Of a stretch of 52,933 nucleotides of DNA, positions 1 through 52,933 are shown in pieces (position 1 is the stretch's first letter; every line of letters begins with the position of its first letter). The translations under genes and the position numbers were made by a program. Below the pieces are notes generated by a model. That model was not told the origin of the DNA, did not search any database, and was given only the letters and a program-made list of their open reading frames with translations. Source of the stretch: a virus; IMG/VR virus record IMGVR_UViG_3300012920_000054, positions 1-52,933 of that record; one strand, given 5' to 3'.

Positions 1-1089
1 AATTTGTCCTAAGTTCTCACCACCCGGTAATGTGTCAACTTTTGAACCTCTACCTTCTGCCGTTTGTGCAAAGAAGTAATCTTCCAACATACTCATTGGA
101 TTGTAGGCACTATCTGCCACACTTGCACCTGAACCATCTTTGGATTTGCCTGGTACACGTTTTTGTTGTACTTCATACTTAACTTGTTCTAAGTATTGTC
201 TTGCTTTGTGAGGTGGCATATTACCAACATCAATAAAGAACACACGTCTTTCAGGTGCTCTGTGTACTCTATATATAATAATAGAGTCTTCTAATAATTC
301 TTTTTGTTTGAATACTTTAAAAATAGGCTCTAAAATACTTACACCAAATGGCCAAGCCGCATCCATGCCTTCTGTTAAACTAATATGAACAATGTGTTTT
401 GCATCTACAGGTGTACCTTGATCAACACCATCCAATGCACCTGTTAAATAGCCTCCTCCACTTGTTGGATTTGTAGGACTCATTATACCTGTAAGTCCCT
501 GGCCGCTACCATATGGTCTTGCATGTAAGTTAGAAACTTTAGTTGCTACTTTTTCCTCAAACAAAGGATCTAAGTTTTTAATAAAATATGTTTCTATCTT
601 TTTACCAGCAGTTTCATTTACAATAACTTTTTCAATGTTTGCTTGGTCAACCCAATACAGTTCATATGATTCTGGATCTCTGATGAAAACTTGATCTCCG
701 TACTTAATACTGTTACGGAAAATTCTAAATGCACGTTTATGCATAGTGTTTAGATTACACCATTGCTCTAATGTTTTAGAAATAATTTTTGCTTCTGTGT
801 CGCTTGGAGATTCTGAATACTTAATCGAAAAAGGTAATCCTGATGCTTCATCTTCCTGTGTACCAAATTCTGCAATAACATCTAAGGCCGCATTGATTTC
901 TGAATCGGCATCCATGTTATCATATTGCATATAACGTATAAGCCTGTTAGGCGAGCCAGCATAAACTTCAGGTAACCAACTGGCTAACTGATTAGAGGCC
1001 GCTCCTGCGCCTTCACCGGATTGTTGCGTTTGTAGGTTTAGTGGTAATCCACTATTGTCAACCGGTGTAAAATGTTTTCTCCAACTCAT
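1..1089 (-). CDS. 20: Portal vertex protein gp20, partial (3' end beyond window)
   Basis: Reading the minus strand from ATG at 1089 gives 363 codons open to the window edge, so the C-terminus is missing (T4 gp20 is 524 aa). The protein begins MSWRKHFTPVDN. It contains the portal-family stretches YRVHRAPERRVFFIDVGNMP and, close to the edge, MSMLEDYFFAQTAEGRGSKV followed by TLPGGENLGQ. In T4 gp20 the equivalent segments are strongly conserved. The portal is the dodecameric ring at one capsid vertex through which DNA is packaged and to which the tail attaches. It is the last of three minus-strand genes (tape measure, SGNH protein, portal) and has its own late-promoter octamer at 1121-1128. Identification is from remembered family motifs and is very secure. 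Confidence 0.95.
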   Translation of the reverse strand, partial: MSWRKHFTPVDNSGLPLNLQTQQSGEGAGAASNQLASWLPEVYAGSPNRLIRYMQYDNMDADSEINAALDVIAEFGTQEDEASGLPFSIKYSESPSDTEAKIISKTLEQWCNLNTMHKRAFRIFRNSIKYGDQVFIRDPESYELYWVDQANIEKVIVNETAGKKIETYFIKNLDPLFEEKVATKVSNLHARPYGSGQGLTGIMSPTNPTSGGGYLTGALDGVDQGTPVDAKHIVHISLTEGMDAAWPFGVSILEPIFKVFKQKELLEDSIIIYRVHRAPERRVFFIDVGNMPPHKARQYLEQVKYEVQQKRVPGKSKDGSGASVADSAYNPMSMLEDYFFAQTAEGRGSKVDTLPGGENLGQI

Positions 1090-1120
1090 AAATTAGTCTC
1101 TATTCAAATATTATACACAG

Positions 1121-1128
1121 TATTTATC
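1121..1128 (-). promoter_or_regulatory. Late promoter (GATAAATA) for gp20
   Basis: The minus strand reads TGATAAATAC here, one base from the T4 late consensus TATAAATA bound by gp55. It ends 31 nt before the gp20 ATG in the short gap after the SGNH gene. The same octamer precedes most other structural units of this window. Confidence 0.7.
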
Positions 1129-1150
1129 ATTAGTCAAGTACTTGTCAAGA

Positions 1151-2053
1151 TTACAATGGCCAAGGTCTGCTACCTTCATGTTGTTTATAAGGCCAATCTA
1201 CATCATCTTGTAATTGCTTAGACCACTGTATTTGCTGTATTTTAGCATCAATTAACTTACATTTATCTATAATGCTTTGCGTTACAATATATCCGTTATT
1301 CTGTAAAAACTGGCAGTAAATAGAGCTAGATGGATGAAAATCATCCTCTTTTTTAGACGATTCTTGCGTCTCCCATGCCGGTATCCAAGTAACAGTAGGC
1401 ACCTCAAATGTGTTACCCATTTCGTTAAATAAGGTACTTTTAGACGCCATTTTGTCGTTTAAATGACTATATGTTTGTATTACATCACTGTTATCTCTAT
1501 GCAAATCATTTAACGTTAGATCGTAATTGTTCTGCTGTTCTGGTTCAACAGAGAACATTTGAAATGCTGTATAAGGTGCTTGTTGCATAACTGTTGTTGC
1601 ATTATCTATAATTGCTAAGTCTCTAATTAAGAATCCTCTGTCGCAATATCCAGCATCATTGTTACCAAGATCTAACTGAGAATGTATACTGTCTCCATGC
1701 ATATCCCAATTATGCAGTTGATTTTTTATTACTTCTGTTTCTCTAAACTTCACGATCTTTTTAAGTGTATCTGCAGAAGTGTAATAATCCAGTCTGTGGA
1801 ATGTGCTCCACATAACACCAACTAAATCTGTGTTGCATAAATTATGTGTGTACTGTAATTGGTTAAGTATAGTAGAAATATATGTGTTACCTTGCCCTGC
1901 TTTGGCATAAGATATAAATTCTAAATGGGGATTTTGTTCTGCAATGATGTTTGCCCATGTAGGCCAATACCATTCTGTAAAACTACAACCAACAACAAAA
2001 AATCTTTTATACTTTGCTGTATCTAATTGTGCGAAGTCTGTGATTAAGGACAT
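1151..2053 (-). CDS. SGNH/GDSL-hydrolase-like protein
   Basis: The 300-aa protein has a block-I-like nucleophile region VVGCSFTEWYW (Ser24 in GCSFT), a block-II-like GQGN (Gly53-Asn56), a block-III-like hydrophobic strand (LVGVMWST, about residue 80) and a C-terminal DDFHPSS (about residues 235-241) that would supply the Asp-His pair. This order is typical of SGNH esterases/lipases that deacylate lipids or polysaccharides. No signal peptide or membrane segment is seen. It lies 19 nt after the tape-measure candidate and before the portal, so it should be expressed late; an action on host surface acyl or acetyl groups during assembly or entry is inference. The ATG at 2053 lacks a strong Shine-Dalgarno. 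The substrate is unknown, and a degenerate non-catalytic member cannot be excluded. Confidence 0.65.
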   Translation of the reverse strand: MSLITDFAQLDTAKYKRFFVVGCSFTEWYWPTWANIIAEQNPHLEFISYAKAGQGNTYISTILNQLQYTHNLCNTDLVGVMWSTFHRLDYYTSADTLKKIVKFRETEVIKNQLHNWDMHGDSIHSQLDLGNNDAGYCDRGFLIRDLAIIDNATTVMQQAPYTAFQMFSVEPEQQNNYDLTLNDLHRDNSDVIQTYSHLNDKMASKSTLFNEMGNTFEVPTVTWIPAWETQESSKKEDDFHPSSSIYCQFLQNNGYIVTQSIIDKCKLIDAKIQQIQWSKQLQDDVDWPYKQHEGSRPWPL

Positions 2054-2072
2054 AGTAAGTAGTTATCATCTA

Positions 2073-4997
2073 CTAGCTCAAACCACTTTCACTACTGAGT
2101 TTATCAACTGCTGATACTGTCTTCTTTGTATTAGTTGAAATATTACCAAGATGGCTTTCTATTTTTGTATTAATTGCTAAGACTTGCATAGTAGGATCAG
2201 ATGAAGTAGTACCATCAGCACTCATAGGCATTATACTAGTTGGACTCGGTGTAGGAGCATCTCCAGGAGCAATAGTATCAATTACTTTGTCAACTGTGTC
2301 CATCAATCTCTCACCAAAACCTTTTGATGTTGCATCGTTAAGTTTTTTAAGTGCGTCTGCTGATGCAATTATTTCTGCTGTTTCTATTGCATTTAGTCTG
2401 TCAATGGTGTCAATTAAAATATTCATTTCGCTTGTGAATGCATGTAATCCAGCACCATCTAATTTTGAGAATTTTTCAAATACATCTAATTGTGCATACT
2501 GGTCACTTATATCTGGTCCACTAAACCAACCTTCATCTGTTGCGTTAGCAAATGATTTCATAGCATCTGATATTGCTTCAATACCTGCGGCAGTACTCTT
2601 TAGTTCTGCTTCAGAAACATCTCCTAACTCTTTGATATTTTTAGTTGTGGCATCTTGTAAGGCAATATCTTCCTCAACACTATTTCCAAACAAACTACCA
2701 ATTGCCTGTGCGGCATATCCAATACCTGCGGCCGCTATACCTATACCTGCAAGTGCTACACCTATTGCCGCTAAACCTGGAGCAACTACTGTTGCCGCGG
2801 CTCCTGTAACGGCTAATACAGCACCAAAAATTCCTAGAGGTATTGCTACCATTAATAAGCCTTTACCAAATTCTTTCCACTCCATTTCTGCAAATGAAGT
2901 TATTGCTGTTTCAAGTCCTAATAATGCAACACCAACACCTGCGGCGGCTACACCAAATGCGGCCATGCCCACAGCACCGGCTCCAAAGCCTGCACCTGTC
3001 TTGGCGGCACCTTTACCGCTTGGCATCTTGTTATCAATTTTACTTCCGCCGAACCCAGGCATTTTGCTACTTGCAAAACTCATTGCACTTTCCATGCCTT
3101 TTGAGAACAACGCACCAGCGGCACTCTTAACTGCCTTATAGGCAAATGCAACTAGTAATGCATTAATAATTGTACCACTAAGATCAAACTGTTCTATTGG
3201 TTCGCCGTCTGGTCCTTCAACTGTGTCTGTGTCAACAATTATATTTGCTATAAATCCAAATACTTTAGCAACTGCTCCTGCCACACCTGCTATGGCACCA
3301 AAGGCTACTGCTACAGTATCAATAAATCCTGTTACGTCTGATGCCTCCCAATTCTGAACCCAACCTGCTACTTTGTCTCCCATGTTTTCAATGAAAGGAT
3401 TTACTTTCTTTTTAATTGATTCTGCAAGATTCTTCATAGAACCTGTACCATCTTCAGTTAAACCAAATAAGCCTGAGAAAGCAAGTGCAATTTTTTCTGC
3501 TTGAGCATTAAGTACCTGGAATATAGATTCTGATTCTTCTACCCTAGCAAGTTCTTCTTCGTTGAGATTTTTTAATTCTTCTTCTGTGAGTACTCTACCA
3601 TCAAGTGTCTTTGTGCCCTCGGTGAATGCACTTAAGAATTGTGTTAACGGTGTACCAAAAGACGCAAGTAAATTATTACTTGTTCCTGCTAAACTACCTC
3701 TAAATTTAGCCAATGCATTGTCTAGTGTTGCAGATGCTTTTGCTAATTGATTTATATCTTCAGCCGCTTGTCCTGATTGTCTTAATTGTCCAATAGAAAG
3801 TGAAAGTTGTTTACCTAGATCGCCAAAGTTCTCAATAACTGGTCTAATTTCTGCAAGTTGCTCATCTGTTAATCCTTTAGCGGCATTTACTAGAGTACTA
3901 CCAAACTCATTCATCATAAGTGCGGCCGCTTCTGGGTTGGTTTTACTCAACTCATTTATTTGTTGTATTTTTGCTCTTAAATCTGTTCCTGCCTGTGCAT
4001 CCAAGGCAGTTAGTGCCTCAAATAATTCTCCACCTGCATCTGTTCTAAATGCAACACTTTCTAACATTGCATTTTGTATAGCATTGTTCACACCTTGGCT
4101 CAAACCAGATGCTGACATTTCACTTGCCATGCTTTGAATAGCAGTCACAAATCCATTTGCTTCTGGACCCATTGACTGTAATAATAATTGTATAGAAGCA
4201 TTTGTTGTTAATGTATCATCAGCCGAGCCTGCAATCTCGTCAATACTTTTACCAAGTATTGCAGTTGCTTTTAATTGCATTTCATAAAGTTCGGCACTAC
4301 GTTTTGCTTGTTTTTGTCCGTCAAGCATATTAAGTAAACCAATTTGCTGTCTAAGTTTTAAATCTGAGTCTAAAGCCTCTGACATCTGTGCAAGAGTTAT
4401 ACCAAAGTCTGAACCGGCGCCTGTGATGTCTTGAATACTTTTTGTGAGCTGGAGGAAATCTCTTCTACCAACTACTGCAATTATAGATGAAGCATCTTCA
4501 AATCTTTCATTAAGTTGCGCCGAAGTGAAACCCAGAGACTGCATAGATGCTCTAAAGTTAGCCGCATCGTCAAATGCATCACCGGTACCTAAGTCTAAAC
4601 TGGTTCCGCCTCTGCTGTCTCGTAATTGATTACCTATTGCTTTTAAGCCAATCGCCGCGGCAGAAACAGCCGTTAAGAATATGCCAAATATTCCAACACC
4701 TGTTTTAAGTGCTGATTGGAACATACCTACACTCTTGCCACTTTCACCAAGCAAAGTACCTTTGCCTTTACCGTCTTTAATCTCGTTTATGGCTTTGATT
4801 AATTCATCATTGTCTTTGCCTTCTTCATTACCGATACGATTAATTTCCTTAACAAGGTTTTCCATACTGCCTTTTTGCTTGGTGGAAACACCTTCAAGTT
4901 TTTGTATGGCTTCCAACATTTGTTGCAGAGTCTGTTCTGTCGCCCATGCTGGTGCAGTAAATTGCTGTCCATCTATTGATAAGTTAATGTCTGCCAT
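2073..4997 (-). CDS. Tail tape-measure protein candidate (gp29-like role)
   Basis: The 974-aa protein begins MADINLSIDGQQ with a charged helical N-terminus, then a hydrophobic helix at about 93-122 (GIFGIFLTAVSAAAIGLKAI). A long Ala/Ser/Gln-rich helical middle follows, then two very hydrophobic Gly/Ala blocks at about 665-700 and 712-770, and a soluble C-terminus. Long helices with internal membrane-like segments are the hallmark of tape-measure proteins, which set tail length and enter the host membrane. T4 gp29 is 590 aa, so a longer tail would be expected. It sits head-to-head with the gp26-family gene that has frameshift signals, matching the usual tail-chaperone/tape-measure pairing. A late-promoter octamer lies at 5066-5073. 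Assignment rests on composition and context, not on a recognised gp29 motif. Large antisense open frames inside it are shadows. Confidence 0.6.
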   Translation of the reverse strand: MADINLSIDGQQFTAPAWATEQTLQQMLEAIQKLEGVSTKQKGSMENLVKEINRIGNEEGKDNDELIKAINEIKDGKGKGTLLGESGKSVGMFQSALKTGVGIFGIFLTAVSAAAIGLKAIGNQLRDSRGGTSLDLGTGDAFDDAANFRASMQSLGFTSAQLNERFEDASSIIAVVGRRDFLQLTKSIQDITGAGSDFGITLAQMSEALDSDLKLRQQIGLLNMLDGQKQAKRSAELYEMQLKATAILGKSIDEIAGSADDTLTTNASIQLLLQSMGPEANGFVTAIQSMASEMSASGLSQGVNNAIQNAMLESVAFRTDAGGELFEALTALDAQAGTDLRAKIQQINELSKTNPEAAALMMNEFGSTLVNAAKGLTDEQLAEIRPVIENFGDLGKQLSLSIGQLRQSGQAAEDINQLAKASATLDNALAKFRGSLAGTSNNLLASFGTPLTQFLSAFTEGTKTLDGRVLTEEELKNLNEEELARVEESESIFQVLNAQAEKIALAFSGLFGLTEDGTGSMKNLAESIKKKVNPFIENMGDKVAGWVQNWEASDVTGFIDTVAVAFGAIAGVAGAVAKVFGFIANIIVDTDTVEGPDGEPIEQFDLSGTIINALLVAFAYKAVKSAAGALFSKGMESAMSFASSKMPGFGGSKIDNKMPSGKGAAKTGAGFGAGAVGMAAFGVAAAGVGVALLGLETAITSFAEMEWKEFGKGLLMVAIPLGIFGAVLAVTGAAATVVAPGLAAIGVALAGIGIAAAGIGYAAQAIGSLFGNSVEEDIALQDATTKNIKELGDVSEAELKSTAAGIEAISDAMKSFANATDEGWFSGPDISDQYAQLDVFEKFSKLDGAGLHAFTSEMNILIDTIDRLNAIETAEIIASADALKKLNDATSKGFGERLMDTVDKVIDTIAPGDAPTPSPTSIMPMSADGTTSSDPTMQVLAINTKIESHLGNISTNTKKTVSAVDKLSSESGLS

Positions 4998-5025
4998 AAT
5001 TGTCTTTAAGTACCGTTTTTATGAT

Positions 5026-5033
5026 GATAAATA
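5026..5033 (+). promoter_or_regulatory. Late promoter (GATAAATA) for gp26
   Basis: Exact TGATAAATA on the plus strand, 64 nt before the gp26 ATG at 5098, in the intergenic region between two divergent genes. It lies to the left of the minus-strand octamer at 5066-5073, so the two transcripts would overlap at their 5' ends. Confidence 0.7.
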
Positions 5034-5065
5034 GTTTTGGATATTATTGTGTACCATCTACACAC

Positions 5066-5073
5066 TATTTATC
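5066..5073 (-). promoter_or_regulatory. Late promoter (GATAAATA) for the tape-measure operon
   Basis: The minus strand reads GGATAAATAG, 68 nt before the ATG at 4997. It lies inside the predicted leader of the plus-strand gp26 transcript. Confidence 0.65.
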
Positions 5074-5097
5074 CTTTTTATTAACAGGAGTTTTAAT

Positions 5098-5955
5098 ATG
5101 GCAAAAAGTAAAAGTAATCCATTAGCAGGTTTTTACCGTGCCCCTAAATTATACACGGCAATACCAACTGGTGGAAAATATTATGATGAGGACATCATAG
5201 ACTGGCCTGATACAAATGAATTGCCTATTTTTCCAATGACAGCAAAAGACGAAATGATCATGAAAAATCCAGACGCATTGCTTAACGGAGAAGCAGTTGC
5301 ACAGGTTATTAAAAGTTGTGTACCTTGCGTCAAAGATCCAAGAAAAATGGTTAGCAATGACGTAGACACATTATTAATTGCAATTAATGGTGCAACATAT
5401 GGCGATGAAGTAAATGTATCAGCAAAGTGTCCAGAGTGTGAAACAGACAATAGTGGCGCCGCAAGTGTGCAAACAAGTTTAGATAACATGGTTATGGTTA
5501 AGGACGACTATGAAGTAAACACTGATCAAGGATTAAAAATTACTGTTAAACCATTCCTATATGAAAGCACAATACAGGCAGGACTTGCCAACTTCAAAAC
5601 AACAAGAAGTTTACAGGCATTGCAAGAAGTAGAAGATGAGTTAGAGCAACTTAAAGCATTTAACGAAAACTTTATGAGTATTGCTGGTTTGAACTTTGAT
5701 TTGATCTGTAATAGTGTAAACAGTATTTCTGGCACTGACGCAGACGGTGAAGAGTTTATTGTTACTGATAACAAGAGTATCAGAGAGTTTATGGAAAACT
5801 GTGATGCCGCTATTGGTTCTGCAGTAGAAAAACGTATTGGCGATATCAATGAATTAGGTATCAGCAAAGACTATCAATTAGAGTGTGAGAACTGCGGTCA
5901 TGTATTTAAAACTACTATCGCATTTGATCCTGTAAATTTTTCCACGGCTTCTTAG
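5098..5955 (+). CDS. 26: gp26-family baseplate hub / tail-assembly protein
   Basis: The ATG at 5098 is preceded by AGGAG with a 7-nt spacer, so the upstream TTG extension is rejected; the product is 285 aa. It resembles the T4 base-plate protein family (gp26): N-terminal NPLAGFYRAPKLYTAIPTGG, then KDEMIMKNPDALLNGEA and VIKSCVPCVKDP. It holds two CxxC pairs, CPEC at about residue 116 and CENC near residue 264, suggesting a zinc ribbon. T4 gp26 is 208 aa and acts in central hub assembly. Codon 281 ends a canonical -1 slippery heptamer (5934-5940), four codons before the TAG stop. A start-less -1 ORF follows, so some ribosomes probably make a 359-aa fusion. Family identity is likely; the exact structural role in this phage is inferred. 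Confidence 0.8.
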   Translation: MAKSKSNPLAGFYRAPKLYTAIPTGGKYYDEDIIDWPDTNELPIFPMTAKDEMIMKNPDALLNGEAVAQVIKSCVPCVKDPRKMVSNDVDTLLIAINGATYGDEVNVSAKCPECETDNSGAASVQTSLDNMVMVKDDYEVNTDQGLKITVKPFLYESTIQAGLANFKTTRSLQALQEVEDELEQLKAFNENFMSIAGLNFDLICNSVNSISGTDADGEEFIVTDNKSIREFMENCDAAIGSAVEKRIGDINELGISKDYQLECENCGHVFKTTIAFDPVNFSTAS

Positions 5956-6012
5956 CAAAAGCAAAACCTGAGGCAGTACTGGAGTTAATTAACAGACTCC
6001 GCAAAGAAGCCG
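5934..6012 (+). promoter_or_regulatory. Programmed -1 ribosomal frameshift signal
   Basis: The heptamer A AAT TTT (5934-5940) is in the zero frame of gp26 and fits the X XXY YYZ rule. Four nucleotides downstream, CGGCTTCTT (5945-5953) is perfectly complementary to AAGAAGCCG (6004-6012). Inside the loop, GGAGT (5981-5985) can pair with ACTCC (5996-6000). The outer stem overlaps the gp26 stop codon. Slipping back one base enters the open -1 frame at 5940. A miscounted T in the 5-T run would be the alternative explanation. Confidence 0.7.
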
Positions 6013-6176
6013 ATACCTTAGAAAAGAGCCTTATAGAAATTGCTGTGTATAGTGGCGGAAGTATATCATGGCAAGATGCTCAACTTATGTCCATTAAAGA
6101 ACGTGAATTGACTGTTAAGGTAATCAACAAATATAATCAAATCAAAGCAGGTAAGACTGTAGGGGAAGAAATGTAA
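5940..6176 (+). CDS. -1 frame extension of gp26 (frameshift product C-terminus)
   Basis: Seventy-eight codons are open in the -1 frame from the slippery site to TAA at 6174-6176. The sequence starts FHGFLAKAKPEAVLELINRL and ends QIKAGKTVGEEM. Upstream in the same frame there is a TGA shortly before the heptamer and no ATG or GTG at the beginning; the first ATG is 50 codons in. Independent translation is therefore unlikely. The segment is helical and charged with a SISWQDAQLMSIKERE motif, similar in style to the second domain of tail-assembly chaperones such as lambda gpT; it may be the counterpart of T4 gp51, but I cannot show that. Expected product: residues 1-281 of gp26 plus these 78, total 359 aa. 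Confidence 0.7.
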   Translation, partial: FHGFLAKAKPEAVLELINRLRKEADTLEKSLIEIAVYSGGSISWQDAQLMSIKERELTVKVINKYNQIKAGKTVGEEM

Positions 6177-6195
6177 GAGACACTTCGTGTCTTTT
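6175..6195 (+). terminator. Rho-independent-type terminator after gp26/-1 ORF
   Basis: AAGAGACAC-TTC-GTGTCTTTT forms a 9-bp stem (one G-U) with a 3-nt loop, its right arm ending in a T run. It overlaps the -1 ORF stop codon. Confidence 0.65.
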
Positions 6196-6728
6196 CAATC
6201 TACATTCATTCGTTCGTTTCACTCACTTCATTCACTTGATTGAAACTTTTTATTAAGATAATCGATTTCATGCAGATTCCGAGGTCATATGAAGCCAACC
6301 AATAAGGCTTCATAAAAAAAGGACTTCATGCGAGTACACGTCGGCCATAAACGAAGACAGGTATTTTGTTTGCACTCTATTGGGCTCTGACCTTACCAAA
6401 CCTGCGTCGATTTTTAATCTCATCTCGCTTCACTTATGAGAATATAGAGTATAGCAATACTTTTCACAACTATTAAGACTTAGCAAATGTATCTCACCAG
6501 TGGGTGGACATTTAAGCATCCTTTCGGGTAGTGCTAAGAATCGCATAACAACCAATGCTCATGCTTACCATCACACGTCAGGATGGATTTCGCAACGGAA
6601 TCATAATTGGCCCGTCAACCGTATGTGTTGTTTGTATGTGTTTTAAGAGTTAGACTTTGTGTCTGTGAGTGCCATGTTTGTATTCAGTAGATACTTATAT
6701 ACACCGATATTAGTGTATAAATTTTTTT
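6196..6728 (+). ncRNA. Probable structured non-coding RNA (no ORF)
   Basis: This roughly 530-nt stretch has no credible ORF but many perfect helices. TTTCAATC (6193-6200) pairs with GATTGAAA (6238-6245). A 9-bp hairpin spans 6288-6314. TCTCAT (6418-6423) pairs with ATGAGA (6436-6441). Two three-way folds follow. In the first, CTTAGCA/TGCTAAG (6479-6485/6532-6538) encloses AAATGT/ACATTT (6485-6490/6508-6513, sharing base 6485 with the outer arm) and ATCC/GGGT. In the second, CCAAT/ATTGG (6552-6556/6606-6610) encloses CCATC/GATGG (6568-6572/6582-6586) and ATTTC/GGAAT (6587-6591/6597-6601). The U-G pairs work only for a plus-strand RNA, and a plus-strand terminator closes the region. The 5' end and promoter are not clear. 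It matches no tRNA, tmRNA, RNase P or intron core that I recognise. Confidence 0.5.
6698..6728 (+). terminator. Plus-strand terminator closing the non-coding region
   Basis: TATACAC (6698-6704) pairs perfectly with GTGTATA (6713-6719) around an 8-nt loop, followed by AA and seven Ts (6722-6728). It faces the convergent GIY-YIG gene. Nothing protein-coding on the plus strand ends here, which supports a plus-strand RNA upstream. Confidence 0.6.
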
Positions 6729-6732
6729 GAGT

Positions 6733-6750
6733 AAAAATGCTCTTAAGAGC
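6733..6750 (-). terminator. Possible minus-strand terminator after the gp55-GIY-YIG operon
   Basis: On the minus strand the 12-base palindrome GCTCTTAAGAGC overlaps the stop codon of the GIY-YIG gene and is followed by ATTTTT. The stem is short (4 bp plus a TTAA loop), so this is tentative. Confidence 0.4.
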
Positions 6751-7171
6751 CTTTAAGGTGTTCCTTAAGAATTTGAGAGCCACCTATACGAACATTGATT
6801 ATGCCGTTGTAGTAGTCATCACTGAGTAACACTTCTCTGTCGAATTGTTCCTTGGCTTCTAAATAACTTGATATGCCCCTGCTAGGACAAAAGTGAAGAA
6901 TTTCTCTGATAAAATTCTCCTCGCCATATTTTTCTACATCTTCTTTGAGATGATCTGAACTTCCCCAATATGTTTTCCAATCGCTTTCTTTGTAACCACG
7001 ACGTTTGTTCTTTTTGCCTTTCAAGGGAGGTTTGGTTGTTTTGAACTTGGCTAGTTTTTTACCAACATACTTCATGCCGTTCTTTTTGTTTGTGATTAGA
7101 TACACAAATGCTTCACAGTCTTCTGGTAATGTGTCTATAATTGCTTTTTCGTATAACCAAGGACTACGCAT
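6743..7171 (-). CDS. GIY-YIG family endonuclease-like protein
   Basis: The 142-aa protein carries the two-strand signature of GIY-YIG nucleases: FVYLITNKKNGMKYVGKK, with Tyr24-Leu-Ile and Tyr35-Val-Gly. A basic segment (about 45-60, KGKKNKRRGYKESDW) and a YWGSSDHLKEDVEKYGE region follow, as in short phage nucleases of this family. Such proteins are often freestanding homing endonucleases (T4 Seg type) or resolve DNA in repair. Its ATG overlaps the gp46 stop by one base (TAATG), so it is translated as the last gene of the gp55-gp47-gp46 operon. That stable placement in a replication/recombination operon favours a resident role over recent invasion, but this is inference. Confidence 0.75.
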   Translation of the reverse strand: MRSPWLYEKAIIDTLPEDCEAFVYLITNKKNGMKYVGKKLAKFKTTKPPLKGKKNKRRGYKESDWKTYWGSSDHLKEDVEKYGEENFIREILHFCPSRGISSYLEAKEQFDREVLLSDDYYNGIINVRIGGSQILKEHLKGS

Positions 7172-8937
7172 TATGAAATGTACTCTGTATCAGTATTATA
7201 TGCTGTAAAGCCGCCTTCTTTTACAACTGTTAATACATTATTTACACGACCTACAAGTTCTTCTTTATGTGATATAAGCAAAATGTTTTTAGAATGTTCT
7301 CTATTCATTTTCTTGAGTATTGCTAATGCGTTTTCAACACCAGTAGTATCCATACCACTGTCTATAAGTTCATCAACACACATCAAGTTCATAGGATGAT
7401 TGAGACTTTCAAATATGTCTCTGAATGCCCAACTTAGTCCTAGTATAAGTCTATTACGTTCTCCTCTACTTAAATTATCAAAGTCTAAGTCTCTGCCATA
7501 CTCTGTGATCTCTACTCCTAAGTCACTAGCAAATTTTACATCATGCGGCAAACCTAACTTGTCTAAGTAGTGTGCAAGTCTGTGATTTAGATATGCAATA
7601 TTTTGATCAATAATACGTTTACGGATAAAACTGTCTTTGCTTGTTAGAAGTTTGTATAAAAACTCTTGGTGTTCTTTTAGGTGTGTTACTTCGTTAATAA
7701 TTTCAAAGTCAATTTCTTGTATACCTGTTTCACGCAGATTTTCAACTTGTTCATCATATGGATTTATTTCTTCTGCTTTTTCTTCAAGTTGTTTTTCTAA
7801 TGTGTCTAAGTTGTGTTTGTGTTCTAATGCATTTTCTAATGTTTCGTAAAATGTATCTTGTAATTCTGGAAGTACACCTAACTCTTCTAATGCATTGTCA
7901 AGTTCTTGTATACGTTCCTCAAGTCCTTCTCTGTATTTTACTTCTTCTGTGTACTTGTCTTCGAGATCCTTAGTATATTCCTCATGTGTGTCTAAGTGTG
8001 CTGTACTTTGTTCACAAGCAGGACACACACCTTCTTTTGCTTTTTGTATATTGTTCTCTAGTTCTGCTAATTTAGAAATACTTCTATTCAACGAAGTTGT
8101 AGTAGTTGTTTGTTCTTTTTCGATAGTGTTTATAGCAGTTTTTTGCTCACTAACATCTGCATTACTTTTATGTGCGGAAATTTCTTGCTCAATATCTATC
8201 TCCATAAGTGTACTAATGGATGTAGCCATATCTTCAAGTTTTTCAGAATGTGTTTTTGCCCATGCCTTGCTTCTGCTAGTAATCTCACTAATATTTTTTT
8301 CAATACGTTTGTTACTAGCCTCTATGGCATTTATTTTAATTTCTTCTTCTTTGATTCTATCCCTGCTGTCTTTCATAAGTTCTTTGAGAACTTCTGCTTT
8401 TTCGGATAGTTCTGTTATGCCTAACAGTTGTTCAATCATGTCACGTTGATCATTAGGCTTCATACCTAAGAAAGGTTCTGTGTATGTGTTTAGTGCAATC
8501 AAATGCTTAAACATTAGATGAGGGAAACCAATAATTTTCTCAATATCTTTTTGTGTTTCTCTACTGTCGCCTTGTTGTTCTTGATCTCCTGGCTCTACAC
8601 CGTCAATATACAGTTTGAGAATGTTAGGACGTCTGCCTCTTTCTATTCTGTATTCAGTGCCATCAATTTCGAAGTCAACTGTAACAATCATTGACTTACC
8701 ATTTGTTTTGTTGATGAGGTTATCACGCCTAATGTTTGTTAGTGCTTCTCCGTATAGTGCATAACTTAGTGCATTGATAATAGTAGTTTTACCTGTACCA
8801 TTCCTACTTCCATCTCCGCCCATGTCTAGATTGTGCCCTAGTACCAATGTTAAATTAACATTGTCAAAATTTACTGCCTGAGTTTGAGCACCAACACTCA
8901 TAAAATTCTTAGCAGATACGTTTTTGATCTTCAACAT
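7171..8937 (-). CDS. 46: Recombination endonuclease subunit gp46 (Rad50/SbcC-like)
   Basis: The 588-aa protein (T4: 560) starts MLKIKNVSAKNFMSVG. It has the Walker A motif GSRNGTGKT at about 43-51, then a long coiled coil broken near residue 305 by the zinc-hook CPAC. The ABC signature LSRGERNRL lies at about 489, Walker B with LMCVDELID near 517, D-loop SGMD, and the switch histidine in LLISHKEEL near 555. With gp47 it forms the Mre11-Rad50-type complex that resects DNA ends for recombination-dependent replication and degrades host DNA. The start lies 2 nt after the gp47 stop, indicating one transcript. All key ATPase residues are visible and the gene appears intact. Confidence 0.96.
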   Translation of the reverse strand: MLKIKNVSAKNFMSVGAQTQAVNFDNVNLTLVLGHNLDMGGDGSRNGTGKTTIINALSYALYGEALTNIRRDNLINKTNGKSMIVTVDFEIDGTEYRIERGRRPNILKLYIDGVEPGDQEQQGDSRETQKDIEKIIGFPHLMFKHLIALNTYTEPFLGMKPNDQRDMIEQLLGITELSEKAEVLKELMKDSRDRIKEEEIKINAIEASNKRIEKNISEITSRSKAWAKTHSEKLEDMATSISTLMEIDIEQEISAHKSNADVSEQKTAINTIEKEQTTTTTSLNRSISKLAELENNIQKAKEGVCPACEQSTAHLDTHEEYTKDLEDKYTEEVKYREGLEERIQELDNALEELGVLPELQDTFYETLENALEHKHNLDTLEKQLEEKAEEINPYDEQVENLRETGIQEIDFEIINEVTHLKEHQEFLYKLLTSKDSFIRKRIIDQNIAYLNHRLAHYLDKLGLPHDVKFASDLGVEITEYGRDLDFDNLSRGERNRLILGLSWAFRDIFESLNHPMNLMCVDELIDSGMDTTGVENALAILKKMNREHSKNILLISHKEELVGRVNNVLTVVKEGGFTAYNTDTEYIS

Positions 8938-8939
8938 AA

Positions 8940-9956
8940 TTAAATTTCTATTCCGTTATAGATGTCGATAAGTCTTTGTTTATCAATAGTTTTAGAGTCA
9001 ATAGTTTCTAATTGTGTGATAACAATCTTATCCACACTTTCAAATTCAATCTCGCCACCTTCGTAGGCTTCCTCTTCTTCCTTGATTGGTATAAGTTGTA
9101 ATTCTCGTACATTATATTGCTCTGCCATCTTTTCTCTTATAAAGTTTGCCTCTTCATAAGATATACTGATGTCAAGTTTTACTCTTGCATAAGTGTACTC
9201 GTCTAATAGTGTTTCGTGATTGTCTAGCAGATCTTTTAATGTAAAAGATTTGTACTTAGGACATTCTGCCCAGTTTACATACACTGGCTCCTTGTCCCAT
9301 TCTAAGAACATTGCACCTCTGTCAGTATCGCCAACGTCTGCGTAATTGTGTGGGAAAGCATTACCTATATAGTGTATGTTGTTTTTGTATTGACGTTTGT
9401 GGAAGTGTCCACTAAACACATATTCAGGACCTGATAAGTCCTCTGCTTTAAGTCCACCGTGGTCGGGCATATCTACTAGGGCGTTCATTTTGAAGTACGG
9501 CAACTCTAGGTGCCCAAAGAAATATTTGGCTGTACATTTGGAAAGTGTTTTCCATTCGTCGCCAACCAACCACGGGGAAATTGCTACATCACCTTGCTCA
9601 AATGGTTCATCAACCATTACAAAGTTCGATAAGTCTCTTGCGTATTCGATGCTGTTTAGATCACGTTTGTCTCTGTAGTACAAATCATGATTACCTGTAA
9701 TAAAGTATACCTTTTCAAAAGCATCATTTAGTTTTTTTAAGTCTTTGATTGTTGCGTTCATAGTAGCAATATTAATACTTGCTCTATGATGATGCCAATC
9801 ACCTAGAAATATACATGTCTCACAATCTCTTGCTTTAGACTCTTCGATAAACCAATCTACAAATCTAGCACAATCGTCGAGATGTAATCTACTATTTTGC
9901 TTTAGGCCGTAGTGAATATCCGTGAAACACGCGGCATGTTTAAAAAGTTGTGACAT
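8940..9956 (-). CDS. 47: Recombination nuclease subunit gp47 (Mre11/SbcD-like)
   Basis: The 338-aa protein (T4: 339) shows the metallophosphoesterase motifs in order: DIHYG (Asp13, His15), LGDWHHHR (Asp53), GNHD (88-91), a GH pair near 148 and GHFHKR near 185. These residues bind the two metal ions of Mre11-type nucleases. It partners gp46, encoded next in the operon, in DNA end resection. It starts 3 nt after the gp55 stop. The length match and complete motif set make the call secure. Confidence 0.96.
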   Translation of the reverse strand: MSQLFKHAACFTDIHYGLKQNSRLHLDDCARFVDWFIEESKARDCETCIFLGDWHHHRASINIATMNATIKDLKKLNDAFEKVYFITGNHDLYYRDKRDLNSIEYARDLSNFVMVDEPFEQGDVAISPWLVGDEWKTLSKCTAKYFFGHLELPYFKMNALVDMPDHGGLKAEDLSGPEYVFSGHFHKRQYKNNIHYIGNAFPHNYADVGDTDRGAMFLEWDKEPVYVNWAECPKYKSFTLKDLLDNHETLLDEYTYARVKLDISISYEEANFIREKMAEQYNVRELQLIPIKEEEEAYEGGEIEFESVDKIVITQLETIDSKTIDKQRLIDIYNGIEI

Positions 9957-9959
9957 AAA

Positions 9960-10832
9960 TTAATCAAAGGCTCCTTCATCGCTTTTCCCTGATTCCATTG
10001 ATTCCCGCAGAATTCTCATTTCGTCTTCGTGTTTAATCTGTCTGCTGTAACTTGGTAAGTGCCCTTGATCTATTAGAATATCATCTCTGATACTTTGATT
10101 ACGTTTTTCAAGATTTAGTACTCTTGTAAAACTATTAATAACTGCCGCTGTATAGTATGCAAAAGGATTATCACTTTTTGCTTCGTTAAACTGTAAGCCT
10201 ACTTGGCTAAGTTGAACTAATGCTTGTCCACGCATTTCATCTACATAAGTGTAACCACGCCAGTTTGCTCTGTGGCTAAATCTTTCAACAAGTTTTAAGA
10301 ACATAGTTCCAAGTTTGTTAGTGATTCTTCCTACAGACGGACTAAATTTTCCGTTGCTTAGGCTACCTTCCCAATGACTTCTTGCAACTTCTTTAAGTTC
10401 TCCATTTTGAAATGCATAATGCTTGAAAGGTGGAAAATTAACTTTTGCCTTTGTTTCTGCTTCATTTCTAGGATTCTTTTTTCTGCCAGGCTCTAATGGA
10501 ATGTGTTCCATTGTCATGACTCTAAAAGTTACATCTTCGTCTGAAATAGTAGCAATATCTACAGCAAACTCTTTTTGCTTTGGCTTGTTTCTGTAGTCGC
10601 CACTACCATGCTGTATCATTGCTTCAGCATAGGCTTCGCTTTGAATTCTTGATGCTTGGTTTTCTTTTGCTTGTTTAATTGCTGTTTTATTAATCTTCTT
10701 AACGTCATCTACAATAACGTCATGCTGGAAATATTTCTCGTCCGATAGCCAACAAAAACTCATCTTGCTTTTGTGAATCTCTTTCAAGATGTCCTTATTA
10801 TTAAGGTAATTTACCTTCTTAGGTTGTGCCAT
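9960..10832 (-). CDS. 55: Late-transcription sigma factor gp55
   Basis: The C-terminal 120 residues carry the gp55 sigma-2-like core: HRANWRGYTYVDEMRGQALV, NPFAYYTAAVINSFTRVLN and EKRNQSIRDDIL. In T4, gp55 directs host RNA polymerase, coupled to the sliding clamp through gp33/gp45, to TATAAATA late promoters. The protein is 290 aa against 185 in T4; the extra length is an N-terminal region (about 1-140) rich in Lys/Gln/Asn with no motif I recognise. It is the first gene of the minus-strand operon, with GGAG before the ATG and a sigma70-type promoter at 10864-10891. The matching late octamer GATAAATA occurs repeatedly in this window. Confidence 0.93.
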   Translation of the reverse strand: MAQPKKVNYLNNKDILKEIHKSKMSFCWLSDEKYFQHDVIVDDVKKINKTAIKQAKENQASRIQSEAYAEAMIQHGSGDYRNKPKQKEFAVDIATISDEDVTFRVMTMEHIPLEPGRKKNPRNEAETKAKVNFPPFKHYAFQNGELKEVARSHWEGSLSNGKFSPSVGRITNKLGTMFLKLVERFSHRANWRGYTYVDEMRGQALVQLSQVGLQFNEAKSDNPFAYYTAAVINSFTRVLNLEKRNQSIRDDILIDQGHLPSYSRQIKHEDEMRILRESMESGKSDEGAFD

Positions 10833-10863
10833 GTGTTCTCCAAAATTATAATATTAAACAGTT

Positions 10864-10891
10864 ATTATACATTATACTTAACAAAAGTCAA
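10864..10891 (-). promoter_or_regulatory. Sigma70-type promoter for gp55-gp47-gp46
   Basis: On the minus strand TTGACT (plus positions 10886-10891) is followed after 16 bp by a perfect TATAAT (10864-10869), about 30 nt before the gp55 ATG. A late octamer is absent on this strand, so host polymerase should read the operon early or in middle time. Confidence 0.75.
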
Positions 10892-10940
10892 GCAGTTTTT
10901 GTCAAAATCGTGAAAAATAAAAACAGCACTTAATGATGTT

Positions 10941-10948
10941 GATAAATA
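10941..10948 (+). promoter_or_regulatory. Late promoter (GATAAATA) for the gp48-gp5 operon
   Basis: TTGATAAATAC lies 17 nt before the gp48 ATG, with AGGAG (10956-10960) between them. It diverges from the gp55 promoter about 50 bp away. Confidence 0.75.
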
Positions 10949-10965
10949 CAAATATAGGAGACAAT

Positions 10966-11877
10966 ATGGTTGATTTTTTATCTAAAACCAAGAATGCGTT
11001 CAATGGACTGCTAAACAACAAAATAGCAGAAGCCAGCAGTAAACTTGGCAATAAAAACCCTTTAGCAAAGACATTCTTTGATAGAATGCTTGGTTCTGCA
11101 TTTCCTGGTTATGGTTTACCAAACAATCCAAACATAGCACTTACTGAAGGAGAGATTGACCGCAGACTACAAAGTTTAATAGCAGAAGCAGAACTTATGT
11201 CTCAGGCGTCTGAAAGAATTGAAACAGACGAAACATTGTCTCAATCATACGATTGGAGAGCAAGACTCAGACCTAAAAAAGGTGGTGAAAGTCTATTTTA
11301 TCAAAAAACTACAAAAGGTGACTCAGGTGATTACTTATTAAAACCTATTGAAGAGTCTGGTGGCATGGTATGGCAATACACTCCAAACATTATGATGCAA
11401 GGACAATCAAATTACAATCAAGCACATTATCAAGGCATGAACTATCAGATACCAACGTTTCAAAATAGTACACCGCCTATCTTGCCAGTAGCCGCTGATT
11501 TCACAGCAAACGATATTTACGAAGCAAGATACTTGTTAGCCATTTTTGCATTTTTAAGAATATGCGGTAAAGGCACATTTGGAGATTCAGCAGTAGCGGC
11601 TGGTAACTACGGTAGACCACCGCCAGTATTACTATTTGAATACATGGGTGACCACATGTTTAACAAGGTACCTGTAATTGTTACAAGTTACAACATACAG
11701 TTAATGGAAGAAGTTGACTATGTACCTGTTAAAGTTGGTGATACTGTTACGCATGTGCCTACAAGAACAAACATAATGGTTAACTTAGAAACAGCATACA
11801 CACCACAGAAACTAAGAAGGAAGTTTAACCTCGATACACTTACAAGCGGTGAATCATATAAGGATGGATTTATCTAA
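10966..11877 (+). CDS. 48: Baseplate tail-tube cap protein gp48
   Basis: The ATG at 10966 is preceded by AGGAG (5-nt spacer) and gives 303 aa, MVDFLSKTKNAFNGLLNN; the earlier in-frame ATG lies before the late promoter and is rejected. The middle (PKKGGESLFYQKT, GMVWQYTPNIMMQ) and C-terminal end (NLETAYTPQKLRRKFNLDTL) resemble gp48/gp54-type tube-initiation proteins. T4 gp48 is 364 aa and caps the hub before tail-tube polymerisation. It is first of a late baseplate operon and overlaps gp53 as TAATG. The related gp54 is the main alternative, but the position before gp53 and the family pattern favour gp48. Confidence 0.8.
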   Translation: MVDFLSKTKNAFNGLLNNKIAEASSKLGNKNPLAKTFFDRMLGSAFPGYGLPNNPNIALTEGEIDRRLQSLIAEAELMSQASERIETDETLSQSYDWRARLRPKKGGESLFYQKTTKGDSGDYLLKPIEESGGMVWQYTPNIMMQGQSNYNQAHYQGMNYQIPTFQNSTPPILPVAADFTANDIYEARYLLAIFAFLRICGKGTFGDSAVAAGNYGRPPPVLLFEYMGDHMFNKVPVIVTSYNIQLMEEVDYVPVKVGDTVTHVPTRTNIMVNLETAYTPQKLRRKFNLDTLTSGESYKDGFI

Positions 11878-12179
11878 TGCCTACATATAAAAGAGAAAGT
11901 TTTTTAAGCAGAGCAGAAAATAGAGATTCTCAGTTTCTCGATGTCAATGTGAACATTCCTAAAATAGGAAAAAGCATTGAAGATGAAACATTCACAATTA
12001 CACCGGAATACGAGGAAAGACCAGATAAACTAGCACATGTACTATACGAAAAAAATCAATTATGGTGGGTGTTTGCGGCAAGGAATCCGGATATTTTAAA
12101 AGATCCACTTGGAGACTTTAAAGCAGGAACTACTATTAAATTACCTGCGATGTCTTCTATAAAGAACATTACAGGTTAA
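11877..12179 (+). CDS. 53: Baseplate wedge subunit gp53 (short form)
   Basis: The 100-aa protein has the gp53 signature: a Tyr-rich start, then KLAHVLYEKNQLWWVFAARN followed by PDILKDPLGDFKAGTTIKLP, a LysM-like fold that binds the wedge periphery in T4. T4 gp53 is 196 aa, so this version lacks about half of the length while keeping the core. The start overlaps the gp48 stop (TAATG) and the next gene begins 1 nt after its stop, so translation is coupled. Confidence 0.88.
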   Translation: MPTYKRESFLSRAENRDSQFLDVNVNIPKIGKSIEDETFTITPEYEERPDKLAHVLYEKNQLWWVFAARNPDILKDPLGDFKAGTTIKLPAMSSIKNITG

Positions 12180-12180
12180 G

Positions 12181-14544
12181 ATGGCAAACAGCAATATACC
12201 TCAAATAGATGATCCATACGTAGGCAAAGTTTACGGAAACATTCTCGACAGATATGCATTACCAACTTATAATGTAAAGTTGTACATGCTCAGAAAAGAA
12301 CTTTCTGTTGACGCCAAAGACGGTGTTGCTTCTTTTGATGAATCCTTAACAGGACCTCCACAAGATCAAGTTATACTAGCACAAACAGGTGTAACTGCCG
12401 CATCTATAGATGATATAAGTATACAGGCACTAACTGCCACTGACGGACCAAATGCAATACAAGTCGACTTTACTGTACATCAACCTGGTGCCGCTACATT
12501 TTTAGATCAGATGCAAATGGCAAGAGCATTTCTTGGCCAAGAAAATGATTACATGCCTGTAGTATTTTTAGAAATACGATTCCAGGGCTATGAAGCAGGG
12601 TATGAACCAGACGAAGATGACGGCGGCGAATTTGCACAAATTTGCGGACCTTATAGATGGAAACTTAACATAACAGAAATAAATGTAGAAATAGATGAGG
12701 GCGGAAGTAGATACGATATCAAAGCAATACCAACAAAAAGTTTTGCTTATAGCAGTCCTCTGTTTAAAATACCAGCAAATATAAGTACAGCAGGCAAGAC
12801 AATCACAGAGCATGTTAATAGTTTACAAGAACAACTAAACACTTATCACAAAGAAACTGCTACGCATGAAGTCCCAGATGAATTTGAATTTGACTTAGAA
12901 GCATTACTTGGTACTGAAACTGATGCTAACTCTGATGGTACTGCTAAACAAAATAGAATAAATGATGAGACATTAATTACTAGTGCAGATGCAGAAGCAG
13001 ATGAACGTAACAGACTTTTGAGAACTTACGAAATAGGAGATGCTGTTACCGCCAAGCAGGCGTTAGTCGATGAGCCAAAAGTAGAAGGCGAAGAACCAGA
13101 ACAAATATTTGAAGAAGACAAAATTAATGTTCCTAAAGACATGACCATTGAAAAATACTTTGCAACGTTGCTTAGTATGAACCAAGAATTTTACGATAAG
13201 ATTAGTAGGAAAGAACAAATAGATGATGCAGAGTCTGATGCTAACACTTCAGAAGCACATGTTATATGGTTTAAAATGGATGCAAATGTCACACAATTAA
13301 AGTTTGATAAATCTAGAAACTCATATGCACATAAGGTAATATACAAACCAAGACTGTATAGAAGTTCAAGGCCTGATATTGTAATTGACTCAAAGGAAAT
13401 AGAAGTATCCAAAGAAGATTATAAAAACAGAGCAGAAGAAATTTTTGCAACAGGCGGTTTGAAAAAAGCATATCATTACATATTCTCTGGACTTAATGAT
13501 CAAATAAAAAGTTTAGATATAAAATACAATAACGGTATTGCATTATTAGTTCCACCAAAGGGAGGTGCTATTGGACAAGCCGCACTAGTGTTGGCAGAAA
13601 AAGCCGGTTCTATTCCTGCAGGAGAAGATACTACATTAGAAGGTGTTGTTGAAAACTTAATTGAAGCAAAAGGAAATGCAACAGCAAAAGATATCTTCAA
13701 AGATTTTATGGATGGCATTAATAAATTAAAAGACATAGCAGAAGATGGATTATCAGGATTGGTGCAACAATTAGAAGATGCAACGGGTCTTGATGTTGAA
13801 ACTATTACTGGTGCATTGCAAGGAAATAACGAAGCAAATCAACAAGCATTAGAAAATGCATTAGATTCAAAAGCACTTAAAAAACTTAATAACGAAACAC
13901 AAATTACTGCCACAGAACCATTCCCAGAATACAATCCTGAACTCAGTGATTATAATTATGCTGTTGATTTAGTCAACCCATTGGAAACACCTCTTACAGC
14001 AAATGACTTAGAAGAATTAGGCTATCTAACACTTGAGAGAGTAGAAGAAGCAACAGTAATAAAACAAAAACTTGATTCAACAGAAAATGTAAATGATCCT
14101 GAAAGCCAAGCCGCCACAATTAAAAAAGGTAGTGTACAAAATACATTGTTTGGTGTGATTGCAAGTCAGCATTCAAATGATTTAGCATTCTTAATACAAC
14201 TAGACATGGAACTTAGAGGTGATCCTTGGTATTTGGGTAAAGATACAAATGATAATTCTGACGAGGAACAAGCAAATTTTTACAAAGATGATAATCACTT
14301 CTATTTAGGAATACGTTCTCCAAAGACATTCGATATGGACTGGCGAGATGAGGACAGTGATATAAATACTGGTTATTGGAAAGGAGACGGAGTCTCTAGA
14401 TCGTTCGGTGGAATATACAGATTGGTTAGTGTGACAAATAATTTTTCTAATGGTGAATACTCTGTAAGTGTAAATGCACAAAGAGTTGTACCAACACAAG
14501 AATCAAAAATAGAGAACACTAATAAAGAGGAACCAGCACCATAA
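12181..14544 (+). CDS. Baseplate hub protein, gp27-like candidate
   Basis: The 787-aa protein lies between gp53 and gp5, where a hub gp27 partner is expected. Its N-terminal region (about 1-215) looks like a beta-rich hub domain with QPGAATFLDQMQMARAFL and YRWKLNITEINVEIDEGGSR. An acidic, low-complexity middle (about 220-330 and 440-640) follows. The end GIYRLVSVTNNFSNGEYSVS, then an acidic tail, resembles the last strands and charged tail of T4 gp27. T4 gp27 is only 391 aa, so the acidic and helical middle would be an insertion. gp27 forms the trimeric ring joining the gp5 spike to the tail tube. Evidence is position plus weak resemblance. Stop and the gp5 start overlap as TAATG. Confidence 0.55.
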   Translation: MANSNIPQIDDPYVGKVYGNILDRYALPTYNVKLYMLRKELSVDAKDGVASFDESLTGPPQDQVILAQTGVTAASIDDISIQALTATDGPNAIQVDFTVHQPGAATFLDQMQMARAFLGQENDYMPVVFLEIRFQGYEAGYEPDEDDGGEFAQICGPYRWKLNITEINVEIDEGGSRYDIKAIPTKSFAYSSPLFKIPANISTAGKTITEHVNSLQEQLNTYHKETATHEVPDEFEFDLEALLGTETDANSDGTAKQNRINDETLITSADAEADERNRLLRTYEIGDAVTAKQALVDEPKVEGEEPEQIFEEDKINVPKDMTIEKYFATLLSMNQEFYDKISRKEQIDDAESDANTSEAHVIWFKMDANVTQLKFDKSRNSYAHKVIYKPRLYRSSRPDIVIDSKEIEVSKEDYKNRAEEIFATGGLKKAYHYIFSGLNDQIKSLDIKYNNGIALLVPPKGGAIGQAALVLAEKAGSIPAGEDTTLEGVVENLIEAKGNATAKDIFKDFMDGINKLKDIAEDGLSGLVQQLEDATGLDVETITGALQGNNEANQQALENALDSKALKKLNNETQITATEPFPEYNPELSDYNYAVDLVNPLETPLTANDLEELGYLTLERVEEATVIKQKLDSTENVNDPESQAATIKKGSVQNTLFGVIASQHSNDLAFLIQLDMELRGDPWYLGKDTNDNSDEEQANFYKDDNHFYLGIRSPKTFDMDWRDEDSDINTGYWKGDGVSRSFGGIYRLVSVTNNFSNGEYSVSVNAQRVVPTQESKIENTNKEEPAP

Positions 14545-17321
14545 TGGCTAAGAATTTAAACAGAACAAGACATAAGGCCGCAAATGCTAGAATTAAGTAC
14601 GAGAAGTCACTTAATAGGCGTTCCTTGTTGGGTGTTTTTCTTGCTGAAGTAGTATCAACCAGAGACGAATCAAGATCAGGCAGAATGGAAGTTTTTGTTC
14701 CTGCATTAGATGGTAGTAGAAGTAATACAGCATCATACATTCCATGTAGATGGGCATCACCATTTGCAGGCACAACAGATGTAGAAGGCTTAGGCGAAGA
14801 TGTTAAAGATTATATAGGCACACAAAAAAGTTACGGTATGTGGATGGTTCCACCAGACGTGGGAAACCTAGTACTAATTACTTTTGCAGATGCTAACCCT
14901 AGTCAGGCATTTGTAGTCAGTTGCGTTTTTCCAGATAAAATTCATCACATGGTACCAGGTATGTCAAGTGGTAAGAGTTACAGTGACCCTAGTTTGTCTA
15001 TGCCTGTAGCAGAAAAGAATAGAAGAGACGCAAGACAATCACACAACGATGCATTACGCCCTGTACACGTTGACTTAGCAGAATCAATTACAAAGCAAGG
15101 ACTTTTACAAGATCCATTAAGAGGTGCAGGAAAAGGTTCTTCAAGGAGAGAATCGCCAAGTGAAGTATTTGGAATACTTACTCCTGGACCAAGAGACCCT
15201 GACAACTTTAATCACAGATTGGGTGGACACCAATTTGTTATGGACGATAATTTAAAAGAATCCTTAATAAGACTTAGAACTAGAAGAGGCGTACAAATAC
15301 TATTAGATGATACAACTGGTAGTATATACATGATTAACAAACAAGGTAGTGCTTGGTTTGAATTAGCCGCAAACGGTGATATTAATTTGTTCAGTGAAGG
15401 CTCCATAAACATGAGAGCAGAAAAGAATATGAACATTAGAGCAGACGGCAATTTAAATTTAGAAGCAGGACAAAATGTCCTCATGAAGGCCGCAGGTGAT
15501 AGAAGTGCCAAAGGCGAATATGTTGGTATACCAATGCTAGGTGCATTAGGCATACCTCCATTAGGAGTAGGTGGTAATATTAGATTTGAAGCCACAGGTG
15601 CATTAACAGGCTTAGGTGCTACAGGTGTTGCTATGACATCAAAAGACGGTGATATGGATCTTAGTGCCGCAGGTAGAATTGCTTACACTGGTGCCAAACA
15701 TGATATGACAGCAATAGGAACTGCCTTACCTTGGGGTTCTGGTATTGCTTTTCTATCTGATGTAGGTGCAATTGATTTTAAATCTGCTATTGCCGTAAAT
15801 GCTGTATCAACTGGTCCAGTTTCTTTGATGGGTTCATTTATTAATCTCAATACAGGCCCAGGCATACCAGCAGTACCGCCCCAGCCGTCCGTACCAGCAC
15901 CGCAGATCGGAACAAACAAATTTAAAGATGCAGGAGAAAAGGCACCCGAGTTTGAAAAGCCAGAGCCTGGTATAACATCAGATTCAGACGGAGATGGCAC
16001 AAGCGATTTAGAAGGCGCAGTAGAAGTAAATGTTGAAAACACAATGAAGTCTGCAAAACCTTTGGCTCCTACCGCAGGTAAACGAACAGGTAAACAAGAC
16101 GAAGTTGAAACAATACTTACAGCACTGGTAACAAAAGAGCCATATGTATCGCACTATCAAGCAGATCCTATAACAAGTTCCGAACAGGAACCGTCAGCAG
16201 ATCAAGAAGTAGATGAAAAATTACCGCCAGCATCAAGTGAGGAAGGACAAGCAAAACCAGATGATGTGCAAACAACCAAAGGCACGAACAAAGGTGCAAA
16301 TTATGTTGACCAAGCAGGTAATGTTATTGCAGGTGTTACTGATCAAGCAAAAACAGCCACAGATAAAATTGGAGATGGTGTAGCAACAGCAACAGGTGTT
16401 GCAAATGACATTATGGGTGCTGTTAATGATCCATTAGGAGCCGCTGATTCGCTTTTAAGTGGTAATCCACAATACGACGAAGCATTAGGTATTCTTAATA
16501 ACTTTGCATCAATGGATGCTACAAAACTTTTAGAATTAGCAGGACTTGGTGGTGTTATAGCAGGTATTAAAGCCGCACTACCGCCGATTAGATTTCCAAC
16601 TTCAAATGCATTATCTGAAAAAATAATTGGCTTGCAAAAAGAATTAGATTTTATGATGGCAGAATTAGAAGCATTTGGTATTGACCAATTTGGCTTTGAC
16701 ATGGATATGTTAGGTGCAGAATTTGGTGAGCTGAAAGGTTTAGTTGACGATGCTATAGCAACAGCCACAGATGGTATGGACTTAGTAAACAAATTAAAAG
16801 AAGTTGGTATAACCATGCCTGTTGAAGGAGAAAGAATTTTCCAAGACAAGTTTGGTAACATGCTTGTTGATTTTAGTTCTGGCATAGGACCAGTGGGTTC
16901 AACATTAGGACTTGTTGGCGATATGAACAAAGTGTATTCTCAAATTGCAGGAGATATCGACACACCACTGCACGAAAATGGTAAACTTGCAATAACAAGT
17001 TTTGCTCAGAGTGTAGGGCCAGAAGTTTTTGCAAGTAGCAGACTTAGAGACTATGTAAACGATCCAAGTAAACACAACTTGGTTGGTAGAGAAATGCAAA
17101 AATGGGTATTAGATAAGCCAGGTGGTACAGTTGACCCAGTATTGCAAGGGAGACGTTTATACGAATCTCAACTTTATCAGTCACCCGACGAAATGGATTT
17201 AGACTTTGGTGATTTACCTGATGGGGGAGTTAGTTGGACAGAGTTGGCTGAAATGATCAAAACACAACGTGAAGAATTCTACGTTAAGAAAACTTCTGAA
17301 GATGGACCGCCTACTGCTTAG
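14544..17321 (+). CDS. 5: Baseplate hub spike protein gp5-like (no lysozyme domain seen)
   Basis: Residues about 28-130 form a gp5/VgrG-type OB-fold domain (LLGVFLAEVVSTRDESRSGR; MVPPDVGNLVLITFADANPS). Residues about 235-320 contain IYMINKQGSAWFELAANGD, then short beta repeats of the type INLFSEGSINMRAEKNMN, as in trimeric beta-helical spikes. A DSDGDGTSDLEG stretch near 478-490 looks like a calcium-binding thrombospondin-3-type loop. The remaining 400 residues are Ala/Gly/Asp-rich. T4 gp5 (575 aa) has a lysozyme domain between OB fold and needle; I see no such domain here. Function: central membrane-piercing spike on the hub. The last 11 bp overlap the convergent 56-aa gene. Confidence 0.85.
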   Translation: MAKNLNRTRHKAANARIKYEKSLNRRSLLGVFLAEVVSTRDESRSGRMEVFVPALDGSRSNTASYIPCRWASPFAGTTDVEGLGEDVKDYIGTQKSYGMWMVPPDVGNLVLITFADANPSQAFVVSCVFPDKIHHMVPGMSSGKSYSDPSLSMPVAEKNRRDARQSHNDALRPVHVDLAESITKQGLLQDPLRGAGKGSSRRESPSEVFGILTPGPRDPDNFNHRLGGHQFVMDDNLKESLIRLRTRRGVQILLDDTTGSIYMINKQGSAWFELAANGDINLFSEGSINMRAEKNMNIRADGNLNLEAGQNVLMKAAGDRSAKGEYVGIPMLGALGIPPLGVGGNIRFEATGALTGLGATGVAMTSKDGDMDLSAAGRIAYTGAKHDMTAIGTALPWGSGIAFLSDVGAIDFKSAIAVNAVSTGPVSLMGSFINLNTGPGIPAVPPQPSVPAPQIGTNKFKDAGEKAPEFEKPEPGITSDSDGDGTSDLEGAVEVNVENTMKSAKPLAPTAGKRTGKQDEVETILTALVTKEPYVSHYQADPITSSEQEPSADQEVDEKLPPASSEEGQAKPDDVQTTKGTNKGANYVDQAGNVIAGVTDQAKTATDKIGDGVATATGVANDIMGAVNDPLGAADSLLSGNPQYDEALGILNNFASMDATKLLELAGLGGVIAGIKAALPPIRFPTSNALSEKIIGLQKELDFMMAELEAFGIDQFGFDMDMLGAEFGELKGLVDDAIATATDGMDLVNKLKEVGITMPVEGERIFQDKFGNMLVDFSSGIGPVGSTLGLVGDMNKVYSQIAGDIDTPLHENGKLAITSFAQSVGPEVFASSRLRDYVNDPSKHNLVGREMQKWVLDKPGGTVDPVLQGRRLYESQLYQSPDEMDLDFGDLPDGGVSWTELAEMIKTQREEFYVKKTSEDGPPTA

Positions 17322-17481
17322 TAGAGTTTAACTGCTTATTAAGTTCATTAATTCTTTTATATGCATTGTACTTTGCTTTTTGCTCTTCAGCAACACATTT
17401 CTTAAGAATATCAATTTGATTTTCTAAACTAATTGCTAGTCGTCTATAAGTTTCGGCTTCAGTTTTTTCGTGATCCGCCAT
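17311..17481 (-). CDS. Small coiled-coil hypothetical protein (56 aa)
   Basis: The minus strand from ATG 17481 to TAG 17311 encodes 56 aa beginning MADHEKTEAETYRRLAISLE and ending INELNKQLNSTKQ. It is a highly charged, probably continuous helix with heptad-like Leu/Ile spacing. Its stop lies inside the 3' end of gp5 (11-bp tail-to-tail overlap). No strong ribosome site is seen; a TATAAT lies at 17495-17500 on the minus strand without a clear -35. It lies beyond the terminator of the 80-aa gene, so needs its own start or read-through. Function unknown. Confidence 0.55.
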   Translation of the reverse strand: MADHEKTEAETYRRLAISLENQIDILKKCVAEEQKAKYNAYKRINELNKQLNSTKQ

Positions 17482-17525
17482 AATACTATTTACAAATTAT
17501 AGTGCAATAATTACACTTTATAGGT

Positions 17526-17550
17526 AAAAAAGGGCAGTTGCCTGCCCTTT
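17526..17550 (-). terminator. Strong rho-independent terminator after the 80-aa gene
   Basis: On the minus strand AAAGGGCAG-GCAA-CTGCCCTTT forms a perfect 9-bp stem with a 4-nt loop, and the T run reaches six. It begins 2 nt after the stop of the 80-aa gene. It is the strongest terminator I see in the window. Confidence 0.9.
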
Positions 17551-17552
17551 GA

Positions 17553-17795
17553 CTAGCCGGCCACCAATTCTCGCATTTCTGCAAATTCTGGTGGTACAAC
17601 TTTAGAGTTGTATCGAAAATTACCAACAAGATTGATTGTGTTAAACAAGCAATACTTCTTAGTAATGGAATCATAGATTCCAAAGGTAACATAACGTTTT
17701 TTAGATTCGTAAATCTTAATAAACCCTGCACCTTCTCGATTACGTTCCTCTGCAAGTGCCCAAATTTCATTGAACACATTGTTAAGGTGACGCAT
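17553..17795 (-). CDS. Hypothetical protein (80 aa), early-type gene
   Basis: Starts at ATG 17795 with AGAGGA about 7 nt upstream; 80 aa beginning MRHLNNVFNEIWALAEERNR and ending VVPPEFAEMRELVAG. It looks like a small alpha/beta protein with alternating strands (GAGFIKIYESKKRYVTFGIY). I recognise no family. It has its own sigma70-type promoter (17869-17897) with an inverted repeat in the spacer, and a strong terminator, so it is a single-gene unit inserted antisense between gp5 and gp25. That layout suggests early expression, perhaps a regulatory or host-directed role, but this is inference. An overlapping 97-aa frame at 17486-17779 runs through the terminator and is rejected. Confidence 0.75.
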   Translation of the reverse strand: MRHLNNVFNEIWALAEERNREGAGFIKIYESKKRYVTFGIYDSITKKYCLFNTINLVGNFRYNSKVVPPEFAEMRELVAG

Positions 17796-17868
17796 TTCGA
17801 AATCCTCTTCCGATTTATGGGAGCAACAACATGTGTTGCCGTGTCACATATCTACTATGCTTATGCGT

Positions 17869-17897
17869 ATTTAAACATACTTGAAGCAGTATGTCAA
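17869..17897 (-). promoter_or_regulatory. Sigma70-type promoter with operator-like inverted repeat
   Basis: On the minus strand TTGACA (plus 17892-17897) and TTAAAT (17869-17874) are 17 bp apart. Between them ACATACT-TGAAGC-AGTATGT (17875-17894) is a perfect 7-bp inverted repeat occupying almost the whole spacer. A second inverted repeat, GCAACA-ACATG-TGTTGC (17823-17839), lies in the leader before the 80-aa gene. The spacer repeat may bind a repressor or activator. Confidence 0.6.
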
Positions 17898-17933
17898 CCT
17901 TTTTGGTAAAATAAAACCCATTATATTGATTCT

Positions 17934-17941
17934 GATAAATA
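17934..17941 (+). promoter_or_regulatory. Late promoter (GATAAATA) for gp25-gp6-giant operon
   Basis: CTGATAAATAAC lies only 5 nt before the gp25 ATG (17947). With T4 late spacing transcription would start at or beside that ATG, giving a leaderless or nearly leaderless mRNA. Confidence 0.7.
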
Positions 17942-17946
17942 ACAGT

Positions 17947-18321
17947 ATGGCTAGGTTAATAGGATTCAGTACAGTAGGTAGAACGAAGGCACCTTTCACG
18001 GTTACAGGTAAAGAGTGTGTGCTTCGAGATCTTGAAAATGAATTCTACACTAAAAAAGGCGAACGCCCAATGAGACCTAATTTTGGTAGCATTATTTGGG
18101 ATTTGCTTATGGACCCAGCAACAGGACAAGTAGAAAAACTTGTCAAAGAGGATATACAAAGAATTTTAGATAGAGACCCTAGGGTCGAAGAGAAAAAAGT
18201 TAAGGTACTGGTATTAGATAATTCAATCAGTGCCGAAGTGGTTATAGACGTGATTCCGTTTAATTCCGTTGAAACATTATACTTGACTTACACTCAGCAA
18301 ATTGAAGAAGGTATTAGTTAA
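17947..18321 (+). CDS. 25: Baseplate wedge subunit gp25
   Basis: 124 aa (T4: 132), start MARLIGFSTVGRTKAPFTVT. The motif YTKKGERPMRPNFGSIIWD and the following helix VEKLVKEDIQRILDRDPRVE are characteristic of the gp25 / lysozyme-like wedge family found in all contractile injection systems. With gp6 and gp7 it forms the core wedge bundle and, with gp53, starts the sheath. No Shine-Dalgarno precedes the ATG; the late octamer is 5 nt upstream. Its stop overlaps the gp6 ATG (TAATG). Confidence 0.95.
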   Translation: MARLIGFSTVGRTKAPFTVTGKECVLRDLENEFYTKKGERPMRPNFGSIIWDLLMDPATGQVEKLVKEDIQRILDRDPRVEEKKVKVLVLDNSISAEVVIDVIPFNSVETLYLTYTQQIEEGIS

Positions 18322-21300
18322 TGGCTAAAAGTAGACAAAATAATTTATTTGCCGCTGAAGACTGGAAAGTAGCCTACAAAGCATACAGCGAAGTAAACTA
18401 TCAAGCATATGACTTTGATACTATGCGTGGGGCAATGGTTGACTATGTCAAAACAAATTTTCCAGAAAACTTCAATGACTATATAGAAAGTTCAGAATTT
18501 ATTGCTATCATAGAACTGTTAGCATATCTTTCTCAGTCATTGGCATTTAGAATGGACATCAATACTAGAGAAAACTTTTTAGAAACAGCAGAAAGAAAAG
18601 ACTCGGTATTTAAACTTGCAAGAATGTTAGGATACAATCCTAAGAGAAATATTCCTGCTAGTGGACTAATGAAAATAGTCAGTATTAAAACATCTGAACA
18701 GATGACAGACAGCAACGGACAAAATCTTAGTAACAGAGTAATTTACTGGGACGATGCAAACAACAATAATAACTACGAACAATTTATATCGGTATTGAAC
18801 TCTGCAATGAGCAGTACTAACAGATTTACTTCTCCAATTCAAGAAGGCAGTATTAATAATATAAAAACAGAACTATATCAATTGAATACTCCTTTAAACT
18901 CACCAATTAGTTATAACAACTCTGTGAGAGTAGCAGGAGCACAGAAGCAGATTAACATTGTTAATCCAACTTTCCAAGACAACAGTCATTTCTTTGAAAG
19001 ACATCCTGATCCAACCAATCTGTTTAATTTGATTTACAGAAATGATGGTAAAGGAAACGGAAGTAGTAACACAGGTTTCTTTGTAATGTTCAGGCAAGGA
19101 CAGTTACAGTTTGCAGACTTTAACTATACTACTCCTGTTGAAAACAGAGTACAAGACATACAAGTTGCAAACATTAATGAATCAGATGTTTACTTGCAAG
19201 AAGTAAACACTGGCGGACAAGTGTTAAACAAATGGACCAAGATACCTAACACAGTTGGACAAACACTTAACTATAACAGCATAAGTTTAAATACTAGAAA
19301 CTTATATTCAGTTGAAAACGTAGGCGATAGTAACGGTATTAGATTACGTTTTCCAGATGGTGAGTTTGGAAATGTGCCAACAGGTATCTATAGAGTTTGG
19401 TATAGATCAAGCGATCCTTCGAGATATACAATTAATCCTGAAGAAGCAAAAAATCTAACAATCACAGTACCATATGTTAATGCCGCAGGTAAAGAAGAAA
19501 AACTTACATTAACATATAGTCTACAGTATAAAGTAGGTAATAGTGCTCCTTCAGAAAGTTTAGCGGCTATTAAAGATAGAGCACCTAAAACATTCTATAC
19601 ACAAAATAGAATGGTATCAGCACAAGATTACAATGTGTTCCCAGAAACACAAAGCAGTAATATAACAAAAGTAAAATCTATAAACAGAACACATTCTGGG
19701 CATAGTAGATATATTGATATTAATGATCCTACAGGAACATATCATAATATAGATACATTTGCCGATGATGCATTTTTGTATTCAAACGACTCTAACCACA
19801 CACAAGAAGTTATTGTCAACGAAGCCACAACAGCATTAGAAGTAGTATCAAGTATTTTACCAAATGCATTAAAAAATAGAAAAGTAAATAATTTTGTATA
19901 TTACAAAATGAGAAACGCATGGACTAATCCGTCAATGGGTGGTTCTTATGCAAACTTTAGGTATGAGACACAAGATCAAGTAGTTTGGAATCCGCTACCT
20001 CTTACAGGCGAAAGTAAGTCAGGATACATTAGCGAACAGTTTACTGACGGAAATAGAAATGTTTTAGTAAACACATTGACACAAACTGCAATGTTCAAAG
20101 AAAATACATTTTTAAAATTTGTTGATCCTGCAGATAACATAGGTGGCACAAAATGGGTAAGGCTTGTAAACATTGAAAACAATGGTGCCTTAAGTGCAGG
20201 ACTTAGTACAAGTATAGGACCAATTACTTTAAGCGAAGAAGTGCCAGCACTTTGGGAGGTTAGAGAAGTAATAGTATCAATGAGAAAACTTTTCTCTGTA
20301 GCAGAAATTAGTGGTGTAAATGGGTTCGAAACAGCCATAAAGAACAGAGAAACTTTCGGTATTGGGTATAATTTAATTACAGATTCATGGTATAAAATAC
20401 CAAGCACAGAACTAACAACAGCCTCTAAAACAGGCACATATAGTTTAGATTCTGCTAATGCAGGTCCAAACAGTTGGGTTATACTCATGGAGTATAGTGC
20501 TATTGATATTAATAATTACAAGTATAAAATGACAATTCGTGGTAGCGAATATGTTGTTCAAAGTGAAGCAGATCTTAAATTCTACAATGTAAAATCTGTT
20601 AAAACATTAGGTAGTGATAATAAAAGTAACAAGGATACAGTTATTATTACAAGCACAAATACAAAGCCAGGAACATCAGAGACATTTGAATGGAGTGGCT
20701 CAAAATGGATAAATTCAGAATTTGGATTAGCAATTGAACCTATCGGTCTTGCAATTAATTTACCGTTGAGAACAAGAGATACAAAAGCAACAGATGTAGA
20801 TACACAATGGGTAAGTAACTTTGGTATTATGAAAACATCTGGAACAACAGTTGCAGATCAAGTTTCATTTAATAGATATGTTGAAGAAGCAGTTATCACA
20901 TTAAATACGTTCCATCAGGTAGGTGGTATAACAAGTGAGACTAATGTAGTAATTGCAAATAATATTGGAACTATACAGAGTTTACCTAGCAAAATAGATA
21001 TACCGTTTAACAACACAACATTTGGAAGTAATTTTGTTGATACCTCTGAAGCAATACCATATGTAATTTATAGACAAGTTCCTAATGGAGGTTCACCAGG
21101 TGGAGAAAAAATATTTAGAGCAAATGCACAGGTTGTTACAGCAGATGGTGTAGCAGGAACAGGTTCAGGTCTTGATGATACTTCTAAGTCTTGGGGTACA
21201 GATGGTACATCACAAGACACAAGTCCAGACCTAGGAAGAATTTTATTTAAATCCTATGATACTGTAACAGGCGTAGGAAAATTAGAATACAACAGAGTAC

Positions 21301-22535
21301 AGAATGGTGACTATCACTACTCAAGAGATGGCTCTGCAAATCCTCCTTACAGAGATAAAATAGTTATTCATTATGAAAACAGCAAAGAAAAATTAGATAA
21401 GCCTATTGAATGGGAAGTTGTTGACAGTTTCAAGGAAAGCGATGGATACACTGACAATAGAAAAGTTATTGTTGCTCCTTTAGATACTGATAATGATTTA
21501 GTACCAGATAGACCAATACAATTTTTAGAGTATGTCGATGATTCAGATTATGTGTACTTTGAATACTACACAGACTTTGATGGTTATAGATATGATAAAC
21601 CATGTAGTGGAATTATACATGACTTTAGAAGAGAAGACAGTTTAGTTATTGATGATACAAAAGATAGTGTTTCACCAATATCTTACAACAAGCCAGTAAC
21701 ATTAAGTACATCAAAATGGATTGTTGTTAAAAATAAAACAGTAGCAATGCTATTTGAAAATTTAGTAAACAGCAAAGGACTAATAATTACAACAGCGGAT
21801 GATATGAAAACATATCAACTAACTCCTTTGAGTACAGCAAATAGCCAAGTAAAATTAAGTGAAACAACAGATTACTTTGTTAAGAATGGTAGAGGTAAAA
21901 CACAAAATACTGCCGCTCCATTTATAGCACCAGGAACAATACGTTGGAATCATGTTGCACCAAGTGATGTGAGAATTGATCCAAGTATTAGTAATGTTGT
22001 AGAAATGGTTGTGCTAACAACAAGTTATTACACACAGGTTAGAGAATGGCAAGCAAGGCCAGTAGGATCATTTCCTTTAGAGCCAACAAGTGATCAACTA
22101 GCATCAGAATTTACTAATTTAGATCAATACAAAACAGCAAGTGATTCATTAGTTTACAGAAGTGCTAAGTTTAAATTACTGTTTGGGCCACAAGCAGACG
22201 AGGTACATCAGGCAAAATTTAAGATTATTAAATTATCTGATCAGATTAGTGATAATGAGTTGAAAGCAAGAGTCATAACTGCAATCAATACATATTTCAA
22301 TGTAACAAATTGGGAGTTCGGAGAATCATTTTACTTCACAGAACTAAGTTCATATATTCATCAACAACTTGGTAGTAGCATAGGTAGTATTGTAATATTG
22401 CCAAAGAGCTCTACAGGAAAATTTGGTGAGATGTTCCAAGTAAAAGCAGAACCAAATGAATTGTTCTTAAGTACAGCAACAGTTAGCGATATTGAAATCG
22501 TAAGTAGATTAGATAACCAAACATTAGGATCATAA
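18321..22535 (+). CDS. 6: Baseplate wedge subunit gp6, enlarged
   Basis: 1404 aa. The N-terminal 120 residues match gp6 well: AYKAYSEVNYQAYDFDTMRG, FIAIIELLAYLSQSLAFRMD and TRENFLETAERKDSVFKLAR. A baseplate-J-like segment with a conserved APKTFYTQNRMVSAQDYNVF lies near 425-445. The C-terminus (ARVITAINTYFNVTNWEFGE) is also typical. T4 gp6 has 660 aa; the surplus lies mostly between about 500 and 1270, beta-rich with SASK/NTKPGTSETFEWSGSK-type repeats. gp6 forms the ring linking wedges around the hub and, with gp25, is universal. The next gene starts 3 nt after the stop. Confidence 0.92.
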   Translation: MAKSRQNNLFAAEDWKVAYKAYSEVNYQAYDFDTMRGAMVDYVKTNFPENFNDYIESSEFIAIIELLAYLSQSLAFRMDINTRENFLETAERKDSVFKLARMLGYNPKRNIPASGLMKIVSIKTSEQMTDSNGQNLSNRVIYWDDANNNNNYEQFISVLNSAMSSTNRFTSPIQEGSINNIKTELYQLNTPLNSPISYNNSVRVAGAQKQINIVNPTFQDNSHFFERHPDPTNLFNLIYRNDGKGNGSSNTGFFVMFRQGQLQFADFNYTTPVENRVQDIQVANINESDVYLQEVNTGGQVLNKWTKIPNTVGQTLNYNSISLNTRNLYSVENVGDSNGIRLRFPDGEFGNVPTGIYRVWYRSSDPSRYTINPEEAKNLTITVPYVNAAGKEEKLTLTYSLQYKVGNSAPSESLAAIKDRAPKTFYTQNRMVSAQDYNVFPETQSSNITKVKSINRTHSGHSRYIDINDPTGTYHNIDTFADDAFLYSNDSNHTQEVIVNEATTALEVVSSILPNALKNRKVNNFVYYKMRNAWTNPSMGGSYANFRYETQDQVVWNPLPLTGESKSGYISEQFTDGNRNVLVNTLTQTAMFKENTFLKFVDPADNIGGTKWVRLVNIENNGALSAGLSTSIGPITLSEEVPALWEVREVIVSMRKLFSVAEISGVNGFETAIKNRETFGIGYNLITDSWYKIPSTELTTASKTGTYSLDSANAGPNSWVILMEYSAIDINNYKYKMTIRGSEYVVQSEADLKFYNVKSVKTLGSDNKSNKDTVIITSTNTKPGTSETFEWSGSKWINSEFGLAIEPIGLAINLPLRTRDTKATDVDTQWVSNFGIMKTSGTTVADQVSFNRYVEEAVITLNTFHQVGGITSETNVVIANNIGTIQSLPSKIDIPFNNTTFGSNFVDTSEAIPYVIYRQVPNGGSPGGEKIFRANAQVVTADGVAGTGSGLDDTSKSWGTDGTSQDTSPDLGRILFKSYDTVTGVGKLEYNRVQNGDYHYSRDGSANPPYRDKIVIHYENSKEKLDKPIEWEVVDSFKESDGYTDNRKVIVAPLDTDNDLVPDRPIQFLEYVDDSDYVYFEYYTDFDGYRYDKPCSGIIHDFRREDSLVIDDTKDSVSPISYNKPVTLSTSKWIVVKNKTVAMLFENLVNSKGLIITTADDMKTYQLTPLSTANSQVKLSETTDYFVKNGRGKTQNTAAPFIAPGTIRWNHVAPSDVRIDPSISNVVEMVVLTTSYYTQVREWQARPVGSFPLEPTSDQLASEFTNLDQYKTASDSLVYRSAKFKLLFGPQADEVHQAKFKIIKLSDQISDNELKARVITAINTYFNVTNWEFGESFYFTELSSYIHQQLGSSIGSIVILPKSSTGKFGEMFQVKAEPNELFLSTATVSDIEIVSRLDNQTLGS

Positions 22536-22538
22536 TAA

Positions 22539-25001
22539 ATGTCTGAAAAGAAAGTTTACCAAAAGTTACCCGCGGTACTTCAAACTACTGCGATAAAAAA
22601 CTTTTTTGAAAGTACTGTAGAGCAATTATTCAGTAAATCAAATGTAGAGCCTATACAAGGATATATCGGCTCTCCGAGTAGTGATGACGTAAATGTAAGT
22701 GGTAAATTCTTAGCAGAACCTACAACAGTTAAAAAATTCTATGGACTAACACCAACTGTAAACACTATTAATACAACTACAGGACAAAGTGAAAACTTGT
22801 TTTTCTATGACGAACTTGTAGAAACATTAGAGACATATGGTGTTAATGTTAAAAATCACAATAAAATTTTCTCAGAAAAATTTGCATCATTTTTACCTCC
22901 AATAAACATAGATAAGTTTACAAACTATCAAGAATACTATTGGTATCCAAAAGGGCCTGATGCTATATCAATCACAGGAACAGTAGAAAATTATATTGAT
23001 ATTGATAAAGATATAATAGGAATGAAAACTTTTACTCCATCAGGCGGTAAAGCATTTCGTAATGGCATGGTTGTAACATTTAGTGGTGATTACGTTATTC
23101 CTGCTTCAAAACATAACATAGAATATGTTGTACAGGGTGTAGGCGAAAGCATATCATTAATTAAGAAGGAAGTAAATCTAAGTGCTAGATATACATCTAC
23201 AGGATATACAAGCAACAGCATTGACCTAACTTACAAAACAACTGGTGCAGTTACAGACACAGTAACATATAATGCTCCACAAACAGGTGATGCTATTACT
23301 TCTGATGTTGGTGACCCAGAAGTGTACATCAAAGGAAGCGGAGCACCAGGAACAAAAACAGAAATTCAAACTATTAATGTTGGAACATTGAACAGATACA
23401 ATGGCACAACAACACTTAGCGATGGTAACACAACTATATCAATAAATCATGCAACTGCACAGCCAAGAAACATTGTGGAACTTGTTGCACAATTAAAAGC
23501 GGCAACTGGTTATAGTAATTTAAAATTTACAGTTGATGTTGCAGATAGATCTCCAGTTGACTATGTTGTACAAGAAAAAAATGCAATTAACAATAATGCC
23601 TGGAGTAGAATTAACTTTTGGTATCATAAAAATAATTTCTTAGATGCAGATAATTCTTTGCCTAGTAGATCATTTCGTGCAAGTCGACCTATTATCGAAT
23701 TTGACAAAACACTAGAACTATATGATCACGGAACAGGAAAGTCTATTGCTGACATTGATGCAGTAGCATATAACTATACATTCAAAGAATTAGATGGAAG
23801 TAATGCAGGCACAACATTTGTAGACGGTGTAAACAGACTTAATTACGATCAAATTATTTTTAACAACGAAGTAACAGACATTGCAAAGTATGTTTATAAA
23901 CTTACAAAAATACAAGCAGATCCTGTTATTACAACTACTGTGGGAAGTGGAGCACAATTTAGTATCACACTAACAGGACAAGGCAGAGATAGTGTTATTA
24001 GTGCTATAACAGTTACTGATGGTGGAAGTGGATACAGCTCTGTGCCAGAACTAACAATAGGTGGAGCAACAGGTAATAACTTTGGTAGTGGAGCAACAGC
24101 AACCGCTACTATTTCAGGTGGAGCCATTACAGGAGTTACAGTTACAAATGGTGGATCAGGGTATTATTTAAACGGCCAATATAGACTTGAGAAGGTTGGC
24201 GATCCTGAAACTAATCCTGCAAATACAAATGAAGGTGATGCACTATTCAAGCCTTTGATGGCATTAGCAAATCAAACAGTTTCCGTTAGAAGCGGTGAGT
24301 CGCAACTAGGTAAAGAATTTAGATGGGACGGATTGCAATGGATTAGATGTCAAGAAAAAGTTTTACCTAATCAAGCACCATTATTTAATTTGTACGACAG
24401 CGACGGCGTAGCATTAGATGATGTTGCGGTATATCCTGCTTCTACATTTAACGGTAGCAAAATATTTGGTTATGCTGTAGAAGTGCCTGAGAATGCAACA
24501 AATATTACTAAAAGCAGTATAGTAGACCCACAACTAGGACAACAATTAGTGTACAAACAATTTAATGCACAGAGTGAAATATTATTTGAAAACTTCATAG
24601 AAACAGAAAGTTTTAACTTTACGCCTTTTGGTAGTAATACTGCAACAGGTGTAACATTAGGAGCATCCAATACTGGTGGTCCATACTCTATAAACGGATA
24701 CTATCCTTTGTATGCCAGAGAAACATTAGCACAAGCGGCTGGAGACGGCACCGCACATGAACATGTGTTCTTTGGAAAAACTTTTTACATGCCAAATGGA
24801 CTTGAATTAGGAGTAACTTCCTTCCACGGAAATTACAACGGTTCTCTTACATCAGCAGACCTTACAGAAAGCACTACAACTACCTCAACAGGCGCAACTC
24901 CGATTGCAAGTTCCCCGATTTCTTCAACGATAAATACAAGTAATAATACAGGTGGATCCGGCTCAGGTGGAAGTGGTTCAGGCGGAGGATATGGATACTA
25001 A
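22539..25001 (+). CDS. Virion structural protein (820 aa), baseplate wedge-associated
   Basis: Begins MSEKKVYQKLPAVLQTTAIK and continues with ESTVEQLFSKSNVEPIQGYI and a KFTNYQEYYWYPKGPD region, which I associate with the large proteins that follow gp6 in marine T4-like phages. Residues about 484-543 hold two beta repeats (SAITVTDGGSGYSSVPELTI; GVTVTNGGSGYY). Residues about 714-771 form a domain with HVFFGKTFYMPNGL that is duplicated at the start of the next gene. The end is a Ser/Thr/Gly linker (NTGGSGSGGSGSGGGYGY). Its stop overlaps the giant gene's ATG (TAATG), and a late octamer lies inside its last codons. It occupies the place of T4 gp7; whether it is a true gp7 remnant is not shown. Confidence 0.65.
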   Translation: MSEKKVYQKLPAVLQTTAIKNFFESTVEQLFSKSNVEPIQGYIGSPSSDDVNVSGKFLAEPTTVKKFYGLTPTVNTINTTTGQSENLFFYDELVETLETYGVNVKNHNKIFSEKFASFLPPINIDKFTNYQEYYWYPKGPDAISITGTVENYIDIDKDIIGMKTFTPSGGKAFRNGMVVTFSGDYVIPASKHNIEYVVQGVGESISLIKKEVNLSARYTSTGYTSNSIDLTYKTTGAVTDTVTYNAPQTGDAITSDVGDPEVYIKGSGAPGTKTEIQTINVGTLNRYNGTTTLSDGNTTISINHATAQPRNIVELVAQLKAATGYSNLKFTVDVADRSPVDYVVQEKNAINNNAWSRINFWYHKNNFLDADNSLPSRSFRASRPIIEFDKTLELYDHGTGKSIADIDAVAYNYTFKELDGSNAGTTFVDGVNRLNYDQIIFNNEVTDIAKYVYKLTKIQADPVITTTVGSGAQFSITLTGQGRDSVISAITVTDGGSGYSSVPELTIGGATGNNFGSGATATATISGGAITGVTVTNGGSGYYLNGQYRLEKVGDPETNPANTNEGDALFKPLMALANQTVSVRSGESQLGKEFRWDGLQWIRCQEKVLPNQAPLFNLYDSDGVALDDVAVYPASTFNGSKIFGYAVEVPENATNITKSSIVDPQLGQQLVYKQFNAQSEILFENFIETESFNFTPFGSNTATGVTLGASNTGGPYSINGYYPLYARETLAQAAGDGTAHEHVFFGKTFYMPNGLELGVTSFHGNYNGSLTSADLTESTTTTSTGATPIASSPISSTINTSNNTGGSGSGGSGSGGGYGY
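24678..24851 (+). repeat. Duplicated 'FYMPNG' domain, copy 1
   Basis: Fifty-eight codons near the C-terminus of the 820-aa protein, from GPYSINGYYPLYA through HVFFGKTFYMPNGL to YNGSLT. By eye roughly 60% identical in protein to copy 2 at 25040-25219, in the same frame order but in the adjacent gene. Confidence 0.85.
24929..24936 (+). promoter_or_regulatory. Intragenic late-promoter octamer before the giant gene
   Basis: GATAAATA occurs inside the low-complexity tail of the 820-aa gene, 64 nt before the giant gene ATG, the same distance as the octamer ahead of gp26. It could give the giant gene independent late transcription. Being in coding DNA it may also be chance. Confidence 0.4.
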
Positions 25002-28000
25002 TGGCTACAGTTAATTTCGTTGGCGCAACAAACACAGAAGGACCTTTTGCAATTAATGGTTTTTATCCATTGTATGCAACAGAGGCCAAATCTAATACTC
25101 ATGACGGTGGTAATGGTACATCACATGCTCACGTATTCTTTGGACAAACTTTCTATATGCCAAATGGACTTAAGATGGGTTCAACACAGTTCCATGGTGA
25201 ATACGATGGTTCTCTGACAGCAGAATATAATCAATCCGCTACAACAAATAGTGCGTCGAACATAAAAGGATATTATTATTACAAACTGGACAAAACAGTA
25301 CCAGAATATCATAATGCTTGGAAATTTATTGATGAGCCAAGCAAACAAAGAATTTTTACATCATATTCTCTTACACAGGTTGACATAGATGCAAATGTTA
25401 CAGACTTTTTTGTAGGCTGTTATCCTGATGTCGACACAACAAAAGTGTGTGGTTATGATATCACTGTATTAATTAATGCAATACCAGTAACAACATTTAC
25501 ATACGGTGACAGACCTGCATTTATACAATTTCCTGATACGCAAACTTTTAATGTTGGCGACTTCATAGAAATTAGTGCATCTGCAAAAGAAGGCTTGATT
25601 AGTTCAAAAGGACCAAGCAAATATGAACTGCCACTAAGTTGGGGACACAACACAACTAACCAAGATATTTTAAATGTTAGTGCTCCAGAATATATTGGAC
25701 AATTTAAACAACACATAGAAAAGCAACAAGGCTTCTCAGGAGAATCTTTAGGAAGTAATAACTATCAAGACTCTTCAAAAGTTGCTGGCGTAGAAAACGA
25801 TATTGTACAAACAAACCAAGACACAATGCTTGGTGCTTTTCTTGTTGACGATAATCCAAGTAACTTAGTTGATGCATTGAGATTTAATGCCAACGAATAT
25901 ATTAAATTTAAAAATAGACTTCGACATGAAATTGAAAAGTATTACAATACCAATGCTACAACAGGACTTACAAATGAATATGTTTTAGATCAGGTATTAA
26001 GGAATGTTACAAGTTTTAAAATAGGCAATGATGTTTTTAACAAAACATATATTCTACCATTTGGTGACAATTATACAAAAGAAGATTTTACTGTTACTAC
26101 AGATACAGTAACATATACACTAAGTTCTTTTGCTGATTTAGATTTAATTGAAAACAGTTTGTTAGTGTACTTAAACAGCAAACTTTTAGTTGTTGAAAAA
26201 GATTATACAATTACAAGTTTTAGTCCACTGACTGTAAAATTATTAACATCAGCATCAGGTGGTGATACATTATGTACAAAACTTTATAATGCAGAAAGAG
26301 ATAGTGCCCAGTGTCCGCCTACTCCAAGTACAATGGGTATTATGCCATTGTATCAACCTATACTTGAAACAGACACAAGTTTTAAAACACCAATTACAAC
26401 ATTGGTAGGTCATGACGGTAGTAGACAAAAAGCATTTGGCGATTTCCGTGACGATATATTATTAGAATTTGAAACAAGAATTTACAACTCTGCAAAAGCA
26501 GAATTTAGAACTGCAAACAGTTTACCAGCATACAACAGCATAGATATTAGGTGTGGTGCTTTTAGAGATACAGGATATACACATGGTGAGTTTTATGATT
26601 TAATTAGACACTATTTTTCATCATGGACAATATCTGAAAACTTAGATCCTATTGTAAACGAATTTTTTGATTCCCAAGATGAGTGGTCTTGGAATTACAG
26701 TAGCACCGAATTACCAGGACATTGGAGAGGCTGGTACGAATTTTATTATGACACAGTAAGACCAAATACACATCCTTGGGAGATGTTAGGGTTTACTGAA
26801 AAGCCACTATGGTGGGACGAAGAATACTATGTGTATGATGTAGATGACATTGACAGATTAATACCAAGAGTTGATTACGGTTCAGGCAATACAAAACTTT
26901 GGACTGATTTAGAAGAAGGTATTATTAGACAAGGTCCAAGACAGAATCTAAACAATTACAAGATTAATAATCCTTACAGACGTATAGGGTTAGGGGACTT
27001 ATTACCAATAGATGCTAATGCAAAACTTATTAGTCCTTATAGAATTAAGTCAACAGATACTACAACAATATCTACAACATGGGTAGCATCAGAAGGCTCT
27101 GCTGATGATCAATTTGCTTTTAGAACAAACAGTTTTAGAAAGTTAGATGGTATAAACGTTACTGCTTCTGATAAACTGTATGTTGAAAGTAATAACTTGC
27201 CTACCGCAGATAAAAAGACAACAGAACAAGTAACATCGTTTGTTATACCAAGAAGATCACAACTTAATGATGCATCTACTTGGAACAATACCCCTCAAGT
27301 AAAAGCAAAAGCAATTGGTGTTTTAGTTAATGGTGATCCATTAATGAGTATCGATAGTGGCGAATATTGGGACACTGATAAAACTTATGAAACAGCAACA
27401 TGGATCTATAACAAAGCACAACAAAAAGATATTACAAATCCTGTTATAACTGAACAAGGTGTAGCAACACATTATACAATAAATCCAGATGTGTTAGGAC
27501 TTACAGAATGGGATACTGCAAATGCATCACCGGTTGTTGGTTGGGCATTTGATGGCTTACCAATTTACGGACCTTATGGTTACAGCGATGCTAATGACAA
27601 TACAAGTTCTGTAGTAAGAATACAAAGTGGCTGGGAGTTAGATACTAGAACAAGAGGCACAGGAAACACAGGCGAAACAACAGGGCCTGGTGGTAAACCA
27701 ACAGGACAATTCATAAAAGACTTCAAGATTAGTGCAAGTGCAGGATCAAGTGGTTTTACAGACTCATTTAACATGAGATATGCTGTAACAAAAGATAGTG
27801 CAACACCTATATGGCATTATGTTGCAACTGTAGACGCAAACAATAAGCCTGCTTTCCCATATCACGTAGGTGGTGGTATTGTAACAACAGATAGATGGGC
27901 AGGTAAGTTTAGAGCAGAAACTGAAGCAACAGGAACAATTTCATCTATTGATGTTATAGACGCAGGTGGATTATATACGTCGGCACCAACTATTACAATC

Positions 28001-31000
28001 ACAGGAGATGGCACAGGAGCAACAGCATCAGCAGTTATTGTTGACAAGAAAATTTCTAGCATTACAATTACAGCAGTAGGTAACGGATATACTTATGCTA
28101 CTGCAACAGTAGGTAACGACGGCGGAGGTGTTAGAGGTAAACTTAGAGTAAATGTATTAGGCGAGGACAATACCACATTCCAAGGAACTAGAAATCAAGC
28201 AGATAATCCTGCTATTGGTAGTGTAAAAAATGTATCAAGGTCTACGCAGTTAGGTACTGACGGAGTATGGAAACTGGGTGATGGCGCACCAATAGAGAAC
28301 GCATTTAAGTATAGTTCAACATATCCATTTGCTATAGCAGAAGCATTGCTACTTGCTAAACCAGGTCGCTTTGCAACAATATTCTCAGACCCTGTAGCAT
28401 TACAAAGACCTACAATCAATAATTCACAACTTCTAAGTAAAGTAACAAAGAAACGTTGGAAGTTCTTAGATAAAGCAGATTTTAAAATACACGGTGATAT
28501 AGATGTAGCAACAGGTAAAATGATTACCAATATTGGTTACACACAATTTATTAACAGTTGGTTAAAATTCCAAGGACTTGATACAGTTCTTAACTTTGTT
28601 AATCCTTTAAGAACACTTAACATGAAACTTGCTCACAGAATGAGTGGGTTTATTGATAAGGATACATTGTCAGCAAGAACAGATCAATACAGCAACGATG
28701 GTAATGCAACAAGTTTAATTATTCCGCAAGAAAATATTACAACTACATTGCATAGCAGTAATTACAAATCTAGAAATTTCTACACAGGTGTTATTGTAGA
28801 AAAAACTAAAACAGGGTATAGAGTAAGAGGTTACGATAAAAACAGAGGTTACTTTGAAGTTTATAATCTACTTAAGACAGGCAACAAAGTAGAAGTAGAA
28901 GTAGGCGGCGAACCAGAAGCATATAGTGTATGGGAGCCAAACGTAACTTATGACACAGGTAACATTGTACAATATAGAAATAATTTTTATCAAGCACCTC
29001 TGAGAATTGCATCAGGTTCTGTGTTTGAAAGTAAGTTGTGGCAAAAACTTGCCAAGTTACCTCAGGTAGATTCTGCAAAAGCAGTACACTATATTGAAAA
29101 AGACATATCAACTAAACGTGTTTCATATGAAACAGAATTTAAAACTGTACAAGAAATATTTGATTTACTAATAGGACTAGGACTTTATCAACAAGAACTA
29201 GGATTTGATTTTGGGGAATTTAATAGTTCTGCAGGAGCAGTTCAAGATTGGGCCTATAGTGCAAAACAATTCCTATTCTGGACAACAGGCGAATGGCAAG
29301 TAGGTAACACCATTGAACTTTCTCCTTTAGCAGGTAAAGTAAAATATATTGCACCAAGAGGATTTATTGCTAAGATAAACAGATCCGACAGAGAGCAGTT
29401 TACAATATTAAATCAATTTGGTGAAGGCATTGATCCTACAAGTTGTACTATAGTCAGAGAAGGAGAATTCATAGAAGTTTCCCCACCAGACGGCGAACAG
29501 ATTTACAGTTTGATGCTTTACACCAAAGAAGTTGAACATGCATTAGTATTTGATAATACCACAAACTTTAGTGATGTTATCTTCAATGAAACATTTAATC
29601 AAAGACATAAGAGAATAAAACTCAAAGGTCAAAGAACAAAGAATTGGAAAGGTAAATTCTTAAGTCAAGGATTTATTATCGACGGTGATGAACTATTACC
29701 AAACTTGGACAACTTAGCAGAAAGTTTAGGTCGTTATCATGAGTTTGGATTTATACCTGTTGAAAAACAAGTATACGAAGCAAGTAGAGCCTTGTTTGGA
29801 TATACCGAAAGAGATTATCTAACTGAATTAGATATTCAAGACGACGAACAGTTTGATTTCTACAGAGGAATGATACAAGGGAAAGGTACGTCTGAAAGTT
29901 TAGGCAGAATTGCAAGAAGTAGTGCAGTAGTATCCGGCAACGTAAATATTTTCGACGAGTGGGCACTTAGAGTAGGAGATTTTGGTGATACAGAAAATGA
30001 CCAAAGTATTGAACTTAAATTAGTTAAGTCTGATATTAAACAAGATCCACAACTTATAACATTAGATTTTCCAGAAAATGTAACAAACGTTGTTGAAAGA
30101 ATTGATATTATAGATCCTAAGTATGCATATGACTTAGCACCTACAATAGAAATAGCGGCTCCACCAGTGGGAGGCGTACAAGCAACTGCAAAAGTAACAT
30201 TAGATTCATCAACTAGAAAGTTACAAAAAATAACTGTAACAAATCAAGGTAGTGGTTACGGTGCCATACCAGTTGCTAAGGTATTAGCAAGTAATGTTCT
30301 AATTAGTGAAAGTAATGGTACAATACCAAAAGTTGTTGCAACAACAAGCAACTATTTTGACTTTACACAAACAAGTGCAAGTATAAAAATATCCGACGGA
30401 CTAAGTTCAAATGCCGCTATAACAATTAGTGTTACGAACGGCGGTAGTGCAATTACTACAGCAAACGTATTAGCGGCTGTGAATAATAATACAGCCATCA
30501 ATGCTAATGTACAATTAAATTTAATTGCTTCTGAAGTTATAAGCGGAAGCTCAACAGTTACAAAATATACAGCACAATTTATAGGTAAAGATTTTTATTT
30601 AGAGAATGGTGCAAACTTTGGTCATAGTGCGGCTAACATACACTATCAACCTGTACAAAGGTATGCAGTATCTAGTGCAATGCCAGGGTCAACTAGCCAA
30701 ACCACAATAAATGACATAGAAGTATTACTTAATGATACTGCTATAGATTCATCATTATACACATATGATGTTGGTAGTGTAAACACTAGCACAACTACAC
30801 AATCATATCCAAGTATAAATGTATCAGCAACTAGAGATGAAGGTAATGTTTATTATCCATTACAGAATAGCAGTTTCACAGTTACACTAAGTACACCAAT
30901 TGACGTAAATAATTTGGAAATTGGTACTGACGGTGATTACAAGTTTGTTGATTTATATATAGGCAATGTATTAATCAGGAACTCACATAACTCTATTTCG

Positions 31001-34000
31001 TTTGGTGATCATGATAATAATTCTGGTACAGCAGATCAAGAATATATTACAAGTAATGGAACAATGTATACTATTGCCGCCAATGGTGCTAGTATTACAT
31101 TCCCTGATGTATCACGTTTGCCTAATAGTGTTAAAACAGCAATTAAAAATCCTCCATTAATATCAGATGCTGACGGAAAACAACAAAGATTAGAATTTGT
31201 TTTAGATACTGGTACGGAAATTAAAGTAATAGAACATCCAACAGTACAACTAAGTCAAAATCTAACAACAGATGTACCAGGTACAAAATTAAATATCAGA
31301 GTAACAGCACCAGATGGTATTGCTGTTAGAATGGGTGCAAAAAGAAATTATCTTATCACAGAAGATGACAAAACTGATAATACAATAGTAATTGATATAG
31401 ATGACGCATCAAGATTTATTAAAAAGCCAACAGGTGTTAAAGACAACAACTTGTGGCCTACAACATCATCGGTAAATGCTTTTGGACTATTAGATAATTC
31501 ATATCCTACAATTAGAAATGCTGGATATGTAAATAGTTCTAATGTAACTTTCCAAGCATTTGATGTTGCTAGTATTCCAGAATTATACAAAGACGATATA
31601 TTAATCAAGCCAACAACAAATGATTTAATTCATATAGCAAAAAGCGAAAACAAAGATTGGAATGTTTATAAGTTAGAAAAAACTGCCGCTACTGTACACT
31701 ATGTAGAAAGAAATAATGACGGCTCTGTACAACTTATCACAGACGATAGCCTTTTCCAATACTTAGATACAAATGAAATTGGTCAGCCTAACACAGGAAA
31801 ATATTTAGATTATGTGTTATCACTGGACAATTCAAATTTAAGTTCTCCAGTTGTTGTATGGAATCAAGAAGATATAGTTAGAAGGACACAATCTCAGATT
31901 AGCGACTTTGAAGCACCACAAATGGTACAGGCTCGTATTAAGAGTATTGGTCCAAGAAAAACAAAAACTATCACAGCAGTATCGCCTCACTTTGGAAAGC
32001 AAATAAACGACATTGCTTTAACTCCTCAGGCAGATAGCACTACTGTAGTTGCAACAGGAAATGTACAAGACATAGAGGCATTTGATGCCTTTGAATTGGT
32101 AGACAATGCGGCTATCATAGATCAGCATCAAGCAACAGTTTCTTTAGCAAACACAGACGAACTAACATTTGACCCAATAAGAGTTGAAAGCATTACTGTT
32201 TCAAGTGCAGGTAGCGGATATACCGTGCCTCCTACTGTAAGTATTGCAAATGGTAGTGGTGGTGCAGGTGGAGATACTGCATCAGCAGTAGCAAGAATTA
32301 GTGGACCTGTAAGTGCTATAACAGTTGTTGATGGCGGTGTAGGATATGTTTCTGGAGCGGTAACAGTTGCAATTAGTCCTCCAGAGAATGTTGTACCTAC
32401 AACAGGCGTAGCCGATATTGCAACAGCAACAGCAACAGTTGATGCAGAGGGAACAATAACAGGCTTTACAATTACTAATGGTGGTAGCGGATATACTTCA
32501 AATCCTACAGTTACAATTATAGGTGACAACACAGAGATGGCAGTTGCAACAGCAACTATTAACGGTTCTGTTGATGAAATCATTATGGTTAATAGAGGTA
32601 GTGGTTACAGTGGTGGCACACCAGCAGTTACAGTCAGCGGTAATGCAACAGCAACAGCAGTAAGAACAGTTCCAGCACAAACTCAATTAGCAAAAATGGT
32701 TACTGGTGCTGGAGGAACAGCAACAAAAGTAAGTATTAAGTTCTTAGGTCAAATATCTGATTCATTAGAATTTAAACTTGAACCTCCACGAACAGCAACA
32801 GAACAAGCAACACTTGATGCATTACAGAGAAGAATAAATTACCCAATTACATTAAAATCCTATAACACATCAACTGGAACATTTGCAATCAAACATTCTG
32901 ATTTTGCTGTTACTGATTTCTTAACTAATTTAGAATCACCAGGATTCCAAACACGGGTACTTACATCGTTTACTCCAAGTAGTGCAAACTTCTTTACAGT
33001 AGCATCAGTAGGATTTAGAAGATTTGAATTTGAAGATATTACTTCTGGTGCAAGTATAGGTTACTCGACAAATGTAACAATTAGGCACTTAAACAAATCT
33101 AAGATTACTAGTCCAAATCACTCAGTGAGAGTTGGCGATACTGTAAGATTATTTACAAATACATTTAGCGGTGCTTACAAAGTTGAAAATGTAATTGATC
33201 ACGATAACTTTGTTATTAAGGCTCCATACATTCCAGGATTCACGTCAGGAACAATTTATGGCGAAGGCATAGAAATAAAAACTGTTGGACCACATGGTAT
33301 ATCGCCAGTGTATGCACAATCAAACAAAGGCATTGCTGTACACTTTGCTGATCCTAAAATATACAACCAAAAGTATGTTATAGATTCTATAACACCAGAC
33401 AGTATTTTAATAAGTGGTAGATGGGCACCGAGAACAGGTACTGCAATTTACTACGAACACAAAGTAGGCATGGTTACAGGTCAAACTCCTTACAACGGAA
33501 GTAATAGCCCAACTGCTACAAATATTATAACAGTAACAGATGACGTAAAACTAAATGAGTACTTAGTAACTTATAGTGCAAACAGTCAGATAGTGCCGTC
33601 ACAGTTTGTTACTATCGACGGCGATAAACTTTGGGTAGCACCTGAAGGATTGCCTTCTGTAACTCCTTCAGCAACTTATCCTGCAGTCGAACTAACAGTT
33701 GCTAGACAACGTGGTAGAGGACTTAACAGATATCCTCTAGTAACAACACTAGATCATGATGTGGTAAACATTAACGGAAGCGAATTTAAAATTGATAATA
33801 CAAATAGTGCAAAAGCAGTTGAAAGTTCTATTAATAGAGCAATAAGATTAAGAAGAGAATTTGTTAAAAGTGATCCAGCGGAAGGTGGTACTGAAATTGG
33901 ATTTGTTATGATGAACGATCCAAACACACCAGTATACGAAGACTTACCTTCAAGAATGATCAGTAACTACGGACCATATCTACGTGATGCAAACAAAATT

Positions 34001-37000
34001 GCTGAACTTTCAGGAGGAGCACTAGATGGTAGTAGACAAATGGTTTACGCCACAGCCGATGAAAAAATAATTGATAGAGAATTTAACAAAGGCACAGACA
34101 ACAGAGGACCAGTATATGGACTAACATATACAGACGAAGCAACAAATATATATTATGTTTGGGACGCCATGCGTTCTAAGTATATGGCTTACGATAAGTT
34201 ATATGGTGGATTAACACCAGAAAGAAATTCAGATAGTAAACCATTACCTCAAAATCATGTGAAGAAAGCACTACCTCCGTTTGCATTATGGAAAGCATCG
34301 GAAGGATATACTGTAAGTGCAAATCCTCTAGACAATAGAGCCTACGTTGCAGGAGATATAGTAAGATACAACGGTAAAGTTTACAAAGCCACAGCAGACA
34401 TCAACATGGCAGATAATGAAGTGTTTGAAGTTGCAAGATGGACAGAGGTAGTAGGCAATCCTGCAAGTGGTGATATAGAATCATTATTTGGTACTGAGAA
34501 CGAACAGTTTACAGATAATTTAATACCTAAGACAATTCCAGGTAATGGGCAAATTACAACTTATAGACCAGGTAATTCTCAGTCTTCCTATGATATGGAG
34601 GCAACAAAAACATTTACATTATTTGATTCTAGTACTATAACAATACCTACGTTTAGATTGAAGTCAAGTGAAGAAAATATATTTGAGATATTCCAAGCAG
34701 TACAAAACGATGGTTCAGGCGGAGTAAATGGACAAGTATATTACATACTGCTTGACTTAGTAAACCCAGAAAGATGCGGAGCAGAAATAGACTTTAATGA
34801 AACTGTAAACGCATATAATTCATTTGGAAACTACAAAAAGACAGGTTATTATTATGTTAACCAAATAACTCCTACAATCGACGGTTCAAATAGAATTACA
34901 GATGCTAAAGATCCAATAAGAATAGAAGCAACAGTAGGTGTAATAACAGTTCCACCAGTTGAGCCTGCAGTAAGTTTAGGACTACAATATATTGAAGAGC
35001 CTTATGCTGTAAGCGGAGGCAACAATACTGATGCTGTCGCAAACTTACAAAGTTTACCTCTAGTAACTGTTGAAGGCAACAGAGTAAAATTAGATGTAGC
35101 AGGTATGGATGAATACTATATCTGGACACCAGGCTTAACACCAAATGAATGGAATCCTACAGCAGATGGGCCAGGTTACTTACCAGGTGTAAATGGTAAT
35201 GACACAAACTTTGGTTACGGTAGAGGTTACTATGCAGAGAATGATAATCACTTACCAGATGATTATCCAGACATTGCAAGTTTCTACACAGACGGAAAAA
35301 CAGGCTACAATAGTGTTATGCCAAGATTTATGTATAACAAGAAGTTTACTGTTGATCCACCTGCTGTCAACATGGCAAGAATCAGATACTACGATGCGGA
35401 TGGCAACGAAATATCAGAAAGCGAAGCAAACATACTAGGTGTTGATGGTGTAACTACACAACCAACTTATGCAGATCCTACAAATGAGGACACAGGCGTT
35501 ACATTACTTCGACCAGAAGAAGTATTTGTTGCTTGTTTCTGGACAGAAGCATTCACATATAGAAATCAATTAGTAGGATTAGATTATAGCACACTTAATG
35601 GTGCAGGTCAACCTACACCTATACTTGATGATTATGAAGGTACAGTAGTAAGAGTAAAATATATTAGACTTACAGAATTACCGTCCAATGCATTTACTCA
35701 AAGAATTATTCCAGATACAGGTTGGGCAGGCAGAGGCTGGAGAAACAGATTATCAGATAGCCTACCTGAATTACCTAACGAAGATAATATATTTGATTTG
35801 TTTAATCCAGTTGCAACAGTAGGCGGTGGAACAGACAGCGAAACTGATACTGATGTTATACTTTCTATAGGCACAGATCAAGATGCTGATGGAGTTGTAG
35901 GTGTAACCACTGAAGGACAACTAGCACCAGGATTGAGCAACGACGAAACAATACCAGTTACAGAAAAAGGACCAATTTTAGGTGGCGACTTCTTAAACAA
36001 CTTGCCAGGACCATGTGCAACATTACCACAACTCACACCACCTGATGAAGATTCTAGAGCCTGTGATAGTGTAGACAATCAAGAAGAATTTTTATACATC
36101 GATAACAAGTCCGCACAAATGAGAGGTGAGGATATTGTCATTGATCAAGACACAGCAGATGCTAACGGTATTAACCCAGGCACATACAAAGATGATTTCC
36201 CGTTTGATCATTCAAGAGGAGATACTGCCGCCGGTGTTGGTAATTATGCTGATACATATGATAAGTCAAACTGGTCTTTTGTAAATTTAAAAATTGCAGG
36301 AAGTAGCCCATTAAGAGTTTTCTTTGATTTCTTAGAACATGAAAATCAAAGCACTTCATCCATGAATTATGGAAGTGTAGTTATAGTACAAAACGAAGAG
36401 CCTTACTTTAGTGAACTAGAAGGAGATGTTGGACTCATAGGCACATGGGTCAAAAATGGTGTTAATCCATTCTCAGTAGGCGAGATAGGACCTAGGAAAG
36501 AAAGAGAATGGTGGTCTAAAGCAACTATAGTAGATTCAACTATTGTTTCAGGTTCTGTTACAGGTACTAAAGGTGATCAGGTAGCAAGATACGGCGAAGC
36601 AGTTATTGGAAACACTAATTTAACCAGAGACACTATTGTCGATGATCAGATGATATCACGTGCTGATAACGAAAAACTAGCCTCGTCAGATACAACCTGG
36701 ATTGCAAGTCAAAATATTCCAAGTTCAGTAGATAATCAGAGAGTAAGTGGAAGCCACATACATGCCACAACTGGTCCTTTTTCAAACATTGCAGACGAGA
36801 ATCCAAGTATTAAATCAGATGCTGGTGCAAATGCTGATCGTTGGTTAGTTAATGACATAGGGGTCAGTGGAATAGGATTCATAGCAAGTACAGTAAATTG
36901 TACTAGAGGTGAATACATCACTGTATTCTTTAGACCTAGTAAAGAAGTTTCAAGACAAACAGTTAAAGATGATGTACTGTGGCAGTCAGTTATACAATTC

Positions 37001-40000
37001 AGAGGAGCAGTAGTAGACCCAGGCCTACTTGGAACTCCAGAAGAAGAATGTTTAGAAGGACATAGTACTCCATACGCATCTGGCGGTGTTAAAAGACAAT
37101 GGCAAGGCAGAAACAGTTGGGGATATTTTGGTCAACACAGATCCAGCAGAGAAAGATTTACTCCTGGACAAACCAGTCAGAGAAAAACTCACCTTGATAA
37201 TATTTACTTCCCTTATCAGTTGTTACCTAATCCATATAATTCAAATGACTATGATAATATGCCAGACGCAACATGGGGTAGTTGGGCACATTGTCACAAC
37301 GATCACAAATATGCAGGCTGGAGAGAAAACGTTGAATTAGCAAAGAGAACAATATCTAGCATTTCAAGAACAACAATACCAAAATACAATACAATAGAAA
37401 TTAAGGGATATTTTAGAGCACCATACACAGGTCGTTACTTAGTAGAAGGTTACTGTGATGATGGTATATGGGTTTGGATATCAAGTGAGGCTACTCAAAC
37501 AACAGGAAGAGGTGGCAGACCTGTTAGAAGAGGTATCGATGACTTGGCAGGCTTTGACGGCGATACTAGACACGAATATTTCAAAGACGATGGCTTCCAA
37601 AAGAGCAACATATATAACTATCACAGAGATAATCACCTACTCAGAATTGGGTGGTTAACAACCGATGATAATATTAAACACAACAAGCCTGGTGAAAGAT
37701 ATGTAGACTTAGAAGGTGGCAAGTACTATTTCATAAGAACAATATGTGGTAATAACAAAGGACCAGGATATTTTGATTTATCTTGGGTATGTACACCTGC
37801 TAACTCATTAACCAACTTTACTTTAACATCAGATCCTGATGATACTTATGCGTCTGGAACAATTAAAAGAGGTAAATTTACACTATCAGGTAGAGATTGC
37901 TCTGTTGAACTTCCAAATGATTCTTCCGATAGCAGTGGCAACGGCAATGACGGCGGCGGCGGAGGCGGCGGCGGTGGCGGTGGCAACAACGGCAACCCAG
38001 GAGCGGCAAGAAAACGTGAAGGTAACAGTGAAGGTTCTTACGAACAAGCAAGTCACAACGGCACCGCTCATAATGGTTACGGTAAAGGATGGTATAATAG
38101 ATATGCTAAATTTGCCAGTGATGCACAGGCTAGAGCATATGAAGTAAGAGCAACAAATGCCGGAGTTTATGATGGCAGATCATCAAACTTTAGTGGTGTT
38201 CAAATTGCCATTTGGAATGAAGTCGGAATAGCATGTCCTCCTGGATCACCTGCAAATTGTTCAACCAGTGTAGTAAGTCAAGATACTCCTATGGTTAAGC
38301 CAGGATTTGCAAGTCATGGCGATGCAGATCATACTAAATTACAAAGAGTAGTATTACCAAGCGGTGAAGTTATTTACGTTCCAAATGTTGATATCTATGA
38401 AGGCATCACAGTACATGGAATAGGTAATAGTACAACACCTGGGCAACGACATCTTTCAGGATATAATTTTATGCCTCACAGCATGAAACTTCCTAAGAAG
38501 AAACCATTAGTTGACGTAAATGATTATTCGTTTGTTGAAGGCACGTTAGATGAAGGCACAGCAGTCAGTGGACAAGCACAAAGAATTAGTGGTGGACTAT
38601 TATTACCTTTTGCTAAAAAACTTAAAACAGTTTCTAAGACTCCTTATATTTTAAAATCAGAAGAAGTCAATGAAGAACCGTGGGCAAAGAATTTAGAAAA
38701 CGGTGGAGACATTAATAAAACTACAAAGTATGTTCAGTATAATCCTAAAAAGATAGGTTCTACTGCAACAATTGGTGGTAAGACAATTAAGAACATTTCA
38801 AACTCTTCAGTTGGTAATCAATGGCAAAATAGTAACAACGGCGAAACAACAACCTACACAGGACCTGCATACGAGGAGCCTGGAGTAAACACTTCTACTG
38901 ACAGCGGAGAAGAAGTACAAACAGTAATGTCAAATACTGCTGATAATACATTAGTACCTGAATACTATGACGTAGCAGAAGCAGATTTCAACAATATTAT
39001 CTATAACCAAATGCCAGTAATACAAATTACACCAAGAGCAATAGATAACAACGGAAACTTTTATAATGCTGGTCCTACAGCCGCAACATATATTAGGAAG
39101 CCTACACCAGAGGTTGATATTGATCTAACTGATCTTATTGGCATCGACGAAGGTACAGAACTACTAATTAATGGTAGAAGAATTGTTAAAAGAGGAAACA
39201 GCGGCACAGATATCAAGACACAAATTAATTGTGCTAACATGGGTGTAAGTGCCGAAATAGACGAAGAGACAAACACATTGTCTATCATTAGTTGTAATAA
39301 CTTACCATTTAAGATCGGCGACGGCTGTGGAGGCGGAACATTCAAACAAGTTGGTGACTTCCACATTAACAGAGGATTCGATCAAGGTATCACAACCAGT
39401 GAAACTTTTGTAGCACCATTTATAGCACCTGTAGGAAAAACAACAAAAACAGGTTCAGGCAATGCCACAGTAGCAATTGGTGGTGGCGGTGGAGGTATGA
39501 TTCCAGGCTCAGAAGTAATAAACGACTATAGAAGATTGCCAGATGGTAATACAGAAAAGTTCTTCTATAGACCAGATGGTGAGCCTGATATATATGATAC
39601 ACCAGCAAGAATACCTTTGGTTACTTCAAATAAGAGTACAGGCGGTAGTGGTTATAGAGTAGGTGATAGATTAAGACTTATTGGTGGTACACCAGAAACA
39701 AATACACTTGGTCCATTGAATGCAAACGTTTGTATAGAATTTGCAGGTGCTGGTTATACTAACCCTGCTAACTTATCAATTGTGTTTAATGAAACAGTAT
39801 CAACTCCAGGAGTTGGTGGTGCCGCAACAGTAACAGAACTAGATGAAAATGGTGGTATTGCAAAAGTTGTTATGGTTAACCAGGGTGCGGCATATGATCC
39901 AGAAAATCCTCCAACACTTACAGTAAGAGATTCAAGTCCTACACCTACTATTATTCAAGTAGATGCTAGTTGGACTTCAAATGTTACATTACAAGCAGGA

Positions 40001-43000
40001 CAAATTGCACAGATTAACAAGAGAGTAAACATTAGTGGACTAGACGATCAAAACTCAGGTATTGAAACTGTCATTGAGCCAAGATTTGTTAGAGCAGTTG
40101 GTACCTATGCAATGGGAGCCAAAGAAGAATATACAGTAGGAAGTTCAGATGTTTCTATTAACACCAGTTTCCCTAACACAGTTAGAATTGCATTTGTTAG
40201 AGGTGGTGAAGCAATTAGACCAGAAAGTTATGTTAAGATAAAACATTTCCCAGGAACAAGTTTAAATGATTATTACATTACAGTAAATGGTGCAACAAGT
40301 GTCTCCTCTACACTTGTAGTTGACTCTGTAAATGATGTTAATGGGCAACAATATATTAAGCCAGGCATGGTTATGTCCAAAATGGTAAGCAGTACATTAA
40401 CAGTTATAGGAAATGTTACAAACGTAGATGTGAATACAAAAACAATCACACTTGATGTATTAACAAGTGTTGCAGATGGAGAAACAGTTTACTTTGTTGC
40501 TCCGCAAGAGAAAATGTTCTGGATACCTAAAAACTTAGATGAACATACACCAAGTGTAACAGAAACTTCGTTCCACATACAAGATCCTGCATTTAAAACA
40601 AATGCTGTGGTCACAAATATGTTTGGTGCGGGTGCAGATATTTCAATAACAGGTAGAAAGCCATGGTACGATGATTACACATCAGGAAACCTAGTTGATA
40701 CAATAGATCCTAGAACACCTAAGCAACAAGCAAAACTATCTGTAACTGTAGGCGATCCAAAAGAAAGAATGAACGGTGGAGCATTGAGAGTTGCTAAATT
40801 TATTGTAACTGATGTAGATGATAGAGGTGCTATTACTGGTATAAAAATTATTGACAGAGGACTTTACAAAGAGTTCCCAACTGATCTTACAATGGGTATT
40901 CCTTTGGAGTATGACTATGCATTAGAAGGTGCTGTAAGAATAAACACATCTCTAACTCCAGATGAGCAACAAGTACAAGTCGAAGAAGACATGAAGCGAA
41001 CACTTGGCTATGGTGACCCAGTAGATAAAAATAATTCTATGTATGGTGGTAACCACCCAGAGTATCAGTACACTCCATTCAGAGGTGCAGACGAACTGTT
41101 ACTGAGAAACAGAGGAAATCTTAGCGAAGAAGATGGTGATAAACTAGACGCACTTCTTTCAAAAGTAAATGCTGGCAATCAATTAAATGCAACAGAACAA
41201 GACGAATACGATGTACTGTTAAACAAACTAATTAGAATGCAAGGGTATGAAGCACCTAATAAGCATCCAGATTTTGAAGACTATCCAGAATTCTTCTGGG
41301 ACGGAACATCATTCCAGCAGTACTTTGGAACACCGGGTGCATACGACCCAACAACATTTATTGTTGTAGATTTAAGGTCTGCATCGCTTGAAGAATATAA
41401 TGCAAACCCAAGCGAATGGGCAAGGAAACAATTTAATTTAGGTAACCTAATCAGAAAGACAAAGGTTATAGAAACAAATCCACAAAAATACAATTTTGGA
41501 AGATATAATCCACAGGAAGTTGCAGGTGGTACAGGTGCTAGAGTATTCTTAACAGCACAAGAAATACCTAACTGTTCTGAAAAAGGAACTGCCAAATCAC
41601 AACTAGGATTACCAGATGAAGTATCTAATGTAAATGCACCTAAGTCTATTGCAAGACAATTGAATAATGCATTGAGAGGTGCAGGCTATCAGCCAGATGA
41701 AGCATACGCAGAATTCACTCCAATAGGAGAAGTAGGAGAAGTGAGAATTGTTACTCCAGGATATGATGGATTAAAAATTGATTCTCCTAATCCGGGCACC
41801 TTGGAGCCACTAGGATTACCTATCGGAGATTACAATAATGGAATGCTTTGTATTACTGCTATACTTGAAAAACAAGACGGTACACAGTATACAGATGAAG
41901 AAGCACTTGCTGACATACAAGCATTGTACGATACCAATGATGAATTAGGACTGCTTACTGGTGACGAACTCAAAGAAAGATATGGCACAGATCAAACAAG
42001 AACAGAAGTTGAATATGATGGTATAGATTCTATAATGACTTTAATTTGTGCCGAAGTAATTCAACCTAGCCCAAGAAGTGCGTATGACGATTACGGTAGT
42101 GGCAAGATAAATCCATATGATGTATTGTCACCTATTGGTCCGGGAGCATATGGACTTAACGATAACAACAGTATATTTGGCGACGGCAGACAACTACTTA
42201 CAAGAGAACTGTTCAGTTATGATGTAACAGACTTGTTTGGTGCAAATGTTAAATTAACAGGCTCAGGCAAACAGAACTCGCCTGTGAACTATTTTGCAAG
42301 TAAACGTTTCAATGATCAAAATGTAATTGACCCACTTGAAACTATAGTTACAAATACTTCTGCTGTAAATGAATTAGCATTAGAAAGCAATGCTTGGATA
42401 GACAGTTATTCAAATACTAATCAAACAATTATTGATAATGCGGCTGGGGTGAGCGATAATACAAACACAGTCTACACCATGGACAACTTTGTTGAAGGTG
42501 GTTGGGCATATTTAGAAAATGGTGTGCCTAAGAGATGGCAAACTCCATTAGTTGATGTAAACTTTATTACAAATGCAATAGTATACGATCCTGAAACAGG
42601 AAACAAAGTTAATAACTTAGACTTCTGGGATCCATTTAAAGGCATATTACCAGGATTTATACAAAACGAAATCTCATTTATATCTGAGGAAGATCCTGTA
42701 AGTTATAATAATGCTAGAACTAACTTTGGTAAGAACAATGTTGGTAAAGTATGGTGGGATACCAGTACAATAGCATACAATTGGTATGAGCAAGGACCTG
42801 ATGCTGAAAGAAATAGCAAGTGGGGTAGTGCTTTCCCAGGTAGCCAAGTAACAATTTGTGAATGGGTAGAAAGTAAATCTAAACCACAAAATTGGGCAGG
42901 CAACGGAACACCAAGATGGAGTGATAGATTTGTAACTGAAAGAAGACCTGATCCAAAGACTGGTGACTATGTAATGTTCTATTACTATTGGGTAATGAAT

Positions 43001-46000
43001 AGAACAGTACTTGATAATAAAGTAAAACGTTCACAAGGTAGAAAACTAGATACTAGAACTATTGCTAGATATGTTGCTGATCCTGTAGGCTATGGCATAA
43101 ACATGATTAGTTTTGCAAGTGAAAAGAGCATACTGGTACATAATATATCTGACATCAGAGAAGAAGAGTCACACTTACAAATTAATCTAAGTAGAAACTT
43201 AAATCCAGAAGGTATATCTCATACTGCTTGGAAATTAATGAGAGAAGGTGACAGTAATAGTACAGTACCAGATCATTTAAGTGACAAACTTATTGATAGT
43301 TTATGTGGTGAGAATGCAGAAGCATCGCCAGTACCAGATCCAAAACTTAGCGAAGTAGAAAAGTATGGTATAAGTTTTAGACCGAGACAGACTATGTTTA
43401 AAGACATCAAGTCTGCAAGACGTGTTATGGTTAGTGTACTTAATAGAATTTTAGAAAACACTAGAGTCAACTCTGAATATGCTGGTTGGGATAATTCATT
43501 GCCTACAGCAAGAGCATACTTAGATACAGTAAACTGGTATGCAGTTGATAGAACAGATCCTGTAACAAATGAGTCAATAAGATATAACGATTCATTAAAA
43601 CCAATATTTAATGTAACAAGTGTATCTGAACTTAATGGTTTAAGTAATGTGTCTGACGGTACAATAGTACAAGTTAAGAGTAATCAAAATGATACTGAAC
43701 AACTTTGGAGATATAATGCTCCATCTAGATCATTTGTATTAGTAAGTGTACTGAATGATACAGTTAAATTACCAAATACAATTTATACAGATACAACAAA
43801 TCCAACACTTAGCAGTGAACTAAGACTTATACTAGTTGCACTCAGAGATAATGTGTTTGCAAATACATCACATTGGAACGAACTGTTCTTTGAGATGATG
43901 AAACATGCATACATGGAACAGAAGCAACTAAGTTGGGCATTCAAAACTTCATACTTGTATATTGAAAAAGAAGAAAATGATTTAACAACTATAAATGGAT
44001 TTAAAGCAGATAACTTCCAGAGAGTATTAGATTACATGAATGAAGTTAAACCATTTAGTGCAAAAGTTAGAGAATACAAAGACGGTAAGAAGGCTCCAAA
44101 CGATTTAATTGGACAAAATAATATTAGTGACTACGATAAGCCACCTTATGTTGATTTAGTAACAGGTACTGTTAGAGTGCTTGATGAAAACTTAGTACAA
44201 GATACAGACATAATGGCAAATTCTAAAACTTATGTTGATTACTGGACAGCATGGAGAGATGGCTTACAACCTACTGATCCTATTAGAAGAGCAAACACAA
44301 CTATTACGTTTGACAGAACAAATTATATATTAACAGAAAGTAACTGGGACGTTGCAAATGTTTCACTAGAAACAAGCATAGGTTACAACATTGCAAATCT
44401 AGTTGTACAAACAAAAGAAGAAGTATCTGCTAACGCAAGTGTTAGAGCCGCAGATAAATTATTTAAGTTTGATGAGGCTGTACAAGCACAATTTATTGCA
44501 GAAGTTAATACATACTACAACGATGTAACAGCGGCAAGAAACAATGATATAGTTGGTAACGGAACTGTTATGGCAGGCCTAGTTGCAAGTGGACAACTTA
44601 AAAATACACTAGCACTTATCAAAGACAAAGTAGGTGGTAACTTCAGAGGTGAAACATTAGACGCAAGTAAGTTCTCAAGCATAATTGATCAAGCAGATTA
44701 CATGAGTGCTATACAAACAGACTTTGGATTTGATTCAGACTTGTTTGATGAAAATACTGATCATGATGATACAGTATTCACAGATAATAGAGATTTAACA
44801 AACTATGGACCTGTAACAACTTATGGTATTGGTGATACTAAGTGGGATAACTCAAAACAAATAGTTAGTTACGAAGGAGTATTTGATGCAATCGCTAATC
44901 CTGTAACACTAAGAAGAAGCGGTGATTCATATGATGGATTCGATGGTGTAACATTCCAGAGAGTAGCATACGGTGAAGAAAGACCAGAAGAACTAGCATT
45001 GCTAGATCCGTTAGAGAGTGTGATATTTACTGTTACAACCTCAGACTTCTCAAGAGGTGCCGCAGGTAATGTAAGTGTATATGATGATTTAGATACTGCT
45101 AATGCAACATTATTCCACCCAACAACATCATTGCGTGAAGACAGTTCAAATGTTGTTGTAACTAATGGTGGTATAGGTTATGTGAATCCTACTGTAACAA
45201 TTACAGATGCATACGGAAACAATCCTACAACTACAGCAGTTGCAACAGCAACAGTAAATGCCGCAGGTACTGTACAATCAATTACAGTGAGCAACGGTGG
45301 TGCTGGTTACACAGAAATTAACTTAGCACTAACAGAAACACTAACAGAAGTAACAAGTGCTGGTGCATTTGTGAATCAAAATGTTTTACCATTAGTAGGT
45401 ACTTCTAATGTTAAAGTAGGACAGATTGTTACAGTTAATAGTGTTGACATAGGTGAGGTTGCAAGTATAAATGGAAACAACGTACAATTAAACGCAGTAC
45501 TCAACGGTGATGTATCAAGTGGACAAACTGTACACTTTAGAGGACAAAACTTCTCTTACTCATTGAGTAACTTAGTTATAACAGCATCAGCAGGAGTTGA
45601 CCCAGATGATGCAGACAACTTCTTTGCAGTAGATAGTGTGGATGGATGGGACTCTGCAACTTCACTTGGAGCCGCAGGTTCATATGATACTGCATTAACA
45701 GTTGTACAAGAAAGAGTTACAACAAAAGTGGCGCCTAATGCCAAAGAAGTAACATATAGAATGCACCACAGTTTATTTGGTGACGTAGATTACTTGCGTA
45801 TCAGTTCAGCGGCAACTACAAAACTTGCTAAGAAGATGACATTATCATCAACTACAATTACAGTTGACGATGCAAGTTTCTTACCAAATCCAACTTCAAT
45901 TGTACCTGGTAGTATTTGGGTTGGCGATGAAAGAATACAGTATGGTAGAAGAAGTGGCAAAGTATTAAGTGCATTAACAAGAGGTGCCTTTGGAACAACA

Positions 46001-46558
46001 CCACAAGACCACGCAGTTGATACACCAATTTATAGTGCAGAACAATCAGAACATTTCAACCACTTGAATCCTGCAAGTAATATATGGCTTGACACAGGTA
46101 CACGTTATGGTGCCCCTCAGCCATGGGACGCAGATGAATGGGATGAAATTGAAGCGGCAAATATTGCAACATCTGATGTTGGAGTAACAATAACAAATGT
46201 TACAACTACAACTGCAACACTTACATTGCAAGGTACAGGCACAGCCAATATTGCACTTAATGAGGGTGTAAGAGTGTTTGCAAATGCTAATGTGAGTAAC
46301 TTTGAAGTAGTAGAAGTTACTGCAAACAACAGCGGTGTGTACACTATTACAGCAAGTGATCAAGATACATTAGACACTACATTATTTGTAGAAAACGGAA
46401 CTGCAACATTAAGAAACTTTGTGTACGGTGCTCAAAGTTCAGATGATGACTATGACTCAGCAGAAGTTACAGGACAGTCAGCAATGAGTTTAGCAGACAG
46501 AGGAAATGCAGACTTGTCAAACGTAAACAGTATTATGAAGTTTTTACATAAACTTTAA
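25001..46558 (+). CDS. Giant virion structural protein (7185 aa)
   Basis: A single uninterrupted frame of 21.6 kb (about 780 kDa) follows gp6 and the 820-aa gene. Visible parts in order: N-terminal 'FYMPNG' domain (14-73); conserved TVRPNTHPWEMLGFTEKPLW near 585; YHYH-type domain (about 824-954) with ATHYTIN, GWAFDGLPIYGPYGY and PAFPYHVG; beta repeats near 980-1035, 1690-1765, 2394-2557, 4908-4977 and 6720-6775; PA14-like carbohydrate-binding domain (about 4131-4264) with GYFRAPYTGRYLVEGYCDDG; 11-glycine run (4318-4328); a region with KTSYLYIEKEEND and FSAKVREYKD near 6310-6365; and a C-terminal DERIQYGRRSGKV / SNIWLDTGTRYG end. Such ends occur in large marine T4-like baseplate/tail proteins. 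Likely a peripheral baseplate or fibre-like adhesin replacing T4 gp7/gp8/gp10 functions; the role is inferred. Confidence 0.8.
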   Translation: MATVNFVGATNTEGPFAINGFYPLYATEAKSNTHDGGNGTSHAHVFFGQTFYMPNGLKMGSTQFHGEYDGSLTAEYNQSATTNSASNIKGYYYYKLDKTVPEYHNAWKFIDEPSKQRIFTSYSLTQVDIDANVTDFFVGCYPDVDTTKVCGYDITVLINAIPVTTFTYGDRPAFIQFPDTQTFNVGDFIEISASAKEGLISSKGPSKYELPLSWGHNTTNQDILNVSAPEYIGQFKQHIEKQQGFSGESLGSNNYQDSSKVAGVENDIVQTNQDTMLGAFLVDDNPSNLVDALRFNANEYIKFKNRLRHEIEKYYNTNATTGLTNEYVLDQVLRNVTSFKIGNDVFNKTYILPFGDNYTKEDFTVTTDTVTYTLSSFADLDLIENSLLVYLNSKLLVVEKDYTITSFSPLTVKLLTSASGGDTLCTKLYNAERDSAQCPPTPSTMGIMPLYQPILETDTSFKTPITTLVGHDGSRQKAFGDFRDDILLEFETRIYNSAKAEFRTANSLPAYNSIDIRCGAFRDTGYTHGEFYDLIRHYFSSWTISENLDPIVNEFFDSQDEWSWNYSSTELPGHWRGWYEFYYDTVRPNTHPWEMLGFTEKPLWWDEEYYVYDVDDIDRLIPRVDYGSGNTKLWTDLEEGIIRQGPRQNLNNYKINNPYRRIGLGDLLPIDANAKLISPYRIKSTDTTTISTTWVASEGSADDQFAFRTNSFRKLDGINVTASDKLYVESNNLPTADKKTTEQVTSFVIPRRSQLNDASTWNNTPQVKAKAIGVLVNGDPLMSIDSGEYWDTDKTYETATWIYNKAQQKDITNPVITEQGVATHYTINPDVLGLTEWDTANASPVVGWAFDGLPIYGPYGYSDANDNTSSVVRIQSGWELDTRTRGTGNTGETTGPGGKPTGQFIKDFKISASAGSSGFTDSFNMRYAVTKDSATPIWHYVATVDANNKPAFPYHVGGGIVTTDRWAGKFRAETEATGTISSIDVIDAGGLYTSAPTITITGDGTGATASAVIVDKKISSITITAVGNGYTYATATVGNDGGGVRGKLRVNVLGEDNTTFQGTRNQADNPAIGSVKNVSRSTQLGTDGVWKLGDGAPIENAFKYSSTYPFAIAEALLLAKPGRFATIFSDPVALQRPTINNSQLLSKVTKKRWKFLDKADFKIHGDIDVATGKMITNIGYTQFINSWLKFQGLDTVLNFVNPLRTLNMKLAHRMSGFIDKDTLSARTDQYSNDGNATSLIIPQENITTTLHSSNYKSRNFYTGVIVEKTKTGYRVRGYDKNRGYFEVYNLLKTGNKVEVEVGGEPEAYSVWEPNVTYDTGNIVQYRNNFYQAPLRIASGSVFESKLWQKLAKLPQVDSAKAVHYIEKDISTKRVSYETEFKTVQEIFDLLIGLGLYQQELGFDFGEFNSSAGAVQDWAYSAKQFLFWTTGEWQVGNTIELSPLAGKVKYIAPRGFIAKINRSDREQFTILNQFGEGIDPTSCTIVREGEFIEVSPPDGEQIYSLMLYTKEVEHALVFDNTTNFSDVIFNETFNQRHKRIKLKGQRTKNWKGKFLSQGFIIDGDELLPNLDNLAESLGRYHEFGFIPVEKQVYEASRALFGYTERDYLTELDIQDDEQFDFYRGMIQGKGTSESLGRIARSSAVVSGNVNIFDEWALRVGDFGDTENDQSIELKLVKSDIKQDPQLITLDFPENVTNVVERIDIIDPKYAYDLAPTIEIAAPPVGGVQATAKVTLDSSTRKLQKITVTNQGSGYGAIPVAKVLASNVLISESNGTIPKVVATTSNYFDFTQTSASIKISDGLSSNAAITISVTNGGSAITTANVLAAVNNNTAINANVQLNLIASEVISGSSTVTKYTAQFIGKDFYLENGANFGHSAANIHYQPVQRYAVSSAMPGSTSQTTINDIEVLLNDTAIDSSLYTYDVGSVNTSTTTQSYPSINVSATRDEGNVYYPLQNSSFTVTLSTPIDVNNLEIGTDGDYKFVDLYIGNVLIRNSHNSISFGDHDNNSGTADQEYITSNGTMYTIAANGASITFPDVSRLPNSVKTAIKNPPLISDADGKQQRLEFVLDTGTEIKVIEHPTVQLSQNLTTDVPGTKLNIRVTAPDGIAVRMGAKRNYLITEDDKTDNTIVIDIDDASRFIKKPTGVKDNNLWPTTSSVNAFGLLDNSYPTIRNAGYVNSSNVTFQAFDVASIPELYKDDILIKPTTNDLIHIAKSENKDWNVYKLEKTAATVHYVERNNDGSVQLITDDSLFQYLDTNEIGQPNTGKYLDYVLSLDNSNLSSPVVVWNQEDIVRRTQSQISDFEAPQMVQARIKSIGPRKTKTITAVSPHFGKQINDIALTPQADSTTVVATGNVQDIEAFDAFELVDNAAIIDQHQATVSLANTDELTFDPIRVESITVSSAGSGYTVPPTVSIANGSGGAGGDTASAVARISGPVSAITVVDGGVGYVSGAVTVAISPPENVVPTTGVADIATATATVDAEGTITGFTITNGGSGYTSNPTVTIIGDNTEMAVATATINGSVDEIIMVNRGSGYSGGTPAVTVSGNATATAVRTVPAQTQLAKMVTGAGGTATKVSIKFLGQISDSLEFKLEPPRTATEQATLDALQRRINYPITLKSYNTSTGTFAIKHSDFAVTDFLTNLESPGFQTRVLTSFTPSSANFFTVASVGFRRFEFEDITSGASIGYSTNVTIRHLNKSKITSPNHSVRVGDTVRLFTNTFSGAYKVENVIDHDNFVIKAPYIPGFTSGTIYGEGIEIKTVGPHGISPVYAQSNKGIAVHFADPKIYNQKYVIDSITPDSILISGRWAPRTGTAIYYEHKVGMVTGQTPYNGSNSPTATNIITVTDDVKLNEYLVTYSANSQIVPSQFVTIDGDKLWVAPEGLPSVTPSATYPAVELTVARQRGRGLNRYPLVTTLDHDVVNINGSEFKIDNTNSAKAVESSINRAIRLRREFVKSDPAEGGTEIGFVMMNDPNTPVYEDLPSRMISNYGPYLRDANKIAELSGGALDGSRQMVYATADEKIIDREFNKGTDNRGPVYGLTYTDEATNIYYVWDAMRSKYMAYDKLYGGLTPERNSDSKPLPQNHVKKALPPFALWKASEGYTVSANPLDNRAYVAGDIVRYNGKVYKATADINMADNEVFEVARWTEVVGNPASGDIESLFGTENEQFTDNLIPKTIPGNGQITTYRPGNSQSSYDMEATKTFTLFDSSTITIPTFRLKSSEENIFEIFQAVQNDGSGGVNGQVYYILLDLVNPERCGAEIDFNETVNAYNSFGNYKKTGYYYVNQITPTIDGSNRITDAKDPIRIEATVGVITVPPVEPAVSLGLQYIEEPYAVSGGNNTDAVANLQSLPLVTVEGNRVKLDVAGMDEYYIWTPGLTPNEWNPTADGPGYLPGVNGNDTNFGYGRGYYAENDNHLPDDYPDIASFYTDGKTGYNSVMPRFMYNKKFTVDPPAVNMARIRYYDADGNEISESEANILGVDGVTTQPTYADPTNEDTGVTLLRPEEVFVACFWTEAFTYRNQLVGLDYSTLNGAGQPTPILDDYEGTVVRVKYIRLTELPSNAFTQRIIPDTGWAGRGWRNRLSDSLPELPNEDNIFDLFNPVATVGGGTDSETDTDVILSIGTDQDADGVVGVTTEGQLAPGLSNDETIPVTEKGPILGGDFLNNLPGPCATLPQLTPPDEDSRACDSVDNQEEFLYIDNKSAQMRGEDIVIDQDTADANGINPGTYKDDFPFDHSRGDTAAGVGNYADTYDKSNWSFVNLKIAGSSPLRVFFDFLEHENQSTSSMNYGSVVIVQNEEPYFSELEGDVGLIGTWVKNGVNPFSVGEIGPRKEREWWSKATIVDSTIVSGSVTGTKGDQVARYGEAVIGNTNLTRDTIVDDQMISRADNEKLASSDTTWIASQNIPSSVDNQRVSGSHIHATTGPFSNIADENPSIKSDAGANADRWLVNDIGVSGIGFIASTVNCTRGEYITVFFRPSKEVSRQTVKDDVLWQSVIQFRGAVVDPGLLGTPEEECLEGHSTPYASGGVKRQWQGRNSWGYFGQHRSSRERFTPGQTSQRKTHLDNIYFPYQLLPNPYNSNDYDNMPDATWGSWAHCHNDHKYAGWRENVELAKRTISSISRTTIPKYNTIEIKGYFRAPYTGRYLVEGYCDDGIWVWISSEATQTTGRGGRPVRRGIDDLAGFDGDTRHEYFKDDGFQKSNIYNYHRDNHLLRIGWLTTDDNIKHNKPGERYVDLEGGKYYFIRTICGNNKGPGYFDLSWVCTPANSLTNFTLTSDPDDTYASGTIKRGKFTLSGRDCSVELPNDSSDSSGNGNDGGGGGGGGGGGNNGNPGAARKREGNSEGSYEQASHNGTAHNGYGKGWYNRYAKFASDAQARAYEVRATNAGVYDGRSSNFSGVQIAIWNEVGIACPPGSPANCSTSVVSQDTPMVKPGFASHGDADHTKLQRVVLPSGEVIYVPNVDIYEGITVHGIGNSTTPGQRHLSGYNFMPHSMKLPKKKPLVDVNDYSFVEGTLDEGTAVSGQAQRISGGLLLPFAKKLKTVSKTPYILKSEEVNEEPWAKNLENGGDINKTTKYVQYNPKKIGSTATIGGKTIKNISNSSVGNQWQNSNNGETTTYTGPAYEEPGVNTSTDSGEEVQTVMSNTADNTLVPEYYDVAEADFNNIIYNQMPVIQITPRAIDNNGNFYNAGPTAATYIRKPTPEVDIDLTDLIGIDEGTELLINGRRIVKRGNSGTDIKTQINCANMGVSAEIDEETNTLSIISCNNLPFKIGDGCGGGTFKQVGDFHINRGFDQGITTSETFVAPFIAPVGKTTKTGSGNATVAIGGGGGGMIPGSEVINDYRRLPDGNTEKFFYRPDGEPDIYDTPARIPLVTSNKSTGGSGYRVGDRLRLIGGTPETNTLGPLNANVCIEFAGAGYTNPANLSIVFNETVSTPGVGGAATVTELDENGGIAKVVMVNQGAAYDPENPPTLTVRDSSPTPTIIQVDASWTSNVTLQAGQIAQINKRVNISGLDDQNSGIETVIEPRFVRAVGTYAMGAKEEYTVGSSDVSINTSFPNTVRIAFVRGGEAIRPESYVKIKHFPGTSLNDYYITVNGATSVSSTLVVDSVNDVNGQQYIKPGMVMSKMVSSTLTVIGNVTNVDVNTKTITLDVLTSVADGETVYFVAPQEKMFWIPKNLDEHTPSVTETSFHIQDPAFKTNAVVTNMFGAGADISITGRKPWYDDYTSGNLVDTIDPRTPKQQAKLSVTVGDPKERMNGGALRVAKFIVTDVDDRGAITGIKIIDRGLYKEFPTDLTMGIPLEYDYALEGAVRINTSLTPDEQQVQVEEDMKRTLGYGDPVDKNNSMYGGNHPEYQYTPFRGADELLLRNRGNLSEEDGDKLDALLSKVNAGNQLNATEQDEYDVLLNKLIRMQGYEAPNKHPDFEDYPEFFWDGTSFQQYFGTPGAYDPTTFIVVDLRSASLEEYNANPSEWARKQFNLGNLIRKTKVIETNPQKYNFGRYNPQEVAGGTGARVFLTAQEIPNCSEKGTAKSQLGLPDEVSNVNAPKSIARQLNNALRGAGYQPDEAYAEFTPIGEVGEVRIVTPGYDGLKIDSPNPGTLEPLGLPIGDYNNGMLCITAILEKQDGTQYTDEEALADIQALYDTNDELGLLTGDELKERYGTDQTRTEVEYDGIDSIMTLICAEVIQPSPRSAYDDYGSGKINPYDVLSPIGPGAYGLNDNNSIFGDGRQLLTRELFSYDVTDLFGANVKLTGSGKQNSPVNYFASKRFNDQNVIDPLETIVTNTSAVNELALESNAWIDSYSNTNQTIIDNAAGVSDNTNTVYTMDNFVEGGWAYLENGVPKRWQTPLVDVNFITNAIVYDPETGNKVNNLDFWDPFKGILPGFIQNEISFISEEDPVSYNNARTNFGKNNVGKVWWDTSTIAYNWYEQGPDAERNSKWGSAFPGSQVTICEWVESKSKPQNWAGNGTPRWSDRFVTERRPDPKTGDYVMFYYYWVMNRTVLDNKVKRSQGRKLDTRTIARYVADPVGYGINMISFASEKSILVHNISDIREEESHLQINLSRNLNPEGISHTAWKLMREGDSNSTVPDHLSDKLIDSLCGENAEASPVPDPKLSEVEKYGISFRPRQTMFKDIKSARRVMVSVLNRILENTRVNSEYAGWDNSLPTARAYLDTVNWYAVDRTDPVTNESIRYNDSLKPIFNVTSVSELNGLSNVSDGTIVQVKSNQNDTEQLWRYNAPSRSFVLVSVLNDTVKLPNTIYTDTTNPTLSSELRLILVALRDNVFANTSHWNELFFEMMKHAYMEQKQLSWAFKTSYLYIEKEENDLTTINGFKADNFQRVLDYMNEVKPFSAKVREYKDGKKAPNDLIGQNNISDYDKPPYVDLVTGTVRVLDENLVQDTDIMANSKTYVDYWTAWRDGLQPTDPIRRANTTITFDRTNYILTESNWDVANVSLETSIGYNIANLVVQTKEEVSANASVRAADKLFKFDEAVQAQFIAEVNTYYNDVTAARNNDIVGNGTVMAGLVASGQLKNTLALIKDKVGGNFRGETLDASKFSSIIDQADYMSAIQTDFGFDSDLFDENTDHDDTVFTDNRDLTNYGPVTTYGIGDTKWDNSKQIVSYEGVFDAIANPVTLRRSGDSYDGFDGVTFQRVAYGEERPEELALLDPLESVIFTVTTSDFSRGAAGNVSVYDDLDTANATLFHPTTSLREDSSNVVVTNGGIGYVNPTVTITDAYGNNPTTTAVATATVNAAGTVQSITVSNGGAGYTEINLALTETLTEVTSAGAFVNQNVLPLVGTSNVKVGQIVTVNSVDIGEVASINGNNVQLNAVLNGDVSSGQTVHFRGQNFSYSLSNLVITASAGVDPDDADNFFAVDSVDGWDSATSLGAAGSYDTALTVVQERVTTKVAPNAKEVTYRMHHSLFGDVDYLRISSAATTKLAKKMTLSSTTITVDDASFLPNPTSIVPGSIWVGDERIQYGRRSGKVLSALTRGAFGTTPQDHAVDTPIYSAEQSEHFNHLNPASNIWLDTGTRYGAPQPWDADEWDEIEAANIATSDVGVTITNVTTTTATLTLQGTGTANIALNEGVRVFANANVSNFEVVEVTANNSGVYTITASDQDTLDTTLFVENGTATLRNFVYGAQSSDDDYDSAEVTGQSAMSLADRGNADLSNVNSIMKFLHKL
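25040..25219 (+). repeat. Duplicated 'FYMPNG' domain, copy 2
   Basis: Sixty codons at the start of the giant protein, GPFAINGFYPLYA to YDGSLT, matching copy 1 at 24678-24851. A more distant third version (GKDFYLENGANFG) is at about 30583-30630. Confidence 0.85.
32180..32670 (+). repeat. Cluster of glycine/valine-rich beta repeats
   Basis: At least three tandem degenerate units of the form 'I-T-V-x-x-G-G-x-G-Y-x-x-x-P-x-V-T-I' followed by an Ala/Thr-rich strand (for example ITVSSAGSGYTVPPTVSIAN and FTITNGGSGYTSNPTVTIIG). Related units occur at 23989-24165, 27930-28100, 30070-30290, 39720-39930 and 45140-45320. They probably form stacked beta structures acting as spacers. Confidence 0.8.
37952..37984 (+). 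repeat. GGN microsatellite encoding 11 glycines
   Basis: Eleven consecutive glycine codons (mostly GGC) form a G+C-rich island in AT-rich DNA, just after the PA14-like domain of the giant protein. It is flanked by Asn/Gly linkers and reads as a hinge between domains. Confidence 0.9.
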
Positions 46559-46582
46559 AATTAAAAGGTGCTTTAATAAAGT

Positions 46583-46590
46583 GATAAATA
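46583..46590 (+). promoter_or_regulatory. Late promoter (GATAAATA) for the 223-aa structural gene
   Basis: GTGATAAATAAAGGT lies between the giant gene and the next ATG (46596), with 5 nt between octamer and ATG, the same geometry as at gp25. Confidence 0.7.
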
Positions 46591-46595
46591 AAGGT

Positions 46596-47267
46596 ATGAG
46601 CAAGGATAATTTAAAAGAAACAGAAAAAAAGCCAGAAACTACAAAGCCTGATGATAATATGGGCCTCAATGTTAGCGGACATATTTTAATACGCGACAAA
46701 GACACTGGTCAAGAATTAGTAAACAAAAGAAATGCTATCCATTATGGTAACATGGCTTATATTGTTGCTCAAGCATTAACAAATCAAGATGACGCATTTA
46801 TACACTACATGGCGTTTGGTAATGGTGCAACTAGTGTTGACACAGCCGGTAAAGTAGTTTATAAAACTCCAAGAGTCACAGAAGGATATGAATCAGGTGC
46901 AAACTTATACAGCAGAACATTTGCTAAACCAGTAAGCACAGATGCAGAAAATCCAGCAAGTCAACGTGCAGGAAATAAAATTGAAGTTATTTCTGGAGTA
47001 AGTTATACAGATTTAAAAATTACATGTACATTAGGATATAGCGAACCAAGTGATGCAGATGCTTTCGATAGTAGTGTTACTAACGAAGGTAATTATGTTT
47101 TTGACGAACTAGCATTATTTTCTAAACCAACAGCAGACAGTTATGATGGATGGGCAAATGGTATTGATTCTAGCACAATGCTTACACACGTTATATTCCA
47201 CCCAGTACAAAAAAGTAAGAACAGGGTTATAGAAGTTATCTATACAATTAGAATACAATTAAGTTAA
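46596..47267 (+). CDS. Conserved virion structural protein (223 aa)
   Basis: I prefer ATG 46596 (MSKDNLKETEKKPETTKPDD) to the GTG at 46581, because the late octamer lies between the two and an AAGG precedes the ATG. After a charged N-terminal linker (about 1-30), the compact beta-rich domain starts GLNVSGHILIRDKDTGQELV and NKRNAIHYGNMAYIVAQALT, with HYMAFGNGATSVD. This pattern (a short 'vSGHi-I-D--TGe-fv-k-NAIHYeN' start) is one I associate with a structural protein common in marine T4-like phages; its precise position in the virion is unknown. The fibre gene follows after 11 nt, so the two are probably cotranscribed. Confidence 0.65.
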   Translation: MSKDNLKETEKKPETTKPDDNMGLNVSGHILIRDKDTGQELVNKRNAIHYGNMAYIVAQALTNQDDAFIHYMAFGNGATSVDTAGKVVYKTPRVTEGYESGANLYSRTFAKPVSTDAENPASQRAGNKIEVISGVSYTDLKITCTLGYSEPSDADAFDSSVTNEGNYVFDELALFSKPTADSYDGWANGIDSSTMLTHVIFHPVQKSKNRVIEVIYTIRIQLS

Positions 47268-47278
47268 TAGGATAAACT

Positions 47279-49657
47279 GTGCCATATATTATAGACAACA
47301 GAGCAGGACAAAGTATCATCATTCCAGATGGTGGACTCAACCAAGATTTTTCCATTGACTTAGTAGGTAGAAATTATGCAAACTACGGTGAGCCTATTGC
47401 TACTGCATTTGTAGATCTATTAGATAATTTTGCAAACAGTACTGCACCAACAAAGCAAACAAACGGACAACTTTGGTATGATGCAGGTAAGAAAGTATTA
47501 AGAGTCTATGATAGTATAGGAGGACAATGGATACCTCTAACACCATTAATAAGCTCATCAGGTGTACCTAGCGGAGAGAACGCAACAAGTACATCATATT
47601 ACGATCAAACAAATTCAAAGTTCTATGTCAATGATGGAACAGGATACAAAGTTGTAGGACTTGCTGGAGAAACTAACACAGGTTTCTCAGGTGAGACAGC
47701 AGTTTCCTCTCCATCAAGATATGGTACAAGACTTAGAAATATATTCTTAGAAGATTCCTCTTCAGTGCCTAGAGCAGTAACGGCAATAGTTTTAACAAAC
47801 AGTTCAGGTGCATCTCCTACATTTACAAATGAAGAAAAAATTGTTGCTATATTCAGCGGACATGCAGACTTCACAATAGGAAATTTAACAAGTGCAACAG
47901 AAGGTGAATCAGCAAACTACTATAGTCAACTCACAGAAGCAGGTGGTATAGGAACTACAATTAGAACAGGTATCAATCTCAGAGACGATAATACTTCACT
48001 GATAGACAAATCCAAAAGATCATTTAGAAGTGATGCCGCATACAGTATTAATGTTGGCAGTTACGGATCTGATGGAGCAAACATTTCTGGTAGTGCTATT
48101 TTTCATTCAGGCGGTGATTCAGTACCAGCAACCACAGATACACATGACCTAGGTTCAAGTACAAATGTGTTTGCAGAAGGATATATTAAAAATTTAACAA
48201 TAGGTAATGGTACTACAGGTAGTATATTATCTACAGCAGGAACTACAGCAATTGGTAGTTCAGTAACACCATTTGACAATGCTTACATCAGTAGTTTAAG
48301 CATGTCAGGCCCAATAACATTCTCATCAAGTTCTAACTTGGGTAGCAGTACTGCTAGAGCAGGCACAGGTTTCTTCTCAGGAGTAAACACATCTGCACTA
48401 ACAATAGGCACACAAGTTTTTCCAACTGGTGACGGCACAAGTGGACAACAAATATTCACTGATGGCGCAGGTGGCTTGTTTTGGAGAGACCCTGTCAGTT
48501 CCATTACAAATATTTTTGCAAGAGGTGGTACAGTAAGTTCTAATACATCGTCAACAGTAAATGGAGTGAGCGAAACAACATTTATTATTGATATAGGTGC
48601 AGGACAAGGTATCACAGTACTTGACGATGAGATCCGAGTAAGTTTATCATCATTTGATACAGATAATTTAAATGAAGGATCTGTAAATCAATACTATACA
48701 GATGCTAGAGTCAGGAATGCAATTAGTCTAATAGACGGCGGCGGTGATGGCTCAATGACTTACAACAACAGTACAGGTGTATTAACCTACATAGGACCTA
48801 CCCCTACAGAAGTAAGAGCAAATTTCAGTGAAGGCAACGGTATTAGAATTAATGCTGGTGGTGAAATTAGAGTCCATGAGGCAGAAATAGATCACGATGT
48901 ATTGAAAAATTTTGTTATAACTGAGCATATTGATCACGACAACTTACATGTTATAGCAGGTGATGGTTTAACTGGTGGTGGTGAAATAACTGCAAATGTT
49001 ACACTCAATGTAGCAGGTGGTTATGGTATTACAGCAAATGCAAACGACATTGAATTAGCAAATTCAGATGTAAGAGGATTATTTACTGCAGGAGATGGTA
49101 TCTCAATTAACTCATCAGGAGTAATTACTAACACAGGTGTTTTAACAAATCCTAGTACGGCAGACTTTGTAACAAAATCAGACACACAAACAATTGGCGG
49201 AGCAAAAACATTTACCGCGGCAATAGTGTCCGACGGTGGTATTAGCATGGGGGCCTCAGATATAAGTTATACTGGAGAATTAATATTTTCAAAGACTGAT
49301 GGATCAACAGGTACAGTTACTTTTGGAAGTGGCGGCAGTATAAATGCAGACGGTGATATCACAGCATTCTCAGACAAAAGATTAAAAGAAGATATAAGCC
49401 CAATAGAAAATGCACTAGAAAAAGTAAGTGGACTTAATGGTTACACATATAAAAAGATCGGCCAAGAGAAACGTCTAACAGGTTTGATTGCACAAGAGTT
49501 ACAAGAAGTGCTACCAGAAGCAGTTCATGAAAATGAAGATGGCATGCTAAGTGTTGCATACGGCAATGTAGTTGGCTTACTTGTTGAAGCAATCAAAGAA
49601 TTGCAGGCGGAGGTGGCTGAGCTGAAGCAGGAGTCATCATCCAGTGGCAATATCTAG
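47279..49657 (+). CDS. Tail fibre/spike protein with S74 intramolecular chaperone
   Basis: GTG start at 47279 with AGGA 6 nt upstream; 792 aa. The N-terminus (SIDLVGRNYANYGEPIATAF and a GQLWYDAGKK end, about 25-75) is the virion-attachment type seen in marine T4-like fibres and recurs in the gene at 52703. A long beta-rich Ser/Gly/Thr shaft follows. The last 95 residues form a peptidase-S74-type intramolecular chaperone: AFSDKRLKEDISPIENALEK, LTGLIAQELQEVLPEAV, LSVAYGNVVGLLVEAIKELQ. Ser698 and Lys703 fit the Ser/Lys dyad that self-cleaves the chaperone after trimer folding. It probably makes a trimeric receptor-binding fibre. The next gene's GTG start overlaps its end by 14 nt. Confidence 0.88.
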   Translation: MPYIIDNRAGQSIIIPDGGLNQDFSIDLVGRNYANYGEPIATAFVDLLDNFANSTAPTKQTNGQLWYDAGKKVLRVYDSIGGQWIPLTPLISSSGVPSGENATSTSYYDQTNSKFYVNDGTGYKVVGLAGETNTGFSGETAVSSPSRYGTRLRNIFLEDSSSVPRAVTAIVLTNSSGASPTFTNEEKIVAIFSGHADFTIGNLTSATEGESANYYSQLTEAGGIGTTIRTGINLRDDNTSLIDKSKRSFRSDAAYSINVGSYGSDGANISGSAIFHSGGDSVPATTDTHDLGSSTNVFAEGYIKNLTIGNGTTGSILSTAGTTAIGSSVTPFDNAYISSLSMSGPITFSSSSNLGSSTARAGTGFFSGVNTSALTIGTQVFPTGDGTSGQQIFTDGAGGLFWRDPVSSITNIFARGGTVSSNTSSTVNGVSETTFIIDIGAGQGITVLDDEIRVSLSSFDTDNLNEGSVNQYYTDARVRNAISLIDGGGDGSMTYNNSTGVLTYIGPTPTEVRANFSEGNGIRINAGGEIRVHEAEIDHDVLKNFVITEHIDHDNLHVIAGDGLTGGGEITANVTLNVAGGYGITANANDIELANSDVRGLFTAGDGISINSSGVITNTGVLTNPSTADFVTKSDTQTIGGAKTFTAAIVSDGGISMGASDISYTGELIFSKTDGSTGTVTFGSGGSINADGDITAFSDKRLKEDISPIENALEKVSGLNGYTYKKIGQEKRLTGLIAQELQEVLPEAVHENEDGMLSVAYGNVVGLLVEAIKELQAEVAELKQESSSSGNI

Positions 49658-52616
49658 ACCTATAAGTTTTACCAAAATTGATAATGAATTAAGTTTAGGT
49701 AATTCACTGGGTAACTATCGCGGAGAATTCTTTCTGCATGTACCTTCAAACTCAGCAAGAATAATAGCACCTAATATGCCTATCAGCATGAGCTCTCTAG
49801 AAGGCTGTACAGTATTAGGCGACAATAATCCAATAACACCAAACATTGAACTTAGAAGTCAGTCACCACTAACTCAAAAAGTAAGTGTTCGCCCAGGCGG
49901 TACAACCACAATGACTGTAAAGTTTGATTCCAATTTTAATCACGATCCACAGCCAGTATTAACTTATCCAGTACAGCAAAATGTTGATGAACCTACAGTT
50001 GAATGGTTTGAAACAACTGGAGGCACCTATACTGCGGTGAATTCTTCTGAATATAGAACACGAGTAAGTGTTAAGGAGCCTGGTGTGGGTCCAGGAGAAT
50101 TAGATTTCACAGCAACGTCTGTTCTCACTATATCTACAGCAAGTGTAGGATCAAGAACTTTTGTTGCAGTAGGAAAAGCATATACTAGCAGAATGGATGT
50201 AGTAAATACTCCTATAGTAGCAACAAACAGTCAACAGTTTCCAGAATACAAAGTAATAGCATCCGTGGGTGCGGCACCTAGTGCTACACCAGGACAAGGA
50301 CAAATTTATGGAAAACCTAATCCTTACACTAGAACAATTATAACATATACAAATGGTGATCCTACTTTCTATCCAGAATTTACCATAATGTTCTTGGCAA
50401 GACTTTTTGGCTTCAATGTGCCTCCAGGGCAAGACAATAGACATCTATATGACTACCCTGCCAGGGAAAACGGCTGGGTCGCTACTTCACCAGCATATTG
50501 GCATCGAAGAGTCATGCTGTCCACCGACGGTGGAATAACTGAAACAGATGTCTCAGCACAGTTTTCAAACGACGATGTTCAAATGCCAGACTTTGGACCT
50601 AGTCTATTAGGATATCAAGGGTGGCAACAAGTTGCTATGAGAAAAAAATATACCGTAGCATATGAACACGGATATAGATATAGACCAACTATATCGAGAC
50701 GCAGAGAGTATGTAGATCCTACTGGAAACACAGTAACACTATCCACAGTTGTTGCAATACCAACTTTTGTAGTCAACATATTAGAGAAGACTGTAGACAA
50801 TGCTATTCCTACATTATTAAGTATTAACATTGACAAAGATGAAGTTGAAGAGATGCCAGGTGACGGCACATTTAATGTCACAGTTACTACACAACATGCA
50901 CAAGGTTATGGCTTTATAATGTCATCCAGTGACGGAAATGTTATACCACCAATGTGGAATCCAAGACTGATCATTGAAAAAGATGTACAAACATACACCT
51001 TAGGTAACGGCGGGGCATCAAGATTAACTGCAAGTAATCAAGGAAATGATCGAATACTCACCATAGGAGCAAGACCATACGAAGCAGGTGAGTGGAGTTC
51101 AGATGATGAAATAGTTGATCATGTAATTATTAAGAACATGGGTAAAATGCAAAAACTTTCTGGTACAGGCGTAGACAAGGGCACAGTCGACGAAGGCGAG
51201 TCATTTACGTTTACCGTAGTAGGCATAAACTTCCCAACAGCAATGACTGATGATTGGACATGGGAAACAACTTTCCCAGCCGAGACAGTGGTTGCTACAT
51301 CCGGAACATTTAATGTACCTTATTCAGGTAATAAATTTACAGGTAACTATTCTGGTTCGTTTACAGTTGATACTGTGGCAAGACCAACGCACTACAAAGA
51401 CGTCACAGGTGGTAGAATAAAAGTATATTACAAAGGTAAATTATTTGCACAAACAGCCAGTAATTTAAAAATTAAAAACACCTCAGCAGAGCCAGTAACA
51501 TTGCCTACTGCATTAGCAAATCCAACGCATCATGTACATGTCAAGACTGGAGAGACTGGACGGCCTGTGAGTGGTTATTATTATGCTACAGTTACATTAA
51601 ACACAGACGGAACGTACACTAGAAACAACGATGTGTACAATCCAGGTCCTAAACTTTACGCATCACCACAACCATTAGAAGGTGATTGGAAACCTAGAAT
51701 AACAGGATTGAACGGGGCAGTAGTAAAAGAAGTAGCATACGAAGATTATCTATTTGGGGTTAAACCAAGCGGTGCCGCTATTGCTTCTACGAATATCTCT
51801 GGCGGTACAGCATCATTACAACTACAGGCTATAAAATTAGTAAGTGCATTTGCTATGGCAAATTGTACTTTTAATTGGGAGTTTTATAACGAGGCATCCG
51901 GTGCCACAAGAACTGGAGGTACTATAAGTTGTAGTATTACAATTGATGCTATACCAACAGGACCAGGCATTGTAGATATCATTGGTGGCGAGACTGGTAT
52001 AGTCGGAGAAGATCCTTTTAGTACCGGTTTTGTTGTTGATGAGCCTAGAGGTGGAGATGGCAAAATTATCTCTGACCCAGATGTATTTGAGCCTTTAACA
52101 GGACAAGTAAATACTGGAGGAGAAATAAAAGAAGACACTCAAACAACTACTGTTTTTACTAATAATACACAAACAACTACAACTGTAAACACAGGTGTAG
52201 GAACAATAACAGTAACAGCGGCTCAGGTAGCCGCGGCTCAGGAAGCGGCGGCACTAGCGGCCTCATTAGCAGAAAAAGAAGCCATGGGAACATCTTATGA
52301 TTCCGGCGCGGCAGAACCTGTAGTAGTAGTTAAACATCCAACAGCAGGTTCGTTACTGAGAACATTCTGTAAAGGAACAACTAAAATGGGTGTGTATGCA
52401 AATGGTAGTGGTGGTTCATACAATGCAGTAATAAAACGTAATTCTACTGATTGTGGATACGAAGAACCTATAAAAACAACTGAAGCGGTTACAGTTACAC
52501 CTGCTGTAGCAAAATATAATGAAGCAGAAGTACAGGCACAGGTTGATAAGGCACTGGCTGAATTAGGTGTAATAGATCTAAGTGATATTTTAAGTCAAAT
52601 ACGAATATCTTTTTGA
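49644..52616 (+). CDS. Large virion/tail-fibre-associated protein (990 aa)
   Basis: GTG start at 49644 within the end of the previous gene (14-nt overlap), MAISRPISFTKIDNELSLGN. Residues about 1-75 resemble a collar-type start (NYRGEFFLHVPSNSARIIAP). Several Ig-like beta segments follow (for example DEVEEMPGDGTFNVTVTTQH; VDKGTVDEGESFTFTVVGIN). An Ala-rich helix (AAQVAAAQEAAALAASLAEK) lies near 855-875. The C-terminal domain has LLRTFCKGTTKMGVYANGSG and NSTDCGYEEP, with two cysteines, a module I associate with ends of marine phage fibre proteins. I cannot name it; an adhesin or accessory fibre is likely from position and composition. Confidence 0.65.
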   Translation: MAISRPISFTKIDNELSLGNSLGNYRGEFFLHVPSNSARIIAPNMPISMSSLEGCTVLGDNNPITPNIELRSQSPLTQKVSVRPGGTTTMTVKFDSNFNHDPQPVLTYPVQQNVDEPTVEWFETTGGTYTAVNSSEYRTRVSVKEPGVGPGELDFTATSVLTISTASVGSRTFVAVGKAYTSRMDVVNTPIVATNSQQFPEYKVIASVGAAPSATPGQGQIYGKPNPYTRTIITYTNGDPTFYPEFTIMFLARLFGFNVPPGQDNRHLYDYPARENGWVATSPAYWHRRVMLSTDGGITETDVSAQFSNDDVQMPDFGPSLLGYQGWQQVAMRKKYTVAYEHGYRYRPTISRRREYVDPTGNTVTLSTVVAIPTFVVNILEKTVDNAIPTLLSINIDKDEVEEMPGDGTFNVTVTTQHAQGYGFIMSSSDGNVIPPMWNPRLIIEKDVQTYTLGNGGASRLTASNQGNDRILTIGARPYEAGEWSSDDEIVDHVIIKNMGKMQKLSGTGVDKGTVDEGESFTFTVVGINFPTAMTDDWTWETTFPAETVVATSGTFNVPYSGNKFTGNYSGSFTVDTVARPTHYKDVTGGRIKVYYKGKLFAQTASNLKIKNTSAEPVTLPTALANPTHHVHVKTGETGRPVSGYYYATVTLNTDGTYTRNNDVYNPGPKLYASPQPLEGDWKPRITGLNGAVVKEVAYEDYLFGVKPSGAAIASTNISGGTASLQLQAIKLVSAFAMANCTFNWEFYNEASGATRTGGTISCSITIDAIPTGPGIVDIIGGETGIVGEDPFSTGFVVDEPRGGDGKIISDPDVFEPLTGQVNTGGEIKEDTQTTTVFTNNTQTTTTVNTGVGTITVTAAQVAAAQEAAALAASLAEKEAMGTSYDSGAAEPVVVVKHPTAGSLLRTFCKGTTKMGVYANGSGGSYNAVIKRNSTDCGYEEPIKTTEAVTVTPAVAKYNEAEVQAQVDKALAELGVIDLSDILSQIRISF

Positions 52617-52654
52617 TGCTGATAGTAATAAATATATGCGTATTTAATTAAGAT

Positions 52655-52662
52655 GATAAATA
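52655..52662 (+). promoter_or_regulatory. Late promoter (GATAAATA) for the second fibre gene
   Basis: ATGATAAATAAC lies 40 nt before the ATG at 52703. A weaker look-alike (TAATAAATA) is at about 52626-52634. Confidence 0.7.
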
Positions 52663-52702
52663 ACAGTAAGGAAAACATAAAGTTTAATGAGGAAAAACTC
52701 TA

Positions 52703-52933
52703 ATGTCATATGATATACAAAATACAGACGGTTCGTTAAATTACTCCGTTGCAGATAATCAGGTAAACACTAGCCAGTTTTCACTTGCATTGATCGGTCG
52801 TAATACAGCGAACTATGGTCAATATTTTGCTCAGAATGCCATTAGGCACCTTGAAAACTTTGCTAGTTCAGTACCACCTACACCAGGTACAAAATTAATT
52901 GGTCAATTATGGTTTGATAAAAATAGCAATGAA
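52703..52933 (+). CDS. Second tail fibre protein, N-terminal part (runs off window)
   Basis: ATG at 52703 with GAGG upstream opens a frame of 77 codons reaching the window end. It starts MSYDIQNTDGSLNYSVADNQ and contains SLALIGRNTANYGQYFAQNA and GTKLIGQLWFDKNSNE. This N-terminus parallels residues about 10-75 of the fibre at 47279 (DLVGRNYANYGE... GQLWYD), so both fibres probably attach through the same domain. The rest is outside the window. Confidence 0.8.
   Translation, partial: MSYDIQNTDGSLNYSVADNQVNTSQFSLALIGRNTANYGQYFAQNAIRHLENFASSVPPTPGTKLIGQLWFDKNSNE

What the first reader, a model, noticed from the sequence alone, without database searches (positions are those of the whole stretch)
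5934..6176. Programmed -1 frameshift joining gp26 to a start-less downstream ORF
Seen: heptamer A AAT TTT in frame, 4 nt spacer, a perfect 9-bp stem (5945-5953 with 6004-6012) with an inner 5-bp stem, and an open -1 frame of 78 codons that lacks its own start and begins exactly at the shift. Known: lambda G/GT and many other tails make chaperones by frameshifting next to the tape-measure gene. I am not aware of this being described for T4-type gp26, which would make the gp26/gp51 pair an analogue of G/GT.
Basis: partly seen in the sequence, partly recalled or inferred. Interest (0 to 1): 0.85.

Follow-up and report, generated by a model that had tools for sequence, protein, structure and literature searches.

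The report
Frameshifted tail chaperone in marine phage
A marine relative of phage T4 appears to make a second, longer version of its tail-building helper protein by having ribosomes slip back one base near the end of the gene, and the same signal is present in nearly every T4 relative checked outside T4's own group, the group long treated as the exception.

Summary
Gp26 (5098-5955 +) ends 12 nt after an in-frame A AAT TTT (5934-5940). Four bases downstream is a perfect 9-bp stem. The -1 frame stays open to 6173 and has no usable start codon.

Conservation, not the single sequence, carries the case. In 31 distinct alleles of the window's clade the heptamer and the 77-79-codon -1 ORF never fail, and dN/dS of the ORF is about 0.1. 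In wider scans, 69/69 distinct window/jumbo-type loci and 79/79 cyanophage-type loci carry an X XXY YYZ heptamer opening into a -1 ORF.

T4 gp26 and gp51 are paralogues. Gp51 is the same N domain fused in frame to the C domain that relatives reach by the shift. So this is the G/GT (TAC-N/TAC-NC) tail chaperone system; T4 apparently replaced the shift by duplication and fusion.

That T4-like phages have such chaperones is published (Vladimirov 2022, not readable here), so this is a new member of a known kind. No wet-lab evidence exists. The stem is not universal; cyanophages carry an SD-like stimulator instead.

By-product: a conserved, covarying ~365-nt RNA (6272-6635) with no Rfam match.

The parts
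5098..5955 (+). gp26 homologue, short chaperone form (TAC-N), 285 aa
   Evidence: Pfam PF12322 T4_baseplate E=2e-15; phrog_150 baseplate hub E=3e-16
5934..5940 (+). slippery heptamer A AAT TTT (P-site AAU->AAA, A-site UUU->UUU)
   Evidence: invariant in 31/31 distinct alleles
5941..5944 (+). 4-nt spacer TCCA
5945..5953 (+). 5' arm of 9-bp stem (its last base is the T of the 0-frame TAG stop)
6004..6012 (+). 3' arm of 9-bp stem
   Evidence: 3 pairs with changes on both sides, 12 compensatory cells vs 5.5 +/- 1.8 in shuffles
5981..6000 (+). inner 6-bp stem-loop (5981-5986 with 5995-6000)
5953..5955 (+). 0-frame stop TAG of gp26, 12 nt after the heptamer
5940..6176 (+). -1 frame C domain (TAC-C), 78 codons plus stop, no start codon; fusion reads ...FDPVNF-FHGFLAKAK...; frame open from 5928
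   Evidence: all-helical model, mean pLDDT 86.6; dN/dS about 0.1
2073..4997 (-). divergent 974-aa protein, best tape-measure candidate (5 TM-like segments, the only such ORF of at least 120 aa in the window)
   Evidence: homologous to a PA5oct virion structural protein E=1.5e-9 and divergently placed next to gp26 in relatives; positional counterpart CBB_251 is a heavily covered virion protein (PMC5259590)
6176..6195 (+). hairpin plus T-run just after the -1 ORF, probable terminator of the chaperone transcript
   Evidence: (AGAGACACTTCGTGTCTTTT), fold

Best explanation
[quoted passage not shown] Most ribosomes stop at TAG 5953 and make gp26 (TAC-N, 285 aa). A minority pause at the stem just downstream, the tRNAs in the P and A sites slip from A AAU UUU to AAA UUU, and translation continues to 6173, giving a gp26-C fusion (TAC-NC, about 359 aa). 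By analogy with lambda G/GT, TAC-N coats the tape-measure protein (probably the divergent 974-aa product) and the all-helical C domain recruits tail-tube subunits; neither stays in the virion. Shown here: coding and selection on the -1 ORF, conserved slip site, absence of a start, and family-level identity of the C domain with the C-terminal part of T4 gp51. Inferred: that slipping happens, its efficiency, and the chaperone role. In the T4 group the two forms come from two genes (26 and 51) after duplication and in-frame fusion.
For: Sequence and fold. Heptamer and -1 ORF in 31/31 distinct alleles, no start codon before codon index 13. Purifying selection. Jumbo phages Phosso, CBB, PA5oct, Atu_ph07, XaC1, SNUABM19, Munch: T TTT TTC and a homologous -1 ORF (hhalign 1.1e-16). 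Cyanophages, KVP40-like, phiAS5, phiM12, Cr30: same layout. SD-like GGAGG 9-10 nt before the heptamer in 50/79 cyanophage-type genes vs 215/15971 other windows; Glu codon GAG:GAA 50:12 there vs 531:1330 elsewhere. T4 gp26 and gp51 both PF12322; the gp51 C-terminus matches the cyanophage -1 ORF over its whole length from the shift point, E=4e-14. Tree: gp26+gp51 of the T4 group form one clade (98/98) beside shift users. The gp26 counterpart is not in the rows of the CBB virion protein table shown.
Against: No reporter, ribosome profiling or peptide data. The stem is lost in part of the clade and RNAalifold does not recover it as the consensus; part of its conservation is coding constraint, though folding beats synonymous variants on average (mean z -1.85). 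The P-site AAU->AAA slip has a wobble mismatch. AlphaFold of gp26 is poor (pLDDT 65.7) and fold searches give no chaperone match. The direct profile match of the window/jumbo C domain to the T4-group gp51 C-terminus is short (about 29 columns, pairwise E 7e-5).
Confidence: 0.9

Rival explanations
1. The -1 ORF is a separate small gene translated by termination-reinitiation (coupling), giving a free C domain rather than a fusion.
For: In Cr30, RHph_N34, phiM12, QD01 and Cygsa01 an ATG in the -1 frame overlaps the gp26 stop (TGATG/TAATG), and most of these records annotate separate genes there.
Against: In the window clade none of 31 alleles has ATG/GTG/TTG before codon index 13, usually 30-49, while the slip heptamer is invariant; conservation of the C domain starts at the slip, upstream of any start; T4 gp51 is a true N+C fusion.
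Confidence: 0.05
2. Sequencing or assembly error: one continuous gene in reality.
For: A T-run is a typical place for an indel.
Against: Independent contigs and isolate genomes all keep the same frame relation, the 0-frame end ..NFFTAS* is conserved, and in L026 the stop is lost but the -1 layout stays.
Confidence: 0.01
3. Transcriptional slippage on the A3T5-6 run makes mRNAs with an altered frame.
For: The run holds a homopolymer of 5-6 T.
Against: Runs that slip well are generally longer (general knowledge); the invariant feature is the codon phase of an X XXY YYZ heptamer, and an SD-like element at fixed distance in cyanophages fits ribosomes, not polymerase.
Confidence: 0.03
4. Real frameshift, but the product is a virion or hub component rather than a tape-measure chaperone.
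For: gp26 is named baseplate hub in databases, and some T4 work placed gp26 in the hub (PMC3004832).
Against: The same review lists gp26 and gp51 as hub assembly chaperones; the CBB gp26 counterpart is missing from the virion protein rows shown and the PA5oct one bears no MS flag while its neighbours do.
Confidence: 0.12

Closest known systems
Phage lambda G/GT (and P2 E/E+E') tail assembly chaperones
   Same: Short form plus low-level -1 frameshift extension near the end of the gene, next to the tape-measure gene
   Different: No sequence relationship was shown here; the slip is A AAU UUU or U UUU UUC, and the tape-measure candidate is divergent instead of downstream
T4 gp26 / gp51 (PF12322; TAC pair of Vladimirov et al. 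2022)
   Same: Same N-domain family; gp51 carries the C domain that the frameshift adds here
   Different: T4 uses two genes on opposite strands and no frameshift; T4 gp26 abuts gene 25 and has no -1 ORF of this kind
Cyanophage (Kyanoviridae) gp26 + short 'gp51'
   Same: gp26 ends in T TTT TTC and a -1 ORF follows that is open from the slip
   Different: SD-like stimulator upstream, large downstream gene (tape-measure position) on the same strand; GenBank lists two separate genes
Vandenendeviridae/Andersonviridae TAC frameshift (phage Adele, PMC12846349)
   Same: Conserved -1 shift at a T-rich motif (GTTTTT) with the -1 frame open in every genome
   Different: Different phage families and a different motif

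Membership tests
Programmed -1 ribosomal frameshift site | X XXY YYZ heptamer in the 0 frame | tested here: met
   AAATTTT 5934-5940; 31/31, 69/69 and 79/79 distinct loci
Programmed -1 ribosomal frameshift site | -1 ORF open through the slip, under protein-level selection | tested here: met
Programmed -1 ribosomal frameshift site | stimulatory element (downstream structure or upstream SD) | tested here: met
   Stem in window and close relatives, lost in L027-L042; SD in 50/79 cyanophage-type genes
Programmed -1 ribosomal frameshift site | measured shift in cells | not testable with these tools
   needs a reporter, ribosome profiling or mass spectrometry
Tail assembly chaperone pair (TAC-N/TAC-NC, lambda G/GT type) | two nested forms, N and N+C | tested here: met
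   gene layout; T4 gp51 as encoded fusion
Tail assembly chaperone pair (TAC-N/TAC-NC, lambda G/GT type) | located next to the tape-measure gene | tested here: inconclusive
   Adjacent divergent 974-aa gene is the best candidate, but no family hit proves it
Tail assembly chaperone pair (TAC-N/TAC-NC, lambda G/GT type) | known chaperone fold | tested here: inconclusive
   gp26 model pLDDT 65.7, no significant PDB match
PF12322 / T4 gp26 family | profile match above the curated cut-off | tested here: met
   57.5 bits vs cut-off 24.5

The most novel reading that the evidence does not exclude
Frameshifting in gene 26 is the ancestral and general way the T4 superfamily makes its two tail chaperones (marine jumbo lineage, Rak2/PA5oct/Atu_ph07-like jumbos, cyanophages, KVP40-like and others), with stimulators swapped between lineages. 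T4's own gp26/gp51 pair is a later duplication with in-frame fusion, so T4's status as the exception to the G/GT rule is a derived loss, and this was not previously spelled out.
Probability: 0.4. Interest if true: 0.65.

Novelty: new member of a known kind. Interest (0 to 1): 0.52.

Why it matters
G/GT frameshifting has been called conserved in long-tailed phages 'except T4' (PMC5009743). The data place the shift in relatives on several sides of T4 and explain gp51 as its gene-encoded counterpart. They also assign a role to a start-less ORF that is missing, truncated or listed as a separate gene in all 19 public records of shift-type or related phages examined here, including cyanophages and jumbo phages of Pseudomonas, Pectobacterium, Erwinia, Salmonella, Xanthomonas, Agrobacterium and Sinorhizobium. 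They give a direct test: a two-frame reporter and a junction-peptide search in existing proteomes.

Tried and rejected
Sequencing error: rejected on comparative grounds. Independent start: rejected for the window clade, kept as possible for phages with TGATG/TAATG. PHROG, Pfam and PDB look-ups for the C domain: nothing useful. Gp26 fold: model too weak, hits meaningless. PDB sequence search: nothing. RNAalifold over the 21-sequence slip region does not return the 9-bp stem, so the stem is claimed for the close subclade only. Rfam over the region and window: nothing. tblastn of the C domain against isolate phages: no match; homologues were found only by position behind gp26. The key paper (Virology 566:9) is not in the library; what it reports is known here only through citing papers. 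The 'tape measure' label of Atu_ph07 gp701 was checked and set aside: the protein is 205 aa. IME-SM1 could not be read clearly at the gene end and is not counted.

Full report
WHAT IS THERE. The window is a 52.9-kb virus record with a T4-type gp26 at 5098-5955 + (PF12322, 57.5 bits, cut-off 24.5). The gene ends GTA AAT TTT TCC ACG GCT TCT TAG. A AAT TTT (5934-5940) is an in-frame slippery heptamer. After TCCA comes a perfect 9-bp stem, 5945-5953 with 6004-6012, with an inner 6-bp stem; MFE -23.4 kcal/mol, z -3.9. The -1 frame is open 5928-6173 and gives 78 codons after the shift.

IS IT MORE THAN CHANCE. Scans of viral contigs with gp26 and with the -1 peptide returned 43 and 24 loci. Across 31 distinct alleles the heptamer is invariant, the -1 ORF has 77-79 codons, no start codon precedes the conserved domain (first ATG/GTG/TTG at codon index 13-49), and substitutions concentrate at third positions. 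dN/dS is 0.08-0.23. In wider profile scans, 69 of 69 distinct window/jumbo-type loci and 79 of 79 cyanophage-type loci have an X XXY YYZ heptamer in the last 45 nt with the -1 frame open from it. The -1 frame runs a median 221 and 179 nt beyond the stop, against 16 nt for the +1 frame (the two short cases, L231 and L248, run into the ends of the loci). The 69 overlap with the 31, so the numbers must not be added.

HOW WIDE IT IS. Seven isolate jumbo phages (Phosso, CBB, PA5oct, Atu_ph07, XaC1, pEa_SNUABM_19, Munch) have T TTT TTC at the same place and a homologous -1 ORF. GenBank starts it at an ATG of its own, mostly internal, or omits it (hhalign window set vs jumbo set E 1.1e-16). Cyanophages S-PM2, P-RSM4 and DSL-LC02, Melnitz-2, Cr30, phiM12, RHph_N34, phiAS5 and the KVP40-like QD01 show the same with T TTT TTN. 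Ackermannviridae (Det7, BX-1) and Cygsa01 have the ORF but a weaker or different motif. None of the 19 records of such phages examined carries a joined CDS.

WHAT IT IS. T4 gp26 and gp51 both belong to PF12322 (8.8e-64, 3.9e-52). Gp51 has an extra C-terminal stretch that matches the cyanophage -1 ORF over its full length, starting at the shift point (E 4e-14). The match from the window/jumbo ORFs to the gp51 end is shorter (about 29 columns, E 7e-5). In a tree of N domains the T4-group gp26 and gp51 form one clade (98/98) next to the shift users phiAS5 and QD01 (91/87). The simplest reading is that one shifting gene was ancestral and the T4 group replaced it by duplication and in-frame fusion. 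The root is a midpoint and some branches are long, so this is an inference.

HOW IT WORKS. The P- and A-site tRNAs slip from AAU UUU to AAA UUU. Relatives with TTTTTTC can slip there or on U UUU UUC, and both give the same fusion (NFF-H). The window and a few relatives have TTTTTCC and only the first option. Stimulators differ by lineage. The window's stem is kept at 7-9 of 9 pairs in its close relatives, with compensatory changes (12 cells vs 5.5 +/- 1.8 in shuffles), and folding exceeds synonymous variants (mean z -1.85), but it is lost in L027-L042. Cyanophage-type genes instead carry GGAGG/GAGGG 9-10 nt before the heptamer in 50 of 79 genes, against 215 of 15971 other windows (overlapping windows, so the p value is only indicative), and prefer GAG for the glutamate there 50:12, against 531:1330 elsewhere. 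That is strong independent evidence for ribosomal frameshifting in this gene family.

ROLE. By analogy with lambda (PMC5009743), the short form would coat the tape measure and the C domain would recruit tube subunits. The adjacent divergent 974-aa gene is the best tape-measure candidate: the only ORF of at least 120 aa with TM-like segments, homologous to a PA5oct virion protein (E 1.5e-9), and in the same divergent place in relatives. Its CBB counterpart is well covered in virions while the gp26 counterpart is not in the rows shown. PMC3004832 lists T4 gp26 and gp51 as hub assembly chaperones. The C domain is predicted all-helical (pLDDT 86.6) with no PDB match.

WHAT IS KNOWN. Vladimirov, Gautam and Davidson 2022 identified the T4-like tail assembly chaperones; its title proposes a mechanism other than frameshifting. 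PMC10885494 cites it for T4-like phages that carry a short gene and a long fusion gene; PMC12846349 cites it for poly-T frameshift signals in T4-like TAC-N genes. The paper could not be read. The finding is therefore filed as a new member of a known kind. If that paper does not cover these lineages, its value rises.

BY-PRODUCT. Right after the -1 ORF lies a gene-free stretch (6177-6742) as conserved as the genes (78-96% in close relatives). Its core, about 6272-6635, has a consensus fold in 12 alleles with 26 pairs showing changes on both sides (10.9 +/- 2.0 in shuffles, 6-12 in slid controls). It has no long ORF and no Rfam match at E<=1. A covariance model of part of it finds nine further alleles but nothing in the jumbo isolates' stretches searched. 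This looks like an undescribed structured RNA and deserves its own study.

Noticed in passing
window 6272-6635 + (gene-free stretch 6177-6742): Candidate new structured RNA, about 365 nt, directly downstream of the -1 ORF: 26 covarying pairs in 12 alleles, 84-96% identity in close relatives, no long ORF, no Rfam match at E<=1. Found in about 20 alleles of the marine clade, between gp26 and a small GIY-YIG-like gene where the flank was checked; not detected in jumbo isolates.
   Followed up: partly
window 6177-6250: Hairpin plus T-run (GAGACACTTCGTGTCTTTT) followed by a CATTCATTCGTTCG-rich stretch that recurs in other loci in both orientations; probably a shared terminator-like element.
   Followed up: no
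window 25001-46558 +: A single open frame of 7185 codons, about 40% of the record; function not examined.
   Followed up: no
cyanophage-type loci L176-L255, 9-10 nt before the gp26 heptamer: SD-like GGAGG/GAGGG strongly enriched with biased codon choice (GAG GGA), a different stimulator for the same frameshift.
   Followed up: yes
window 6743-7171 -: PHROG label 'NAD synthetase' (phrog_447) for a 142-aa protein that also matches several homing endonuclease families; the label is probably wrong.
   Followed up: no
L026 2420-2450: The conserved gp26 stop is lost (TAG to TCG) and the 0 frame runs 9 codons further, yet the slip and -1 ORF are intact.
   Followed up: no
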